DNA from: Cohnella rhizosphaerae
Lineage (GTDB): Bacteria > Bacillota > Bacilli > Paenibacillales > Paenibacillaceae
NCBI RefSeq assembly: GCF_029525575.1
Contig: NZ_JAPDIA010000007.1
Span: 868,001 to 932,000 of the forward strand
Length of the DNA: 64,000 bases
Direction of reading: 5' to 3'
The notes under the pieces were generated by a model. That model saw only the letters and a list, made by a program, of their open reading frames with translations, did no database searches and was not told the DNA's origin. Shown here one piece after another: positions 1 through 64,000 of the stretch. Numbering within the stretch: position 1 is the stretch's first letter; each line of letters begins with the position of its first letter. The position numbers were made by a program, and so were the translations under genes.

Positions 1-13
1 AACGATTTTGAAC

Positions 14-1403
14 ATGAAAAAGGGTATTGCTTTAGGAATCAGCTCCGTCCTGCTGGTCTCTTCGCTGGCAGCTTGCGGCAAGGGGAACAATAATTCCTCG
101 GCCAGCAGCGCCCCTGCCGGCAATGCGCCGTCGAGCAGTGCCGCAGGCTCCTCATCCGCCCCGTCTCAAGGGTCCGATGCCAAAAACGTCAAGCTTACGT
201 TTTTCAACACGTCGGCCGAAGTCAACGAGGTGTTCGAGAATCTGTTCAAGACGTATCATGAACAGCATCCCAACGTGACGATCGAGCTCATTCCGACCGC
301 GATCGGCGGCGGACAGCTGGAGAAGTTCCAGTCGCTGCTCGCTTCCGGCAATCCGGCTACGATCGCGAATCTGGACGCCGGCACGATCCTCCAGTTCAAG
401 GACAAGTTCATGGATCTGGAGTCGGAGAAGGCCAAGTATGTCGATCTGACGAAGCCCGGCGTTGTGGACGGCGCGCTGCTGGACGGCAAGTTCCTCGGCA
501 TTCCGTGGACGGCTCAAGGCTACGGCCTGCTCTACAACAAGCGAGTCGTCGAGGAAGCGATCGGCGGGTCGTTCGATCCGGCTTCGGTGAAGACCCGCAG
601 CGATCTGGCCGCGTTGTTCGAGAAGGTTCAGGCGGCGGGCAAGGCGCCCGTGATGATTCACGGCGCGGACTGGTCGCTCGGCGCGCATTATCTCGGACTG
701 GCCTACTCCTTGCAGTCCAACAGCGTGGACGAGAACCGCAAATTCGTAGACAGCCTTAAAAGCGGCAGCGCCAAGCTCGTCGACAATGCGGCTTTTAACG
801 GCCTGATGGATACGTTCGACCTGCTCAAGCAGTACAACGCAAGGAAAAAGGACCCCCCTCGTCGCCGACTACAATAAGGACAGCGCCGATTTCGCCAAGG
901 GAGACGCGGCGTTCTATTTCATGGGCGACTGGACGTGGGCGGTCGTCGGTCCGCTGGAAGGCCGCGATCAGGAGTTCGGCGTATTGCCGGTGCCGATCAG
1001 CGACAATCCGGACGACTTCGGGAACACGCAGGTCGCCTACAGCGAGCCGAAGCTTTTCGCCATCGACAATTCAGGCTCCACGCCTGAACAGCAGGCGGCT
1101 GCCAAGGCGTTTATCGAATGGCTCGTGACGAGCCAGGAGGGACAAGACGCGATCATCGGCAAGATGGGACTCGCGCTGCCCTACAAGGATCTGAAGGCGA
1201 AGGGCACGAATGTCATCTCCGATGCCGTGAGCAAGTACGTGGATCAAGGCAAAGTCATCAACATCGGCGTCATCAACTATTTGCCGCAGGATTATTGGGC
1301 GAAAACGGGAGCGTCGATGCAAAAGTATCTGGCGGGCAAGATCGATCGCAAAGGCCTCGCCGACGAAGTTCAGGCCTACTGGGAATCGAATGCCGGCAAA
1401 TAA
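14..1403 (+). CDS. Sugar ABC transporter solute-binding lipoprotein (frameshifted as read)
   Basis: Extracellular solute-binding protein, family 1, delivering a sugar to the two permeases downstream. The N-terminus is a lipoprotein signal with lipobox LAAC followed by a Ser/Ala-rich linker; the body has the usual family blocks, for example TFFNTSAEVNEVFENLF and the C-terminal AFIEWLVTSQEGQDAI. About 463 residues after correction, near the family norm. The reading frame breaks in the C6 run at 853-858; removing one C joins both halves (KDPLVADYN). The ATG at 14 is chosen over a TTG at 8; the upstream region is outside the window. The adjacent kinase and sucrose phosphorylase suggest sucrose or a related glucoside as substrate (inference). 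No ATPase gene is present, so a shared MsmK/MsmX-type ATPase is likely. Confidence 0.9.
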
Positions 1404-1489
1404 AAACCGATAAACAAAGATGGGACTGGGGCCCCGCCTCGGCCCCTCTTTATATTCGACGAAGTCGGTGAAGAAGGGGCGGCAGCGCT

Positions 1490-2371
1490 ATGAACAACAA
1501 GAGTTGGATGAAAAACACGGGCACCTTTTTGCTATTCGGAGGACCTGCGACCTTTGCTTTTACGGCCGTTGTCCTCGTGCCCTTCGTGGTCGGCCTTTAC
1601 TTGACCTTTACCAATTGGGACGTTCGCTCCGGGGACAACTCGTTTATCGGCTTGTCCAATTATGCGGAGGTGCTGCGCGACAAGGCATTCCTCACGCAGC
1701 TGTGGTTTACGATCAAATATGTGTTCTTTACCGTACTCATATCGAATGCGGTCGCTTTCCTGATCGCGCTTGCGCTGACGAGCGGCCTAAAGGGCGAAAA
1801 ATGGCTTCGGACGGGCTTCTTTACGCCGAATCTGATCGGCGGCATCGTTCTCGGCTATTTATGGCAGACGCTTTTCTCCCAAGTCCTCCCGTACATGGGC
1901 GAAAAGTACGGCTGGTCGTGGTTCGACACCTCTTGGCTTACCGACACGAACACCGCGTTCTGGGCGCTTATCATCGCGACTTCCTGGCAGTTGGCGGGTT
2001 ACCTGATGATTATTTATATCGCGGGCATCTCCGGCGTTCCAGGCGACGTACTGGAGGCCGCCCAAATCGACGGGGCGAACGGTGCCGCCATTCTTCGGCG
2101 AATCACGCTGCCGCTTGCCGTTCCGGCTATCGTCATCTGCGTGTTCATCTCCCTGTCCCGATCGTTCCTGACCTACGACATCAATCTCGCCTTAACGAAG
2201 GGCGGTCCTTTTAATTCGACCGAGCTGGCGTCCTATCACATTGTGCAGAAAGCTTTCTTGTCCAATCAATACGGGATCGGCCAGGCTGAAGCCGTCGTGC
2301 TGTTCGCCGTCGTGGCGCTAATCGCGCTTACGCAATCGTATCTGCTGAAAAGATTGGAGGTTGAATCGTAA
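1490..2371 (+). CDS. Sugar ABC transporter permease, MalF/UgpA-like
   Basis: Integral membrane subunit of a carbohydrate ABC importer, 293 residues with six predicted membrane segments. The EAA loop that contacts the ATPase is visible at about residues 187-212 (EAAQIDGANGAAILRRITLP). The ATG at 1490 follows a purine-rich AAGAAGGGGCGG. The stop codon overlaps the start of the next permease by one base (TAATG), so the two permeases are translationally coupled. It lies 86 bp after the solute-binding protein gene and belongs to the same operon. Confidence 0.93.
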   Translation: MNNKSWMKNTGTFLLFGGPATFAFTAVVLVPFVVGLYLTFTNWDVRSGDNSFIGLSNYAEVLRDKAFLTQLWFTIKYVFFTVLISNAVAFLIALALTSGLKGEKWLRTGFFTPNLIGGIVLGYLWQTLFSQVLPYMGEKYGWSWFDTSWLTDTNTAFWALIIATSWQLAGYLMIIYIAGISGVPGDVLEAAQIDGANGAAILRRITLPLAVPAIVICVFISLSRSFLTYDINLALTKGGPFNSTELASYHIVQKAFLSNQYGIGQAEAVVLFAVVALIALTQSYLLKRLEVES

Positions 2372-3196
2372 TGTCCGCGAGACAACCCCGTGCCTACCTC
2401 AAAGCGGCGCTGCTCTATGTCGCGCTGTTCGTCTTTCTGATCCCGTTCCTTTTGATCCTTATGAACTCGTTCAAGAAGACGCAATACTTTGTCGAAAATC
2501 CGATCGCATGGCCGACGAGCTTCGATTTCTCCAACTACAAAAGCGCGTTTGAAAATATGGGCTTTTTGCAGGCGTTTACCAACTCCTTGATCATTACGGT
2601 CGCAGGCGTTGCCCTGATCCTCGTTTTCTCGTCGATGACGGGGTATCTGTTCGTTCGGTTTAAATGGAAAATGAATACCGTGCTCTTTTTTTATTATGCT
2701 GGCTTCCATGACGCTGCCGTTCCAGGTCATCATGATTCCGCTTGTCATGCTGTACGGCAATATGCATCTGCTGGATACGAAGCTGAGCCTGCTGTTCATG
2801 TACATGGGTTTTGGCATTCCGTTCGGCGTCTTCACCTTTCACGGCTTCATCAAGGGCATTCCGTTCGAACTGGAGGAGTCTGCGTTCATGGAAGGCAGTT
2901 CGAGATTTCGAACCTTCTTCCAGATCGTATTGCCTTTGCTGAAACCGGTCATCGTCACGCTTCTCGTGCTGGACGTCCTGTGGATCTGGAACGACTACCT
3001 GCTGCCGAGCCTGGTGCTATTGTCTCCGGGTCAGAAGACGCTGCCGCTGTCGACCTATACGTTCTTCTCCTCGTACTCCGTCGATTTCTCGCCGTTGATG
3101 GCCGGATTGGTCATGACGATCGTTCCGGTACTGGTGCTGTACTTGTTTTTGCAAAACCAGATCATCAAAGGCATTACGGAAGGCGCGTTAAAATAA
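2371..3196 (+). CDS. Sugar ABC transporter permease, MalG-like (frameshifted as read)
   Basis: Second membrane subunit of the importer. The N-terminal half ends LFVRFKWKMNTVLFF and the C-terminal half starts in another frame with MLASMTLPFQVIMIPL. Removing one T from the T7 run at 2686-2692 joins them as VLFFIMLASMTLP, the normal MalG family sequence. The EAA loop is FELEESAFMEGSSRFRTFFQ, followed by the typical WNDYLLPSLVL block. About 274 residues after correction. The permease overlaps its partner upstream by one base and is the last transport gene of the operon. Confidence 0.9.
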
Positions 3197-3210
3197 CGAT
3201 CGGTCCCCGG

Positions 3211-3239
3211 CTGAAAAAGTGCGGCAATAAGCTTATAAT
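3211..3239 (+). promoter_or_regulatory. Probable sigma-A promoter of the first LacI gene
   Basis: A perfect -10 hexamer TATAAT at 3234-3239 has a 17-bp spacer to CTGAAA at 3211-3216, which matches four of six -35 positions. It sits 26 bp before the LacI start, so the regulator can be transcribed apart from the transporter operon. Confidence 0.5.
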
Positions 3240-3264
3240 GAGCTTAAAACGCTAGGTGGGCCCT

Positions 3265-4255
3265 ATGGCAAAAATCGAAGATGTCGCTGAAAGGGCGGGC
3301 GTGTCTGTCACGACAGTCTCCCGCGTGCTCAACAATCGAGGTTACATCAGCCAGAAAACGCGGGATAAAGTGGACGAAGCGATGAAGGCGTTGAACTACC
3401 AGCCCAACGAGATGGCCCGGGCGCTGTTCCGCAAAAAATCGAACATGATCGGCCTCATCGTCCCGTCGGTCGCGCATCCTTTTTTTTAGCGAGCTGGCTT
3501 ATCACCTGGAATATTACGCGGACCGGAGCGGGTACAAGCTGCTGCTCTGCAATTCGAATCGCGATATCGCCAAGGAACGCGAGTACATCGATATGTTGAA
3601 AAAAAATCGCGTGGATGCGATCGTGATGGGCAGCTCGGTGTTAGACGTTCAACATTATCTGGATTTGAACCTGCCGATCGTCTCGTTCGACCGCACGATC
3701 GCGGGGAATATCCCGATCGTTACCTCCGACAATAGATTGGGAGGAAGTCTCGCCGCACGACTGCTTCTTGAGAAAGACTGCAGGAGACCGGTCTATGTCT
3801 ATCGGGGCCTCGGAGGACCTCATCATCGGGCTTTGCTGGCCAGCGGGAGAGCGCAAGGCTTCGACGAGGCGCTTCGTCTCGCCGGTGTCGCTCCCTTCCA
3901 TATCGAGCTTGGTCAGGCGAGCGAGGAGGAGGACCGGACCGACGAGTCGATTGACCGCTTTCTGGAGGAAAACCCGGACGTGGACGGCATTTTCGCAAGC
4001 AGCGACGTGATCGCCGCAGAGGTGATGCAGGCTTGCCATCGGCTGTCCAAGCGTATTCCGCGCGACATGAAGCTCATCGGATACGACGATGTCCATATCG
4101 CGTCGCTGGTGACTCCGCGCCTTAGCACGATCAGGCAGCCGATCCGGGAAATGTGCCAGCGTTCCGTCGAATTGATTGCCAGGCAGCTCGAAGGCGAGGA
4201 AGTGGCCGGGCTTCATTCCTTTCCCGTAACATTAATTGAACGCGAGACGACTTAA
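3265..4255 (+). CDS. LacI family transcriptional regulator 1 (frameshifted as read)
   Basis: DNA-binding repressor of the LacI/GalR family. Residues 1-50 are the helix-turn-helix and hinge (KIEDVAERAGVSVTTVSRVL, then LNYQPNEMARAL); the rest is a periplasmic-binding-protein-like sensor ending RLSTIRQPIREMCQ and PVTLIERETT. The frame breaks in the T8 run at 3480-3487; with one T fewer the sequence continues HPFFSELAYHLEYYADRSGY. The ATG at 3265 has AGGTGGG upstream; a GTG at 3256 is less likely. It is a close paralogue of the next gene and probably controls the sugar locus. Confidence 0.9.
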
Positions 4256-4344
4256 ACTTAGACGGGGCGTTTGCCGGTCGGCAGCGGATGTCGGACGGAG
4301 GCATCCGATGCGCCCTTTCGGACGGGACAGGCTTTCGAATTTCG

Positions 4345-4360
4345 TGTCAACCGGTTGACA
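4345..4360. promoter_or_regulatory. LacI/GalR-type operator palindrome
   Basis: TGTCAACCGGTTGACA is a perfect 16-bp palindrome with a central CG, the layout of LacI/GalR operators. It lies 34 bp upstream of the second LacI gene, so one or both adjacent LacI proteins probably bind here (inference). Confidence 0.7.
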
Positions 4361-4393
4361 TCATGGCGGCTGTTTGCATAAGGAGGCTCTTTG

Positions 4394-5371
4394 ATGGTTG
4401 TCACCATTAAAGATATTGCGGAAAGAGTGGGCGTGTCCGTCACGACGATATCCCGCGTGTTGAACAACCGCGGGTATTTAAGCGACAACCTGAAAAAAAA
4501 AGGTTCACGAAGCGATGGAGGAGATGAACTACCAGCCGAATGAATTGGCTCGTTCGCTCTCGCGCAAAAAATCGAATGTGATCGGACTCATCGTTCCGGA
4601 TATTTCGCATCCGTTTTTCGGACAAATGGCCAAGCATATCGAGTACTACGCTTATAAGTACGGCTATAAGCTTATGCTTTGCAATTCGCTGCTGAACAAA
4701 AAGAAGGAAAAAGAGTATATCGAATTGTTAAGAGCGAGCCAAGTGGACGGCATTATTATGGGCAGCCATACGATGCGCGTCGAGGACTATATGGCGATAC
4801 GCCTGCCGCTCGTCACGCTGGACCGTCGAATCTCCGACAGCATTCCTTATATTTCGTCGGACAATTATCGCGGCGGGGCGCTGGCTACCAGGCTTCTGCT
4901 CAAGAAGAATTGCAAAAAAAGTAGCGTATCTCAGCGGCAGCTTGCAGTTGAACCTGCTGGCGAAGCAGAGACACGACGCGTTCATGGCGCAGGTCGCAGG
5001 ACAAGAGGTCGAGTATGTCGTGAGACAAACGGATCTGAACGGATTCAAATACAAGGAATACGAGCGGCTCGTCCGCGAGCTGTTCGGGGAGCATCCGGAT
5101 ATCGACGGCGTATTCGCCAGCAGCGATATGCTGGCCCTGCAGGTGCTTCGGGAGTGCCGCAGACTTGGCAGATCGGTGCCCGAGCAGGTCAAAGTCGTCG
5201 GGTACGACGGGATTCAGATCGGCGGAGCGGAAGATTTGACGACGATCGAGCAGCCGATCCAGGAGATGGGCAAGCTCGCCGTGCAGCGGCTTGCTGCAGC
5301 AAATGGCCGGCGAGGAGACGCCGCTTGAGACCATACTGCCTGTCAGGCTGCTGGAGAAGGGAACGACATAG
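4394..5371 (+). CDS. LacI family transcriptional regulator 2 (three frameshifts as read)
   Basis: Second LacI/GalR regulator, in tandem with and clearly paralogous to the first (shared blocks VSVTT.SRVLNNRGY, NYQPNE.AR.L.RKKSN and QPI.EM). AGGAGG lies at 4381-4386, before the ATG. Three +1 shifts interrupt it: the A9 run at 4493-4501, the A7 run at 4914-4920 and a TT at 5291-5292. Corrected, it is about 325 residues ending PVRLLEKGTT, matching the end of its neighbour. The 16-bp palindrome just upstream is a plausible autoregulatory operator. Confidence 0.88.
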
Positions 5372-5427
5372 GTTTTTCGATCCGCGTTTTCGATTCTATC
5401 ATCATTATTCAAGCAGGAGGTAAATAT

Positions 5428-6384
5428 GTGCTGGACCTGAACCGTTCATTGGCCATGTCGGCCGGCGAATATGATCTGTTAACCGTCGGCGAGCTTCTGG
5501 TCGACCTGATCTCGGCGGAATACGGCGATCACCATGACGCCTCCGTCTATCATAAATATTTCGGAGGCTCGCCCGCGAACATCGCGATGAACGCGAACAA
5601 GCTGGGCATACGGCCGCAGCTGGCCGCGGCGGTAGGCGCGGACGGTCTGGGGAAGGCGCTCATCCGGCAAGTGCGCGCGGCAGGGATCGAGCCGGCGCTT
5701 ATCGAGACAGTCGAACATGCGACCAGCCTCGTGCTTGTGACCAAGAGCCGGTCGACGCCGGTTCCGATCTTTTATCGCGGCGCGGACTATCGCTTATCCT
5801 TCTCGCCCGGGCTCGAACGGAGCCTTCGCCAATCCAAGATGATGCACTTCTCCAGCTGGCCCATCTCCATGCAGCCTTCCCGCGGCACGATCGAACGCAT
5901 GGTCGAGATCGCCAGGGCAAACGGCATATGGATCGGCTTCGATCCGAACTATCATCCGATGCTCTGGCCGAAGGAGGAGGACGGCGTCGGCTACATCAAA
6001 GCGATGATCGGAAAAGCGGATATCGTGAAGCCGTCGGACGATGACGCGGAGAGACTGTTCGGCAAAGATTCGCCCGACAATCATATTCGCCGTTTTCTGG
6101 ACCTTGGCGCCAAGCTGGTTATTTTGACGCTCGGGAAGGACGGCGCGCTGGTATCCAACGGCAAGGAGACGATCCGGTTTCCTTCGCTGGCTGCGGAAGT
6201 CGAAGATACGACGGGCGCGGGAGACGCGTTCTGGTCCGGCCTCTACGCGGCGCTGGCGCAAGGCTGCGTGCTGCGGGAGGCGATCCGGACCGGGCTTGCG
6301 GCGAGCGCTTTTAAGCTCAAGTATACCGGCGCCCTTGCGGATCTCCCTCGCCTCGATGAATTAAAAGCACGATACGGAATTTAA
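5428..6384 (+). CDS. PfkB family carbohydrate kinase, probable fructokinase
   Basis: Ribokinase/PfkB-fold sugar kinase, 318 residues. The N-terminal glycine motif is KYFGGSPANIAMNANKLG, and the C-terminal ATP/anion-hole signature is DTTGAGDAFWSG with the catalytic Asp. The GTG start at 5428 is supported by AGGAGG at 5415-5420; an overlapping ATG at 5426 stops after four codons. It sits immediately before sucrose phosphorylase, which releases fructose, so conversion of fructose to fructose-6-phosphate is the likely role. A 5-dehydro-2-deoxygluconokinase-like specificity cannot be excluded. Confidence 0.85.
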   Translation: MLDLNRSLAMSAGEYDLLTVGELLVDLISAEYGDHHDASVYHKYFGGSPANIAMNANKLGIRPQLAAAVGADGLGKALIRQVRAAGIEPALIETVEHATSLVLVTKSRSTPVPIFYRGADYRLSFSPGLERSLRQSKMMHFSSWPISMQPSRGTIERMVEIARANGIWIGFDPNYHPMLWPKEEDGVGYIKAMIGKADIVKPSDDDAERLFGKDSPDNHIRRFLDLGAKLVILTLGKDGALVSNGKETIRFPSLAAEVEDTTGAGDAFWSGLYAALAQGCVLREAIRTGLAASAFKLKYTGALADLPRLDELKARYGI

Positions 6385-6396
6385 GAGGTGCATAGG

Positions 6397-7870
6397 ATGG
6401 CATTAAAAAAATCAGGTTCAGCTCATCACGTACCCCGATTCGCTGGGCGGCGATCTGAAGACGCTGGGCCGCGTGCTGGAGACGCATTTTTCCGACATCT
6501 TCAAAGGCGGCGTTCATATTTTGCCGCCGTTCCCCTCCTCCGGGGATCGCGGCTTCGCTCCGCTTACCTACCTGGAGATCGATCCTCAATTCGGCACATG
6601 GGAGGATATCAAGTCGATCGGAGAGCGATTCGACGTCCTGGTCGATCTGATGGTGAATCATATCTCCCGTCAATCGCCTTATTTTCAGGATTTTCTCGCG
6701 AATGGCCGGGCGTCCGAATATGCCGACTTGTTTCTGACGCTGGATAAGATCTGGCCGGACGGCCACCCTGTCCAGGACGATATCGATAAAATGTTCTTGC
6801 GCAGACCGCTGCCTTATTCGACGTTCGCCATCGGGAATTCGGGCACGGAGGAAAAGGTGTGGACGACGTTCGGCAAGACCGATCCTTCGGAGCAGATCGA
6901 TCTCGATATCCGCTCGGACAAAGTAAAGGATCTGCTGACGACATTTTTCTTGAACTTCAAGAAGAACAATGTCAAAATCGTCAGGCTGGACGCTGTCGGC
7001 TATGTGATCAAAAAAGCTGGGTACCAGCTGCTTTTTCGTGGAGCCGGAAATTTTCGAGTTTCTGGATTGGGTCATGGCGCTCGCGGCATCGCTCGATATG
7101 GAATTGCTGCCGGAGGTGCACGCGCACTATACGATTCAGTACAAGCTTGCCGAGCATGGCTGCTGGATTTACGACTTTATTTTGCCGTATCGCATACTCG
7201 ATACGCTGCTGAACCGGAATGGCCGCGCGCTTGTTCAATATTTGAAAAACCGCCCCGCGAAGCAGTTCACGATGCTCGATTGTCATGACGGGATTCCGGT
7301 GAAGCCCGACTTGGACGATCTGATCGATTCGTCGGAGGCCCGCAAGGTCGTGGATACTTGCCTACAAAGGGGCGCCAATCTCAGCCTGATCCTGTCGGAC
7401 GAGCACAAGTCCGCGGACGGCTTCGATGTTCATCAGATCCGATGCTCCTATTATTCGATGTTGAATCGCGACGATAATGCCTATTTGGCTGCCAGGGCGA
7501 TCCAGTTTTTCGCGCCCGGAATTCCTCAGGTTTATTATGTGGGTTTGCTGGCAGGGGAGAACGACGACGCGCGCGTGCAAGAGACAGGTGAAGGCAGAGA
7601 GATTAACCGCCACAACTTCAGTCCGGAAGAGATCGAGCTGTCGTTGGAGAAGGAAGCGGTGCAGCGGCTGCTGAAGCTGATTCGCTTCAGAAACGAATAC
7701 GAAGCGTTCCAGGGGGGAATTCCAGGTCGTGGATTCCCCCCGAAGAAGAGATCAGGCTAAAATGGACGAACGAAGATAAGAACTGCGAGCTTTTTGTCGA
7801 TTTAAGAACGCATCTGGCATGGATCGCTTATGTCGCCCCTACGGGAAAGACGGAAGAATACTGGATCTGA
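6397..7870 (+). CDS. gtfA: Sucrose phosphorylase, GH13_18 (four frameshifts as read)
   Basis: Cleaves sucrose with phosphate to alpha-glucose-1-phosphate and fructose in the cytoplasm. Corrected, it starts MALKNQVQLITYPDSLGG and contains GGVHILPPFPSSGDRGFAP, typical of the family. The GH13 catalytic residues are visible in RLDAVGY (nucleophile Asp), LPEVHAHY (acid/base Glu) and CHDGIPV (transition-state Asp). The frame is broken at the A7 run 6405-6411, GGG 7019-7021, the G6 run 7712-7717 and the C6 run 7736-7741. Removing one base at each gives about 489 residues ending APTGKTEEYWI. With the PfkB kinase and importer it completes a sucrose pathway; a related glucoside phosphorylase is the alternative. 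Confidence 0.9.
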
Positions 7871-7927
7871 CGAAGAAGATCGTTCGCTAAATAAAGAGAG
7901 AGAGCCGTCGAAGGTCCGGCTAATCGC

Positions 7928-8992
7928 TTAGAGCAGCGTCAGGAGCGTCAAGCCCGACAGAAGCGCGGATACGATCAGCAGGACGGCGATCGGGCGTACG
8001 GCATGCCGGAGCGCGCGAATATTCACGTTAAGGCCCATGCCGGCCATCGCGACCGTGAGCAGGACGGTCGTCAGCGTCGAAGCGCCGGCGGTCGCGCGGG
8101 AAGGGAGCGGCCATCCGGCGGCGGCCAAGCCCGAACCGAGCAGACTCATGGCCAGGAAACCGATTAAAAACCAGGGGAACGAAGCTGCGGCGCCTGCCGC
8201 GGCTTCTTTTTCGCCTGCCGGCCGGCGCCGGGCGAGTCGGCTGTTGCGCCAGTGAAGCGCCAGGCAGAGCGGCACCAGCAAAAACACGCGGGCGAGCTTC
8301 GCCAGCATGCCGCTCTCAAGCGCGTCGGGTCCGCCAGCCGAAGCGGCCATGGCGACATGCGCGATCTCGTGCAGCGTCAAGCCGGTCCACAGACCGTATG
8401 CGGTCCCGCTCAGCGGAAGGATGTCCGCGAGCAGCATCGAGGCGACAGCCGCCGCCGTGCCGACGATCGCGATCAAACCCGCAGCGGTCGCGGTGCGGTC
8501 TTCCCTGGCCGCGACCAGCGGCGAGACGGCGGCGATCGCGGCCGCGCCGCAAATGCCCGTGCCAACGGCCAGGAGCAGCGTCAACTGCCGGTCGGCCTTC
8601 AGCAAACGGCCCAGCGCGAGCCCCGCTGCCAGCGAGAAGGCCAGCGTGCCGACGCTTCTCGCCAGAAGCGGCAAGCCCTGGTGGAGCACGACATCCAGCG
8701 GCAGCTTTAATCCGAACAAAACAATCGCCGCGCGAAGCAGCTTGGTCGTGCCGAAGCGAACGCCCGGCGCCCAAGCCTGCGAATAGCCGAAAAGCTGGCG
8801 AAAAGCAATCGCAGCCAGCAGCGTGCAGGCCATCGGGCCGAACAGGCCGAAGCCCGGGAGACGCGCGAGCTGCCAGCCGAGCAGGGCCAACGCCGCTGCG
8901 AGCGTCAGGCCGGGCGCGTATGCGGTTAGACGCGCCACGCGCGTGCGCAACAGGGGGACGGGCTGTATTTGTCGTGTCGGAGCGATGTTCAT
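7928..8992 (-). CDS. YeiH family putative sulfate exporter
   Basis: Polytopic inner-membrane protein of the YeiH/UPF0324 family, about 354 residues. Family motifs include FGTTKLLRAAIVLFGLKLPL, AVGTGICGAAAIAA and LTLHEIAHVAMAA. The ATG at 8992 is preferred over the in-frame ATG at 9001 because GAGGAG ends 9 bases before it and abuts the other. It is divergent from a LysR gene, the arrangement known for yeiH with a YeiE/CysL-type LysR regulator. The sulfate/sulfite export assignment is family-level only. Confidence 0.85.
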   Translation of the reverse strand: MNIAPTRQIQPVPLLRTRVARLTAYAPGLTLAAALALLGWQLARLPGFGLFGPMACTLLAAIAFRQLFGYSQAWAPGVRFGTTKLLRAAIVLFGLKLPLDVVLHQGLPLLARSVGTLAFSLAAGLALGRLLKADRQLTLLLAVGTGICGAAAIAAVSPLVAAREDRTATAAGLIAIVGTAAAVASMLLADILPLSGTAYGLWTGLTLHEIAHVAMAASAGGPDALESGMLAKLARVFLLVPLCLALHWRNSRLARRRPAGEKEAAAGAAASFPWFLIGFLAMSLLGSGLAAAGWPLPSRATAGASTLTTVLLTVAMAGMGLNVNIRALRHAVRPIAVLLIVSALLSGLTLLTLL

Positions 8993-9080
8993 TCGATCCA
9001 TCTCCTCGTCGCTTGCGTGGGCTTTTTTTTGTTAGTGCAAGCATAGCTCGCTTTTTTCCATAAGAGAAATGAATTATTAT

Positions 9081-9106
9081 TATAATGAAGATAAGTAATT
9101 GCTTAT
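9081..9106 (+). promoter_or_regulatory. LysR promoter and LysR-type operator
   Basis: TATAAT at 9081-9086 is followed by ATAAGTAATTGCTTAT (9091-9106), a palindrome with one mismatched pair, just before the LysR start at 9127. The position between the divergent yeiH-like and LysR genes fits a LysR recognition site used for autoregulation and control of the exporter. Confidence 0.6.
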
Positions 9107-9126
9107 GATTAGAAGGAGTGGGTAGC

Positions 9127-10051
9127 TTGGATATCGCGCTTCAGGTGTTCGTCGCCGCGGCCGAGATGCGGAATTTTTCCCGCGCGGCCGAGCGTCTGCA
9201 TATGACCCAGCCCGCCGTCAGCCAGCATATCCGCGCGCTCGAAACCGCGCTCGGCGCCCGCCTGCTGGATCGCAGCAGCAAGTCGGTCGCGCTCACGCGC
9301 GCGGGCGAGATCGTGCTCGGGCACGCCAAGGAGATCGGCAAGCTGTACGAGCGGATGCAAGAGATGGTCGACGAGCTCTCGGGCAGCGTGCGCGGCCCGC
9401 TGACGATCGGCGCCAGCTATACGTTCGGAGAGTATGTGCTGCCTCGTGCGTTGGGCGATTTGATGCGCGTTTACCCCGACGTCAAGCCGTCCATCGCGAT
9501 CGCGAACACGGCTGAGATCGCCGAGCGTCTGCGCAGGCGGGAACTCGACGTCTGCGTCGTCGAAGGCGAAGAGATCGGGCCCGGACTCGATAGCAGACGG
9601 ATTGCGGGAGACGAGATGGTATTGGTAGCGGGAGCGGAGCATGCGCTGGCCGGGGGTGCCGAAGCCAAGGCGGCCGGGCTGCAAGAGGAGGTCTGGCTGG
9701 TAAGGGAGCGGGGCTCGGGCACGCGCGCGGCGACGGAGCGGATGTTCGAGGCGTGGGGGGATTCGCCCGTCCCGACTGATGGAGCTGGGCAGTACGCAGT
9801 TGGTCAAGGAAATGGCGGAGGCGGGGCTCGGCGTGACGCTGCAGTCTCGCTGGTCTCTGCGCAAGGAGCTGGAGAGCGGCGCGCTAAAGACCGTCCGGGC
9901 GCCGGGCTTGCCTTTTAAAAGAAGCTTCTATGTCCTGCTGCGAAAAGGCGAATTGCGCACGCGCACGCTGGAGGCTTTTCTGGCGCAGTTGGAGGAGACG
10001 ATGCGGCGGCTGATGGCGCGGAACGGGATCGACGCGCGAGACCTCGGGTGA
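9127..10051 (+). CDS. LysR family transcriptional regulator, CysL/YeiE-like (frameshifted as read)
   Basis: N-terminal winged helix (ALQVFVAAAEMRNFSRAAER, TQPAVSQHIRALE) and a C-terminal effector domain with the family block IMELGS-like LMELGSTQLVKEMAEAGLGV. The frame breaks at the G6 run 9755-9760; with one G fewer the join reads EAWGIRPSRLMELGS. The TTG start at 9127 is chosen because AAGGAG at 9112-9117 is 9 bases upstream; a GTG at 9118 touches that site. About 307 residues. It is divergent from the YeiH-like exporter it probably regulates. Confidence 0.88.
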
Positions 10052-10119
10052 TCGGCGGATGGGCGTGAAAGGGACCGCCTGCACCGCCGTTCGCTTCGGC
10101 CTCGCGCGACCGGCGCGGC

Positions 10120-10761
10120 TTATTGCCCGCTCTGCTCCGCGATCTTCCCGAACGCCTTGACGAATTCGGCCGCCGGATAAGCGCCGGACAAGCCGTATTT
10201 GCCGTTCAGCACGAAGAAAGGAACGCCCGAGATGCCCATGGCCGAAGCGCGCTCCAAATCCTCCTGGACCTCCTCGGCTCCGCGGCCTTCGTCCAGCGCC
10301 GTCTCGAGCGGGAAGGTCTCAAGGCCGAGGTCCGACGCGATCTCGAGCAGCACTTCGCGCTTCGCGATATCCCTGCCGTATTCGAAGTAAGCCATCATGA
10401 CGGCGTCGATCCACGCTTCCTGCCGGTCGGCGGGCAATATCGCGGTCAGGCGATGCGCCAGCACCGTATTCGGCATCCGCGTCACCCGGTCGAACCGGAA
10501 CGGCACGCCGACGGCCGCGCCGGCATCGGTTACGCGCTGCAGCATTTCCTCGATGCGGTGCTCGCCGCCCATCTTGTGCGCCATCGAAGCGCGGAAGGGC
10601 AGTCCTTCGGGAGGCAGCGAATGATCCAGAAGAAAGGCATGATAGCTGACCGTGACGTCCTCCCCGGACTCCGCGACCCACTGGTCGATCGCGTCGGTCA
10701 CGTTCTTTTTGCCGATTCTGCACCAAGGGCAGACCATGTCGGAGTAAATGTCGATATGCAT
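10120..10761 (-). CDS. DsbA family oxidoreductase, FrnE-like
   Basis: Thioredoxin-fold protein of 213 residues with the redox motif CPWC at residues 12-15 (DIYSDMVCPWCRIGKKNV) and the cis-Pro loop SGVPFFVLNGKY. These match the FrnE/polyketide-isomerase-like DsbA group, which lacks a signal peptide and acts in the cytoplasm. The ATG at 10761 follows GAGGAG with 9-base spacing; the reading frame stays open upstream but without family similarity. It is divergent from the aldo-keto reductase. Confidence 0.88.
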   Translation of the reverse strand: MHIDIYSDMVCPWCRIGKKNVTDAIDQWVAESGEDVTVSYHAFLLDHSLPPEGLPFRASMAHKMGGEHRIEEMLQRVTDAGAAVGVPFRFDRVTRMPNTVLAHRLTAILPADRQEAWIDAVMMAYFEYGRDIAKREVLLEIASDLGLETFPLETALDEGRGAEEVQEDLERASAMGISGVPFFVLNGKYGLSGAYPAAEFVKAFGKIAEQSGQ

Positions 10762-10912
10762 GAGCGCAAGCTCCTCGTCTCTGTAAAGTTGGGCGGGCGC
10801 ATGGCTCGCCGACACTTTGAGTATGCCAGATCGAACGATCACGATCAACGTGCGGACCCTGCATAACCATGGTAACATGGCGTAAGATCGGCGCGAAAAG
10901 GAGTGGACGCAA

Positions 10913-11743
10913 ATGGGATGGACGAAGGCATCGGCCGTGGAGCTGCTGAACGGCGAACGGATGCCTCGGCTGGGGCTGGGCGTATGGCGGGCCAAGTCGG
11001 GCGCGGAAACGGAGAATGCCGTTCGGGCCGCGCTGGCGGCGGGGTACCGCGCGATCGATACCGCTTCGCTGTACGGCAACGAGGCGGACGTAGGCCGGGC
11101 GATCCGCGATTCGGGCATCGCGAGGGACAAGCTGTTCGTCACGTCCAAGGTATGGAACGACGAGCAGGGCTACGACGAGACGCTGCGCGCCTTTTACAGG
11201 AGCAAGGATCGGCTCGGGATCGGCGCGGTCGATCTTTATCTGGTGCATTGGCCCGTGCCCGGCAAATACAAGGATACTTACAGGGCGCTGGAGCGCCTGT
11301 ACGACGAAGGCGAAGTGCGCGCCATCGGCGTCAGCAACTTCAAGATCCATCATCTGGAGGATCTGATGGGCGCCTGCCGGATCAAGCCGATGGTCAACCA
11401 GGTGGAGCTGCATCCGCTGTTGACGCAGAAGCCCTTGCTTGATTTCCTGCGGCGCGAGGGCATCCAGCCGGAGGCGTGGCGGCCGCTGATGCAGGGGCGG
11501 CTGGACCTCCCGCTGCTGGCCGAGCTGGCGGGCAAGCACGGCAAGACGCCGGCGCAAATCGTCATTCGCTGGCATTTGCAGCAGGAGATCGTCGTCATTC
11601 CGAAGTCTGTGCGGGCCGCACGGATCGAGGAGAACGCGGACGTGTTCGACTTCGCGCTGTCCGATGACGATATGGCCCGGATCGACGGACTGAACGAGGA
11701 TCGCCGCTTCGGCATGGATCCGGATCTGGTCGGCGGCGCTTGA
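10913..11743 (+). CDS. Aldo/keto reductase
   Basis: NADPH-dependent (beta/alpha)8 oxidoreductase of the 2,5-diketo-gluconate-reductase-like group, 276 residues. The catalytic tetrad is readable: Asp and Tyr in AIDTASLYGNE, Lys in FVTSKVWND, His in LYLVHWPVPG. The coenzyme-binding end has VIPKSVRAARIEENADVFDF. AAAAGGAGTG precedes the ATG at 10913. It appears monocistronic; the substrate cannot be told from sequence. Confidence 0.92.
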   Translation: MGWTKASAVELLNGERMPRLGLGVWRAKSGAETENAVRAALAAGYRAIDTASLYGNEADVGRAIRDSGIARDKLFVTSKVWNDEQGYDETLRAFYRSKDRLGIGAVDLYLVHWPVPGKYKDTYRALERLYDEGEVRAIGVSNFKIHHLEDLMGACRIKPMVNQVELHPLLTQKPLLDFLRREGIQPEAWRPLMQGRLDLPLLAELAGKHGKTPAQIVIRWHLQQEIVVIPKSVRAARIEENADVFDFALSDDDMARIDGLNEDRRFGMDPDLVGGA

Positions 11744-11813
11744 AGGCGCATCCGGCGGAATAGGGCGGGAACGCGGGCGGCATGCTATGCGTTGACCCGT
11801 GTCGCAGCACCCC

Positions 11814-11848
11814 TTGACAGCTCCAACTGTAACTGTTAATATTACAGT
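11814..11848 (+). promoter_or_regulatory. Rrf2 gene promoter with overlapping operator
   Basis: TTGACA (11814-11819), a 17-bp spacer and TAATAT (11837-11842) form a strong sigma-A promoter. The inverted repeat ACTGTAA (11826-11832) / TTACAGT (11842-11848) spans the -10 box, 28 bp before the Rrf2 start. This is the typical position for autorepression. Confidence 0.75.
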
Positions 11849-11876
11849 AACCCGCCGGGAAAGGGGGCGCCGCATT

Positions 11877-12302
11877 TTGAACAGCGAATTTATTATCGCC
11901 GTACACAGCCTGGTCCTGCTCGCGCACAAGCCGGACGGCATGGCGTCGAGCGAAGAGATCGCGGCCAACGTCTGCACGCATCCGGCACGGGTGCGGAAGG
12001 TGCTCGGGTTCTTGCGAAAAAATGGCTATGTGACGACGCGAGAAGGCTCGGGCGGCGGCTACAGGCTGTGCATCGACCCTTCGGACATGACGCTGGCGGA
12101 TATTTACCGGACGATGGCGGCCGGCGCGATCAAGCCGAACTGGTGCAGCGGCAATCCGGACATGGACTGCATGGTCGGGTCCAATATGCAGGAAGTGATG
12201 AACGACGTGTTCTGCGGCGCCGAGAAGCAGCTCGAGAGCTACTTTCAGGGCATTACGATCGGCCAGATGCTGTCGCGCATCAAGGCGTGTCAGAAGACGT
12301 AG
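11877..12302 (+). CDS. Rrf2 family transcriptional regulator
   Basis: Small winged-helix regulator of about 141 residues beginning at TTG 11877 (MNSEFIIAVHSLVLLA). The DNA-binding wing KNGYVTTREGSGGGYRL is typical of Rrf2 proteins. Cysteines occur in NVCTHP, WCSG, MDCM, DVFCG and near the C-terminus. The spacing does not match the classical three-Cys Fe-S cluster of IscR/NsrR, so a YwnA-like thiol or metabolite sensor is more likely. The start follows AAGGGGGC and sits just downstream of the promoter/operator. Thioredoxin lies next, a plausible but unproven target. Confidence 0.87.
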   Translation: MNSEFIIAVHSLVLLAHKPDGMASSEEIAANVCTHPARVRKVLGFLRKNGYVTTREGSGGGYRLCIDPSDMTLADIYRTMAAGAIKPNWCSGNPDMDCMVGSNMQEVMNDVFCGAEKQLESYFQGITIGQMLSRIKACQKT

Positions 12303-12449
12303 CCGGGGGTAAGGTTCGTTGTGCGCTCCGCGCGCGGGGACGGCAGCAGTCGCAGGATGGAGCGGACCGGAGCGATCGCGCTTCGCCGTCCGATCATCAT
12401 ATAGGAACGATATACACAATTCATCAAACCTCTGAAGGAGTGGATTACG

Positions 12450-12761
12450 ATGGCCGTAGTCGTAACGAAGGACAACTTTAACGAGACCGTTAGCGAAGGC
12501 GTGTCTCTGCTTGATTTCTGGGCGCCGTGGTGCGGACCTTGCAAGATGCAGCTCCCGATCGTAGAAGAGCTGTCGTCCGAGCTCCAAGGCACGGCGACGA
12601 TCGCCAAGGTGAACGTCGACGAGCAGCCTGAGCTGGCTTCCCAATTCGGCGTCATGAGCATCCCGACCCTGATCCTGTTCAAGGACGGCCAACCGGTCGA
12701 CAAGCTGGTCGGTCTGCAAAGCAAGGATTCCCTGAAGGCCAAGATTCAGAACCAGCTCTAA
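12450..12761 (+). CDS. trxA: Thioredoxin
   Basis: General cytoplasmic thiol-disulfide reductant, 103 residues, full length. The active site is FWAPWCGPCKM at about residues 26-36 and the cis-Pro loop is SIPTLILFKDG. GAAGGAGTGG precedes the ATG. A strong terminator follows directly, so the gene ends its transcript. Confidence 0.97.
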   Translation: MAVVVTKDNFNETVSEGVSLLDFWAPWCGPCKMQLPIVEELSSELQGTATIAKVNVDEQPELASQFGVMSIPTLILFKDGQPVDKLVGLQSKDSLKAKIQNQL

Positions 12762-12779
12762 TCGAGCTGCTGCGCGAAC

Positions 12780-12816
12780 AAGCACCGCGTCCGAGGACGC
12801 GGTGCTTTGTTTTTTT
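12780..12816 (+). terminator. Intrinsic terminator after trxA
   Basis: Perfect 12-bp stem AGCACCGCGTCC / GGACGCGGTGCT with a GA loop, followed by TTTG and seven or more T. Confidence 0.93.
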
Positions 12817-12931
12817 GACCAAGTCGGATGGAAAGTCGACGACAGGCGGGAAGGCAAGCGGACGGATGCAAAAATAAGAACTGCGGACACCGTTGCATGC
12901 AAGTCTCGCAGAGGGCACGGGGAACCGGCGC

Positions 12932-13032
12932 CGGGTATCGGGTATCGGTATCGGGTATCAGAATCGGAATCGGAATCGGAATCGGAATCGGTATCGGTAT
13001 CGGTATTGGGTATCGGTATCGGGTATCGGACT
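12932..13032. repeat. 6-bp microsatellite (GGTATC/GGAATC)
   Basis: About 100 bp of tandem hexamers, GGTATC and GGAATC variants, between trxA and a convergent lipoprotein gene. Apart from this and the trxA terminator, 12762-13253 shows no gene. Frames stay open through the repeat but have no ribosome binding site or family signal. Confidence 0.9.
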
Positions 13033-13253
13033 CGGGGGACGCTATTTCGCAAAAATCGGTCCGGATGGCGATCGTTGCGGACTGGCGGGACCTTATTTAC
13101 TTAGATCAAGGCTAAATAAGGCCGGCAATCCCGCGATAACGGCCCTTGGGTCCGCGGAAGGGCTGCAAATAGGGATTGGAGCAACAATAACGGCTGCTCA
13201 GTCCGCCAACTTGCCAAGCGCACGCGTTAGAAGGGCCGGCGCTGCACGGACGA

Positions 13254-13946
13254 TCAAATCGTCCACTGCGCATGCGTCAAGGCGACCAGCCGCCAATCGC
13301 CGCCGTCCTGCACGAACGTAACGATCAGGCTCTCCCAGTCCATGCCGTCCGTCGAATCGTCGAAGCCCGGGAAGTGGAACTCCACGAAGGAGGAGCCGGG
13401 ATACGTATCTTGGCCATTGTAGACGGTATTGCCCTTGCCGACGAGCTTGTTCGCGGAGATCGACGGGGCCGTGTCGAAGTCCTTGTCGTACACGAACTTG
13501 TCGAAGTAATCGCGAAAGGACAGTTCGATCGGGTCGCCGCTGCCGTCCGCCGTGCCCCATTTGATCTTGTCCTGGCTTTTGAAGGAAGGCAAGGCTTCCG
13601 GTTTGAAAATTTGGTCTTCCTCCGTCATCGCGGCATAAGGAGAGAAGCGCAGGCCGAGCTTCGGATCGATCCACGAGGAAAGCCGCTTCAAGTTGCGGTC
13701 GCGGAGCGCTTCGACGACGTCCTTGGCCGCGGCGGACAGCGTCTGTTGGGAATCGGACGGCGCAGCCGATGCGGAAGAAGAGGATGTCGCCGACGCGCTC
13801 TCCGACGGCGTCGAGCCGGATTGCGAAGCGACCGCCGTGCCCGGAGAATGCGGGGCGGCGTTGCGATCGTCGTTGCCGCCGCCGCATCCGGCCAGCAGCA
13901 TAACCGCGAGCAGCGCGGCTAAGTATGGGAGCATCCTGGGTTTCAT
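13254..13946 (-). CDS. Lipoprotein of unknown function
   Basis: 230 residues with a lipoprotein signal (AALLAVMLLAGC) and a Ser/Ala-rich linker to about residue 70. A globular domain follows, beginning AAAKDVVEALRDRNLKRLSSWIDP and ending FVQDGGDWRLVALTHAQWTI; the end pattern resembles NTF2-like or SH3-like extracytoplasmic domains. AGGAGG lies 10 bases before the ATG at 13946. I do not recognise a specific function. The gene is divergent from the Met-rich lipoprotein gene. Confidence 0.75.
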   Translation of the reverse strand: MKPRMLPYLAALLAVMLLAGCGGGNDDRNAAPHSPGTAVASQSGSTPSESASATSSSSASAAPSDSQQTLSAAAKDVVEALRDRNLKRLSSWIDPKLGLRFSPYAAMTEEDQIFKPEALPSFKSQDKIKWGTADGSGDPIELSFRDYFDKFVYDKDFDTAPSISANKLVGKGNTVYNGQDTYPGSSFVEFHFPGFDDSTDGMDWESLIVTFVQDGGDWRLVALTHAQWTI

Positions 13947-14155
13947 GGTGTTATAACCTCCTAGAAGAGTTGCGGAATTTAGCTCTTTTTTTAACTTTCG
14001 AATAGGTTAGACGCAAAATATCGCCGGATGTTCCGGTGATCCGGAGGGATTATAGGAAATTGCGTGCGCCGGAGAACTGGGAATTCGAGGAGGTCGAGAG
14101 TTTTACCGGTCGTAATGCTTCTGTAAGAATCATTTAATTCTTTATTTGGAAATCG

Positions 14156-14198
14156 GTTAGCGGTTCGTTAGCCCGGGACGGTACCTTGAGACTATAAC
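14156..14198 (+). promoter_or_regulatory. Candidate response-regulator site and -10 box
   Basis: Direct repeats GTTAG at 14156-14160 and 14167-14171 are one helical turn apart (11 bp), as for OmpR-family sites. TATAAC lies at 14193-14198, before the lipoprotein start at 14220. The adjacent OmpR-type regulator is the obvious candidate to bind (inference). Confidence 0.35.
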
Positions 14199-14219
14199 GT
14201 GTCGAGGAGGCGATTCATC

Positions 14220-14669
14220 GTGAAACGATCAGGGCTGCGAAAAACGGGAAAGACGTTCTGCCTGCTGCTGTCCACCGTCGCGCTGTCGGTTGCATTGGCG
14301 GGATGCGGGACGGACAAGGCGAACGACAATCCGCCGATGCCGTCGGCGAGCATGAAGGACGACGGCATGATGTCGCCGGAGGCGAGCATGAAGGACGACG
14401 GCATGATGTCGCCGGAGGCAAGCATGAAGGACGACGGCATGATGTCGCCGGAGGCGAGCATGAAGGACGACGGCATGATGTCGCCGGAGGCAAGCATGAA
14501 GGACGACGGCATGATGTCGCCGGAGGCGAGCATGAAGGACGACGGCATGAAGTCGCCGGAGGCGAGCATGAAGGACGACGGCATGAAGTCGCCGGAGGCG
14601 AGCATGAAGGACGACGGCATGATGTCGCCGGAGGCAAGCATGAAGGACGATAGCATGGGCAAGAAGTAA
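14220..14669 (+). CDS. Methionine-rich repeat lipoprotein (MXKDX-like)
   Basis: Surface lipoprotein of about 149 residues. The signal peptide ends in lipobox LAGC (VALSVALAGCGTDKAND). The mature part is almost only a 12-residue tandem unit, SMKDDGMMSPEA, in eight full copies and a partial ninth, each with three Met; two copies have MK in place of MM. GTG at 14220 is chosen because GAGGAGG ends 9 bases upstream. The composition resembles MXKDX-repeat proteins such as the Met-rich peptide MrpX, an oxidant sink in Azospira. The two-component system and molybdopterin oxidoreductase that follow support a redox role (inference). Confidence 0.85.
   Translation: MKRSGLRKTGKTFCLLLSTVALSVALAGCGTDKANDNPPMPSASMKDDGMMSPEASMKDDGMMSPEASMKDDGMMSPEASMKDDGMMSPEASMKDDGMMSPEASMKDDGMKSPEASMKDDGMKSPEASMKDDGMMSPEASMKDDSMGKK
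14349..14651 (+). repeat. 36-bp coding tandem repeat
   Basis: Eight near-identical 36-bp units plus a partial unit encode the 12-residue Met-rich repeat. Differences are a few silent or Met/Lys changes, indicating recent expansion; copy number probably varies between strains. Confidence 0.95.
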
Positions 14670-14732
14670 GCGCAACAATTTCGCCGCCCGGCTGTGCTAT
14701 AATCTGGGTATTCGGATGAAGGGGAGATACGG

Positions 14733-15447
14733 ATGGCTGCAACGGTGCTGGTCGCGGACGACGAGCGGGATATTACCGACGTCTGCCGGAGATACCTGGA
14801 GCGCGATGGGTTCGAGGTGCTCGTCGCGGACGACGGCGATCAGGCGCTGCGCCTCTGGCGGTCGGAGCGACCCGACCTGCTCGTGCTCGATCTGATGATG
14901 CCGGGCGTATCGGGTTGGGACGTCTGCACCGCCGTTCGCGACGAGGAGGACGTACCGATCATCATGCTGACCGCCAGGGGCGAGGAGAGCGATCGGCTGC
15001 TCGGCTTGACGCTTGGCGCGGACGATTACTTGACCAAGCCGTTCAGCCCCCGCGAACTCGTGCTCCGCGTCCGCAATATTTTGCGCAGAACGGCGCCCCC
15101 CCGCCGCGCCTGCAGACAAGCTGGCGCAGCCGGAAGAAGGCCTTCACTTCGAAGGCCTTTCCCTTTATCCGGCCCAGCGCAAGGTGAAGGCGGGCGGGCG
15201 GGACGTGGAACTCACGGCCACCGAGTTCGATCTTCTGGAATGGTTCGCGCGCCATCCGGGGCAGGTCTTTTCGAGAAGCCAGCTGCTGAGCCGGGTGTGG
15301 GATATCGCCTTCGAAGGCGATTCGACCACGGTCACCGTGCACATGCGCCGGCTGCGCGAGAAGATCGAGCCGAACCCGTCCAAGCCGATATGGCTCAAAA
15401 CGGTATGGGGCATCGGCTACCGGTTCGAAGGGCAACCCGCCGAATGA
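14733..15447 (+). CDS. OmpR family response regulator (frameshifted as read)
   Basis: Receiver domain (residues 1-120) with the acidic pair in VADDERD, phospho-acceptor Asp in LLVLDLMMPG, Thr in MLTARGE and Lys in LTKPFSPREL. The C-terminal winged helix has ELTATEFDLLEWFARHPGQV and WLKTVWGIGYRFE. The frame breaks at the C7 run 15096-15102; one C fewer gives RTAPPAAPADKLAQPEEG. As read, the frame runs on into the kinase, which is an artefact. TGCTATAAT (extended -10) at 14695-14703 and GGGGAG precede the ATG. The stop overlaps the kinase start (ATGA). Confidence 0.9.
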
Positions 15448-16550
15448 GGGGCCGTACGGTAAGGCTGCGCACTTATCTTCTATTATCCAATGCCGTCAGT
15501 CTGGGCGTAATTCTGGCCGTCTTGTTTTATTGCTACAGCCGCATGCTGCTCAGCGCGCCGACGTTCGTCTGGCTCGGCGGCGCCACGCTGCTGGCCGGCG
15601 GCTTGTCGTTCATCCTCCACTTCGTGCTGGTCATGCCGCTTGCCCGCGCGGCGAACCGGATCGGCGAGGCGTCGGGCAAGATCGCTTCGGGCGAGCTCGG
15701 CACGGAGGTGCCCATCGTGGGGCCGGCCGAGTTTCGTCTATTGGCGGAGCGGTTCAACGCGATGAGCCGCCGGCTCAAGACCAGCTTCGAAAACGTGACG
15801 AGGTCCGAGTCCTCGCGCAGGGAGCTCGTGGCGAACGTCGCGCATGACCTGCGCACGCCGCTCGCGCTGCTGCAGTCGCACTCCGAGGCGCTGCTGGACG
15901 GGGTCGTCGAAGACGAGACCGCGCGCGGCGATTACCTGCAAGTCATCCGCAAGGAATCGATAAGGCTGGGGCGCCTGGTCCAGGATCTGTTCGACCTGTC
16001 GAAGCTGGATGCGGGCTCGGACCCTTTCGAGCCTCGGCCCGTAGCGCTCGAAGACGTGCTGATCGACGCGTTGAACGTTTACAGGCCAAAGCTGGAGGAG
16101 AAAAATCTCGAGGTCGTCGTCAAGCTTCCCGAGCCATCCCCGCTCGTGTGGGGCGTAGAGAGCGAGTTGCGCCGGATCGCGGCCAACCTGCTCGACAACG
16201 CGATTCGGCATTCTCCGAACGGTGGCTGCATCGAATGGCGGGCCGCGATCGTGGAGGGCGGGATGGTTTCGATCGCGCTCAGGGACGAAGGGGACGGCGT
16301 GCCGGAGGAGGAGCGGGAGCGAATTTTCGAGCGGTTTTTCCGGTCGGATCGGAGCAGGCGGCGCGAGGGCGGAGGCGCCGGTCTCGGCCTCTCGATCGCC
16401 AAGTCGCTGACGGAGCGGCACGGCGGCGAGATCGGCGTGACGCCTGCGGGAGACGGAGGAAGCGAATTTCGATTTACGCTGAAGCTGGCCGACGCCGGAA
16501 GCGGCGCGGCTCTCGGCAGGAGGAGGGACGCAGAAGATGAAGGAGCGTAA
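15444..16550 (+). CDS. Sensor histidine kinase
   Basis: Membrane sensor kinase of about 368 residues. Two membrane helices near residues 11-30 and 36-59 enclose almost no external loop, so it may sense within the membrane or through a partner. A HAMP domain follows (LARAANRIGEASGKIASGEL), then the phosphoacceptor His in NVAHDLRTPLALLQ and the ATPase boxes NLLDNAIRHSPNGG (N), RDEGDGVPEE (G1) and GAGLGLSIAKS (G2). It overlaps the response regulator by 4 bases and the next oxidoreductase gene by 14, indicating one operon. Confidence 0.93.
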   Translation: MRGRTVRLRTYLLLSNAVSLGVILAVLFYCYSRMLLSAPTFVWLGGATLLAGGLSFILHFVLVMPLARAANRIGEASGKIASGELGTEVPIVGPAEFRLLAERFNAMSRRLKTSFENVTRSESSRRELVANVAHDLRTPLALLQSHSEALLDGVVEDETARGDYLQVIRKESIRLGRLVQDLFDLSKLDAGSDPFEPRPVALEDVLIDALNVYRPKLEEKNLEVVVKLPEPSPLVWGVESELRRIAANLLDNAIRHSPNGGCIEWRAAIVEGGMVSIALRDEGDGVPEEERERIFERFFRSDRSRRREGGGAGLGLSIAKSLTERHGGEIGVTPAGDGGSEFRFTLKLADAGSGAALGRRRDAEDEGA

Positions 16551-17809
16551 ACGGGCGGGCTTCGGCAAGCAGCTGGCGGAGCTGCACCGCTGGAACGCAT
16601 GGCTGGTCGTCGCGCTGGCGGTCAGCGGATTGATCCTGTCCTGGGGCGCGGCGCGAGGCTGGCTTGGGGAAGGGCGCGTGTGGATCAAGCAGTTGCACAT
16701 TTACATCGGCCTGATCACGGGCATCGTGCTTGTCCTGTATGCGCCGCTGCTCAAAAGGCATCTCAAGCAGCTCCGGGGCAGGCCGGGGCAGCGAGGCAAT
16801 CTGGCGTTCGTCGTGTTCCTGCTGCTTGGCTGGCTGGCGTCGGGCATCGTGCTCTGGCAGCTCCGCCATCTGCCGCCCCGCTGGGCGACGAACGCGCTGG
16901 TCGTTCACGATCTGCTGACGTGGGTGGGGCTGCCGTATGCGGCGTACCACTCGATCACCCGGATGCGTTGGGCCAAAAAGCCGCAGCGGCGCGCCGTTCG
17001 CACAGACGATGGCGCGGCAACCGCAGGCGGAACGGGCGCGCATCGCCCGTCCGCTGGCGGGCTGCACCCGGCCGCCAGCCCGCAGCCCTGGATGACGCGC
17101 CGCCAGTTCATCCGGAGCGCCGTGGGCGTGGCGCTGGCCGCCGCGGTGCTGCCGTCCTTTTTCCGCTGGATGGGCAGCAGTCTAAGTCTGAACGCCGGCA
17201 CGGGCAACATCGCCGCGGACGAAACGGACGCGAACCGCATGCTCCCGGCGCCCCAGCCGCTGCCCGGACTCGGCGAACGTCGTCGGCGGCGGCGCCAAGG
17301 GCAGCTTCCGCCTATATACGGTGACGCCGCTCCCGCACTTCGACTCGGACAGCTGGCGCTTCACGATCGACGGACTGGTCGACAAGCCCGCGACGTGGAC
17401 GTGGGAGCAGTTTCTGGCGATCAAGCGCAAGGTGCAGGTCAGCGACTTCCACTGCGTCACCGGCTGGTCGGTGTACGGCAACACGTGGGAAGGCATCCCG
17501 CTCGCGCAGCTGCTGGACGCCGCGGGCGTGCGGACGAACGCGCAGTTCGTGAAGTTCTATTCCGGGGACGGCGTGTACACCGATGCGTTGTCCCTTGAGC
17601 AGGCGAGGATGAAGGACGTCCTGGTCGCCGTGCTCCACGACGGCAAGCCGATCCACCGCGACTACGGCGGTCCGGTCCGTCTGATCGTCCCGGGCATGTA
17701 CGCTTACAAGTCGGTCAAATGGCTGGACCGGATCGAATTGATCGACCGTCCCCACATCGGATACTGGGAGGAGCGGGGCTACGACAACGACGCATGGGTG
17801 AAGGCCTGA
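16537..17809 (+). CDS. Haem b membrane domain / molybdopterin oxidoreductase fusion (frameshifted as read)
   Basis: About 424 residues. The N-terminal part has four membrane helices with paired His (ELHRWNAW, QLHIYIG, VVHDLLTW, AYHSITRM), like a b-type cytochrome. A twin-arginine-like motif MTRRQFIRSAVG and hydrophobic stretch come next. The last part is a sulfite-oxidase-fold Mo-cofactor domain: VSDFHCVTGWSVYGNTWEGI holds the Mo-ligand Cys, and GGPVRLIVPGMYAYKSVKWL is a family block. The frame breaks near GG 17266-17267; one G fewer gives PLPDSANVVGGGAKG. Architecture is like MsrQ joined to MsrP, but sulfite oxidase-like or other substrates are possible. It is the last gene of the two-component operon. 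Confidence 0.82.
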
Positions 17810-17836
17810 CGGCCCTCACCCCGTTCGTGTCACGCT

Positions 17837-19246
17837 TTATTCGGCTGTGCTCGCCTTGTTCGCTTCGTTCGCGCCGTCGGCTTGAACCTCCGACTGCGCT
17901 TTTTTCATGAGCGCCTCCGCTTCGGACTGAATCGCCTTGTAGGCCTCGTCTTCCGTTTCCTTTTCGTCGACAATGCTGCGGATATGCCCGTTCACCGATT
18001 CGGCGAACGATTCGTCGAAGCTGCCGGGACCTTGCGGCTCCCCGAAGTAGTAGCGGTCGATCGAATTGGTCGGACGCAGCGCGTAAAACGGTTTGTAATC
18101 CGGGTCCTGCTTCCATTCGGGATACTCCGTTCGAACGGACAGATCCATGCCGCCCACCATGCCGCCGATCGCGGCCTTCGCCTTGCCGACAGATGCGGAC
18201 ATAAAGTAGGAAAGTACTTCCCAGGCCTCTTCGGCATGCGATGCGGCGGCGGGAATGGCGAATATCTCGTACACCTGCACCTCCCCGCCGACGGCCGGAT
18301 CGGAGCTGCGGGCGGGGACCGTGACCGCGCCCCAGTCGAACTTCGGCTTGCCCGACTTCAGATTCGCCATCAGGTTATCGTCGTCGATCGTGATCGCGGC
18401 TTTGCCTTGCTTGAACAGATCGACGGCCTCCATCGCCGCTTGATCGACGTACGATGTGCCGTCGGTCTCCCGGGCTTGCGGCCAGGAGGGGACGAACGTG
18501 CCGCGCTTGTAGGCGGCGGCGACCTGCTTGAACAGCCGCTCCCATGCGGGCGAGTCGAAGGTGACCGCGCCTGTCTTGGCGTTCGCGTAAGTCAGTCCTT
18601 CGGTGCCGGCGATGCGCTGCAGCAAGTCGAAGGGGCCGCGGAGCCAAGGGATATGCAGTCCGACCTCGCCTTTTTGCAGGCGTTTGTCCTGCATGACGCG
18701 GTCGGCCAACGCGATCGTCTGCTCCCAGCTCATGCCGTCCGTCGGGTAGGGAATGCCGAGCCTGTCGAACATGTTTTTGTTGTAATACAACGCGCTGGCA
18801 TGGAAGCCGGGGCCGATCCCGTTGAGCGGGCCGCCGTCCTCGCCGCGAAGGAAATCCAGCGCGCCGGGCGTTACGCCTTCGGTCAGCTTCGACTTGTTCT
18901 GCGCGGACAATTCCTCCAGATTCCGGAGCTTGTCCGCGTTGCGCAGCAGCCGATAGTCGGGAATGCTCAGGATCAACAGGTCGGGCTTCTCCTTGTCCAT
19001 AAAGGCGGCCATCGTCTTGTCGTCGTAAGCCTTATAGTCGTTCTCCGGCTGCATCGGCACATAGCTGACGTTCCAGTCCGGGAAGCGGGCTTCGATAAAA
19101 TCCCTGAATTTCATGTCGTACGCGGAAGTTTGGCAGCAGGCGATGGTGAGCGTCTTCGGCTCGTTCGGCGTTTGCCTGCCGTTCGCGCACCCCGACGCGA
19201 CCGCGAGCAGCAAGGCGAGCGTCATCAGCGCGGCGAGCCGCCTCAT
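17837..19246 (-). CDS. Solute-binding lipoprotein, family 1, without a transporter
   Basis: About 469 residues with a lipoprotein signal (LALLLAVASGC) and a family 1 solute-binding fold. Recognisable blocks are LYYNKNMFDRLGIPYPTDGM and EAWEVLSYFMSASVGKAKAA. The ATG at 19246 overlaps the stop of the upstream gene (ATGA), so it is coupled to the sigma factor operon. No ABC permease or ATPase is nearby, which argues for a sensing rather than transport role (inference). The tail is rich in Glu/Ala/Lys. Confidence 0.85.
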   Translation of the reverse strand: MRRLAALMTLALLLAVASGCANGRQTPNEPKTLTIACCQTSAYDMKFRDFIEARFPDWNVSYVPMQPENDYKAYDDKTMAAFMDKEKPDLLILSIPDYRLLRNADKLRNLEELSAQNKSKLTEGVTPGALDFLRGEDGGPLNGIGPGFHASALYYNKNMFDRLGIPYPTDGMSWEQTIALADRVMQDKRLQKGEVGLHIPWLRGPFDLLQRIAGTEGLTYANAKTGAVTFDSPAWERLFKQVAAAYKRGTFVPSWPQARETDGTSYVDQAAMEAVDLFKQGKAAITIDDDNLMANLKSGKPKFDWGAVTVPARSSDPAVGGEVQVYEIFAIPAAASHAEEAWEVLSYFMSASVGKAKAAIGGMVGGMDLSVRTEYPEWKQDPDYKPFYALRPTNSIDRYYFGEPQGPGSFDESFAESVNGHIRSIVDEKETEDEAYKAIQSEAEALMKKAQSEVQADGANEANKASTAE

Positions 19247-20793
19247 GGCTTCGCCTCCGGCTTCGCCTGCGCGTCGCGAATCGTTTGCGCGGCTTTGGCT
19301 TGCAGCGCCTTGAGGAGCTCCGGCACGTCGAGAACGCCGTCGTTCAAGCTCTGCATCCTGCCGTTGGCTTCGGTCCAGATGGCGCTCGCGACGCGCCGGT
19401 AGGACGGATCGGCATTGCGAGCGGCGGCGTCGAGCACGCGCGACGGATCGACCTCGGCGCGGTAAAACACGGCGGAACGGCTGTCGGCTGCCGCGGCGTC
19501 CGCCGCTACCGTAGGCAAGGCGTCGCCGTGCGGGAGGCGGACCAGCCGGTTGGCCTGCGACGGACTCATGATGTACTTCAGCAGCTCCCAGGCGGCGTCC
19601 GCATGGGGCGCTTTTTCGGGAATGGCGAATACGAACGGGATCTCGAAAGCGCCGTCTGTCCCGCGCGACCCTTCGTCCGTCGGCGGAGACAGAACGCCCC
19701 AGTCGTCCTCGCCGAGTCCCATTTGGGAGCCGGCCTGAGCGATGTTGCGGAGATACGAGCTGGAGCCATACGTCAACGCCGAGCGGCCGTTCAGAAACGG
19801 ATCGTGCGCGTACAGCTCCTTCATCTCGACGCTGCCTTCCCATTTGAGCGGGGGGCTCGTTGCTGATCCAGCCCTCCTGATGGCCGACGGTCAGCTTGGT
19901 CCAGATGGCGCTCCAGGCCGGCGTGTCGACCGTCGCGGCGCCCAGCTTGGCATCGGCGAAGCGCAGTCCCTGGCTGCTGCCGATCGAATTGGCCTCTACC
20001 CAGATCGCGGAGTTATAGCCGAAGCTGAGACCGTAGACCGGCTTTCCGTTTTTTTGAAGCCCCTGGAACCGCGCGGCCGCGTTCATGACTTCGTCCCACG
20101 TCATGCCGTCCGTTGGCTCCGGAACGCCGTTTTCCCTGAACAGCTTGCGGTTGTAATACAGCGCGTAGCCCGTAAATTCGGGGGCGAACCCGTAGAGCCC
20201 GCCGCCGCCGGCTTCGCGCATGGTTTGCTTGACGGCCGTCTGCCAGCTGTCATCGTCGATCCCGTCCCGCTTCATCCACGCGTCCAGCGGCTTCAGCAGG
20301 CCGGCATCAGTCAGCTCGGGCAAGTAGGCGAGCGGAACCTGAACGAGATCGGCCGGATTGTTTTCCAACTGCTTCTTGAATGTATCGATGCCCGGCGTCA
20401 GGTTGTATAGATTGGCGCTCTTCCCCCGGGTATTCCGCATATTCGAATCTGACCGACGGATGACGGATAATAAAGGGCTGGCCGTACAAGGACATGAAGC
20501 CGCTATTGTCCCAATACATAATGTTCAGCGTCGTCGTCTCGGTCTCGCTGATCACCGGCTTCGCCGCTTCTTCGCGCTTCAACAGTTCGGCCAGTTCGCC
20601 CCGGAAGACTGCTGCTCCTGCGATCAGCAGCGCGACGACGGAGGCCGCCGCGACGCGTCTTCTGCGCCTGGCTCGTCGTTCCAGCATTCTGATGCGCTCC
20701 TTCACTTTTTTTGATCGTCGGGGTGCCGAAGCCGCCGGAGCCGAGCGGCAGGTCCGACAGCGTGCGTTCCCAGCGGTCGCGATCGTCCGTCAT
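19243..20793 (-). CDS. Membrane-anchored solute-binding protein in anti-sigma position (three frameshifts as read)
   Basis: Corrected length about 515 residues. Residues 1-46 are a basic cytoplasmic tail (MTDDRDRWERTLSDLPLGSG..., then ERRARRRRR). Residues 47-63 are one membrane helix (VAAASVVALLIAGAAVF) with no lipobox. The rest is an external family 1 solute-binding domain (LYYNRKLFRENGVPEPTDGM, AWELLKYIMSPSQANRL). The start overlaps the sigma factor stop (ATGA) and the stop overlaps the next solute-binding gene. +1 shifts lie at the T7 run 20706-20712, C5 20423-20427 and G6 19850-19855. The topology is that of a transmembrane anti-sigma factor with a ligand-binding sensor (inference). Confidence 0.8.
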
Positions 20794-21422
20794 GCTCGTC
20801 CGCTCCCTTCTTCTTCGTCTTCGCGCCCTCGTTCGAATTGCTTGTTCATGGCGGCCCGCGCCCTGTGAATGCGCGATTTGACCGTTCCTTCCGACACCTG
20901 GAGCAGCTCGGCGATCTCGGCCATGCTCAGGCCGTGGTGCGCCTGGAGCAGCAGACTCTCCCGCAGCTTGCGCGGCAGTTCCATGACCGTCCGCCATATT
21001 TCCCGCTGCCGATAGGAGCCGAGCCATTCGTTCTCCGCGGATATCTGGGATTCGCGAACCGGCATGACCGCCGGCAGGCGAATGCGGCGATACCAGGCCG
21101 ACTTGAAATGATCCAGCGCCGTATTGCGCGTGATCTTCAGCAGCCAGGCGCGGGCGCCCGATTCGCCGCGGAACGTATGCAGGCTCTGATAAGCCTTGAT
21201 AAATACGTCCTGCGCGATATCTTCGGCCGTCTCCCGCTTGCCGGTCATAAAGAAGGCGTAATTCCATACGTCGCGGCCGTAGGTGAGCATAAGCTCCTCC
21301 AGTACGGCGTCGCGGTCGACGCCTTCGGTCATATGCTTCAAATAGTCGTGATCCAACGCATCCACCTCTTCTCCGTCGACGGCCGCAGCCGCTGCGGAGC
21401 CCCTGTGCATTCTCGTTTTCAT
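20790..21422 (-). CDS. ECF-type RNA polymerase sigma factor
   Basis: Sigma-70 family group 4 factor. Region 2 is visible as AEDIAQDVFIKAYQSLHTFRG, then ARAWLLKITRNTALDHFKS. Region 4 is LPRKLRESLLLQAHHGLSMA plus VSEGTVKSRIHRARAAMNK, a helix-turn-helix for the -35 element. There is no extra C-terminal domain. The start is uncertain: ATG 21422 (MKTRMHRG) has GGAAGG upstream, while a TTG further in (LDHDYLKHM) also has a candidate site. The stop overlaps the membrane-anchored solute-binding gene by 4 bases. An ECF-like promoter lies upstream. Confidence 0.88.
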   Translation of the reverse strand: MKTRMHRGSAAAAAVDGEEVDALDHDYLKHMTEGVDRDAVLEELMLTYGRDVWNYAFFMTGKRETAEDIAQDVFIKAYQSLHTFRGESGARAWLLKITRNTALDHFKSAWYRRIRLPAVMPVRESQISAENEWLGSYRQREIWRTVMELPRKLRESLLLQAHHGLSMAEIAELLQVSEGTVKSRIHRARAAMNKQFERGREDEEEGSGRA

Positions 21423-21502
21423 AGTAGCCTTCCGGCGCCGTCCGGGGAAGACCGCTTCGCATTCTCCTTTGCCCGATGATCGTGCGGCCGGCACATCTAA
21501 GG

Positions 21503-21527
21503 AACGAGGCGCGTCGGCAAAAGTTCC
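21503..21527 (-). promoter_or_regulatory. ECF-type promoter, probably autoregulated
   Basis: On the minus strand GGAAC, a 16-base spacer and CGTT match the AAC-N16-CGT layout of Bacillus ECF promoters, about 80 bases before the sigma factor start. Self-transcription by the encoded sigma factor is the natural inference. Confidence 0.55.
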
Positions 21528-21673
21528 CTGATTCGCTTCGCCGATTTTCCGAGAGCGTGAACGTTGTGGGCGAAGGCGGGGGTATGGTAGGGTAGAGAGA
21601 CTTGCGGAAGCACGGCAAACAGAGCGGCATGGAGCCGCTCCGCGGGGGTTCCGATGGGATGGACCGCGACGGG

Positions 21674-21817
21674 TCAGTCGGTCTTTTTCTTTTTCTGCGG
21701 CGTCGGAGAGACGGATTTCGTATTTTCCAACGTGTCATTGACGAACGCCATATCCTGGTTTTTGGCCGCCATGTTCGTCGTTCCTTTGTAATTGCCTTTG
21801 CGGCTGTCGTTTTCCAT
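21674..21817 (-). CDS. Small hypothetical protein, 47 aa
   Basis: A 47-residue hydrophilic protein, MENDSRKGNYKGTTNM at the start and a Lys-rich tail (QKKKKTD). AAGGAGG sits 6 bases before the ATG at 21817, the best ribosome binding site of the neighbourhood. Size and composition resemble small spore-associated or stress proteins of Bacillales, but I do not recognise the family. It is upstream of, and on the same strand as, the ECF sigma gene, separated by about 250 bp. Confidence 0.65.
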   Translation of the reverse strand: MENDSRKGNYKGTTNMAAKNQDMAFVNDTLENTKSVSPTPQKKKKTD

Positions 21818-21931
21818 GCGAATCCTCCTTAAACTTCTGCGATTATAGGCGAAGCGGCGACCAGTCGTCAGCCTCTGCGGCGCCTCGCGCTTCAGCTTAG
21901 GTTAACCGAATTGAAGGGGCTGTTATCCATC

Positions 21932-22903
21932 ATGTCATGCACATCCAAGGGCCGGCGGATTTTCGTTTTCATTATCGCGTTCGCGGCGGCGCTCGCGCTG
22001 ACGGCGTGCCGGGGCGCTGCGCCTGCGGAACCGGCGGCCGATTCGTCATCGACCGCCTCGCCGTCCGAGGCTGCTGGAGCGTCGCCTTCCGCCGCTGCCG
22101 GGGCAGCTGCCGCGCTGATCGAGCAGGCCCGAGCGGCCATGGCGGACGTCGGGCGCTACGCCTTTACGCTGCATCTCGTTCAGAAGCTGAGCGGCGGGGC
22201 GGCGGCCGCCTCGGCGTTCGAGGTGACCAACGCCGGCAAGGTCGAGCGTTCGCCGCTCAAACTCGACCAGACGATCGACAGCGTGCAGGACGGGGAAAAG
22301 TCCTCGCTGCGCGCGATCCTCGTGCCGGGCGCCTACTACGTGTACGATCCGTCCTTCGAAGAATGGGGCAAGCTGTCCGACGAGCAGGCGGCGGATATCG
22401 CGCGGACGCTGTCCGATTACCAGATCGATCCGGCTGCCGCATTGTCTTCGGCCGCTTCGCTCGGCGCCGGCCTTTCGCTCGCCGTCGAAGCGGGGCGGGA
22501 CGTCGTCAGCTACGAAGGGAAGGGGCCAGAGGCGCTGGCATTTCTCGAAAACATCCTGGAGGGCACGCTCGACCTCGGCAGTCTGGACGAAGCGGCGCGG
22601 AAGAGCATCGCATTGAAGTCGCTTTCCGCCAGCTTTACGCTGGACGCGGTCACGCATTTGCCGCTTGCCTACCGCATCGCGTCGGAGATGACGATCGAAT
22701 ACGAGCCGGGCTCGCCTTCCGCGCTTAGCCAATTGTTCGAAGGCACCTATGCCAAGCATGGGGAGACCGAAGCCATCGTCGTTCCGGAAGCGGCGCAGGC
22801 TGCGCCCGAGCTCGATCCGCCGATCGACGATCCGGCGGCGACCGAGGGGGATATCGGGACGTTGGACGATTTGGACGAGCTCGAGGGGCTTGATTCGTAT
22901 TGA
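21932..22903 (+). CDS. Lipoprotein of unknown function, DUF6612/LppX-like
   Basis: About 323 residues. The signal peptide ends ALALTACRG (lipobox), followed by an Ala/Ser/Pro linker to about residue 55. The body alternates beta strands and ends with an acidic tail (DIGTLDDLDELEGLDSY). The layout, with VGRYAFTLHLVQKLSG and FTLDAVTHLPLAYRIASEM, recalls LolA/LppX-fold lipoproteins such as DUF6612, but this is a guess from pattern. GAAGGGG is 12 bases before ATG 21932. It is divergent from the 47-aa gene. Confidence 0.7.
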   Translation: MSCTSKGRRIFVFIIAFAAALALTACRGAAPAEPAADSSSTASPSEAAGASPSAAAGAAAALIEQARAAMADVGRYAFTLHLVQKLSGGAAAASAFEVTNAGKVERSPLKLDQTIDSVQDGEKSSLRAILVPGAYYVYDPSFEEWGKLSDEQAADIARTLSDYQIDPAAALSSAASLGAGLSLAVEAGRDVVSYEGKGPEALAFLENILEGTLDLGSLDEAARKSIALKSLSASFTLDAVTHLPLAYRIASEMTIEYEPGSPSALSQLFEGTYAKHGETEAIVVPEAAQAAPELDPPIDDPAATEGDIGTLDDLDELEGLDSY

Positions 22904-22979
22904 GGATTTTGGGAGGAGAGGCTCGATTCGTATGGAGGATGGCGGAGGCCTTTGGCTTGGAAGGTTGAGGTTGCCGGTA

Positions 22980-23095
22980 GCGAGGTTGGTGGAGCTGAGG
23001 TTGGTGGAACTGAGGTTGGTGGAACTGAGGTTGGTGGAACTGAGGTTGGTGGAGCTGAAGTTGGTGGAGCTGAAGTTGGTGGAGCTGAGGTTGCT
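22980..23095. repeat. 15-bp minisatellite
   Basis: Roughly eight copies of a 15-bp unit, GAGGTTGGTGGAACT with small variants, between the lipoprotein gene and ychF. The rest of 22904-23211 holds only the ychF promoter region, with TATAAT at 23127-23132. Because 15 is a multiple of three, a frame stays open but encodes only VELRL repeats; it is not treated as a gene. Confidence 0.9.
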
Positions 23096-23211
23096 GGCCA
23101 GGTGGACGCAGGTCCCGGGCTTCCGTTATAATGTCTGAAGTATAATTGAACCGTGAACGGCCGTCCGGCGCTACTCCGCGAGGGCCGCGCGAAGTCAGGA
23201 GTGTATAGCGA

Positions 23212-24312
<1,101 letters not shown>

Positions 24313-24340
24313 GCGAGCTGCGCCGCTAAGCGAAACGAAG

Positions 24341-24370
24341 AAGCCCGGGCGGGATGCCCGGGCTTTCCTT
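24341..24370 (+). terminator. Intrinsic terminator after ychF
   Basis: Perfect stem AAGCCCGGGC / GCCCGGGCTT with loop GGGAT, followed by TCCTT; the tail is weak in T. Confidence 0.8.
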
Positions 24371-24373
24371 GCG

Positions 24374-25370
24374 TTACGCGACACCGCCGCACAATTCGGC
24401 AACGCAGCAGGCTAAGACCTCGAGTTATGCGATACCGCCGCACAATTCGGTCTCGCAGCGGGTCAAGGCAGCGAGTTATGCGATACCGCCGCACAATTCG
24501 GCCCCGCAGCCGGCTAAAGCTGCGAGTTATGCGATCCCGCCGCACAATTCGGTCTCGCAGCAGGCTAAGACCTCGAGTTATGCGATCCCGCCGCACAATT
24601 CGGCCTCGTAGCCGGCCAAGCCCGCGAGTTATGCGATCCCGCCGCACAATTCGGCCCCGCAGCCGGCCAAGCCCGCGAGTTATGCGATCCCGCCGCACAA
24701 TTCGGCCTCGTAGCCGGCTAAAGCTGCGAGTTATGCGATCCCGACGCACAATTCGGCCCCGCAGCCGGCCAAGCCCGCGAGTTATGCGATCCCGCCGCAC
24801 AATTCTGCCCCGCAGCGGGTCAAGGCAGCGAGTTATGCGATCCCGCCGCACAATTCGGCTACGCAGCCGGCTAAGACATCGAGTTACGCGATCCCGCCGC
24901 ACAGCACCGCCCCTGCAGCCGGCCAAAACCGCGATTTATGCGATCCCGCCGCACAATTCGGCCTCGCAGCCGGCCAAGCCCGCGAGTTATGCGATCCCGC
25001 CGCACAATTCGGCCCCGCAGCCGGCCAAGCCCGCGAGTTATGCGATCCCGCCGCACAAATTCGGTCTCGCAGCGGGTCAAGGCAGCGAGTTATGCGATCC
25101 CGCCGCACAGCACCGCCCCTGCAGCCGGCCAAAACCGCGATTTATGCGACCCCGCCGCACAATTCGGTCCAGCAGGCCGGCCAAGCCCGCGAGTTATGCG
25201 ATCCCGCCGCACAATTCTGCCCCGCAGCGGGTCAAGGCAGCGAGTTATGCGATCCCGCCGCACAATTCGGCTACGCAGCCGGCTAAGACATCGAGTTACG
25301 CGATCCCGCCGCACAGCACCGCCCCTGCAGCCGGCCAAAACCGCGATTTATGCGACCCCGCCGCACAATT
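24374..25370. repeat. 51-bp intergenic minisatellite, about 19.5 copies
   Basis: About twenty units in which CGAGTTATGCGATCCCGCCG and CACAATTCGG are nearly invariant and the last 20 bases vary among a few versions. Each unit contains the inverted repeat GCCG-N7-CGGC. Three consecutive variant units recur later as a block, so there is a higher-order repeat. The array fills the gap between convergent ychF and the MarR gene; no gene was found in 24313-25472. Long open frames exist only because 51 is divisible by three. Confidence 0.95.
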
Positions 25371-25472
25371 TCATCAAACCAACCATCTTCCGCTTCTTTT
25401 TCTTCTCGATAATTCCCGTACCGGGCCGCCGCCCAATAACTTAGGAAGCATTTGAATACAATAACAGCAGCG

Positions 25473-25901
25473 TTAATCGTCCAGGTAGGTCCGATTGAAC
25501 TTGGCGAGCAGCTCGCCGAAGCGGGTCCGCTCGTCCTCGGTCCAGCCCTTCAGCAGCTCGTCGATCCGTTCGGTGCGCTGCGCCCGCGTCTCTAACAGCA
25601 TGCGGCGTCCTTCTTCCGTGAGCTGGTAAAAGTAAGCCCTGCCGTCTTCCGGATCGGGCATTTTGTAGACGTAGCCTTTTTGCTCGAGCGCGGACGTCTG
25701 CCTGCTGACGGTGGAGATGTCTAGGCGAAATTCCTCCGCGAGCGCCTTGACGCCGGCCGAGCCGTGCGACTCGATCTGACCAAGCAGCAAATAGGCGGAG
25801 CGATCGAGCGTTCCGAACTTGCGGCTGGTCGTGATCGAAGTGAGGCGGCGAATCAGAAGGGCGATCTCGAGTTCGATGCTGGTATTCGTTTCGTGACTCA
25901 C
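25473..25901 (-). CDS. MarR family transcriptional regulator
   Basis: Dimeric winged-helix regulator of about 142 residues. The recognition region is VKALAEEFRLDISTVSRQTS, then ALEQKGYVYKMPDPEDGRAY with the wing (Asp-x-Arg). GTG 25901 has AAGGTGG 8 bases upstream; GTG 25913 is an alternative. It is divergent from the CBS-domain gene, and MarR proteins usually repress divergent neighbours. Cysteines are absent, so a small ligand rather than direct oxidation is likely. Confidence 0.87.
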   Translation of the reverse strand: MSHETNTSIELEIALLIRRLTSITTSRKFGTLDRSAYLLLGQIESHGSAGVKALAEEFRLDISTVSRQTSALEQKGYVYKMPDPEDGRAYFYQLTEEGRRMLLETRAQRTERIDELLKGWTEDERTRFGELLAKFNRTYLDD

Positions 25902-25983
25902 GGCTCTCACCACCTTGCTGCTTTTCTGTTCCCCATCGTACCATATGGACCACGCATTTCAAGCGGAGGGCGCGGCTTGGGGA

Positions 25984-26040
25984 TTGACTTTTCGCAAAGT
26001 AGTTGTATAATACACTTAAATGTTTAGTTTTGCAATACAA
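25984..26040 (+). promoter_or_regulatory. CBS gene promoter with candidate MarR operators
   Basis: TTGACT (25984-25989), 16-bp spacer, TATAAT (26006-26011). The palindrome TGTATAATACA (26004-26014) covers the -10, and a second inverted repeat TTAGTT / AACTAA lies at about 26024-26045. Both are suited to binding by the divergent MarR protein. Confidence 0.65.
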
Positions 26041-26060
26041 CTAATTGGAGGGGGCTGTCC

Positions 26061-26518
26061 ATGCTAGCTCAAGACATCATGATCAAGCAGGTGTACAAGG
26101 TCAAAGAGAGCGACACCGTACGCCGCGTGATCGAAAGGTTCATCGAGCACGGAATCAGCGGGCTGCCCGTCGTCAACGATCGCAACGAGATCGTCGGATA
26201 CGTCAGCGACGGCGACGTCATGCGGTACATCGGCAAGCACGAGGACCGGTACGTCGACTTTTTTTTATGCATCCATCCTGATCCAAGGGGATAACGAGCA
26301 GTTCGAAGAACGCGCCCGCAGGCTGCTGGACCTGAACGTCATGTCGATCGCCAAGACCAAGGTAGTCAAGGCCATGTGGAACGACGAGGTCGAGCATATC
26401 GCGGCTATGCTGGGAAAAAAACAGATCAAAAAAGGTGCCGGTCGAACGGGACGGCGTTCTGGTCGGCATCATCAGCCGCGGCAATGTCGTTCGCCACGCG
26501 TTCGAGAATTTGCTATAA
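26061..26518 (+). CDS. CBS-domain protein (two frameshifts as read)
   Basis: About 151 residues, essentially a tandem CBS pair that would bind an adenosyl ligand. First CBS: MLAQDIMIKQVYKVKESDTV to VVNDRNEIVGYVSDGDVMRY. Second CBS: LNVMSIAKTKVVKAMWNDEV to DGVLVGIISRGNVVRHAFEN. +1 shifts occur in the T8 run 26259-26266 and the A6 run 26428-26433; corrected joins read YVDFFYASILIQGD and KQIKKVPVERDG. GGAGGGGG precedes the ATG. The MFS gene follows 52 bp later, and the divergent MarR gene probably controls both. Confidence 0.88.
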
Positions 26519-26570
26519 GGCCAATCGCTTCAACGTTCGCATTTCATAACCAAAAGGGGACCTTCATCTC

Positions 26571-27815
26571 ATGTCATCCACATTCAAAGCATCCCCGGCC
26601 GCATCCCCGTTGGCGCCGGAAGGAAGCTTGCTCAAGCAGCCGCGCGCCGTATGGGCGGTCGGCTTTGCCTGCGTCATCGCGTTCATGGGCATCGGTCTCG
26701 TCGACCCGATTCTGCCTGCCATCGCCAAACAACTGGAAGCCTCGCCAAGCGAAGTTTCCTTGCTCTTCACCAGCTACAATGCCGTCATGGCCGTCATGAT
26801 GCTCATCACCGGCGTCATCCAGTCCCGTCTCGGCATGAAAGGAACGCTGCTCGCGGGCATCGTTATTATCGCTGCGTTCGCCGCTCTGGGCGGCGCTTCA
26901 GACGGGATCTGGGCGCTGATCGGTTTGCGCGGCGGCTGGGGCCTCGGCAACTCGCTGTTCGTCGCGACCTCGCTGACGGCGATCGTCTCGCTATCGACGG
27001 GCAGCGTCGCCCGCGCGATCATTCTGTACGAGGCCGCGATCGGCCTCGGCATCTCGGTCGGACCGCTGATCGGCGGCGAGCTCGGATCGATCTCCTGGCG
27101 GGGCCCGTTCTTCGGGGTGGCCGTGCTGATGGTCATCGCGTTTATCTCTCTGGCGTTCACGATGCCGAAGACAAACAAGCCGGCCGGATCGTCCGGTCGC
27201 CCCAAGGCTTCGCTTGCCGATCCGTTCCGCGCGCTCAAGCATCGCTCGCTGCTCGTGTTCGGACTCGGCGCATGCCTGTATAACTTCGGCTTCTTTACCT
27301 TGCTGGCCTATGCGCCGCTCGTACTGGACCACTACTTCGGCTATGACGCGCACGGACTGGGCTACATTTTCCTCGGGTGGGGCGTTCTGCTTGCCGTCAC
27401 TTCGGTATTCATGGCGCCGATGCTCCAGCGCAAGTTCGGCACGCTCAAGTCGATGTACGCCATGCTGACGCTATTCGGCCTCCTGCTGTTCGCGATGGGC
27501 ATCTGGACGACGACCGAGTGGGTCGTCGTAGGCGCGATCGTATTCGCCGGCGCGCTGCTGGGCAACAACAACACGCTCATCACGACCGCGGTAATGAACG
27601 CAGCGCCCGTCGAACGTCCGACGGCTTCCGCGGCCTACAGCTTCCTGCGTTTTATCGGCGGCGCCATCGCGCCTTACTTCGCCGGCAAGCTCGCCGAATG
27701 GTACAACCCGCACGTGCCGTTCGTCGTCGGCGGAGCTTTCGTTCTGGCCGCCGTCCTCGTCATCCTGCTGAACCAACGTCACTTGCTGCACGTCGACAAA
27801 GCCGGCGCGCACTAA
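26571..27815 (+). CDS. MFS efflux transporter, YmfD-like
   Basis: Twelve-helix major facilitator of 414 residues. The start region FMGIGLVDPILPAIAKQLEA and loop 2-3 GVIQSRLGMKGTLLAG are typical of DHA1 drug exporters such as the bacillibactin exporter family. Residues 205-222 form the central cytoplasmic loop. Position behind the MarR-controlled CBS gene suggests an inducible efflux function; the substrate is not deducible. Confidence 0.88.
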   Translation: MSSTFKASPAASPLAPEGSLLKQPRAVWAVGFACVIAFMGIGLVDPILPAIAKQLEASPSEVSLLFTSYNAVMAVMMLITGVIQSRLGMKGTLLAGIVIIAAFAALGGASDGIWALIGLRGGWGLGNSLFVATSLTAIVSLSTGSVARAIILYEAAIGLGISVGPLIGGELGSISWRGPFFGVAVLMVIAFISLAFTMPKTNKPAGSSGRPKASLADPFRALKHRSLLVFGLGACLYNFGFFTLLAYAPLVLDHYFGYDAHGLGYIFLGWGVLLAVTSVFMAPMLQRKFGTLKSMYAMLTLFGLLLFAMGIWTTTEWVVVGAIVFAGALLGNNNTLITTAVMNAAPVERPTASAAYSFLRFIGGAIAPYFAGKLAEWYNPHVPFVVGGAFVLAAVLVILLNQRHLLHVDKAGAH

Positions 27816-27830
27816 CCAGCCGTCTGTCTC

Positions 27831-27868
27831 GGCCGTTTCCCGGCTTCTTCGGGGAGACGGCCGTTTTG
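27831..27868 (+). terminator. Intrinsic terminator after the MFS gene
   Basis: Stem GGCCGTTTCCC / GGGGAGACGGCC with one G-T pair and loop GGCTTCTTC, followed by GTTTTG. Confidence 0.75.
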
Positions 27869-28000
27869 CTACCGTGCAACCTTTGGCGCCGGGCGCTCGT
27901 CTGGGGGGGATGTACAATTACTGCCTGACTTGCCTTAATGGCCGCCGCCAATCGGGCGGTTTCGCGTTAAGGCAACGCAACCTAGAGAGGAGCATCTCCT

Positions 28001-28843
28001 ATGAAACTTAAAAAGAAATCCGTTATCCTGCTCACCGCCGCCGGTATCCTTGGCGCTTCCGCGGTCGCCGGCGCCGCCGGCCTCACCCAGAAGGTCAGCG
28101 GCCTCCTGCGCAGCGATATCCATGTGTCCGTCAACGGCGCCGCATACGGCTCGATCCAGCCGGTCTACATCGACGGCAAAGCATACGTGCCGCTGCGCGA
28201 CACCGCGGTCGCTCTCGGCTACGAGCTCACCTGGAATCAGCAAGCCAAGCAGTTCGACTTGACGCCGAAGAAGGAGGAGCAGGCGCCCGTGGACGCTTAT
28301 ATTTTGAACACCGGCGTCGTGACTGACGCGCAGACGGCGAACGGCCTGACGAGCTTGAACGTTATGGGAAAGGGGGCCGCGGGAACTTTCGACTGGATTG
28401 TCGCCAAGGTGGACAAGGACACGCTCATCGTGGACGAAGCCGGCGCCGTCAAGACGGCTGCCGACCTCAAAGCGGGCTCGCGCGTCGCCGTCGAGTACGG
28501 CCCGATGGTCGCGCTCAGCTTCCCCGCCCAATCGCATGCGGCCAAGGTTACGCTGCTCGGCGAACGTTCGATCAAGGAGGACAAAGTCGGCGCCGTCAAC
28601 AAGACGGACGGCGGTTGGCAGATTCAGCTCGGCTCGGGTACGGGCGATGCGGCCATCTCCAACCTGGTGCTGAACGTCGGCGCGGACACGTTGATCGTGA
28701 CGTCGATGGGCGAGCCGATCAAGGCCGAGGATATCAAGGTCGGCGACAAGGTGCGGGCGTACTACGGGCCGGCGACGACCAGGAGCATTCCGCCGCAAAG
28801 CGCGGCTGACACGATCGTGGTGCTGCCGGCGGACGGGAAATAA
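28001..28843 (+). CDS. Secreted stalk-domain (copper amine oxidase N-terminal-like) protein
   Basis: 280 residues with a Sec signal peptide cleaved near ASAVAGAAG and no lipobox. Residues 38-90 form a copper-amine-oxidase N-terminal-like domain (IHVSVNGAAYGSIQPVYIDG, YVPLRDTAVALGYEL), common in cell-surface proteins of Paenibacillaceae. The C-terminal two thirds hold repeated beta modules, each with a DTLIV strand (KDTLIVDEAG, ADTLIVTSMG) and a KVGDKVRAYYGP-like turn. GAGAGGAG precedes the ATG. Likely wall-associated; no enzymatic residues recognised. Confidence 0.82.
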   Translation: MKLKKKSVILLTAAGILGASAVAGAAGLTQKVSGLLRSDIHVSVNGAAYGSIQPVYIDGKAYVPLRDTAVALGYELTWNQQAKQFDLTPKKEEQAPVDAYILNTGVVTDAQTANGLTSLNVMGKGAAGTFDWIVAKVDKDTLIVDEAGAVKTAADLKAGSRVAVEYGPMVALSFPAQSHAAKVTLLGERSIKEDKVGAVNKTDGGWQIQLGSGTGDAAISNLVLNVGADTLIVTSMGEPIKAEDIKVGDKVRAYYGPATTRSIPPQSAADTIVVLPADGK

Positions 28844-28890
28844 TCGGACGGGAAGTTGGGGCACGAAGTTGTCCTGCAATTGTTAAAGCG

Positions 28891-28921
28891 GAGCGGTCCC
28901 GGGAGGGGCCGTTCTTTTTTT
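28891..28921 (+). terminator. Intrinsic terminator after the stalk-domain gene
   Basis: Stem GAGCGGTCCC / GGGGCCGTTC with loop GGGA, then seven T. Confidence 0.9.
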
Positions 28922-29030
28922 GACGGGCAAATGCCTTCGCGTCGGGCGGGCGGGTGTGAGGCCGCGACGATCTTGCTATAATCGATCTAACAGGCACTTA
29001 TTACGGATCGAAGAAAGAAGCAATGCGAAT

Positions 29031-30828
29031 ATGCGAAGACTTAGCGAAAATCACCAGGCCGGCGCCAAACTGTCGGACGTCAAGCTGTCCCGGGTTCTGC
29101 TGTTGTTCAGGCCGTACGTAGGCCAATTGGCGTTTATCTTGCTGCTATCTCTTGCGGCGACGCTGGCGGGACTGGCGGCTCCGCTCGCGACGAAGGAGCT
29201 CGTCGACCAGGCGATACCGAAGAAGGATGCCGGTCTGCTGCTGCTGTTCGCAGGCGTGATGGCTGCGAGCCCGCTCCTCAAGGGCGTTTTGAACGTCTGG
29301 CAGACGCATCTGAACAATAAGGTCGGCCAGAGCGTCATGCGGGATTTGAACGACCGGCTGTTCCGCAATTTGCAGCGGCAGTCGATGTCGTTCTTCACGA
29401 GATCGCGGACGGGCGAGATCGTTCAGCGCATCTCCGGCGACGTGCAGGCCGTGCAGGGCGCCATCACGGGCACGATCGTCAACGCGATCACGCAGGCGGT
29501 CACGCTTATTGCGACCGTCGTCATCCTGCTTCGGCTCGATTGGCGGCTGGCGCTCGTGTCGATGGTCGTCATCCCGGTTCTGCTGCTCCCCGCCAGACGA
29601 ATCGGAGCTTTGCGCAAATCGCTCCGGCTGCGCGTACAAACGCTGCGCGGCGAGATGTCCTCCCATCTCTCGGAGACGTTCGGCGTATCGGGTGCGCTGC
29701 TGACCCGCATTTACGGACGGGAGGAGGCTCAGGTTCGTAAATTCGGCGAGATGAACGACACGGTGAAAAGCATGGAGCTGAGGCTCGGACTCATCGGCAG
29801 ATGGTACGGGATGGCGGCGGGCGTATCGAATCCGGTGGCGACGGCGATCGTGTACTTGTACGGCGGCTGGCTTGTGATTCACGGCGGTTTGTCCATCGGC
29901 TCGGTCATCGCGTTCGCTGCGTTGACCGGCCGCATGTACGAGCCCGTGTCCGGCCTGCTCGGCATGCATTTGGACTTGTCCGCGGCGATGGGCATTTTTC
30001 AACGCATCTTCGAATATCTCGATCTGAAGCCAGAGGTCGAGGATGCGCCGGATGCCCGGCCGCTCCAACGCGGAGGCGGTCTGGTGGAGTTCGAGGGCGT
30101 ATCGTTCGCGTATGCGGCAGGAGGAGCGGCCGTTCTGAAAGAGATTAACCTGACTGCGCGGCCGGGGCAGCTGCTCGCGCTGGTAGGGCCGAGCGGTGCC
30201 GGCAAGACCACGCTGGCTGGTCTGGTCGGCCGGCTGTACGACCCGACGCGGGGAACCTTACGCATCGACGGGAGCGACATTCGCGGCGTGACGCTTGCTT
30301 CGCTGCGCGAGCAGGTTGGTTACGTGACGCAGGAGCCCTTTTTATTTTACGGCACGATCGCCGACAATCTTCGGTTTGCCAAGGAGGACGCAACGATGGC
30401 GGAAATGGAAGCCGCCTGTCGGCAAGCTTACATCCACGACGTGATCGCGGGACTGCCGCAGGGCTACGACACGAAGGTGGGGGAGCGGGGGGCATCGTCT
30501 CTCGGGCGGCGAACGCCAGCGGATCGCGATCGCGCGGGCAATACTGAAAAATCCTCGTATTCTCGTGCTCGACGAAGCAACCTCGCATTTGGACTCGCGT
30601 TCCGAGGCATACGTGCAAGAGGCGCTCGATCGCTTGATGGCCGGCCGCACGACGATCGCGATCGCGCACCGCCTGTCCACCGTTCGCGCCGCCGACGCGA
30701 TCGCGGTAATGGACCGGGGCCGCATCGTCGAGCTGGGCGCGCATGAGGAACTGCTGTCGCGGGACGGCCTCTACGCCAAGCTGTACCGCACGCAGTTCGC
30801 GGAGACGCCGGCGGGCGCTGCGGAGTAG
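29031..30828 (+). CDS. ABC exporter, permease-ATPase fusion (frameshifted as read)
   Basis: About 598 residues, a half-transporter of the BmrA/MsbA type. Six membrane helices span residues 20-310; the nucleotide-binding domain has Walker [14 protein letters not shown]-loop [11 protein letters not shown], signature [16 protein letters not shown], Walker [13 protein letters not shown] and the switch His in [10 protein letters not shown]. The frame breaks at the G6 run 30487-30492, exactly before the signature; one G fewer gives [16 protein letters not shown] 29031 has only a weak site (AAGAAAGAAG). A -10 TATAAT is at 28977-28982. Likely a homodimeric exporter of lipids or drugs. Confidence 0.9.
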
Positions 30829-30928
30829 TTTGAAAAGCGGCACGGAGGAGCGGATAAGAAGAGGGGCCAAGGAGTGGGCGCCACAGGCGGCGAAGTTGGT
30901 GCCCGCATGGGTGGATAGGCACATATTC

Positions 30929-31452
30929 GAGCGAGTTGGGGGCGGAGATCGTGCCCATATGTGCGTATCGGCGCCTTTTTTGAGCGAGTGGGGGGGCGGA
31001 GATAGTGTCCATATGCGCGTATCGGCGCCTTTTCGAGCGAGAGGGCTGCGGAGATAGTGCCCATATGCGCGTATCGGCGCCTTTTTTGAGCTAGTGGGGG
31101 GCGGAGATAGTGCCCATATGCGCGTATCGGCGCCTTTTTTGAGCGAGTTGGGGGCGGAGATAGTGCCTGTATGCGCTTATCGGCGCCTTTTTTGAGCGAG
31201 TTGGGGGCGGAGATCGTGCCCATATGTGCGTATCGGCGCCTTTTTTGAGCGAGTTGGGGGCGGAGATCGTGCCCATATGCGCGTATCGGCGCCTTTTTTG
31301 AGCGAGATGGGGGCGGAGATAGTGCCCGTATGCGCGTATCGGTGCCTTTTTTGAGCGAGATGGGGGCGGAGATAGTGCCCGTATGCGCGTATCGGTGCCT
31401 ATTTGAGCGAGATGGGGGCGGAGATAGTGCCCATATGTGCGTATCGGCGCCT
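30929..31452. repeat. 53-bp intergenic minisatellite, 10 copies
   Basis: Ten units of about 53 bp, each with GCGAGTTGGGGGCGGAGATA, GTGCCCATATGCGCG and GGCGCCTTTTTT. In each unit GGCGgaGAT can pair imperfectly with ATCggCGCC, which is directly followed by six T, so every unit resembles a weak terminator on the plus strand. The array follows the ABC exporter, which has no other terminator, and faces the convergent DinB gene. No gene was found in 30829-31533. Confidence 0.95.
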
Positions 31453-31480
31453 TTCAGAGCAACCTTCGAGGCAGGTGCGG

Positions 31481-31524
31481 CCGAGATAACCGGAAAAACC
31501 GGCTAACGGAGCCGGCTATCTCGG
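31481..31524. repeat. Structured repeat element, copy 1
   Basis: Contains a short hairpin CCGG-AAAAA-CCGG within CGAGATAACCGG ... GGCTAACGG, and the outer arms GCCGAGATA / TATCTCGGC pair with each other. A 28-bp core is 24/28 identical to a core at 47499-47526, with a compensatory stem change. It could serve as a bidirectional terminator for the array and the DinB gene. Confidence 0.6.
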
Positions 31525-31533
31525 CTCGCAGCT

Positions 31534-32037
31534 TCAGACGACCGGCGGCTCCATGCCCATGGCGGCCCATTCCTCGCGCGCCGGTCCGTATACGCCCGGC
31601 ACCGACAATCCCGCCTGGCGCATCAGCACGGTCATCTGGCCCCGATGATGCACCTCATGCTGGATGACGGCGCGCAGTGTCAGGCCGTTCGGCCACTGCT
31701 CGCCGTACATGTCGCTCGACGCTGTCAGGTTGGCGTCGGTCCACTGGGCGCGCACGGCGTCGGAGACCTCGCGCGCGGTCCGCGCGTATGCGGCCGCGAT
31801 CTCCGCCGCCGACCCCGGTACGATATGCTCGTCGCCGGGCGCCGGCAGCGAGAGTCCCGTGCGGACCAGCATCTCTTGCGGGCTGCAGGTCAAATGCCAG
31901 GCGAGCCGTCCTAGCGTCCGGAAGCCTTCGCCTACGCTTTGGGACAGCGATGCGTCGGTCAGCGTCTCCAGCAGCCGGCGCGTGCGGGCGGATTCGTTTT
32001 CCCACTCCTGAATGAAGCTTTCGATACTCGTGAACAT
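31534..32037 (-). CDS. DinB family protein
   Basis: About 167 residues, four-helix-bundle DinB/YfiT-like fold that usually binds a divalent metal through three His. The His candidates are in RLAWHLTCSPQEM and VIQHEVHHRGQMTVLMRQAG, the family hallmark. ATG 32037 is preferred to 32046 because GGGAGG is then 9 bases upstream. It is the last gene of a LysR-WYL-DinB operon. Many such proteins are thiol-dependent transferases; the activity here is unknown. Confidence 0.85.
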   Translation of the reverse strand: MFTSIESFIQEWENESARTRRLLETLTDASLSQSVGEGFRTLGRLAWHLTCSPQEMLVRTGLSLPAPGDEHIVPGSAAEIAAAYARTAREVSDAVRAQWTDANLTASSDMYGEQWPNGLTLRAVIQHEVHHRGQMTVLMRQAGLSVPGVYGPAREEWAAMGMEPPVV

Positions 32038-32115
32038 AACCGTCATCCTCCCTGGATTTAACTGCGGCCGCCTGTCCGGGCAGGCGGCCGCTCCGTACGT
32101 TTCCAGTCCAGCATA

Positions 32116-33099
32116 TCAACGAACCCCTGACAACTGCGTGTCAGCGACCGGATAAAGACGCAGTACTTCTTCTGCGCGTTCGCGAACGGCGGCGGCCAAT
32201 TCGGGCGGCGATACGACGTAAGCGCTTGTGCCGAATCCCAGCAGCCACAGGTGCAGCCAAGGCTCGTCAGGCTGCGTCGCGCGCACGAGCAGGGAGCCGT
32301 CGGGCAGATCCTCCATGACCTGCGCGCCGTCGAGCGAGCCGAAGTAATCCTCCGCCCGCGTCCGCGCGGCCGGCGCGAACCGGACGACGATCTCTGTCAC
32401 GCTGGCGCACGCCCCGTTCGATATGCCGCTCCATGTGAGCGGCCGCGCTTCCGGTTCTTCACGGCGCTCGAACGTCTCCTCCGTTCGCGTCAAATCCCTG
32501 ACGCGCGACAGCCGAAACAACCGGAAGTCCTCCCGGATCAGGCAGTATCCGTACACGTACCAGACGAGCCCCTTGAGTACCAAACGCACCGGCTCGCAGC
32601 GGCGCTCGGAGCGCTCGCCGGACATATCCGTATAAGCGAAACGCACGATCTGCCGGTCTCTGATTGCCTCGCGGAGCAGGGCGACCTTCGCTTTGTCCCG
32701 GGCGCCGCCGCCCCAAGGGTTGATGTCGATGACCATCTGCTCCGATGCGTCGGCCAGGCGGTCATGCTCCGATCCGGACAGCATCGCGCCGACCTTGTCC
32801 AGCAGCCTGCCGATCTCCCGCTCCTCGAGCGTCGGCCGAATGCCCTTCAACGCGATGACCATCGCCTGCAGCTCCTCGAGCGTGAGGAACTGGCGCTCCA
32901 GCCGGTAACGCTCCATAATCTCGTAGCCGCCGCCTTCGCCCGCGTACGAAACGATGGGAATACCCGCTTGGCAGAGCGTCTCCATGTCGCGGTAGACGGT
33001 CCGAAGCGACACTTCGAACCGGTCGGCAAGCTCCTTGGCGCCGATCCGGCGCCTGCCGAGCATCAGCATCGTGATGGCCAACAGCCGGTCCAGCTTCAT
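32116..33099 (-). CDS. YafY-type HTH and WYL domain regulator
   Basis: 327 residues. Residues 1-60 are an HTH_11/DeoR-like winged helix (IGAKELADRFEVSLRTVYRD). Residues 140-215 are the WYL domain (IVRFAYTDMSGERSERRCEP, LVWYVYGYCLIREDFRLFRL), proposed to bind nucleic acid or other ligands. The C-terminal WCX extension is VTEIVVRFAPAARTRAEDYF. The start overlaps the stop of the upstream LysR gene (ATGA). Probably controls the DinB gene and itself. Confidence 0.9.
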   Translation of the reverse strand: MKLDRLLAITMLMLGRRRIGAKELADRFEVSLRTVYRDMETLCQAGIPIVSYAGEGGGYEIMERYRLERQFLTLEELQAMVIALKGIRPTLEEREIGRLLDKVGAMLSGSEHDRLADASEQMVIDINPWGGGARDKAKVALLREAIRDRQIVRFAYTDMSGERSERRCEPVRLVLKGLVWYVYGYCLIREDFRLFRLSRVRDLTRTEETFERREEPEARPLTWSGISNGACASVTEIVVRFAPAARTRAEDYFGSLDGAQVMEDLPDGSLLVRATQPDEPWLHLWLLGFGTSAYVVSPPELAAAVRERAEEVLRLYPVADTQLSGVR

Positions 33100-34073
33100 G
33101 CGGTGATCTCTCCTTTGCGTTTGCCTCGGCGCGGCGCCTTGTCTTGCCCGACTTCATGCGTCTGTCCGGGTTCCTTCGCCGAACCGCCTCCAAGCTCCCT
33201 CGCCAAACCGTCCGCGGCTTCCCGCGTGCCCGCCAGCTCTTCCAGAAACAACGACAACGGCCCGCTCACGTAGGCGTCCTTGCGGATGACGAAGTAAGTC
33301 CGGATCCGGTTGTACGGCTTCGGCAGCGAATGTACGCGCAGCAAGCCCTCCGCCGCGGCCTTGGCGACGACGCTAAGCGGGAGCAGCGAGATGCCGAGCC
33401 CGGCCGACACGCCGCCGACGATCGCCTCCAGCGTGCCGAACTCCATGATTCGGGGCTGCGACCAGGCGCGATCCTTCGTCCAGCGCTCCAGCACGGACCG
33501 ATAGTAGCAGCCGTCCGTGAATACGAGCAGCGGCGCGCCGGCCAGCGCGTCCGTCTCGCTATGCTCCGCCGCGGACACCAGGACGATCTCCTCGTCGAAC
33601 GCCGGTACGGCATGAACATCCTCGGGCCACGGTCCCGCCAGAAATCCGCCGTCGGCTTCATACCGCAGCACTTTTTCCAGCACCGCAGCCGAATGTCCCG
33701 TCGAAAGCGAAAGGTCGACGTCCGGATATTGGCGATGATAGCCGGCGAGCAGCTTCGGCAGACGCACCGCCGCACAGCTTTGCGTGGAGGCGATCGCGAG
33801 CGATCCGAGCGGCCCTTCGGGCGACGATACGGCTTTGGCCGCCTCGTCCAGCAGCCCGACGATTCGTCCGGCGTAATCCAGCAGCAGCTTCCCGTCAGCC
33901 GTCAGCGTCATGCCCCGGTTGTGGCGATGGAACAATGGCTTGCCTAGATCGGTCTCCAGCTGGCGGATGCGCGCGGTCACGTTCGATTGCACATAACCGA
34001 GCTTGGCCGCGGCGGCCGTCACCGTTCCCTCCAGCGCCACCGCCTGAAATACGCGCAAATCACCGCTCTCCAT
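33096..34073 (-). CDS. LysR family transcriptional regulator
   Basis: About 325 residues. The HTH is VFQAVALEGTVTAAAAKLGY then VQSNVTARIRQLETDLGKPL, and the effector domain ends IRTYFVIRKDAYVSGPLSLF. A Lys/Arg/Gly-rich tail of about 35 residues beyond the normal end (GQTHEVGQDKAPRRGKRKGE) is unusual. ATG 34073 has AAGGGG 9 bases upstream; the in-frame ATG 34082 abuts that site. It is divergent from the EamA transporter gene, its likely target, and overlaps the WYL gene by 4 bases. Confidence 0.88.
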   Translation of the reverse strand: MESGDLRVFQAVALEGTVTAAAAKLGYVQSNVTARIRQLETDLGKPLFHRHNRGMTLTADGKLLLDYAGRIVGLLDEAAKAVSSPEGPLGSLAIASTQSCAAVRLPKLLAGYHRQYPDVDLSLSTGHSAAVLEKVLRYEADGGFLAGPWPEDVHAVPAFDEEIVLVSAAEHSETDALAGAPLLVFTDGCYYRSVLERWTKDRAWSQPRIMEFGTLEAIVGGVSAGLGISLLPLSVVAKAAAEGLLRVHSLPKPYNRIRTYFVIRKDAYVSGPLSLFLEELAGTREAADGLARELGGGSAKEPGQTHEVGQDKAPRRGKRKGEITA

Positions 34074-34095
34074 TCCCGTCATCCCCTTCTTAGCT

Positions 34096-34110
34096 ATCAC
34101 TCATGGTGAT
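34096..34110. promoter_or_regulatory. Probable LysR operator
   Basis: ATCAC-TCATG-GTGAT is a perfect inverted repeat in the 127-bp gap between the divergent LysR and EamA genes. It keeps LysR box geometry (ATC-N9-GAT). Confidence 0.55.
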
Positions 34111-34200
34111 GTCGAACATGATTTATTTCTATTTTATTTGAACGCGAGCGGCGATTACAATCATTTTTATGAAACGAATTCGCGAAGGAGAGAATACCGG

Positions 34201-35085
34201 ATGAATCCCAAAGCCTATGCTTCGCTGATCCTCGTGACCACGTTAACGATGGGGCTCGCATTCCCGGTCGGCCGGATCGGCCTCGACTATGCGCCGCCAT
34301 TCCTGCTGATGAGCGTTCGCTTCGTGATCGCCGGCCTGCTCATGGCCGCTTTAACCGCGCGCCGGCCCAGACCGAAGCGCCTCTTGCCCTGGCTGCGCAT
34401 CGCGCTGATCGGCGCGCTGAACTCCGCCGGGGTCATGGGCTGCAGCTATTACAGCATGCGGTGGATCACGTCCGGCGAATCGGCGATCCTTATTTTCGTA
34501 AATCCGCTGCTTGTCATCTTGTTCGGCGCGCTGTTCATGAAGGTCAGGTACGGGGCGCTCCAGTGGGCTGGCGTAACGCTTGGCTTCGCAGGCGTCTTCT
34601 GCACGATGGGCGCCCATCTGTCGATGAATCCCGGTACGCTCATCTCGCTGCTGGGCGCCTGCTGCTTCGCTGCGTCCTCGTTGCTGATCAAACGGTGGGG
34701 GCAAACGTTCGATACTTGGGTGCTGACCGGCTATCAGATGCTGTTCGGCGGCATCGTGCTTGGCCTGCTAAGCGCGCTGTTCGAGCATCCGCGCATCGAT
34801 TTCGGCGGCGGCTTTTATTTCTCGCTCGTCTGGCTCGTGTTCGTCAATTCGATCCTCCAGTTTTCCGGCTGGTCCTGGCTGCTGAAGCGGGGCGATCCGG
34901 CCAAAACCAACGCGTTCTTGTTTCTGGCGCCGTTCTTCGGCGTCGTCGGCGGGGCGCTGCTGCTCGGCGAACCGCTTCATGCTTACGTGGCGGCGGGCGG
35001 CGCGATGATCTGCGCGGGCATCTTCCTCGTCAACTGGCGGGGCGCGGCGCCGCGAAGCGTCGCGACGACGGCCGAGCGGGCTTGA
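34201..35085 (+). CDS. EamA/DMT family transporter
   Basis: 294 residues with ten predicted membrane helices in two EamA halves (FPVGRIGLDYAPPFLLMSVR; SLLGACCFAASSLLIKRWGQ). ATG 34201 follows GAAGGAGAG. Proteins of this drug/metabolite family usually export amino acids or related metabolites. Divergence from a LysR gene is the classic arrangement for inducible EamA exporters. Confidence 0.9.
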   Translation: MNPKAYASLILVTTLTMGLAFPVGRIGLDYAPPFLLMSVRFVIAGLLMAALTARRPRPKRLLPWLRIALIGALNSAGVMGCSYYSMRWITSGESAILIFVNPLLVILFGALFMKVRYGALQWAGVTLGFAGVFCTMGAHLSMNPGTLISLLGACCFAASSLLIKRWGQTFDTWVLTGYQMLFGGIVLGLLSALFEHPRIDFGGGFYFSLVWLVFVNSILQFSGWSWLLKRGDPAKTNAFLFLAPFFGVVGGALLLGEPLHAYVAAGGAMICAGIFLVNWRGAAPRSVATTAERA

Positions 35086-35162
35086 GTCCGTCGCGCGCCG
35101 GCACTTGCAACGGTATGATATAATGGGGAGACTACGATTACGAATACCGGAGGCTGGTTGAA

Positions 35163-36245
35163 GTGCTGGATCGTCTGCAGGCACTGGCGGACCGATACGA
35201 GAAGCTGAGCGAGTTGTTGTGCGACCCGGACGTGATGAACGATTCCGCCCGGCTGCGCGCGTATGCGAAGGAACAATCGGACCTGCAAGAGCCGTATCAG
35301 GCTTACGTCGAATATAAGCAAGTATCGGAGCAGTTGAGCGACGCCAAGGCGATGCTCGAAGACAAGTTGGACGACGAGATGAAGGCCATGGTCAAAATGG
35401 AGATCGAGGAGCTCGCCGCCCGCAAAGAGGAACTGGAGGAACTCGTGCGCGTTCTGCTGCTGCCGAAGGATCCCAACGACGACAAGAACGTCATCGTCGA
35501 GATCCGGGGCGCGGCCGGCGGCGAAGAGGCGAACTTGTTCGCCGCGGAGCTGTACCGGATGTACGCCAAGTACGCCGACAGCCAGGGCTGGCGCACGGAG
35601 CTGCTCGAAGCGAGCGTCAGCGACCTCGGCGGCTTCAAGGAAGTCATTTTTACGATCAACGGCCAGGGCGCTTATAGCAAGATGAAGTTCGAGAGCGGCG
35701 CCCATCGCGTGCAGCGCGTGCCCGAGACCGAGTCCGGCGGACGCATCCATACATCGACCTCGACGGTCGTCGTCATGCCGGAGGCCGAAGAGCTGGACAT
35801 CGAGATTCTCGACAAGGATATCCGCGTGGACACGTTCTGCTCGAGCGGCGCGGGCGGCCAGTCGGTCAATACGACCAAGTCCGCCGTTCGCGTGACGCAC
35901 ATTCCGACCGGGATCATCGCCACCTGCCAGGACGGCAAGTCCCAGAACGACAACAAGGCGAAGGCGCTTCAGGTGCTCCGCACCCGGATCATGGACATCA
36001 AGATCCAGGAGGAGACCGCCAAGTACGCGGGCGAGCGCCGCGAGAAGGTCGGCACGGGCGATCGCAGCGAGCGCATCCGGACGTACAACTTCCCGCAGAG
36101 CCGCGTCACCGATCACCGCATCGGCCTCACGCTGCACAAGCTCGACGCCGTGCTGAACGGCGAGATGAACGAGATCGTGCAGGCGCTGTCGATCGCGGAG
36201 CAAGCGGAGCTGCTGGAGAAGGAAGGCATGGCTGCGAGCCATTAA
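35163..36245 (+). CDS. prfA: Peptide chain release factor 1
   Basis: Releases nascent chains at UAA and UAG. 360 residues, full length. The catalytic GGQ is in [20 protein letters not shown]; the codon-reading PxT tripeptide is PET in [17 protein letters not shown], where PAT is more usual. GTG start 35163 with GGAGG about 9 bases upstream; TATAAT at 35119-35124 gives a promoter. It opens the conserved prfA-prmC-spoIIR region, here separated from prmC by accessory genes. Confidence 0.97.
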
Positions 36246-36254
36246 AATGAATTT

Positions 36255-36296
36255 GAAGACATCGGACCTCGACGGGGCGATGTCTTCTTTTTTTTG
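36255..36296 (+). terminator. Intrinsic terminator after prfA
   Basis: Stem GAAGACATCG / CGATGTCTTC with a 13-base loop, followed by eight or more T. Confidence 0.92.
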
Positions 36297-36459
36297 GGCA
36301 TTGGACATGCATTCGCTCCGTTAACGCCGTTAGCGGCCAATGAATGCCGTTTCTTGGAAGGTAAAATTGGGTAGGAATTGGAAATGCCTTGCCCTTGTAT
36401 GCCTTGGATAGCGCGAAGAGGGTCAGGCGATATTCATCGAAGCGTAAGGAGTGAAGCTC

Positions 36460-36921
36460 ATGATCAATCGTATCGCCCGCGGAGCGGCCGTACTGCTTCT
36501 GGGAAGCGCGCTGCTCGGCGCGTGCGCCGACAAGGAACCGGCCGCGAATTCGCCGTCCGTCGGCGGGACCGCCGGGGCTGCCGTCGATTCGAACGCTACG
36601 CAGCGCCCATCGTTTTTGCCCGACCGCTTTCCGCTGCCCGCCGATGCCGATATTCGTACGTCCCACCAGGAAACGACGGACGGCAAACGTTCGGTGCTGC
36701 TCATTTTCGCAACCAAGAAGAGCATGGACGAAGTTTCGGCCTTGTACAAGGATTATTTCGATGCCGAGTTGGGCGACAATGCCGTCCGGACGGTCGACGA
36801 CAAAAACCTGATCATACAAGGGAAGGGGAAAAGCAATAAAGAATCGTGGTCGCTGATCGGCGGTCCGATGGCATCCGAAGAGGGCGTCGTGGAGCTCACG
36901 CTGACCTGGACGGAGGTGTAG
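36460..36921 (+). CDS. Small lipoprotein of unknown function
   Basis: About 153 residues with signal AVLLLGSALLGAC (lipobox LGAC) and a short Ala/Ser linker. The domain FLPDRFPLPADADIRTSHQE then KSMDEVSALYKDYFDAEL suggests a compact alpha/beta fold, as in small PsiF/YpmB-like envelope proteins, but no family is recognised. AAGGAGTG is 6 bases before ATG 36460. It is the first of three accessory genes inserted between prfA and prmC. Confidence 0.75.
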   Translation: MINRIARGAAVLLLGSALLGACADKEPAANSPSVGGTAGAAVDSNATQRPSFLPDRFPLPADADIRTSHQETTDGKRSVLLIFATKKSMDEVSALYKDYFDAELGDNAVRTVDDKNLIIQGKGKSNKESWSLIGGPMASEEGVVELTLTWTEV

Positions 36922-36943
36922 CTCGCCGCAGCGGCTGAAAAAC

Positions 36944-36980
36944 AAAAAGGCTCTTGCGATTAACGGCGCAGGAGTCTTTT
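36944..36980. terminator. Bidirectional terminator
   Basis: AAAAAGGCTCTTGCG pairs with CGCAGGAGTCTTTT; it is flanked by A on the left and T on the right, so it serves both the lipoprotein (+) and the convergent XRE gene (-). Confidence 0.82.
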
Positions 36981-36994
36981 ATTTGGAAATATTT

Positions 36995-37864
36995 TTATTC
37001 GGCGAGCTCATCTTTTGAGGGGGGAGAATCGTTCGTCAGGCGTGCCAGCTTGGACGCCGTGTCGTCTTCGGGCGAGGGCATGTTGACGATCGCCGTCAGA
37101 TGCGGCGCGTTCGACACGGTGAAGGCGGCTTGCTCGAAGACGAGCAGCCCTGCCGACGGATGATAGTTGCGCTTCGTGCCCTCGGGTCCGTTCAGCACGT
37201 CGTGCGCCGGCCACCATTCTCGGAACTCGGCGCTAATGCGATTCAGGTCCTCGATCATCGCCAACCACCAGGGATCTCCGGCGAATCTGGCGTAACCGGC
37301 GCGAAACTGAGCCAGACGGTGGCGCGCATGCGGCTCCCAGCCTTCCCGAAGCAATTCGCGCATGTAAGGCGAGGTAAATGTCCGCCATACAGTATTGCGA
37401 TCGCGCTGAGACATTGCCCCATAGTCGCCATAAATCAGGCAGGCAGGCCGGTTCCAGGCCACGACGTCCATCCGCTGATCGGTCGCGATAGCCGGGCATG
37501 GCGCTTGCAGCTCGAGAAACCGCCACAGCGTTCTCGGCACGGCCTCGTCAGCCGGCTGCGGGTCGGCCGGCAGCTGCCGCAGCGCCAGCAAGTACAAATG
37601 CCTTCGCTCGGTCGCGTCGAGCCGCAGGGCTGCGGCGATGCTGTCGAGCACCTGAGCGGACGCCTGGATGTCGCGCGCCTGCTCCAGCCACGTATACCAA
37701 TCCGCGCTCACGCCGGCGAGCAGCGCCACTTCCTCGCGCCGCAGACCGGGCGTGCGCCGTCTGCCCCCGCTTGGCAATCCGACCTGCTCGGGGGAAAGCC
37801 TGGCTCGCCGCGTCTTCAGAAACAGCGCGAGCTCCCGCTGCCGCTGGTCGTTTGCAGGTTCCAT
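36995..37864 (-). CDS. XRE family regulator with MmyB-like ligand domain
   Basis: About 289 residues. Residues 8-80 are a helix-turn-helix (ALFLKTRRARLSPEQVGLPS, then RREEVALLAGVSADWYTWLE). The C-terminal MmyB/MLTR domain (MDVVAWNRPACLIYGDYGAM; NYHPSAGLLVFEQAAF) binds fatty-acid-like ligands in studied members. Start ATG 37864 follows AAAAGGAAG. It is divergent from the DHA2-type MFS gene, a common pairing in which the regulator represses the exporter. Confidence 0.9.
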   Translation of the reverse strand: MEPANDQRQRELALFLKTRRARLSPEQVGLPSGGRRRTPGLRREEVALLAGVSADWYTWLEQARDIQASAQVLDSIAAALRLDATERRHLYLLALRQLPADPQPADEAVPRTLWRFLELQAPCPAIATDQRMDVVAWNRPACLIYGDYGAMSQRDRNTVWRTFTSPYMRELLREGWEPHARHRLAQFRAGYARFAGDPWWLAMIEDLNRISAEFREWWPAHDVLNGPEGTKRNYHPSAGLLVFEQAAFTVSNAPHLTAIVNMPSPEDDTASKLARLTNDSPPSKDELAE

Positions 37865-38019
37865 GAGTGGGTTCACTTCCTTTTCCCTGAGGCGCGCATT
37901 TATCCGGGGAGTGCCGGTCCCGGGATAAAGCCTCCGCTTACGCATGCATCAGCACCATTATAAACTGACCGGGATGCGGATGGCGACCGACGCCGTCCGA
38001 AAAACGGGAGGGAACCAAA

Positions 38020-39408
38020 ATGGAAACTGTCGCTCAAACGGGCATTTGGCGCGAAACCAAGCAAGGCAGGGCGGCGCTGCTGCTCGGCCTGTCGCTCGGC
38101 TATTTTATGGTGTTGATGGATACGACGGCGCTCGGGGTGGCGCTCCCCGCCATCCGGGCCGACCTCGGCGGAGGCTTGTCGGGCTTACAGTGGGTGGTCA
38201 ACGCGTACACGATCGTGTTCGCGGGCTTGCTCATGTCGATGGGCGCGCTGGCCGACCGGCTCGGCGCCAAACGCGTTTACTCGGCCGGACTGGCCGTCTT
38301 TCTGGCCGCGTCGGCGCTTTGCGCCGCTTCGCCAACGCTTGGCGCGCTGATCGGGTTTCGCGCCGTGCTGGGCGTAGGCGGGGCAGCCCTGCTGCCCGCT
38401 TCGCTCACGCTGCTGGCGAAGTCGTATCCGGAGCCGGCCGCTAGGGCGAAGGCACTCGGCATCTGGGCGGCGACGACGGGGGCCGCGATGGCCATCGGTC
38501 CGGTCGCCGGCGGCTTGCTCGCGGACGGCTTGGGCTGGAGGAGCATCTTTCTGATCAACGTGCCGCTTGCCGCCGTCAGTTTGATCGTCGTCGGGCGTCT
38601 GGCAGGCGCCGATGCCGGTCGCGGTCGGCGCGGCCTTGATCCTGTTGGGCAAGCGACGTGTATTGCGGCGATCGCATCGCTCGCCTATGCGCTCACCGAA
38701 GGGCAGACGCGCGGATGGACGTCGCCCGTCGTACTGGGCGCCTTCGGTTTGTTCGCGCTCGCATCGGCGGGGTTTGCGGCTGCGGAGTCGCGGGGCCGGT
38801 CGCCGCTGCTTCCGCTTTGTCTGCTCGCGGTGCCGACCGTGTCTGCCGGCATGCTGGCCGGACTGCTCGTCAATAACGGCTTGTCCGGCGTGCTGTTCGC
38901 GCTGCCGCTCTATTTCCAACAGGCGCGGGGGTACGAGGCGCATGCCGCCGGCCTCGCCCTGCTCCCGTTGACCATCCCGCTGGCGTTCAACCCAATATTA
39001 ACGGGTAGAATCGTCGTCCGCATCGGTCCGAGATGGCCGATGACCGCGGGCTTCGCGCTGTGCGCGGCGGGCGTGCTGACCGTGGCCGCGGCGACGGGGG
39101 AGTCCGGTTACAGCATCCATCTGGTCGGCCTGCTGCTCGTCGGCTTCGGTACCTCTCTCGCCATACCGTCGCTCATGGCCGCCGTGATGGCCGCGTCGCC
39201 GCCCGAGTGGACGGGGGCCGCCTCCGGCGCGCTAAACGCCTCGCGCCAGCTCGGCGCTACGCTCGGCGTCGTGCTGACGGGCGCCTTCATCGGGCATGCC
39301 GCTTCGACGGAAGCCGGGGTCAGGCAGGGTTTCGTCGCGCTGGGGCTCGTACTGGCGGCGGGCGCGATCCTGACGTGGTCCAGGATCGGGCGGGAGCAAC
39401 GGCGTTAG
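38020..39408 (+). CDS. MFS transporter, DHA2 (EmrB/QacA-like)
   Basis: 462 residues, predicted 14 membrane helices. Motif A-like loop GALADRLGAKRVYSAG, motif C region TTGAAMAIGPVAGGLLADGL, and TM1 block VLMDTTALGVALPAIRADLG with the membrane Asp seen in multidrug exporters. GGGAGGG precedes the ATG. Divergent from the MmyB-type regulator that probably controls it. Confidence 0.92.
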   Translation: METVAQTGIWRETKQGRAALLLGLSLGYFMVLMDTTALGVALPAIRADLGGGLSGLQWVVNAYTIVFAGLLMSMGALADRLGAKRVYSAGLAVFLAASALCAASPTLGALIGFRAVLGVGGAALLPASLTLLAKSYPEPAARAKALGIWAATTGAAMAIGPVAGGLLADGLGWRSIFLINVPLAAVSLIVVGRLAGADAGRGRRGLDPVGQATCIAAIASLAYALTEGQTRGWTSPVVLGAFGLFALASAGFAAAESRGRSPLLPLCLLAVPTVSAGMLAGLLVNNGLSGVLFALPLYFQQARGYEAHAAGLALLPLTIPLAFNPILTGRIVVRIGPRWPMTAGFALCAAGVLTVAAATGESGYSIHLVGLLLVGFGTSLAIPSLMAAVMAASPPEWTGAASGALNASRQLGATLGVVLTGAFIGHAASTEAGVRQGFVALGLVLAAGAILTWSRIGREQRR

Positions 39409-39418
39409 GCATACCAGC

Positions 39419-39713
39419 GAGCAAATAACGGTCGTGAGTGCCGCTATCGAGCGCGAAGTGCCGGCCCCGGAGCGAATAACGGTCCGGAGTGCCGCTATCA
39501 AGCGCGAAGTGCCGGCCCTGGAGCGAATAACGGTCCGGGGTGCCGCTATCGAGCGCGAAGTGCCGGCCCCGGAGCGAATAACGGTCCGGAGTGCCGCTAT
39601 CAAGCGTGAAGTGCCGGCCCCGGAGCGAATAACGGTCCGGAGTGCCGCTATCGAGCGCGAAGTGCCGGCCCCGGAGCCAATAACGGCCCCGAGCTCCGCT
39701 ATCGCTCGCCTCA
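39419..39713. repeat. 51-bp intergenic minisatellite, about 5.7 copies
   Basis: Units contain GAATAACGGTCCGGAGTGCC, GCTATCGAGCGCGAAG and GTGCCGGCCCCGGAGC with few changes. It lies between the DHA2 transporter and prmC (both plus strand). The rest of 39409-39810 holds only the prmC leader. The open minus-strand frame through it is due to the unit length being a multiple of three. Confidence 0.95.
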
Positions 39714-39810
39714 CAATCTGTGTCTCCTCGAATATGTGAAGCTGCTTGTGGTACGATGGCGTTATATTGAAGTCCGGAACGCAGAGCAGATTCGGTAAAG
39801 GGAGAGCGGC

Positions 39811-40771
39811 ATGCAACGAGGACAAACCTATGGCGAAGTGTGGAAGGCCGGAGTTCGGCGATTGGCGGAGGCGGGCATCGAGGAAGCGGAGGCCGAGTCG
39901 GGGGGCGGAGCTGCTGATCCTGCATCTTCTCGGCATCGGCAAGAGCGAGCTGCTGCGGGATCTGCGGGAGCCGTTTCCCGAGGAGAAGCGGCAGGCCTGG
40001 GAGACGATGCTGGCGCGGAGGGCGGCGGGAGAGCCGGCGCAGTACGTGACCGGCGAGCAATATTTTTACGGGCGCAGGTTCGCCGTGACCCCGGCGGTGC
40101 TGATCCCGAGGCCCGAGACGGAGCTGCTGGCCGAGGCCGTGCTGGAAGGGGCGGCAAGGATCGTTGCGGCGCGCAGGGCCAGGCAAAGCGAGGAACGGAC
40201 CGAGGCGGCGGAAAACGATGGAGCGCGCGAACGTCCGAGCGACGCGGAGCTGCGCGTCCTGGACGTCGGCACGGGCAGCGGCGCGCTGGCGGTCACGCTG
40301 AAGCTCGAGCGGCCCGGCTGGCAGGTGACCGCCAGCGATTTGTCGCCCGAAGCGCTCGAAGTGGCTGCGGGCAACGCGGCGGCGCTTGGCGCGCGCGTCC
40401 GCTTCGCGCAAGGCGATTTGCTGGCGCCATTTATGGAAGGGGGCGCGCATGCCGGCGAGCGGATCGATATCCTCGTATCGAATCCGCCGTATATCCCGTC
40501 CTCGGACTTGCCCGGCTTGCAGGCGGAAGTACGGGACCATGAGCCTCGCCTTGCGCTGGACGGCGGACCGGACGGGCTCGCGCCGTATCGCCGGATGGCG
40601 CTGCAACTGAGCGGGCTGGCGGAACTGCCGGCGATGGTCGCCTGGGAGGTCGGCATCCATCAGGCGGAGCAGGCGGCCGCGCTTTTGCGCGAGGTCGCCG
40701 ACTGGGACGAGATCCGCATCGTTCGCGATTACGGCGGCATCGACCGTCACGTGCTCGCGCTTCGTTTCTAA
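39811..40771 (+). CDS. prmC: Release factor glutamine methyltransferase PrmC (frameshifted as read)
   Basis: Methylates the GGQ glutamine of release factors using SAM. The catalytic motif NPPYIPSSDLPGL and the SAM-binding VLDVGTGSGALAVTLKLERP are intact; the N-terminal helical domain includes ELLILHLLGIGKSELLRDL. The frame breaks at the G6 run 39900-39905; one G fewer gives EAESGAELLILHL. About 319 residues. It carries a Gln/Glu/Arg-rich insertion between residues 115 and 140. AAAGGGAGAG precedes the ATG. Confidence 0.93.
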
Positions 40772-40886
40772 AAAAAACAAAATATAGACTGCTAGGTTTA
40801 CAGATTCGAGAGAGGGACATAATGAGGACTAAGCCGTTCCGGAACGCATCGGCCGCACCGACGGGTGCGCACAAGGAGCGAGAACG

Positions 40887-41645
40887 ATGCGTGGTCTTCG
40901 TCATTATGGTCCTTTTCTTTTTCTTCTTCTTATCGGTCTGTCGGGTTTTTCCACATTGGCAGTGAACCGCGCCTCGGCGGACGCCGAAGGCGACGATACG
41001 ATACCGAATCAGGCGATCCGCATCCGGATCATCGCCAATTCGGACAGCGACCGCGATCAAGCAATAAAGCGAGGGGTGCGGGACGAGGTCTCCGCGTTGA
41101 TCGAATCCTGGGGCGAGATGCCGGGCACGATCGAGGAAGCGCGCGCGCTGATCCGTTTGCGTCTGGCGGACGTCGAAGCGGCGGCGAACAAGTCGCTGAA
41201 GGGCGCCAAGGCGGGTTACGGCGAAAAAACGGAGCTCGCGGTCGTGGATTTTCCGGCGAAAACGTTCGAGGGCAAGACGTATCCGGCGGGGCAATACGAG
41301 GCGCTTCGGATCACGCTCGGCAAGGGCGGAGGCGCCAACTGGTGGTGCGTGCTGTTCCCGCCGCTGTGCCTGGCCGCGTCGGTCAAGGCGGACGAGCCGG
41401 CTGCTGCGGACGAGAAGCAATCCCCCAAGCGGACGGCGGCTGCGATAAAGGAAACGGAACAAAAGGCGGCTGCGCAAAAGGGCGTCCCAAGCAATGCGGC
41501 CAAGATCAAGCAAGCTTCCGCAAACGCTGCGCAGGAGGACGGCGTCATCGCCGCGGCCGTGCCTGCAGAGAAACCGAAGGCCGAGTTCTTCCTGCTCGTC
41601 CTGCTCAAGAAGCTGTTCAGCTTCATCGGATCGTTGTTCTCCTGA
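40887..41645 (+). CDS. spoIIR: Stage II sporulation protein R
   Basis: Secreted forespore signal that triggers SpoIIGA processing of pro-SigE in the mother cell. The N-terminal signal/anchor is HYGPFLFLLLIGLSGFSTLA; conserved core IRIRIIANSDSDRDQAIKRG and GANWWCVLFPPLCLA are diagnostic. 252 residues, with an Ala/Lys-rich spacer and a second hydrophobic C-terminus (KAEFFLLVLLKKLFSFIGSL). ACAAGGAGCG precedes the ATG. Its presence shows the host belongs to a spore-forming lineage. Confidence 0.96.
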   Translation: MRGLRHYGPFLFLLLIGLSGFSTLAVNRASADAEGDDTIPNQAIRIRIIANSDSDRDQAIKRGVRDEVSALIESWGEMPGTIEEARALIRLRLADVEAAANKSLKGAKAGYGEKTELAVVDFPAKTFEGKTYPAGQYEALRITLGKGGGANWWCVLFPPLCLAASVKADEPAAADEKQSPKRTAAAIKETEQKAAAQKGVPSNAAKIKQASANAAQEDGVIAAAVPAEKPKAEFFLLVLLKKLFSFIGSLFS

Positions 41646-41693
41646 AACGCTGTGATATAATCGTCCTAACTTGAAGAAACGCGAGGGACGGAC

Positions 41694-42956
41694 ATGCATA
41701 CGAAGACGAAATACTGGACGCCGGCCGACGGAGACGCCGGCCTGAACGAAGCCGCCGCGGCGCTTGCCGCAGGCGGCGTCGTGGCGTTTCCGACCGAGAC
41801 GGTGTACGGGCTCGGGGCGGATGCGCGCAGCGAAGCCGCCGCGGAGCGGATCTTCGCGGCCAAGGGACGGCCTTCGGACAATCCGCTGATCGTGCATCTG
41901 GCGGAAGCGGCGGACGTGGACGCGCTGGCCGCCGAGGTGTCGCCGCTGGAGCGGACGCTTATGGCGGCCTTCTGGCCGGGGCCGCTCACGCTTGTGCTGC
42001 CCGTGCGCTCTGGGGCCGTGGCGGCACGCGTCACCGCGGGCCTCGATACGGTCGCCGTGCGCGTGCCGGCGCACGAGACCGCGCGGCGGCTGATCGCGGC
42101 CGCGGGCTGCCCGGTCGCGGCGCCCAGCGCGAACCGCTCGGGCCGGCCGAGCCCGACGCTCGCGCGCCATGTGCGCGACGACCTCGACGGGCGCATCGAC
42201 GGCGTGCTCGACGGCGGTCCGACCGGCGTCGGCGTGGAGTCGACCGTCGTCCGCGTGCTCGGGGACGACGTGCACATTTTGCGGCCGGGCGGCGTGACGG
42301 CCGAGCAGCTGCGCGAGGCGGCGGGCGGCGCGGTTCGCATCGCGGCGTCGGACGCTGGCGAGACGGACCGCATCGCGGTGTCGGGCGCGGGCGATGCGGT
42401 TGCCGGCGGCGGAGCGGACGTGCTCGCCGAATGGGCGGGCGCCGGGGAAGGTGCTTCGGCCGCAGGGACCGGCGCCGCCCGGGCTGCGGGCGCGGTCGAT
42501 GCCGCAGGCACGGCTGGCGCCTCCGGGGCCGCTGGCGCGATCGGTGCCACGGTAGGCGATGCGGCGGCAGCGGATGCCCTAGGCGCGCCGCGCTCGCCCG
42601 GCGTGAAGTACGCCCATTACGCCCCGCAGGGCGTCATGGCGATTGCGAGCGGCGCGCCCGAGGCGGTGCGCGCCGCGGTGCAGGCCGCCGTCGACGACGC
42701 GCGGCGGCGGGGCGAGCCTGCCGGCGTGCTGTGCTGCGACGAGCACGCCAAGGCTTACAGCGCGGACGCCGTCATCGCGCTGGGACCGCGCGCGGCGCCG
42801 GCGGCGGCCGCGCAGGCGCTGTACGCGGCGCTGCGCGAGTGCGACGCGCGCGGCCTGCGGTTCATCGCGGCCGAAGCCTTCCCGGAGGAAGGCATCGGGG
42901 CCGCGCTCATGAACCGCATGCGCAAGGCGGCAGGCGGCCGCGCGCTGCCGGTCTGA
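41694..42956 (+). CDS. ywlC: Threonylcarbamoyl-AMP synthase, Sua5/YwlC type
   Basis: Makes threonylcarbamoyl-AMP for the t6A tRNA modification. The YrdC domain is residues 12-200 (VVAFPTETVYGLGADARSEA, KGRPSDNPLIVHL, VAAPSANRSGRPSPT). The Sua5 domain starts at SPGVKYAHYAPQG. 420 residues is longer than usual because the linker between them is an Ala/Gly-rich insertion of roughly 80 residues with repeated AAGTAGASGAAGA-type sequence. It lies in the standard position after spoIIR. Confidence 0.95.
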   Translation: MHTKTKYWTPADGDAGLNEAAAALAAGGVVAFPTETVYGLGADARSEAAAERIFAAKGRPSDNPLIVHLAEAADVDALAAEVSPLERTLMAAFWPGPLTLVLPVRSGAVAARVTAGLDTVAVRVPAHETARRLIAAAGCPVAAPSANRSGRPSPTLARHVRDDLDGRIDGVLDGGPTGVGVESTVVRVLGDDVHILRPGGVTAEQLREAAGGAVRIAASDAGETDRIAVSGAGDAVAGGGADVLAEWAGAGEGASAAGTGAARAAGAVDAAGTAGASGAAGAIGATVGDAAAADALGAPRSPGVKYAHYAPQGVMAIASGAPEAVRAAVQAAVDDARRRGEPAGVLCCDEHAKAYSADAVIALGPRAAPAAAAQALYAALRECDARGLRFIAAEAFPEEGIGAALMNRMRKAAGGRALPV

Positions 42957-43191
42957 CCGGCGCCGTCAAAGGGCGACGCAACGCAATTTTGGCTCGCCGC
43001 CAGACGCGAGCCTGAACGCTCCCGCTCGCAGCGCCGCTCTCCCGCATCCACCCGTTCCAAGCTCGCAGCCTCCGACATGCGCCCGCTCTTCTTCTGGCAC
43101 AAACGGGTTCCCTGCCTTCGTCGGGTCATGTTCGCCGCCTTGTCCGCATATGCTCCCTATATCGGGTTAGCTGGACAAGGGGGGCTAAAGC

Positions 43192-43809
43192 ATGGAATGG
43201 TCTGCGGCGGCAGGGCATTTGATTACGATCGGCATTATGGCGGTCGCGCTCGGGATGGATGCCTTCTCGCTCGGCATCGGGATCGGGCTGAAGGGCGTCC
43301 GCAAGCTGGACGTGCTCAAGCTGAGCGCCTTGATCGCGTTGTTCCACGTATTGATGCCGCTCGGCGGCATGCTGACCGGGCATTACGTGAGCGGATTGCT
43401 GGGCGGCGTCGCCACGTCGGCGGCGGGCGCGCTTTTGCTGCTCCTCGGCGGACATATGGTGTACAGCGCGATTCGCGGGGAATCGGTCTCGTCTTTCAGC
43501 CACCGGACATTTTGGGGCATGCTCGTTTTTGCGCTCAGCGTGAGCATCGACGCTTTTTCGGTCGGCGTTTCGCTGGGCATGTTTTCCGCGCATATGATGT
43601 TCACGGTACTTATGTTCGGATTCGTGGGCGGGGTCATGAGCGTGCTGGGCTTGCTGCTGGGAACGCGCGTGAGCCGGTCGCTCGGCGGCTATGGAGAAGC
43701 GTTCGGCGGGGTCATTTTGTTTGCATTCGGCCTGCTCTTTTTTGATATAACTAGTTCACTATTAAAAGCGACGAGGCGACGAACCGTCCGAAAGAGGAGG
43801 CTAGGATGA
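43192..43809 (+). CDS. mntP: Manganese efflux pump MntP
   Basis: 205 residues, six membrane helices. The duplicated helix motif with a conserved Asp is visible in ALGMDAFSLGIGIG and ALSVSIDAFSVGVSLGMF, the metal path of MntP. AAGGGGGG precedes the ATG. The stop overlaps the ywlE start, as in related genomes. No yybP-ykoY manganese riboswitch could be recognised in the 235-bp gap upstream. Confidence 0.94.
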   Translation: MEWSAAAGHLITIGIMAVALGMDAFSLGIGIGLKGVRKLDVLKLSALIALFHVLMPLGGMLTGHYVSGLLGGVATSAAGALLLLLGGHMVYSAIRGESVSSFSHRTFWGMLVFALSVSIDAFSVGVSLGMFSAHMMFTVLMFGFVGGVMSVLGLLLGTRVSRSLGGYGEAFGGVILFAFGLLFFDITSSLLKATRRRTVRKRRLG

Positions 43810-44390
43810 TGCGGCGTATATTGATGGTATGCACCGGGAATACCTGTCGGAGTCCGATGGCCGAAGCCCTGCTGCGCGATTGGGCGGCACGGACGGGTAC
43901 CGAGATGGAAGTGCGATCCGCGGGGGTGGCCGCCCAATCGGGCATGCCGATCTCCGCGCATGCGGCGGAGACGCTGAAGCGCGGCCGTATCGCGCTGCCC
44001 GGCGCTTCGACGAGACTGGACCGTGGGGACGTAGAGTGGGCGGATCTCATCTTGACGATGACCGTCTCCCATAAGCGCGCGATCGCGGAGCGATATCCGC
44101 ACGCGGCGTCCAAGACCTACACGCTCAAGGAATATGCGCGCCAGAGCGAAGCGCTGCTGCCGGATTTGCAGGAGATGGATCGTCTTCACGCGGAATTCCA
44201 GATGGCGCTGGCGCTCGGCAAGCCGTTCCCCGAGCGGGACAGGCAACGCCTGTCCGAGCTGTCGCGGCGCGCGCCGGATCTGGACATCGCGGATCCGTAC
44301 GGCGGGCCGCTGGCGCTGTACGAGGCCTGCGCGCGGGAGATTCGCGAGGCGATCGAGCGGGCCTTCGGCGGGCGGCAGGCCGCTGATTAG
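43806..44390 (+). CDS. ywlE: Low-molecular-weight phosphatase, protein arginine phosphatase YwlE
   Basis: 194 residues. The P-loop is VCTGNTCRSPMAEALL with nucleophile Cys and, at the next position but one, the Thr that in Bacillus YwlE selects phospho-arginine over phospho-tyrosine. The general acid loop is DIADPYGG. It overlaps mntP by 4 bases and is therefore co-translated. The role would be reversal of McsB arginine phosphorylation (family knowledge). Confidence 0.93.
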   Translation: MMRRILMVCTGNTCRSPMAEALLRDWAARTGTEMEVRSAGVAAQSGMPISAHAAETLKRGRIALPGASTRLDRGDVEWADLILTMTVSHKRAIAERYPHAASKTYTLKEYARQSEALLPDLQEMDRLHAEFQMALALGKPFPERDRQRLSELSRRAPDLDIADPYGGPLALYEACAREIREAIERAFGGRQAAD

Positions 44391-44424
44391 GCGAGGGGCT
44401 TGAACTTTTTTTATCGAACGGCAA

Positions 44425-44467
44425 AGCGCCGCTTGCTCCGTGTCCTTGGAGCAGGCGGCGCTATTTT
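44425..44467. terminator. Terminator between ywlE and the Rpn gene
   Basis: AGCGCCGCTTGCTCC pairs with GGAGCAGGCGGCGCT around an 8-base loop, followed by ATTTTAAT; it separates convergent transcription. Confidence 0.85.
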
Positions 44468-45365
44468 AATGCGAATCCCGCAGCTTTGCGACCTCGTCCT
44501 GCGGCAGATCGAGCAGTTCGGCGATCTGGCCGGGCGTGAAGCCCTTTGCCAGCAGCTTGCGCACGCTCTCGGCGCGGCCGGCTTCAATGCCTTTTTCTCT
44601 TCCCTTTTCCAAGCCTTCCTCCAAGCCTTCCTCGTAGCCCCAGCGCTTCCAAGCTGGCATCAATTCCATTACGCGTTCGGCCTCCTTCGGATCGCGGGCG
44701 TGCAGCTCGCGCAAAATGGACCGGTCCTCTTCGGCTTCGGGCCCGTAATAAAGATCCGCGATCGACATGACGAGCGCCAATTTGGCGTCGTCCAGCTTCG
44801 GATGCAGCCTCGCCAGCATTCTCAGGTACGACAGGCGAAGCTCGCGTCTGTCTTTTTCATTATAACCCATCCGCGACAACAGCGCAGCGGCCACGGGATT
44901 GTCCGACTTGGCGAAGCGCCGCCAATCCAGGCGTGCCAGCTCCAGCTTGCGATAGCGGAACTCCACGATACGCTCGTCCTCAAAGCGCATCGAATATCCG
45001 TCAGGCTCGTCTCTGGCGCGGCTTCCGGTGAATATGGCTACGGGGAGGATCACCTTGTAGGCTTTGCGGTGACGTTCGAGCAGCCGCGCAAAGTATAGAA
45101 ACATCCGCTCTCCGAAATCCGCCTGCGCATAAGATTGAGGCTCCAGATGAATGAGGATGAAGACGTTTCTGCCGCGCAAGCGCACTTCGACGAGCAGGTC
45201 CACCGTACGTTTCTCGCCGCCGACGACGTCCACCAAAAGCTCCTGCATGAGAAAGCGAGTATGGGCGAAGTCGATTAAACGATGAAGCTCGGGGAAAAAC
45301 AAGGACATGAATTCGGCGAAAAAAGCTTGCAGCAGCTTTTTGAACGCTTCGTCGTGCGGCGCCAT
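44466..45365 (-). CDS. Rpn/PD-(D/E)XK nuclease family (transposase-like) protein
   Basis: 299 residues of the Rpn/DUF4351 recombination-promoting nuclease group. The active-site region is TVDLLVEVRLRGRNVFILIH followed by LEPQSYAQADFGERMFLYFA, giving the D-(E/H)xQ-type catalytic pattern. The C-terminus is a coiled, Glu/Gly/Lys-rich stretch (GLEEGLEKGREKGIEAGRAE) and a small helical end. It sits on the opposite strand inside the otherwise conserved ywlE-rpiB interval, so it is an insertion relative to Bacillus. No inverted repeats typical of a transposon were found. Confidence 0.88.
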   Translation of the reverse strand: MAPHDEAFKKLLQAFFAEFMSLFFPELHRLIDFAHTRFLMQELLVDVVGGEKRTVDLLVEVRLRGRNVFILIHLEPQSYAQADFGERMFLYFARLLERHRKAYKVILPVAIFTGSRARDEPDGYSMRFEDERIVEFRYRKLELARLDWRRFAKSDNPVAAALLSRMGYNEKDRRELRLSYLRMLARLHPKLDDAKLALVMSIADLYYGPEAEEDRSILRELHARDPKEAERVMELMPAWKRWGYEEGLEEGLEKGREKGIEAGRAESVRKLLAKGFTPGQIAELLDLPQDEVAKLRDSH

Positions 45366-45389
45366 ATCGGATCGTCACGCTCCCCCCGG

Positions 45390-45434
45390 AAAAAAGAAAA
45401 GCGCCGCAAACTCTCGTATGAGAGCGTGCGGCGC
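45390..45434 (-). terminator. Intrinsic terminator (minus strand) after the YpsA-like gene
   Basis: GCGCCGCA..CTCTC-GTAT-GAGAG..TGCGGCGC stem; on the minus strand it is followed by TTTTCTTTTTT. Confidence 0.88.
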
Positions 45435-45503
45435 ATGCTTTGCGACCGTATTCGTGACATCAGTTTAACAGGCATGCGGCGTCGAAGCAACTGCAAGCTT
45501 CAA

Positions 45504-46118
45504 TCAAATCTCATCATTCCAGTCACGGCCTCGTTCCTCGTCATTTTCCGATTCGCCGATCCCGTCCGCCATGTCGTACTGCTCCTCGTTCGCGGCGCTT
45601 TGGATGTCCTCGGAGCTCACCGAGAGATAGAGATAGCCGTCCTCGCGGTTTTTGCGCAGCGCCTTTTCCTTCATGAACTTAGGGCTGGCGTCTCCGGCTT
45701 CCTCGTCGTAAACGAGGATGATGCCTTCCGTTTTGCGGAGAAGCAGGTCGTCTCGCGCCGCGAACTGCCAAGGGCCGCTGTAAGGCTGTTTGCTAACGGC
45801 GCCATAAAAGTCGACATCCTTCAGAATGCCGCGGTAATATTCCTGCTTGTCCTCGCTCCACTTTTCCTCTTGGCCCTCGAATGCCGTCAGGATGGACAGC
45901 CGGAGCTGCGGATAATGCTTTTTCAGCGCGATGACCGATTCGCATGCCCACAGATCGACGCCGTACTGACCGGGCGTGACGACCCACTCGAGACCCTCTT
46001 CGACCAAAGGGACGAGTTTGGACTCGATCGCCTTGCGTATATAAGGAATGCCCTTGTGTTTCTGTCCGAAAATGCCGAGCTCGTGCGCGCGGTATCCGGT
46101 GATCAGCAGATTGTTCAT
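45504..46118 (-). CDS. ypsA: YpsA/DUF1273 family SLOG-domain protein
   Basis: 204 residues, Rossmann-like SLOG fold. Family features: LLITGYRAHELGIFGQKHKG at the start, LEWVVTPGQYGVDLWACES and LLRKTEGIILVYDEEAGD. YpsA influences cell division in Bacillus by an unclear, probably nucleotide-derivative-binding route. The C-terminal 40 residues are acidic and variable. AAGGAGCACGC precedes the ATG. Closed by its own terminator. Confidence 0.9.
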   Translation of the reverse strand: MNNLLITGYRAHELGIFGQKHKGIPYIRKAIESKLVPLVEEGLEWVVTPGQYGVDLWACESVIALKKHYPQLRLSILTAFEGQEEKWSEDKQEYYRGILKDVDFYGAVSKQPYSGPWQFAARDDLLLRKTEGIILVYDEEAGDASPKFMKEKALRKNREDGYLYLSVSSEDIQSAANEEQYDMADGIGESENDEERGRDWNDEI

Positions 46119-46176
46119 GCGTGCTCCTTACTCAACCGTCATGGCCTTTATAAGGTTGATTATAGTCTATTTTCGA

Positions 46177-46205
46177 TTGACTTCGGCATTTTCCTTCGTT
46201 ATGAT
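46177..46205 (+). promoter_or_regulatory. Promoter of the rpiB-ywlG-glyA transcript
   Basis: TTGACT (46177-46182), 17-bp spacer, TATGAT (46200-46205). The start of transcription would fall at about 46211, the first base of the riboswitch. Confidence 0.8.
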
Positions 46206-46210
46206 GGAGC

Positions 46211-46294
46211 TACAAGTTGCAGTTCCGGTGTAACTGGCGACACAAGTGGGATTAACCACAGTGGAGCACCGGAATGTCGGCCGGTCGCCTGGGC
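46211..46294 (+). promoter_or_regulatory. ZTP (pfl-type) riboswitch
   Basis: The leader carries the ZTP aptamer pattern: AACTGGCGACACAAGTGGG, then ATTAACCAC closing the GTGG/CCAC helix, GGAGC before a variable stem, and the conserved end CGCCTGGGC. The GGCGA and TCGCC segments form the pseudoknot-linked core. It is followed at once by a terminator, so binding of ZMP/ZTP would allow readthrough, as in known members. ZTP signals 10-formyl-folate shortage; glyA (one-carbon supply) is the third gene downstream, which fits. Confidence 0.88.
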
Positions 46295-46295
46295 A

Positions 46296-46329
46296 GAGAG
46301 CAGCGTGCTTTAGCACGCGTGCTCTTTTT
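46296..46329 (+). terminator. Riboswitch expression-platform terminator
   Basis: GAGAGCAGCGTGC-TTTA-GCACGCGTGCTC followed by T5; it begins two bases after the aptamer end, so it can compete with ligand-stabilised folding. Confidence 0.88.
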
Positions 46330-46389
46330 CGTCTTTTTGCGGCAAATTCGGTATAATACATCTGACAATCAAGGGAGGTAGGTACAGTC

Positions 46390-46848
46390 ATGATCATCGC
46401 TATCGGCGCCGACCACGCGGGCTATCGTCTCAAGGACGTCATCGTCCCGTTCCTGGAAGCGCAGGGTCACCGGATTATCGATCTCGGATGCAATTGCGCG
46501 GACTCGGTGGACTACCCGGATTATGCCGTGCCCGTATGCGACAAAGTCGTCAGCGGAGAAGCGGACAGGGGCATTCTGATCTGCGGCACCGGGATCGGCA
46601 TGTCGATCGCGGCGAACAAGACGCCGGGCATCCGTTGCGCGCTCGTGCACGATCTGTTCTCGGCCAAGGCTACGCGCGAGCATAACGACACCAACGTACT
46701 GGCGATGGGCGAGCGCGTCGTCGGTCCCGGCGTCGCCGAGGAGATCGTGCGCGTCTGGCTGGACACGCCCTTCTCCGAAGGTCCGCGCCACGTCGGCCGG
46801 TTGAACAAGGTCAAGGCGATCGAAACGCAGCAGGCACTTCATCCTTGA
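46390..46848 (+). CDS. rpiB: Ribose-5-phosphate isomerase B
   Basis: Interconverts ribose-5-phosphate and ribulose-5-phosphate. 152 residues, full length. Substrate-binding ADHAGYRLKD at the N-terminus, the catalytic region ILICGTGIGMSIAANKTPGI with Cys, and HNDTNVLAMGERVVG. AAGGGAGG precedes the ATG. First gene of the riboswitch-controlled transcript. Confidence 0.96.
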   Translation: MIIAIGADHAGYRLKDVIVPFLEAQGHRIIDLGCNCADSVDYPDYAVPVCDKVVSGEADRGILICGTGIGMSIAANKTPGIRCALVHDLFSAKATREHNDTNVLAMGERVVGPGVAEEIVRVWLDTPFSEGPRHVGRLNKVKAIETQQALHP

Positions 46849-46873
46849 ACGGACAGGGAGGCGCGAAGCGACG

Positions 46874-47467
46874 ATGACTGACCAAGACCAAGCGTTGCCC
46901 GTGTCGGGCCAAGTCGAAAGGGCGCTGTCCGAGCTGGCCGAAGCCGCGGCTTTGGGCGCGGGACAGATCGTCGTGCTGGGCGTCAGCACGAGCGAAGTGC
47001 AGGGCCGCCGGATCGGTACGTCCGGAGCGCCGGCCGTCGCCCGCGAGATTTACGAAGGCGTGCGTCGCGTTCGCGACCGGAGGGGCTTCGAGACGGTGTG
47101 GCAATGCTGCGAGCACCTGAACCGCGCGCTCGTGACCGAGCGAAGCTTGGCCGCGGCCCGGGGCTGGACGATCGTGTCGGCCGTGCCGGTGCCCAAGGCC
47201 GGCGGCTCCATGGCGGCCTATGCATACGGCCAACTGACGGATCCTTGCCTCGTCGAGGCGGTTTCCGTCGACGCGGGACTCGATATCGGCGAAACGATGA
47301 TCGGCATGCATCTGCGCCCCGTCGCCGTGCCGCTCAGGCCTTCCAGCCGCTGGGTCGGCGAGGCGCGGGTGACGATGGCTTACGCGCGGCCGAAGCTGAT
47401 CGGCGGCGAGCGCGCCGTATACGCGCCGCCTGCGAGGCAGACGCCTCCGTCAGGCACCTGCGACTGA
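46874..47467 (+). CDS. ywlG: TIGR01440/UPF0340 family protein YwlG
   Basis: 197 residues of the conserved family of unknown function found beside rpiB and glyA in Firmicutes. Typical blocks are VVLGVSTSEVQGRRIGTSGA, FETVWQCCEHLNRALV and DAGLDIGETMIGMHLRPVAV. AGGGAGG is upstream of the ATG. Ends 185 bp before glyA. Confidence 0.93.
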   Translation: MTDQDQALPVSGQVERALSELAEAAALGAGQIVVLGVSTSEVQGRRIGTSGAPAVAREIYEGVRRVRDRRGFETVWQCCEHLNRALVTERSLAAARGWTIVSAVPVPKAGGSMAAYAYGQLTDPCLVEAVSVDAGLDIGETMIGMHLRPVAVPLRPSSRWVGEARVTMAYARPKLIGGERAVYAPPARQTPPSGTCD

Positions 47468-47498
47468 GTCGCCGGGGCGCGGCAGCGGCCCATTTCGG

Positions 47499-47527
47499 CG
47501 AGATAGCCGATAAAATCGGCTAACGGC
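47499..47527. repeat. Structured repeat element, copy 2
   Basis: TAGCCGA-TAAAA-TCGGCTA makes a 7-bp stem inside CGAGATAGCCG ... GGCTAACGG. It matches the 31482-31509 element at 24 of 28 positions, and two of the four differences are a compensatory pair (G-C to A-T). Lies between ywlG and glyA. Confidence 0.6.
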
Positions 47528-47652
47528 ACGCCGGACGGTGGCCATGCGCCCCGCGGGCCAATCGGCCGAAGCCGGCCGCCAAGCGAACGCCTTTTCACCA
47601 ACCATCCCTTACCATAAATCAACTTTTCCCATAATCCTAAGGAGGACCAACC

Positions 47653-48903
47653 ATGACCGCCAATCTGCGCAAGCAAGACCCCGAGATCGTCAAAGCCCTT
47701 AACCTCGAGCTCGGCCGCCAACGCGACAACCTCGAGCTGATCGCGTCCGAGAACATCGTAAGCGAGGCCGTTCTCGAAGCGATGGGCACGGTGCTCACGA
47801 ACAAGTACGCTGAAGGCTATCCGGGCAAGCGTTACTACGGCGGCTGCGAATACGTCGACATCCCCGAGGAGATCGCCCGCAACCGCGCGAAGGAACTGTT
47901 CGGCGCCGAGCATGCCAACGTGCAGCCGCACTCAGGCGCGCAGGCGAACCTCGCCGTATACCTCGCTGCGCTGCAACCGGGCGACACCGTGCTCGGCATG
48001 AACCTGGCGCACGGCGGTCACCTGACGCACGGCAGCCCGGTCAACGCGTCGGGCATCCTGTACAACTTCGTCGCTTACGGCGTCGATGAGTCGACGTTCA
48101 CGATCAACTACGACGAAGTCCGCAAAGCGGCGTTCAAGCATCGTCCGCGCATGATCGTCGCCGGCGCGAGCGCTTATCCGCGCATCATCGACTTCGAAGT
48201 CCTCGGCCAGATCGCCCGCGACGTAGGCGCGCTGTTCATGGTCGACATGGCGCATATCGCCGGCCTCGTGGCAGGCGGCCAGCACCCGAGCCCGGTGCCG
48301 CACGCGCACTTCGTCACGACGACGACGCACAAGACGCTGCGCGGTCCGCGCGGCGGCCTGATCCTCTGCACCAAGCCTTGGGCGGCGGCGATCGACAAAG
48401 CGGTATTCCCCGGCACGCAAGGCGGCCCGCTCATGCACACGATCGCGGCCAAGGCCGTCGCGCTCGGCGAAGCGCTGCAGCCGTCCTTCAAGGACTACGC
48501 GGCCAACGTTGTGACCAACGCCAAGGCGCTCGCCGAATCGCTGACCGCTGAGGGCATCAACCTTGTCTCCGGCGGCACGGACAATCACCTGATGCTCGTG
48601 GACACCCGCAACCTGAACATCACGGGCAAGGATGCCGAGCATGTGCTCGACTCCGTCGGCATTACCGTCAACAAGAACGCGATCCCGTTCGATCCGACGA
48701 GCCCGTTCATTACGAGCGGCATCCGCATTGGCACCCCGGCCGTTACTTCGCGCGGCATGGACGCCGCGGCGATGAAGAAGATCGGCCAGGCGATCGCCAT
48801 CACGCTGAAGAACGCCAAGGACGAGACCAAGCTGGAAGAAGCCCGCAAGCTCGTGCGCGAGCTCGCCGCGCAATATCCGCTTTACCAAGGTCTTGAATAC
48901 TAA
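47653..48903 (+). CDS. glyA: Serine hydroxymethyltransferase
   Basis: Converts serine and tetrahydrofolate to glycine and methylene-THF; PLP enzyme. 416 residues, full length. PLP-Lys lies in [19 protein letters not shown]; other family blocks are [38 protein letters not shown] and [21 protein letters not shown] precedes the ATG. It shares the transcript that begins with the ZTP riboswitch, and is followed by a terminator. Confidence 0.97.
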
Positions 48904-48938
48904 GATCCGTCCCGTCCCAATCGCCTAAAAACAGGTAC

Positions 48939-48987
48939 AGGCGCCCAATTTTGACCTTTCGAGGCCGAATTGGGCGCTGTTTTGTTT
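48939..48987 (+). terminator. Intrinsic terminator after glyA
   Basis: CAGGCGCCCAATT pairs with AATTGGGCGCTG across a 17-base loop, followed by TTTTGTTT. Confidence 0.88.
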
Positions 48988-49014
48988 GACGATTCGGGAC
49001 ATTCGGTATAAACT
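48986..49014 (+). promoter_or_regulatory. Promoter of the c-di-AMP riboswitch leader
   Basis: TTGACG at 48986-48991 with TATAAA at 49007 (15-bp spacer) or TAAACT at 49009 (17-bp spacer). It starts a leader about 300 bases long. Confidence 0.6.
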
Positions 49015-49019
49015 AAGTG

Positions 49020-49160
49020 TACGCTTAATTCCCGGTATCGGCCGGGAAGCGGGGGGAACCGAATCTTTACGGGGCGAATTGAAGTCTTTGTCAGGCTTCA
49101 TAGGGTACCATCTTACCCGAGTCCGTCAGCTAACCTCGTAGGCAGTGGATGGGTCACATC
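49020..49160 (+). promoter_or_regulatory. c-di-AMP riboswitch (ydaO-yuaA type)
   Basis: The aptamer pattern is unmistakable: CGCTTAAT, a CCCGG/CCGGG hairpin, AAGCGGGGGGAACC, GGGGCGAATTG, a GAAGTC...GGCTTC hairpin, GGGTA...TACCC, then the hallmark GTCCGTCAGCTAACCTCGTA followed by GGC. The G6 run in AAGCGGGGGGAACC is usually G5, consistent with an extra-base error. Known members switch genes off when c-di-AMP is bound and control wall hydrolases and potassium or osmolyte transport; here the next gene is a KamA-like protein, which is unusual. Confidence 0.92.
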
Positions 49161-49211
49161 TAACATTATTGAAGCTTGAATGACCCACGCCGGGTCTTTT
49201 GGCGTCTCTAC

Positions 49212-49267
49212 AAGACCCCTCTGTCTGGCTAAGCGTATTGCGCGCGCCTGCTGCAGAAGGGTCTTTT
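49212..49267 (+). terminator. Terminator of the c-di-AMP riboswitch
   Basis: AAGACCC..CTG pairs with CAG..GGGTCTT across a long loop and is followed by TTCTG; it lies between the aptamer and the start of the downstream gene, as an off-switch requires. Confidence 0.75.
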
Positions 49268-49317
49268 CTGTCCTTCGGGGCGTGTCGACTTTACACCGGG
49301 AGAAGGAGGAATTCACG

Positions 49318-50397
49318 TTGGCCATGCCGGAATTCGCCAGAAACATGGACCTAGACGCTGCCGCTCCTGTTTGCACGTCCACGAACACGTACTATCATAG
49401 CCTCATCGATTGGGGCGACGCGAACGATCCGCTCCGCAAGCTGCTGTCTCCATCCCTGCCGGCGGCCGGCGGCAAAGGCATCTGGGGCGCCTCGGACGAC
49501 GAGGCCGATTATTTGGCCCAAGGCTATCGGCACAAGTTTCGGACATCCGCTTTCCTGATGCTCACCGAGGCGGAGGCTGAAGAAGGCGTTTCGCCTGCGC
49601 TCGATTATGTGGCGGCCCACCCGGAGATTCGGCAGGTCATCCTGGCCGGCGGCGACTGCTTCAAGCTGCCTACGCTTAAGCTGCGCAAGCTGCTTAAGAG
49701 CCTGCGCGCCATTCCGCACGTCGGCATCATTCGGCTTAGCACGCGTATGCCGGTCATGGACCCGATGCGCATATCGGACGACCTCGGCCTGCTGCGACTG
49801 ATCCGCGAATTTTCGACGCCGTCGAAGCCGCTTTACCTGATGGCGCACATCCATCATCCCCGGGAGATGACGGACCAGGCGATTCGCGCGTTTCGCTCGC
49901 TTGGCGACGCCGGCGCGGTCATCGTGAACCGGACGCCGATCCTGGGCGGGATCAACGACGCGCCGGAGCTGCTGGGCGAGCTGCTTGAACGCCTCGAGCT
50001 GGCCGGCGTGACGCCGTATTACTTTTTTGTCGACCGGCCGAGCGAGGAGAGCGGCGAGTTCGCGGTACCGTTGTCCAGGGCGTACCGGCTGGTCGAAGAG
50101 GCCAAGCTGACGACGGCGGGACTCGGGCGGAGAGCGCGTCTTGCGGTCAACCACGACGCGGGCTTCGTCGAGGTGCTGGCCGTCGAGGGCGGCAAGGCTT
50201 ACCTGAAGTTTCATGCGTCTCCCGACGACGACGCGGGCAAGTTCATCACCGCCGATTGTCCCGACGACGCGCTGTGGCTGAGCGAGCTGCCGGGCAGCGA
50301 ATCCAGGATCGGGGCGCTGCAGATCGATTGGACGGATTCCGAAGATTACGGACTCCGCACTTCATACGTCAAACGGCCGTATCAGATCGGAGACTGA
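49318..50397 (+). CDS. KamA-family protein lacking the radical-SAM CxxxCxxC motif
   Basis: About 359 residues aligned by eye to lysine 2,3-aminomutase/YodO-type proteins: YYHSLIDWGDANDPLRKLL, YRHKFRTSAFLMLT, then EIRQVILAGGDCFKLPTLKL, HVGIIRLSTRMPVMDPMRIS, LMAHIHHPREMTDQAIRAF and ILGGINDAPELL. Between FLMLT and the LDYVAAHPEI helix about 20-25 residues that normally carry CxxxCxxCxRKR are absent, in frame. Radical-SAM chemistry is therefore unlikely. TTG 49318 follows AAGGAGG by 8 bases; ATG 49324 is an alternative. Controlled by the c-di-AMP riboswitch. A pseudoenzyme with a binding role is possible. Confidence 0.85.
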   Translation: MAMPEFARNMDLDAAAPVCTSTNTYYHSLIDWGDANDPLRKLLSPSLPAAGGKGIWGASDDEADYLAQGYRHKFRTSAFLMLTEAEAEEGVSPALDYVAAHPEIRQVILAGGDCFKLPTLKLRKLLKSLRAIPHVGIIRLSTRMPVMDPMRISDDLGLLRLIREFSTPSKPLYLMAHIHHPREMTDQAIRAFRSLGDAGAVIVNRTPILGGINDAPELLGELLERLELAGVTPYYFFVDRPSEESGEFAVPLSRAYRLVEEAKLTTAGLGRRARLAVNHDAGFVEVLAVEGGKAYLKFHASPDDDAGKFITADCPDDALWLSELPGSESRIGALQIDWTDSEDYGLRTSYVKRPYQIGD

Positions 50398-50496
50398 TGG
50401 ACCGCGCGACTGCCGCCATGCATCCGGCTTTGCCTTCCGAGGCGGGCCGGATGTATATTTATTTTGACGGATATTCGCGGGCGCCCGGGGAAATGT

Positions 50497-50522
50497 TGAA
50501 ACGGTCGGCCTGCATCCGCGTA
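50497..50522 (+). promoter_or_regulatory. SigW-type ECF promoter of pspA
   Basis: TGAAAC (50497-50502), exactly 16 bases, CGTA (50519-50522): the Bacillus SigW consensus. The pspA start lies about 50 bases downstream. In Bacillus subtilis the pspA gene is itself in the SigW regulon. Confidence 0.82.
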
Positions 50523-50570
50523 CTAACATACATAGCCGCGAACACGCGGACAAGAGGAGGATTCGTGTAC

Positions 50571-51239
50571 ATGTCTATTTTTAAACGGTTGCGCGATCTC
50601 ACGCTGTCGAACGTATATGCCCTGATCGAAAAGGCGGAAGACCCGGTCAAAATGACCGATCAATATTTGCGCGACATGGCGGAGGATCTCGAGGACGCCG
50701 AGAAGGCCGTCGCCGCCCAGATCGCGATCGAGAAGCGTTTCAAGCAGCTGTACGAAGAGCAAGCCGCCCTCGTCGCCAAGCGCGAGGAACAGGCGAACAT
50801 CGCGGCGCAGGCGAAGAATATCGACCTGGCCCGCCGCGCGCTCGAGGAGAAGAAAACGGCCGATACGAAGGCGAATGAGTACAAGGCCAGCTACGAGCAG
50901 AACAAGCAGGCCGCCGACAATCTGCGCCTGAAGCTCGACGAGATGCGCAAGCAGTTCACCGATCTCAAGAACCGTCGCGAGACGCTCGTCGCCCGCGCCA
51001 ACGCCGCCAAGGCGCAGGCCGGCATCAACAAAGCGATGGCGGGCTTCGGCACCGACACCGCGATGTCCGGACTCAGCCGGATGGAAGAGAAGGTCCGGCA
51101 GATGGAGGCTCATGCGGAGGCAACCGAGGAGCTCAGCCAGTCCAAGGGCAAGTCGCTGGACGACGAGTTCGCGGCGCTGGGCAAGGACAAGGCGGTCGAG
51201 GACGAACTGGCGGCTTTGCTGAAAAAGTACGAGAGCTAA
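50571..51239 (+). CDS. pspA: PspA/IM30 family membrane-stress protein
   Basis: About 222 residues, almost wholly helical coiled coil, as expected for an ESCRT-III-like membrane-binding protein. N-terminal amphipathic helix MSIFKRLRDLTLSNVYALIE, then EDPVKMTDQYLRDMAEDLED, and the C-terminal SRMEEKVRQMEAHAEATEEL region. AAGAGGAGG is 10 bases before ATG 50571; GTG 50565 is possible. A SigW-type promoter lies upstream and a terminator downstream, which may attenuate readthrough to the DUF350 gene. Confidence 0.94.
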   Translation: MSIFKRLRDLTLSNVYALIEKAEDPVKMTDQYLRDMAEDLEDAEKAVAAQIAIEKRFKQLYEEQAALVAKREEQANIAAQAKNIDLARRALEEKKTADTKANEYKASYEQNKQAADNLRLKLDEMRKQFTDLKNRRETLVARANAAKAQAGINKAMAGFGTDTAMSGLSRMEEKVRQMEAHAEATEELSQSKGKSLDDEFAALGKDKAVEDELAALLKKYES

Positions 51240-51252
51240 AGGCGCTCGAAGA

Positions 51253-51277
51253 GGACTCCCCCGCGGGGTCCTTTTTT
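51253..51277 (+). terminator. Terminator after pspA
   Basis: GGACTCCCC-CGC-GGGGTCC followed by T6. It separates pspA from the DUF350-DUF4178-DUF4247 genes, or attenuates their expression. Confidence 0.9.
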
Positions 51278-51406
51278 CAAATGCCCATCTAAGCTAAAAT
51301 GAGGTAAGACGTGCATGGCGCGTCCGAAACGGCGCGCATCGGGCGGCCCGTTCCCGCGGGGAGTCGGGAACCGCCCGGTTTATCCGCGGGAGGAGAGACG
51401 TTAAAA

Positions 51407-51811
51407 GTGACGATTGAAAACGTGGTCGGCACGCTGCTGTGGACGGCGGCGGGCGCGGTGCTTCTGTTCGTGCTCATGGGCATCGACGCTTATTTTACCA
51501 AGTACAAGGATATGGCCGAGATGAAGAAGGGCAATACGGCCGTTACCGTTCGGTTCGTGCTGAAGCTCGTCGCCCAGGGCTATATTTTGTCCCGCTCGAT
51601 CGTGACGTCCGACGATCTGGGCGAGGCGCTGCTCGTCTCGTTTATTTCGTTCGTCATCCTGTTCGTGCTGGAGTGGATCGTCGAATTCGCGTTCAGGCGC
51701 ATCGGGGATTTGCGTTTGGACGAGGGCGTGCGGGACGGCATCGTGGGGCATGGCCTGATCGCGGGCTCCCTGCATCTGGTCGGCGCGATGATCATCGGCT
51801 CGTGCCTGTAG
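51407..51811 (+). CDS. DUF350 (YjfL-like) membrane protein
   Basis: 134 residues with four membrane helices (LLWTAAGAVLLFVLMGIDAY; ALLVSFISFVILFVLEWIVE; GHGLIAGSLHLVGAMIIGSC). The pattern is that of DUF350 proteins, which accompany PspA and DUF4178 genes in many bacteria. GTG 51407 has GGGAGGAGAG upstream; the longer open frame has no support. Function unknown; membrane-stress context suggested by neighbours. Confidence 0.87.
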   Translation: MTIENVVGTLLWTAAGAVLLFVLMGIDAYFTKYKDMAEMKKGNTAVTVRFVLKLVAQGYILSRSIVTSDDLGEALLVSFISFVILFVLEWIVEFAFRRIGDLRLDEGVRDGIVGHGLIAGSLHLVGAMIIGSCL

Positions 51812-51835
51812 GGCTGCGGGAGAGGAGGACAACAG

Positions 51836-52351
51836 ATGAGCCTGTTCAAACGGGTTAAAAATATTTTGAAAAAAGCCGAGCCGCTTCCGCAAGAGCGAAG
51901 CGTGTTGACGATGGGGCCGGGGGACGTGTGCGAGGTATCCCTTGTCACCTACCAGGTGACCGGCCGCACGAAGCCGACCGCCCGCAACGAAGTGTGGCTG
52001 ACGCTGCGGGACGGCGCGGACGTGCGCTACTTGAACATCGAGCAGCGGCTCGATCTGTCGTATTCCTTATTCAATACGATCGACGGACGACTCGATTCGA
52101 TGGACGAGGTGCCGGCGCATATCGAGCTGGACGGCATCGATTATCATCTGGAGGATCAGTACAGCACCCGGATCGTCGAGGCGGGCAGCACGCCCTTTAC
52201 CTCGGCCGGGGGCGAAGTATACGTCTGGCGCTTCCAGTCCGACGGGCGCAAGCTGCTCCGGATCGAGTGGCAGGACGGGCGCTTCATGCTGTATGAAGGC
52301 GAGAGCGTGCTGCCCGGCGACGTCGAGTGGCTGAAAGGGAGCGGACGATGA
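51836..52351 (+). CDS. DUF4178 domain protein
   Basis: 171 residues, soluble, mostly beta. DUF4178 features are VLTMGPGDVCEVSLVTYQVT, EVWLTLRDGADVRYLNIEQR and GGEVYVWRFQSDGRKLLRIE. The basic N-terminus (MSLFKRVKNILKKAEPLP) resembles that of PspA and could bind membranes. GAGAGGAGGAC is upstream of the ATG. Its stop overlaps the DUF4247 start, so the two are co-translated. Confidence 0.87.
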   Translation: MSLFKRVKNILKKAEPLPQERSVLTMGPGDVCEVSLVTYQVTGRTKPTARNEVWLTLRDGADVRYLNIEQRLDLSYSLFNTIDGRLDSMDEVPAHIELDGIDYHLEDQYSTRIVEAGSTPFTSAGGEVYVWRFQSDGRKLLRIEWQDGRFMLYEGESVLPGDVEWLKGSGR

Positions 52352-53127
52352 GCCGTCCGTGGCGTCGGCGATCCGGCCGCGGTTGGCTGCGTTCTTCGAT
52401 CCACCTGACCGTGATGCTGGCGCTCTTCGCGACGCTGCTCTCCGCATGCGGTTCGAGCCTGAACGTTCAGGAGACGTATCCGCTCGAGTCGGTGAGCGGC
52501 AGCGGCAGCCAGACCTCGTACGTCTACCGCGCGGCGGGCGAGACGGTCCAGGAGGTCGCCGCGGCGCTCGAGGCCAAGAAAAATCCGCAGCAGGTGTCCA
52601 AGGAAGATCCGGATCACATGTTCCTCGTGTACGCGGATCAGATCATTCACGTGCAGAAGGATCCGAACAACGCGGCGGACAGCCTGGTCGAGGTAGACTC
52701 CAAAGAATACGTGCGGCAGAACTACAGCCCTTCGTTTCTCGAAGGCTACCTGCTCGCGAGCTTGATCGGGAACCTGTTCGATTCGTCGCGGGGCGGTTAT
52801 TACGGCGACTATCGCGGCTACGGCAGCCAGAAGTCGTATCCGCCGACCACCGGCACCTATCGGACGCCGACGGTGAGCGATCAGAAAGTCGCGCCGCCGC
52901 TCACGGTGGACAAGAAGGGCTCGATCTTCAAGCGGGGCGGCAAGTCCGACTCCGGCAGCAGCGTAGGATCGGACGGATTGTTCGGCAAAAAGAAGTCGTC
53001 GACGGGCAGCATCACCCGCGATGGCACGAGCGGCTCAGGCAGCAAGTCGGGCTCGAGCTTCAAGCCGCGCAAGACGACGAAGCCGCGAACGAGCTTCGGA
53101 GGCTCGGGGCGAATTAGGCGACGATGA
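52348..53127 (+). CDS. DUF4247 lipoprotein
   Basis: About 259 residues. Signal SIHLTVMLALFATLLSACGS with lipobox LSAC. The domain part has TSYVYRAAGETVQEVAAALE and DHMFLVYADQIIHVQKDPNN, then YSPSFLEGYLLASLIGNLFD. The last 100 residues are Ser/Gly/Lys/Thr-rich and end GGSGRIRRR, a likely wall- or membrane-associated tail. Start overlaps the DUF4178 stop (ATGA). Confidence 0.87.
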   Translation: MSRPWRRRSGRGWLRSSIHLTVMLALFATLLSACGSSLNVQETYPLESVSGSGSQTSYVYRAAGETVQEVAAALEAKKNPQQVSKEDPDHMFLVYADQIIHVQKDPNNAADSLVEVDSKEYVRQNYSPSFLEGYLLASLIGNLFDSSRGGYYGDYRGYGSQKSYPPTTGTYRTPTVSDQKVAPPLTVDKKGSIFKRGGKSDSGSSVGSDGLFGKKKSSTGSITRDGTSGSGSKSGSSFKPRKTTKPRTSFGGSGRIRRR

Positions 53128-53157
53128 CGTTATGTAGAATAATTGGCGTGAAGCACG

Positions 53158-53205
53158 CGCTGCTTGTTCCCTCACTTTGAGTGATGGGAGCGGGCGGCGT
53201 TTTTT
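53158..53205 (+). terminator. Intrinsic terminator after the DUF4247 gene
   Basis: Long interrupted stem CGCTGC..TCCC.CACT-TTG-AGTG.TGGGA..GGCGGCG followed by T6GT5. Confidence 0.85.
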
Positions 53206-53240
53206 GTTTTTATTCGATGTTGGCTAGGAGATGAGGCGCA

Positions 53241-53984
53241 GTGAAATTAGATAAGGACGAGCGTGCTTTTGATTTGAAGAGGTTTATGTCCGATCCTCTT
53301 TACAAACAGGGAGATCCGGAGATGAACAGGCAGTTTGAAAAGGCGTTCGTCAATTGGTGGGCCGCGACGCTCCGGGCAGCCAAAGGCGCGAGGCTTAAGC
53401 GGTTGAAGTCCGGTTTGACGTTTGCCTCCATGTACTTTTTGCGCTTCACTTGGTTTCCCGCTTTCGGTAGTTTGAAGGGACTCATTCCCGAATTTGAGGT
53501 TAAGGATTACAAAGACGGTTTCCGGTACATCGACTTTGCCTTCTTGACCAATGCATATCGTGTGGCGATCGAGGTGGACGGCCGGACTTCGCATCGCTTG
53601 AACGCGACGCCTTCAGAATATGAAGATGAACTCATGCGCCAAAACCACCTCATCATCGACGGCTGGTCCGTGATCCGGCTCGCTTTTCTTTCCATTCGCG
53701 ACAAACCCAGACAGTGTCAACAGGTGCTGCAGCAAATGTTGGGGAAATTGAGGATAGATACCTACGAACGCTTAGAACTGACGATTACCGAAAGACGAAT
53801 ACTCGAATATGCGGCTCGTTCTTCCGGGCCGTTGGAGCCGTTCGAATTACGGAATGAATTGGGACTGCACCGCAATACGATATCGAGATACATTGCATCG
53901 TTAGTCAGCAAGGGATTAATCGTGCCTGTGTGCGAGGACCACAAGCATAAGTATCGTTACTTGCTGAGTACAAAGGCGGAATAG
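53241..53984 (+). CDS. PD-(D/E)XK nuclease-like protein with C-terminal winged helix
   Basis: 247 residues. Residues 90-155 look like a DUF559/Vsr-type nuclease fold: YIDFAFLTNAYRVAIEVDGR (Asp, then Glu-x-Asp), TSH, DELMRQNHLIIDGWSVIRLA. Residues 175-245 are a winged helix (LEPFELRNELGLHRNTISRY). Together this suggests a DNA-binding nuclease or a regulator with a repurposed nuclease domain. GTG 53241 follows AGGAGATGAGG. Codon use is visibly more AT-rich than neighbours, suggesting a later arrival. A tandem array begins directly after its stop. Confidence 0.72.
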   Translation: MKLDKDERAFDLKRFMSDPLYKQGDPEMNRQFEKAFVNWWAATLRAAKGARLKRLKSGLTFASMYFLRFTWFPAFGSLKGLIPEFEVKDYKDGFRYIDFAFLTNAYRVAIEVDGRTSHRLNATPSEYEDELMRQNHLIIDGWSVIRLAFLSIRDKPRQCQQVLQQMLGKLRIDTYERLELTITERRILEYAARSSGPLEPFELRNELGLHRNTISRYIASLVSKGLIVPVCEDHKHKYRYLLSTKAE

Positions 53985-54007
53985 TGCCCGCGAGGCGAAA
54001 GCGAAGA

Positions 54008-54905
54008 GGCACCATAAAATGTGCATGGTGACCGCGCGAGGCGACGAGTGAGCGGCGGCGGGAGCGAAGATGCATCATAAACGTGCATGGTGACCGCGTG
54101 AGGCGGCGAGTGAGCGACGGCGGGAGCGAAGATGCACCATAAATGTGCATGGTGACCGCGCGAGGCGGCGAGTGAGCGGCGGCGGGAGTGAAGATGCACC
54201 ATAAATGTGCATGGTGACCGCGCGAGGCGACGAGTGAGCGGCGGCGGGAGCGAGGATGCACCATAAATGTGCATGGTGACCACGTGAGGCGGCGAGTGAG
54301 CGGCGGCGGGAGCGAAGATGCACCATAAATGTGCATGGTGACCGCGCGAGGCGGCGAGTGAGCGGCGAGAGGGACGAAGATGCACCATAAATGTGCATGG
54401 TGACCGCGCGAGGCGGCGAGTGAGCGGCGAGAGGGGCGAAGATGCACCATAAATGTGCATGGTGACCTTGTGAGGCGGCGAGTGAGCGGCGGCGGGGGCG
54501 AAGAGGCACCATAAATGTGCATGGTGACCGCGCGAGGCGGCGAGTGAGCGGCGACAGGGGCGAAGATGCACCATAAATGTGCATGGTGACCGCGCGAGGC
54601 GGCGAGTGAGCGGCGGCGGGAGTGAAGATTGCACCATAAATGTGCATGGTGACCACGCGAGGAGACGAGTGAGCGGCGGCGGGAGCGAAGATGCACCATA
54701 AATGTGCATGGTGACCGCGCGAGGAGGCGAGTGAGCGGCGAGAGGGGCGAAGATGCACCATAAATGTGCATGGTGACCGCGCGAGGAGGCGAGTGAGAGG
54801 TGGCGGGGGCGAAGATGCACCATAAATGTGCATGGTGACCGCGCGAGGCGACGACTGAGCGGCGAGAGGGGCGAAGATGCACCATAAATTTGCATGGTGA
54901 CCGAT
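54008..54905. repeat. 62-bp intergenic minisatellite, about 15 copies
   Basis: Fifteen repeats of a 62-bp unit with core ATGCACCATAAATGTGCATG, GTGACCGCGCGAGG and CGAGTGAGCGGCGG. The core holds two overlapping inverted repeats, ATGCAC/GTGCAT and CACCAT/ATGGTG, which are mutually exclusive hairpins. The array lies between the convergent nuclease-like and namA genes. No gene in 53985-55009; open minus-strand frames exist in all three phases because the unit has no stop, and 62 is not a multiple of three. Confidence 0.95.
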
Positions 54906-54955
54906 GGGATGCGATGAACGGCATGCGGCGGAGATGGAGGCTAAGGAGGCGGTAG

Positions 54956-54994
54956 AATATAAAAAGCCGACGCGGGCGATGTCCGCGTCGGCTT
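54956..54994 (-). terminator. Intrinsic terminator after namA (minus strand)
   Basis: AAGCCGACGCGG / CCGCGTCGGCTT stem with 7-base loop; the minus-strand tail is TTTTTATATT. Confidence 0.9.
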
Positions 54995-55009
54995 CATAGT
55001 GTCGCGATA

Positions 55010-56058
55010 TCAGCGATGCCCGTGGTAGCCCCGCTCGTACGCCGTGGCGACGAGGTCGGTTGTGCCGTCGAGACGGCGCAGGGCGTCGATCGCCCAGTAC
55101 GGATTGCGCAGCATGGCGCGGCCGATCACGGCGAGGTCGGCGTCTCCGGAGGCGACGACGTGCTCGGCGAGCTCGGGATCGTCCAGCATGCCTACGGCGC
55201 TGACGGGGACCCCAAGCGCGTCCTTCAGGGCGCGTGCGAATGGAACCTGGTAGCCCGGGTAATTGCCGGGTTTGCCCTTGACCGCCGGGCCGCCTTCGCC
55301 GCCGGTGGAGACGTCGAACATGTCGACGCCGGCGTCGCGATAAGCGCGCGCAACCTCCAGCATATGGTCGAGCCCGTAGGCATACTCGGCGTACTCGATC
55401 GCGGATACGCGCATCAGCAGCGGCATATCGGGCGGCAGCACGGCCTTGACGGCCTTGATGACCTCGACGCCGAATTTGGCTTTATCGCGACCGAACTCGT
55501 CGTCGCGCTTGTTGATGCCCGGCGAGTGGAATTGATGGATCAGGTAGCCGTGCGCGCCGTGCAGCTGGATCGTGTCGAAGCCGGCTTTGACCGCGCGGGC
55601 CGCTGCATCGGCGAATTTGCCGACCATTGCCCATGCTTCTTCGGTCGTGAGCGCGCGCGGCTTGCTTCGCTTTGTCGTCGAACGGCACGTTCCACGGGCC
55701 GACCGGCGGTTCGGCGTCAAGCGCCTTTCGTCCCGCATGCGCGAGCTGGACGCCGATCTTGGCGCCGTGCTTGTGGACCTCGTCGACGATGCGCCGGTAG
55801 GCGGGGATCTGTTCGTCCGACCATAGGCCGAGATCCCGGTTCGTGATGCGGCCGTCGGGCTCGACGTCGGTCATCTCGACGAGGACGAGGCCGGCGCCGC
55901 CGACGGCGCGGGAGACGTAGTGAACGAAGTGCCACTCGTTCGGCGCGCCGTCTTCCGCTTCGACGGAATATTGGCACATCGGACTCATGGCGATGCGATT
56001 GCGGAGCGTTAATCCTTTTTAGCGTAAAAGGGGATCCAAGCTGGCTCATCTCGTTCAT
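55010..56058 (-). CDS. namA: NADPH dehydrogenase, Old Yellow Enzyme family (two frameshifts as read)
   Basis: FMN-dependent ene-reductase of the YqjM/NamA type, about 348 residues. MSPMCQYSVE carries the FMN-interacting Cys; QLAHAGRKA and FDTIQLHGAHGYLIHQFHSP are substrate/FMN blocks; LADLAVIGRAMLRNPYWA-like DADLAVIGRAMLRNPYW is the C-terminal phosphate site. Frame breaks: T5 at 56016-56020 (corrected TLKGLTLRNRIAMSPM) and one between 55651 and 55680 (corrected KQPRALTTEEAWAM). ATG 56058 follows AAGGAAAG. Confidence 0.9.
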
Positions 56059-56196
56059 TCACTCGCTTTCCTTGGAACTGTATATAAACTAGTATCAGTT
56101 GGTATTGTACCTGGATAAATAGAGCCGTGCAACCAGATTGCTCGGAAAAAACGTTGGACGCTTGAAGCGTGAATGCGCCCCCGCATCGCTCGTCCC

Positions 56197-57523
56197 TCAA
56201 GGCTCGCTTTTTGCCCCCGTGGTCGCCGCGCGTCTTAGACGCTTGCGGAGCAGCGCCCAAACCAGCAGCGGAGAGCTGCCGAACACGAGCAGGAGCACGC
56301 GGATGAGCGCGGGATCGGCGCTGACGGAGACGCAAACGATAAACGTCATGGCTCCGATGAAACGCCCTGCGTTCAGCGCCAGCTCGCGAAGGATGACCCG
56401 TTCCTCGCGCCGCTTGACGTCCGCTTCGTTTCCCCCGATCTGATCGAAGACGACCGACACGGAAGGGATGGAGAAGAGCGGCGCGAAAATGGCGGTGCCC
56501 AAACCGAAAATAAGCAGCTCGGAATAGCCCGTCCCCCCCCAAGAGCGGCACGATAAACAAGGTCATCATCGCGGCGCCTATGAGCATGCCCCAAAATCGC
56601 AATCTCGGCTTCAGCAGCCTGCCGGCGACCCAGAAGCTGAGGAAGGCGGCGGCGGACGTATAGAGCGAGAAGCTCCCGAGCTTCATCTCGCTGCCCGTCG
56701 ACGTATAGACGAGCAGGGCGATGACGAATCCGAAGATGCCTTCCCGCAGTCCCTGCGCGACCATCGCGCCGGCGATGGCGCGCCATGGATTGCCTTTTCG
56801 AAGCAGCCCGCCAAGCCCGATGCGCCAGTCGTAACGCCCGGACGGTTCTCGCTTATGAAGTCCGAAAGTGATCGCGGCGCCCGCGACGAAAATGGCTAGG
56901 GAAATGCCGAAGATGAGACGGTAGCCCGCATTGCCGCCGCTGCTCGCGATGAGCAGGCCGGAGAGCCAGGGCGCCAGCATCCCGGCCAGCGAGCCGAGCA
57001 GTCCGGCCCAGCCGTTGAAGCGGTCGCGATTGTCCGGGCCGGTGATCTCGAAGTAGACGACGTTGAACGACAGCCAGAACAGGCCGGAGGAAACGCCCTG
57101 CACGAGCCCCAAGACCGGCACCGCGTCTGCGGCGCGCGTCCCGAAGGCGAGCACCAGGCCGTAAAAGGCGGCTGCCGCGATGACGCCTCCGCGCAGCGCG
57201 TTCATCTTGTTGCCTTCTTTGACCCACTTTCCGGCCAGCCAGAAGGTAAGGGACATCGCAAGCTGATGCACGACGGCAAACCAGCCCAGCAGCGCGTAAT
57301 CGTGTTTGATTTTCCAAATGTAGATGTTGACGAAAGTGGCGGAGAGCGCATTGCCGCAGGTGAACAATGCATTCACGGCGAGCAGCAGCACGGCTTGGCG
57401 GTCGAGCTTGGCCTTGCCGGTCGCCCGCGGCTCGTCCTGCGCGCGTCCGGCGTCCGTAAACTTGCGTTCCCGTTCGCGTCCCATCGGCGGGAAAAGAGAA
57501 GGTTTCGATGATGTACCCGGCAT
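56197..57523 (-). CDS. MFS transporter (frameshifted as read)
   Basis: About 441 residues with a cytoplasmic N-terminus of 45 residues and twelve helices. Typical blocks: VNIYIWKIKHDYALLGWFAV, FEITGPDNRDRFNGWAGLLG and RREERVILRELALNAGRFIG. The frame breaks at the C8 run 56533-56540; one base fewer joins VPLLGGTGYSELLIFGLG. AGGAGG lies 6 bases before ATG 57523. Substrate unknown; proteins of this type in Bacillales are often annotated YfiS/YxiO-like. Confidence 0.87.
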
Positions 57524-57611
57524 GCCGACCTCCTGATGTCGCGCTGGAATTCACTGCCCGAACCGGGCGCAGTCTGATTAGGATGGTCGCGGCGCGGGAA
57601 AATCATAAATG

Positions 57612-57645
57612 AAAAAAATCCCGTCCTCTTAGGCGAGGGCGGGAT
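57612..57645 (-). terminator. Intrinsic terminator (minus strand)
   Basis: ATCCCGTCCTC / GAGGGCGGGAT stem; on the minus strand followed by T7. It ends the 103-aa gene. Confidence 0.9.
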
Positions 57646-57656
57646 CGAGGCGCCGA

Positions 57657-57968
57657 TCAAATGAGCAGCGTAATGACGAGCAGTTCGTACAGCACGAGCG
57701 TCAAGATCGCATTTGCGGCGAACGGTCCGAAAAAGCGGGCGTCCATCGCGCTCGGCGCGACGGCCAGATGAAGGTGGCAGCCGTCTACGCCGACGACCGT
57801 TCCCTCATAGGCGTGGCCGTCGATCGTCTTCACGCGCACGTTCCGATTATGGTGGGCGCCGCAGACGTCGGACAGCTTTTGCCGGATCTGCTTCGCGCCT
57901 GCGACCCAATCTTGATCGGCTTCGTAGATTGGCGCGCTGGTATCCAACGCTTTGCTTTTCGAAGTCAT
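57657..57968 (-). CDS. Small membrane-tailed protein of unknown function
   Basis: 103 residues. The centre NRNVRVKTIDGHAYEGTVVG then VDGCHLHLAV looks like a small beta-barrel (Sm/SH3-like) as in Bacillus 'hypothetical' spore-coat-type proteins, and the C-terminus ANAILTLVLYELLVITLLI is one membrane helix. GGGAGG precedes the ATG. I do not recognise a named family. Conserved His/Cys (CGAHHN) might bind metal. Confidence 0.65.
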   Translation of the reverse strand: MTSKSKALDTSAPIYEADQDWVAGAKQIRQKLSDVCGAHHNRNVRVKTIDGHAYEGTVVGVDGCHLHLAVAPSAMDARFFGPFAANAILTLVLYELLVITLLI

Positions 57969-58033
57969 GGTCGAATCCTCCCAGTGCTTGGTGATATCAG
58001 CCTATGCGGAGGAAGACCCGGGGGTGACGAACA

Positions 58034-58712
58034 TTACGGCGCGGTGCCGCTCTCTTTTTTTGTTATAGACGCCGCTGCCGACGCCTTCCTTCAGCTTGTC
58101 GAAAATCGTCTTGCCGTCCTCGTCCTTGACTTTTCCGAACGCGGTGTTCGCGTATGTGAAGACGGTCTCCCGGGTGGCGGGCTTCGTTTTGCTGATCCCT
58201 TTGGCCGAGTTGGCGTCCAGGATGCCTTTCTCCAAGGCGGCTTTGACGTAAGCGGACGCCCAATCGCTCGTAGACGAATCGGGCTTGATGTCCAGAAACT
58301 TGCACAGCAAGGCAACCGCTTCGGCGGACGTGACGTTGCCGTTCGGATTGAACTTGCCGCCCCCGGTGCCGAGCGTGTAGCCGTTATCTTCGATCAGATT
58401 CTTGGCCGCGGCAATATAACCGCTGTACCAGGAACCCGGCGCCACGTCGGTGAAGGAAGCCGTCTGGACAGGCGGTTTGGCTTCGGTTTCCAAACCGAAC
58501 GCGCGAACCATGATGACGGCGAGTTGGGCTCTCGTAATGTTGTCGCCGAGATTGAGGTTGCCCTTCAGGTCGCCGGAGATGATGCCTGCATCGATAAGCG
58601 CCTTAAGCTTTTCTTCGGCCGCAGAGCCTGCTGCAGTTGCGGAGCCGCCGAGCGCGGCCAGCAAGACCGCGCCTGCCGCCAGCGCCGACAATGCCTGCTT
58701 TGTCTTTTTCAA
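58034..58712 (-). CDS. S-layer homology (SLH) domain protein (end frameshifted as read)
   Basis: About 225 residues: signal peptide ALSALAAGAVLLAALGGSATA and three SLH modules (residues 30-70, DAGIISGDLKGNLNLGDNIT; 78-135, FTDVAPGSWYSGYIAAAKNL; 140-185, AYVKAALEKGILDANSAKGI), so it is anchored to wall polymer and is little more than the anchor. The start is TTG 58712, 9 bases after GGGAGG. As read the frame runs to 58002, but removing one base of the T7 run 58055-58061 gives the natural end YNKKESGTAP at 58034. Confidence 0.85.
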
Positions 58713-58885
58713 ATCAACACGCCTCCCTTGTTGTTTCTGATTTAAATATCGGCGCGCAGCGGCGAACGTTGCAGAGGAATCTGCGCGGAAGCGAGCGGTG
58801 GAAGCGTTGGCGGCGCATGGATGCGCCGCGGGGGAGACAATGATATAATGGACGGGCATCTGAACGGGCAAAGGAGAGGAACACC

Positions 58886-59516
58886 ATGGGGCGATTGCAA
58901 GTATGCGACCACCCGCTGATCCAGCATAAAGTTACTTTTTTACGGGATAAAAAAGACGGAAACCAAACAGTTCCGGGAGCTCGTGGACGAGATCTCCACG
59001 CTCATGGCGTACGAGGCGACGCGCGACTTCCCGCTTACGACGGCGAAGGTGCAGACCCCGGTCGTCGAAGCCGAGGGCAAGGTCATCGCGGGCCGCATGG
59101 TCGGCCTGATCCCGATTCTGCGCGCCGGCCTCGGCATGGTCGACGGCGTCCTGAAGCTGCTGCCGTCCGCGCGCGTCGGCCATATCGGCCTGTACCGGGA
59201 CGAGGAGACGCTGCAGCCGGTCGAGTATTACGTCAGCTTGCCGACGGACGTGACGGAGCGCGAGCTTATCGTGCTCGATCCGATGCTCGCGACGGGCGGC
59301 TCGGCCAATGCGGCGATCTCGATCCTGAAGCAGCGCGGCTGCAAGCCGACGAAGCTGATGTGCCTGATCGCGGCGCCCGAGGGCGTCAAGGCCGTTCAGG
59401 AGGCGCATCCCGATATCGATATTTTCGTCGCGTCCTTGGATTCGCACCTCAACGAACACGGATACATAGTGCCGGGTCTCGGCGACGCCGGCGACCGGCT
59501 GTACGGAACGAAATAA
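58886..59516 (+). CDS. upp: Uracil phosphoribosyltransferase (frameshifted as read)
   Basis: Salvages uracil to UMP with PRPP. About 209 residues. The PRPP site is [19 protein letters not shown] and the uracil site includes [18 protein letters not shown]. The frame breaks at the A6 run 58949-58954; one A fewer gives [27 protein letters not shown] precedes ATG 58886. Standard position before the ATP synthase operon. Confidence 0.96.
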
Positions 59517-59548
59517 AGACGAGCGAGGCTTGTGGGAGGAACGGACTT

Positions 59549-60688
59549 GTGAAACCGATTAAAATCATGTCGATCTTCGGCGTGCGCCCCGAAGCGATCA
59601 AGATGGCGCCGCTCGTGCTGGAGCTGCAAAAATACCCCGGGCTGATCGAATCCACCGTCTGCGTGACCGCGCAGCACCGGCAGATGCTCGATCAAGTGCT
59701 GGATATTTTCGATATCCGGCCGGACTACGATATGAATGTCATGCAGGTCGGGCAGACGCTGAACGAGATCACGATTCGCGTCCTGCAAGGGCTGGAGCCG
59801 ATTCTGGCCGAGGCCAAGCCGGACATGGTGCTCGTGCACGGCGATACGCTGACGAGCTTCCTGGCCAGCTATGCCGCGTTCCTGCAGCAGATTCAGATCG
59901 GACACGTCGAAGCGGGCTTGCGCACCTGGAACAAGCTCTCTCCGTATCCGGAGGAGATGAACCGGCAGTTGACCGGCGTGCTCGCCGACGCGCACTTCGC
60001 GCCGACCCAGTGGTCGGCGGGCAACCTGCGCAAGGAAAGCAAGCCCGAAGACCGCATCTACGTGACGGGCAATACGGTGACGGACGTGTTCCAATACACG
60101 GTCAAACCGGACTTCTCGCATCCCGTGCTCGATTGGGCGAAAGGCAAGCGTCTGGTGCTGATGACGGCCCACCGCCGGGAGAACCAGGGCGAGCCGCACA
60201 GGCAAATCTTCCGCGCGGTCCGCAAGCTCGCGGAGACGCACGAGGATATCGCCGTCGTCTACCCGGTGCATCCGAATCCGGCCGTCAAGGGGCCGGCCGA
60301 GGAGATTTCGGGCGATCATCCGCGCATTCGGCTGATCGATCCGCTCGACGTCGTCGAGCTGCACAACTTTTACAAACACACGTACCTCATCCTCACCGAT
60401 TCGGGCGGCCTCCAGGAAGAGGCGCCGTCGTACGGCGTACCCGTGCTGGTGCTTCGGGATACGACGGAGCGTCCGGAAGGCGTCGGAGCCGGCACGCTGG
60501 AGCTCGTCGGCACGGACGAGCATCTGATCTTCGACAGGGCGAGCGCCTTGCTCTCCGATTCGGCGCTTTACGAGCGCATGAGCCGCGCCGCCAATCCGTA
60601 CGGGGACGGGCGGGCTTCGAAGCGGATCGCGCAAGCGATCCTGCACCATTTCGGCAGGGGTGAACGTCCGTCGGCCTTTGAAGGTTGA
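59549..60688 (+). CDS. wecB: UDP-N-acetylglucosamine 2-epimerase
   Basis: Makes UDP-ManNAc for wall teichoic acid or surface glycan. About 379 residues, non-hydrolysing type. Family blocks: IFGVRPEAIKMAPLVLEL, VHGDTLTSFLASYAAF, IGHVEAGLRTWNKLSPYPEE, TAHRRENQGEP and LTDSGGLQEEAPSYG with ERPEG. GTG 59549 has GGGAGG 9 bases upstream. Between upp and atp genes, as in Bacillus relatives. Confidence 0.95.
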   Translation: MKPIKIMSIFGVRPEAIKMAPLVLELQKYPGLIESTVCVTAQHRQMLDQVLDIFDIRPDYDMNVMQVGQTLNEITIRVLQGLEPILAEAKPDMVLVHGDTLTSFLASYAAFLQQIQIGHVEAGLRTWNKLSPYPEEMNRQLTGVLADAHFAPTQWSAGNLRKESKPEDRIYVTGNTVTDVFQYTVKPDFSHPVLDWAKGKRLVLMTAHRRENQGEPHRQIFRAVRKLAETHEDIAVVYPVHPNPAVKGPAEEISGDHPRIRLIDPLDVVELHNFYKHTYLILTDSGGLQEEAPSYGVPVLVLRDTTERPEGVGAGTLELVGTDEHLIFDRASALLSDSALYERMSRAANPYGDGRASKRIAQAILHHFGRGERPSAFEG

Positions 60689-60950
60689 CGGGGCGGGCGA
60701 CGGCAGGGCATATGGGGATTAAGGCCTCGTAGGCGGTCCGTCGCCTTTTCCGCTTGGAAGCCGTCTTGAATTGACGGCAAATGACGGCGAATTCCTCGCC
60801 GGACGGCGAATCGGGGCGGCGCGGACGGACGAATCGAGGCGCAATTGTCTACAGCATACAGCGCAACTGTACGGTTTGGGAAGCGGAAGAATCCAGATTT
60901 ATCAAGGGTTTGGCGGGCTTGCGTTCACATAATGTTTGAATTTATGCGAA

Positions 60951-60980
60951 TTGACAAATCCCATCGGCCAAGGATACAAT
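60951..60980 (+). promoter_or_regulatory. ATP synthase operon promoter
   Basis: TTGACA (60951-60956), 18-bp spacer, TACAAT (60975-60980), about 80 bp before the first atp gene. The rest of 60689-61057 shows no gene; 60689-60950 has no recognisable structure. Confidence 0.8.
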
Positions 60981-61057
60981 ATTACCTGAACCATTAGGAA
61001 GAAAGGGCTTACTTTTAGTCGAATTTCTTGTTGGTGGGATCAAAGGAGCGGATGTCC

Positions 61058-61309
61058 ATGCCCGAATCCGAACGCAAGCCGCCTCTGCCGCCGGACGAGA
61101 ATCCATGGCGGGCAGCCGGGCTCGTAACCGCGATCGGCGCCGAACTGGCCGTATGCGTCGGCCTGGGCTGGTGGATCGGATCCGTCGCAGACGGCAACCG
61201 CGGCACCTCAACTTGGTATCTGGTCGGACTTCTCGTCGGCCTCGTCGCCGGCATCGGTTCGGCTGTAGGCCTTATTCGGAAGTTCGCCGTCAAGGGAAGG
61301 GGCAAATGA
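61058..61309 (+). CDS. AtpZ/AtpI family protein
   Basis: 83 residues with two membrane helices (LVTAIGAELAVCVGLGWWIG; WYLVGLLVGLVAGIGSAVGL). AtpZ-type proteins precede atpI in many Bacillota and act with it in Mg/Ca transport or ring assembly. ATG 61058 is 9 bases after AAAGGAG; the in-frame ATG 61052 is too close. Stop overlaps the atpI start codons. Confidence 0.87.
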   Translation: MPESERKPPLPPDENPWRAAGLVTAIGAELAVCVGLGWWIGSVADGNRGTSTWYLVGLLVGLVAGIGSAVGLIRKFAVKGRGK

Positions 61310-61717
61310 TGGACGATTTGCCTGCTTTGATGAAGAAGGTTTCTCGCATTACGTTCTTTTTTTTTGTCCATGGGATGTCTCGGGTGGGCGATATTGCCCG
61401 CTTACAAGACTGTCTTCGGAGGGTTCCTGATCGGCGCGATCGGCAGCCTGCTCGTCGCGTGGCATCTGGCTTGGAAGACCGTTCGGATCGGCGAGGCCGC
61501 ATCCGGCGGCAGAAGACCCCGATCGGGCTTCGGCTTCCTCTCCCGCGCCGCGCTGGCATTGCTCGCCGCATTCGTGTCGGTTCGCCTGCTCGAGTTCAAT
61601 CTCCCGGCTACCGTAGCGGGATTAATTGCGGCGCCGTTGGCAACACTCCTACTGGGTATCTTGTCCAGACGCCGCCAAGGCGGCCACGCCACCGATGAAA
61701 GGGGTGAAAAGCACTAA
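61309..61717 (+). CDS. atpI: ATP synthase subunit I (frameshifted as read)
   Basis: About 135 residues, four helices (FFLSMGCLGWAILPAYKTVF; FLIGAIGSLLVAWHLAWKTV; AALALLAAFVSVRLLEF; VAGLIAAPLATLLLGILS). The frame breaks at the T9 run 61357-61365; one T fewer restores it to the stop at 61717. The ATG at 61309 overlaps the AtpZ-like stop; ATG 61306 is possible. AtpI assists c-ring assembly. Confidence 0.85.
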
Positions 61718-61718
61718 C

Positions 61719-62474
61719 ATGGATCACTTAGCGCCAATCGTCATTCTCGGCGGTGTGAAGTTCGACCTTGCGGCTATCATCATGGTCATCGTGACCAGCA
61801 TCGTCGCATTTGTACTCGCGCGCCTGTCCGTTCGCAACCTGTCCGTGGACAATCCCGGCAAGCTGCAGAACTTCATGGAATGGGTCGTCGAATTCGTCAG
61901 CAACATCATCGGGATGGCGACGGACTTCAAACGGGGTCGCGTCTACCTGAGCCTCGGTCTTACGCTGATCATCTACATTTTCATCGGCAACATGCTCGGC
62001 CTTCCGTTCAACTTCATTACCGAAGCGCACGGTCACGCGACGTTCCTCGGAATGGACCTGTTCATGAATGGGGAGGAGGAAGCGCACTTCGCATGGTGGA
62101 AGTCTCCTACGGCTGACGCCGCTATGACGATGGGGCTCGCCCTTACCGTCATCGTGATCTCGCACATTCAGGGTTTCCGCCACAACCGCAAGCATTACCT
62201 CAAGCATTACTTCGAGCCGTGGCCGTTCTTCTTTCCGATCAACCTGATCGAGACGGTCGCCAAGCCGCTGACGCTCGGTCTCCGGCTATTCGGCAACATT
62301 TACGCCGGCGAAGTCATGATCGGCGTTATCCTTGGCATGGGCTGGGTCGGCATTCCGGCGCTGCTCGTCTGGCAAGGTTTCAGTATATTCGTAGGCGCCA
62401 TCCAGGCATTCGTATTCACGATGCTGACCATGGTTTATATCGGTCAAGCCAGCATTCACGAAGAAGATCATTAA
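61719..62474 (+). CDS. atpB: ATP synthase subunit a
   Basis: Proton channel subunit, 251 residues. The essential Arg is in TLGLRLFGNIYAGEVMIGVI; C-terminal helix block is FSIFVGAIQAFVFTMLTMVY. ATG 61719 follows atpI by one base; AAAGGGG is somewhat distant. Operates with c and b in F0. Confidence 0.96.
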   Translation: MDHLAPIVILGGVKFDLAAIIMVIVTSIVAFVLARLSVRNLSVDNPGKLQNFMEWVVEFVSNIIGMATDFKRGRVYLSLGLTLIIYIFIGNMLGLPFNFITEAHGHATFLGMDLFMNGEEEAHFAWWKSPTADAAMTMGLALTVIVISHIQGFRHNRKHYLKHYFEPWPFFFPINLIETVAKPLTLGLRLFGNIYAGEVMIGVILGMGWVGIPALLVWQGFSIFVGAIQAFVFTMLTMVYIGQASIHEEDH

Positions 62475-62494
62475 TCCCTAAGTACCCAATTTGA

Positions 62495-62731
<237 letters not shown>

Positions 62732-62846
62732 GCAATTTCATCTATAACGTTAGGCGCGGAGAGCCATCTGCCTCCACGCCTTCCTTATGCAAGCGGGCGC
62801 AATTCGGATTTGATCGACAGTTTTTGGGTGAAAGGAGTGGCTATCG

Positions 62847-63332
62847 TTGACCATCACATGGACCAACTTTTTTGTTCAAGTCATCGCATTCGGCATCTTG
62901 TATCTGCTGCTGTCGAAGTACGCCTTCGGTCCGCTTTTCGGCATCATGGAAAAGCGCCGTCAGCTTGTTAAAGAGCAGATCGACACGGCCGAGCGCAACC
63001 GCTCCGAGAGCGAGCGCTTCCTCGAAGAGCAGAAGCAATCGCTGCAGCAAGCGCGCAAGGAAGCCTACGATATTATCGAGCAAGCGAAGTCGACCGGCTC
63101 CAAGCAAGCCGACGACATCATCGCCGCGGCGCGCGGCGAATCGAGCCGCCTGAAGGAAGAGGCGGTACGCGACATCGAAGCCGAGAAAAACAAGGCGATC
63201 GCATCGCTCAAGTCCGAAGTCGGCGGCCTGTCCGTACAGATCGCCAGCAAGATCCTCGAGAAGCAGGTCGACGCGGGCGCCCAAGGCGAGCTGGTCGATC
63301 AATATCTCAAAGACGTAGGTAAGAAGTCATGA
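62847..63332 (+). CDS. atpF: ATP synthase subunit b
   Basis: 161 residues: N-terminal membrane helix FFVQVIAFGILYLLLSKYAF, then a long coiled coil (EQIDTAERNRSESERFLEEQ). TTG 62847 has AAAGGAG 9 bases upstream. Stop overlaps atpH by 4 bases. Confidence 0.96.
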   Translation: MTITWTNFFVQVIAFGILYLLLSKYAFGPLFGIMEKRRQLVKEQIDTAERNRSESERFLEEQKQSLQQARKEAYDIIEQAKSTGSKQADDIIAAARGESSRLKEEAVRDIEAEKNKAIASLKSEVGGLSVQIASKILEKQVDAGAQGELVDQYLKDVGKKS

Positions 63333-63874
63333 GCCGCGGTACGGTCGTAGCCAAACGATACGCCAGGGCGCTCTTCGATCTGGCGCGCGAGCAAGACGCC
63401 GTAGCCAGCACGGAGAACGAGCTGAAGCTGATCGCTGACGCGATCGAGGCGAACGCGGACGTACGCGTCTTCCTGTCGGCTCCGAACATCACGCTGGACA
63501 AGAAAATCGCGCTGCTGCGCGGCACGTTCGGCGACAAGATGTCGCAAAATGTGCTGAACACGGTCAGCCTGCTGGTCGAACGCGGTCGCGAGACCGAGAT
63601 CCCGGCTGTGCTGGATGCTTATATGTCGGTCGCGGGCGGCGTCCTCGGACGCGCCGACGCGCTGGTCACGTCGGCCAAGGCGCTCACGCCCGAGCAGGCC
63701 GAAGAAATCTCGACGCAATTCGCGGCGATTATCGGCAAGAAGGTGCGTGTCATCGGCCAAGTCGACGAGTCGCTGATCGGCGGCATCACCGTCCGCATCG
63801 GCGATACGCTATACGACGGCAGCCTGCGCGGCAAGCTGAACCGTCTATCGAAGGAACTTCAAACGAGTCTGTAA
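63329..63874 (+). CDS. atpH: ATP synthase subunit delta
   Basis: 181 residues, full length. VAKRYARALFDLAREQDAVA at the start and GKKVRVIGQVDESLIGGITV, IGDTLYDGSLRGKLNRLS at the end are typical of OSCP/delta. Overlaps atpF by 4 bases. Confidence 0.96.
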   Translation: MSRGTVVAKRYARALFDLAREQDAVASTENELKLIADAIEANADVRVFLSAPNITLDKKIALLRGTFGDKMSQNVLNTVSLLVERGRETEIPAVLDAYMSVAGGVLGRADALVTSAKALTPEQAEEISTQFAAIIGKKVRVIGQVDESLIGGITVRIGDTLYDGSLRGKLNRLSKELQTSL

Positions 63875-63917
63875 TATACGCATGTATCTTGTAAGTAGGA
63901 GACAGGGGTGAACGAAT

Positions 63918-64000
63918 TTGAGTATCCGTCCTGAAGAAATCAGCACGCTGATCAAGCAGCAGATTCAGAACTATCAATCCGATATCCAAGTCGTTGACGT
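63918..64000 (+). CDS. atpA: ATP synthase subunit alpha, N-terminus (partial)
   Basis: First 27 residues only, SIRPEEISTLIKQQIQNYQS then DIQVVDV; the gene runs off the window. TTG 63918 with AGGGGTG upstream. Confidence 0.94.
   Translation, partial: MSIRPEEISTLIKQQIQNYQSDIQVVD

Follow-up and report, generated by a model that had tools for sequence, protein, structure and literature searches.

The window, a stretch of 64,000 nucleotides from Cohnella rhizosphaerae, contains on its minus strand a three-gene module headed by an ECF-type promoter, GGAAC-N16-CGTT (21503–21527), recognized from the sequence and from conservation of the motif in related loci. The promoter precedes the gene of an ECF sigma factor (20790–21422), which consists of the sigma2 and sigma4 regions only and was identified by Pfam (Sigma70_r2, 9e-18; Sigma70_r4_2, 2e-15), by the NCBIfam sigma70-ECF superfamily, and by matches to ECF sigma chains in the PDB; the choice of its start, ATG at 21422 or GTG at 21365, is uncertain. 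The second gene (19243–20793), the frame of which is broken three times in this assembly, encodes a membrane-anchored solute-binding protein (TM-SBP), here proposed as anti-sigma factor and sensor. Its product is composed of a 46-residue cytoplasmic tail (20655–20793), the proposed anti-sigma domain, a single transmembrane (TM) helix with an Arg-rich inner side (20601–20654), assigned from the sequence and from homologues, and an extracellular solute-binding domain (19243–20600), assigned by Pfam on the pieces and on intact homologues and by the L057 model. The third gene (17837–19246) is intact and encodes a solute-binding lipoprotein with a lipobox (Pfam SBP_bac_8, 1.6e-16). ATGA overlaps join the three genes at 20790–20793 and 19243–19246. 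A previous reading of this DNA, made from the sequence only, had described the overlapping minus-strand genes, the promoter, the second solute-binding lipoprotein, and the absence of a nearby ABC permease or ATPase, all of which were borne out; no ABC permease or ATPase was recognized among the scanned neighbor genes of the window. The neighborhood search that it had proposed revealed the sigma/TM-SBP gene order in 73 further Paenibacillales loci, and the core module of ECF sigma factor, TM-SBP, and SBP lipoprotein is real.

In this survey, L236, L253, L263, L266, and L267 were excluded because they duplicate other loci or the window, and L264 and L265 were excluded as having no tail by a shorter tail model. 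Regions without a recognized tail were L131, L165, L168, and L169 in one set of 60, and L327, L338, and L347 in another 60. The near-identical loci L160 and L161, from one genome, were counted separately, and L040 and L161 were assigned to the SBP type manually, the domain being masked by their broken frames.

The sequence-only reading had also given the second protein a basic cytoplasmic tail, one membrane helix, and a large external domain. This architecture is found as described in intact relatives, but it does not occupy one open frame in the window, where the reading had run straight through three one-base indels. The TM-SBP is spread over three minus frames that change near 20706–20712, 20423–20430, and 19850–19855, at runs of A, C/G, and C, respectively. 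Alignment with L036 (92% identical) shows exactly three one-base indels across 3604 bases, all within the TM-SBP gene and each adjoining a run of 5–7 equal bases. Homologues are intact in L036–L039, L041–L046, and L048–L053, and two genes next door are also frame-broken, namely those of a response regulator, the receiver half of which lies in another frame than the DNA-binding half, and of a molybdopterin oxidoreductase. Because neighboring genes are broken as well and close relatives are intact, the three indels are probably assembly errors. A genuine pseudogene, in which the anti-sigma gene would be truly disrupted and the sigma factor unrestrained in this strain, would agree with the confinement of all three changes to one gene of the three; we consider it highly improbable, however, given the homopolymer run beside every change, the 88–92% protein identity to L036 kept by the pieces in the three frames, the breaks in the two adjacent genes, and the completeness of this genome (91.5%). 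Frames are also broken in L040, L047, L160, and L161 (4 of the 73 further loci), and the location of the broken copies outside the window in genomes G012 and G034, with completeness values of 94 and 92, likewise speaks against a pseudogene.

The sigma factors of the 73 related loci group in a single clade (99/94), and the SBP-type trait requires 1 change on the tree, compared with a mean of 29.1 after shuffling. The promoter GGAAC-N16/17-CGT(T/C) lies before the sigma gene in 74/74 SBP-type loci (69 with N16 and 5 with N17), that is, as N16 in 49/49 rows of the earlier batch and as 20 N16 plus 5 N17 in the following 25. The N17 spacing was admitted only after it had appeared in five loci, and the 26 control sigma genes with other tail partners were then rescored for it; among these controls, the N16 promoter was found in 1/26 and the N17 promoter in 0/26. 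Three more SBP-type loci (L290, L291, and L294) lie outside the 73 and the promoter counts. Genome-wide, the patterns showed no enrichment over their reversed forms: GGAACYWYN12TCGTY gave 6 sites versus 15 in the own genome and 33 versus 77 in six close genomes, and GGAACYWTYN11WCGTC gave 22 versus 33 in 15 other genomes. The five other own-genome sites all fall inside open frames. As no regulon signal was obtained at the genome scale, the operon itself is the likeliest chief output.

A few individual pattern sites were recorded as well. The own-genome site L187 also precedes a response-regulator frame by 164 bases; L286 and L289 lie between genes, upstream of those of secreted or membrane proteins. 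A candidate target site before another SBP gene, common to four genomes, was rejected, being located within the last codons of a response-regulator gene.

For the TM-SBP, sequence prediction gives one TM helix with a positive-inside bias in 44/44 homologues, and the predicted topology has an N-terminal cytoplasmic domain, one TM helix, and an outside C-terminus; the hydrophobic stretch begins at about residue 44, and the helix in the model spans residues 24–62. Pfam assigns SBP_bac_1/SBP_bac_8 domains to the second gene, and the family profile together with the two-lobed fold of the model places the protein in the SBP superfamily. For the outer domain, modeling yields a carbohydrate-type SBP fold (Foldseek E, 3.9e-20), the model of the homologue L057 aligning with 4rk2 over 373 residues (Z, 27.4; rmsd, 5.1; VIA-align).

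The 46-residue tail bears the motif WE..L...P....GF....(K/R)(V/I)(K/R)ER(I/V) and contains the best-conserved 28-residue window of the TM-SBP (0.533; runner-up, in the ectodomain, 0.509). Mean conservation, computed on 44 of 49 sequences after exclusion of short or broken ones, is 0.54 for the tail, 0.285 for the juxtamembrane, TM, and linker part, and 0.323 for the ectodomain; a tail lacking conservation was what the earlier reading had regarded as fatal to an anti-sigma role. In tail searches that made no selection for sigma genes, 156/157 tail proteins were encoded at most 150 bases behind a same-strand sigma gene, or 138/139 without the 18 founding loci (57/57, 25/25, and 56/57 by batch). 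Weaker relatives of the tail sit on unrelated, non-SBP ectodomains, also behind sigma genes. The position of tail proteins behind sigma genes, combined with their other outer domains, supports the assignment of the tail as a putative anti-sigma domain with exchangeable sensors. Weak tail matches outside Paenibacillales (G810 and G793) were lost with the shorter tail model; an ECF-like gene lies upstream of that in G793.

With respect to known anti-sigma domains, the tail profile found no match among solved anti-sigma structures, and in a Pfam scan of four intact TM-SBPs, no domain covered the tail. The class I anti-sigma domain (ASDI/ZAS) has a length criterion of >50 residues according to the excerpted text of PMC7406223, whereas the tail has 46 residues and, by eye, no His/Cys zinc motif. 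In CnrY, helix 1 binds sigma4 and the last helix binds sigma2 (same excerpt). For a CnrY-like class II assignment, two helices are predicted in the tail at low confidence (residues 3–13 and 24 onward in the model of a close homologue, pLDDT under 60), with no sequence match. Tail–sigma coevolution was analyzed on 155 pairs, corresponding to an effective number of 83, with both mean-field DCA and mutual information. DCA gave a weak excess of helix 1–sigma4/helix 2–sigma2 pairs at K = 15–30 (p = 0.007–0.047 in five of six runs, and 0.19 in the sixth), which was absent at K = 60 (DCA p = 0.06–0.33), with mutual information, and within the SBP or non-SBP subsets. Of the top-scoring pairs, a fraction of 0.67–0.80 lay in the tail rather than in the TM helix by DCA (expectation, 0.64), and one of 0.82–1.00 by mutual information.

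The TM-SBP gene occupies the usual place of an anti-sigma gene, directly behind the sigma gene with an ATGA overlap, and the operon shows no other gene of this kind. The proposal of the sequence-only reading, an anti-sigma factor having an SBP fold as its sensor, gains support from this comparison through tail conservation and sigma linkage, and we regard a sigma/anti-sigma signaling module with a carbohydrate-type SBP fold as sensor as probable. In such a module, the tail would form two helices clasping the sigma factor, with one helix at sigma4 and the other at sigma2 as reported for CnrY, and would keep it away from RNA polymerase. Judging from fold and pairing, the SBP domain, by itself or jointly with the lipoprotein of the same operon, may take an oligosaccharide-like ligand, which would alter the TM-SBP or make it a substrate for stepwise proteolysis, whereupon the tail would release the sigma factor. 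The released sigma factor would then transcribe its own operon from the conserved GGAAC-N16-CGTY promoter, and the output would chiefly be more sensor and SBP lipoprotein, the latter possibly serving permeases encoded elsewhere. A broader proposal, which we consider about as likely as not, is that the tail defines a compact, undescribed Paenibacillales anti-sigma family with sensors swapped behind one helix, one branch of which may have captured a carbohydrate-binding SBP and, with the partner SBP lipoprotein, formed a two-protein sugar receptor controlling a sigma factor without a kinase.

The TM-SBP might alternatively be an anti-sigma factor whose SBP domain has ceased to bind a small ligand and serves as a docking platform, read via the lipoprotein or via cell-wall or envelope stress. 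At least one further SBP gene lies downstream in 46/49 SBP-type tail proteins where this is visible, and TM-SBP/lipoprotein pairs are duplicated in L073 (twice) and L142; this co-occurrence and duplication suggest a protein–protein partnership, and the related tails bearing ectodomains unrelated to SBPs would also suit a platform. On the other hand, the full carbohydrate-SBP fold is kept in the model, many aromatic residues of the ectodomain are invariant, and the second TM-SBP of L152 has no lipoprotein gene behind it. We hold this alternative to be a serious one, though somewhat doubtful.

Another reading is that the SBPs serve permeases encoded elsewhere, with the sigma factor merely driving their expression and the tail acting as a noninhibitory tether of the sigma factor or the TM-SBP. 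In accord with it are the 12/49 cases in which two or three more SBP genes lie downstream and the fact that the operon is the sole clear target found. The operons of 48 loci contain no permease motif, but the regular expression used is weak evidence by itself because its positive control failed (0/13 unlinked SBP loci). Next to L041 and L042, the opposite strand carries permease-like frames, and ABC-ATPase-like frames flank L052, L133, L140, and L141 (4/48 loci). A Pfam scan covered 114 proteins flanking 38 of the 48 loci, with a maximum of two frames per side and a minimum length of 180 codons. Any one family was common to at most 8/114; ABC_tran was found in 4/114 and FecCD in 2/114. The ABC permease family was not among the 25 commonest of 151 flank families, the last of which has 2 members, and hence at most 2/114 could belong to it. 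The permease and ATPase genes that an ABC importer would have in its operon were not found there. The scarcity of permeases, despite the few ABC_tran proteins, the conserved cytoplasmic tail, which is superfluous for a transport SBP, and the related tails on non-SBP ectodomains behind sigma genes together make this reading unlikely. The flanks likewise show no histidine kinase and response regulator as conserved neighbors, in contrast to an SBP-dependent two-component system; they vary and contain a kinase-type ATPase domain in 4/114 proteins.

SBPs are common bacterial extracellular receptors and drive kinases and chemoreceptors. CnrYX has a comparable arrangement at the membrane, and the RsgI ectodomain is a polysaccharide-binding module, whereas the ectodomain here is a solute-binding protein. 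The module resembles CnrYX/CnrH in its ECF sigma factor and, as proposed, in a short two-helix cytoplasmic anti-sigma segment bound to it (excerpt of PMC7406223), and differs in having a tail without detectable sequence relation to solved chains and an SBP-fold sensor on the same polypeptide. In RsgI/SigI of Clostridium thermocellum, membrane-anchored anti-sigma factors sense extracellular substrates (PMC12203970, in the part consulted). The analogy to RsgI drawn in the earlier reading holds for this logic but not for the components, since the present sigma factor is of the sigma2/sigma4 ECF type and four TM-SBP homologues gave no Pfam match to the RsgI domain at E up to 1. CuaDSR and XylFII-LytS also use an SBP in signaling, CuaD being a lipoprotein beside a membrane sensor, but their output is a histidine kinase and response regulator (excerpt of PMC10384115), whereas here the SBP is fused to a sigma-linked membrane protein. 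The consulted passages of PMC9602780 document that SBPs act on chemoreceptors, sensor kinases, cyclic-di-GMP enzymes, and Ser/Thr kinases; they count ECF sigma factors among the receptor classes without naming them among the SBP-stimulated ones. No description of an SBP-type anti-sigma factor was found in the literature searched, in agreement with the earlier statement that no characterized example was known.

If the proposal is true, fusion of an SBP with an anti-sigma tail would bring sigma factors into the range of SBP-driven outputs and provide a single-protein route from bound sugar to transcription. The tail offers an annotation handle for many membrane proteins encoded after an ECF gene in Paenibacillus, Cohnella, and relatives, which currently match just DUFs, SBPs, or nothing, and together with one helix and an SBP it makes an appealing component of engineered sensors. 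The promoter and the tail render the anti-sigma idea directly testable.

In L073, L142, and L152, the tail of a TM-SBP is lost or degenerate, and therefore a TM-SBP may act without its tail. In two genomes (L142 and L152), the second TM-SBP copy, having a degenerate tail, retains its own copy of the promoter, which may merely have been carried along by duplication.

Three genes occupy 17837–21527 on the minus strand, encoding an ECF sigma factor, a membrane-anchored solute-binding protein (TM-SBP), and a solute-binding lipoprotein; the window sequence confirmed the ATGA overlaps between them that the sequence-only reading had described. That reading had passed over the breaks in the TM-SBP gene, taken as encoding a single intact protein; its frame is not open, and the coding sequence is spread across three frames. 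Comparison with the close relative L036 (3604-base stretch) revealed exactly three one-base indels, all inside the TM-SBP gene and all adjoining runs of 5–7 equal bases. On the plus strand, the receiver and DNA-binding halves of a response regulator are found in different frames (14733–15080 and 15184–15444), and a cytochrome/molybdopterin oxidoreductase gene (16537–17809) is split over frames; the completeness of the genome is rated 91.5%. This assembly appears to contain several errors of the homopolymer type; we take the TM-SBP breaks to be among them and unlikely to be genuine. Elsewhere in the window, a small lipoprotein (14199–14669, plus strand) consists largely of a tandem repeat of approximately ASMKDDGMMSPE, open in several frames and on both strands, and short tandem repeats with open repetitive frames on both strands are located at ~24350–25450, behind a YchF-type GTPase gene.

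A search of 60 relatives with the lipoprotein as query yielded loci with all three genes. In the family, the tail profile A2, built from the N-terminal 72 residues of 16 intact TM-SBPs, matched 67 of 295 genomes; it also matched 82 of 296 in the order (a set overlapping with that of the family) and 3 of 398 in the phylum sample (one being the window's own genome and the other two weak matches), with tails on any ectodomain counted. The sigma/TM-SBP order was present in 73 loci examined besides the window, composed of 48 (L036–L053 and L132–L161) and 25 order-level loci (within L237–L262); three more turned up later, outside the 73. By their taxonomic labels, the loci are spread over three families of the order, namely the window's own, f6, and f2 (genome G037 only); hosts with a name belong to Cohnella and Paenibacillus (26 loci, 17 with a recognised tail protein). 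The TM-SBP frame is broken in 4 of the 48 loci (L040, L047, L160, and L161). In another family of the phylum, L265 (genome G793, 818–2874) may be a distant relative: behind an ECF-like gene, it encodes a 501-residue protein whose tail match is weak (E 5e-4).

The N-terminal tail of intact homologues carries the motif WE..L...P....GF....(K/R)(V/I)(K/R)ER(I/V). Next come an Arg/Lys-rich segment and a single hydrophobic helix, with a positive-inside bias in 44/44 homologues. Lack of conservation of the tail had been set beforehand as a point of refutation; the tail is in fact the best-conserved 28-residue window of the TM-SBP (0.533, versus 0.509 for the runner-up in the ectodomain). A same-strand sigma gene lies at most 150 bases upstream in 156 of 157 tail proteins (75/75, 25/25, and 56/57). 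Among the first 75 are the 18 founding loci, chosen together with their sigma genes; leaving these out, the count is 138/139, and because the other proteins were retrieved by the tail alone, it independently supports an association of the tail with sigma factors. The tail matched neither Pfam models (four proteins scanned) nor solved chains. An AlphaFold model contains two tail helices, residues 3–13 and from 24 running into the membrane helix, with a low confidence that might fit a segment folding on its partner.

In the sigma tree, the 73 loci make up one side of a branch (support, 99/94), and the SBP label requires one change, as against a shuffled mean of 29.1; a single gain of the SBP sensor, since kept with its sigma factor, is therefore probable. 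The promoter claimed upstream of the sigma gene is likewise conserved: GGAAC-N16-CGT(T/C) is present in 49/49 SBP-type rows (48 loci and the window), 1/26 control sigma genes, whose tail partners bear other ectodomains, and 0.17% of shuffled upstream regions. In the 25 order-level loci, the spacer is N16 in 20 and N17 in 5, the latter version being found in 0/26 controls. Beyond these sigma genes and the second TM-SBP copies described below, no regulon was found: the promoter pattern matched no more sites than its reversed version, and the other sites in the window's own genome fall within open frames.

The model of the homologue from Cohnella sp. GbtcB17 (L057; mean pLDDT, 80, mostly >85 beyond the first 80 residues) resembles carbohydrate-type solute-binding proteins, including 4rk2 (Z-score, 27.4; rmsd, 5.1; 373 residues), 4ovj (27.3), the β-1,2-gluco-oligosaccharide protein 5ysb (26.9), MalE (3uor, 26.1), and YesO (4r6k, 25.7); matches within 1 Z are counted as tied, and a specific ligand is not readable from the ranking. 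At least one further SBP gene is located downstream of the TM-SBP in 46, and two or three in 12, of the 49 SBP-type rows, the 25 order-level stretches being too short for this count; a simple lipobox motif occurs in 45/61 of these genes. In L050 (6115–10924), three SBP genes in a row behind the TM-SBP precede a second, distant ECF-like sigma gene. The claim that no ABC permease or ATPase is nearby held for the window's neighbouring genes scanned. Across 48 loci, a motif test whose positive control failed detected no permease motif in the operons; a Pfam scan of the flanks (114 proteins, 38 loci) gave four ABC_tran matches and at most two candidate ABC permeases. The most widespread flanking family accounts for at most 8/114 proteins; thus, the operon itself forms the conserved core, between variable flanks.

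In the proposed mechanism, the sigma factor would be held by the tail, and a sugar-like ligand would be sensed by the SBP domain, either by itself or together with the lipoprotein; once released, the sigma factor would transcribe its own operon. We favor such a self-amplifying sensor, with the SBP lipoprotein as main product, because the operon itself is the only clear target found. The inner part may act as an anti-sigma factor of the class II type, by analogy with CnrY, whose first helix binds sigma4 and last helix sigma2 (PMC7406223); the outer part resembles CuaDSR and XylFII-LytS, three-component systems that use an SBP (PMC10384115). By the features examined, the TM-SBP is neither a class I nor an RsgI anti-sigma factor. 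RsgI is reported to be cleaved within the membrane and then handled by ClpXP (PMC12203970), and the Ala-Ala pair in 40/44 TM segments of TM-SBPs would be weakly compatible with similar signal transfer. Among the receptors stimulated by SBPs, passages of a review (PMC9602780) name chemoreceptors, sensor kinases, cyclic-di-GMP enzymes, and Ser/Thr kinases; sigma factors are absent from that list. No SBP-type anti-sigma factor was found in the literature searched, in which subscription papers were thinly covered, so that a description elsewhere is possible.

Weaker tail relatives are borne by proteins with DUF4850, DUF4871, signal-peptidase-like, BNR/Ycf48 propeller, or several ectodomains without Pfam match. 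The recurrence of DUF4871 (L114, L334, L339, L340, and L346) and DUF4850 (L116, L117, and L119) on the tail behind sigma genes suggests that both are sensor domains. Immediately behind an ECF sigma gene, L115 (3036–5082) encodes a tail with a signal-peptidase-like domain (Peptidase_S26, E 4e-13; TIGR02227 above cut-off), and L325 (1642–3231) has a BNR/Ycf48-like repeat domain on the tail, also behind an ECF sigma gene. The window's genome contains a second sigma gene (L112, contig C9, 3088–4807), followed by a 389-residue protein with a weaker tail relative and an ectodomain without Pfam match.

Second TM-SBP copies in two genomes (L142, 2605–4047; L152, 2225–3706) have a degenerate or stop-truncated tail and retain the membrane anchor, the SBP domain, and their own GGAAC-N16-CGTC, which may have been carried along by duplication; a lipoprotein gene follows in L142 and is absent in L152. 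In the MAG ZCTH02-B3 (L067, 5851–7329), a single open frame runs from a partial sigma region 2 straight into an SBP domain; the remainder of sigma and the tail are missing, by deletion or an assembly join. Paenibacillus plantiphilus (L073, 2894–8774) has two tandem TM-SBP/lipoprotein pairs devoid of the tail, with no sigma gene in the 12-kb stretch that contains them.
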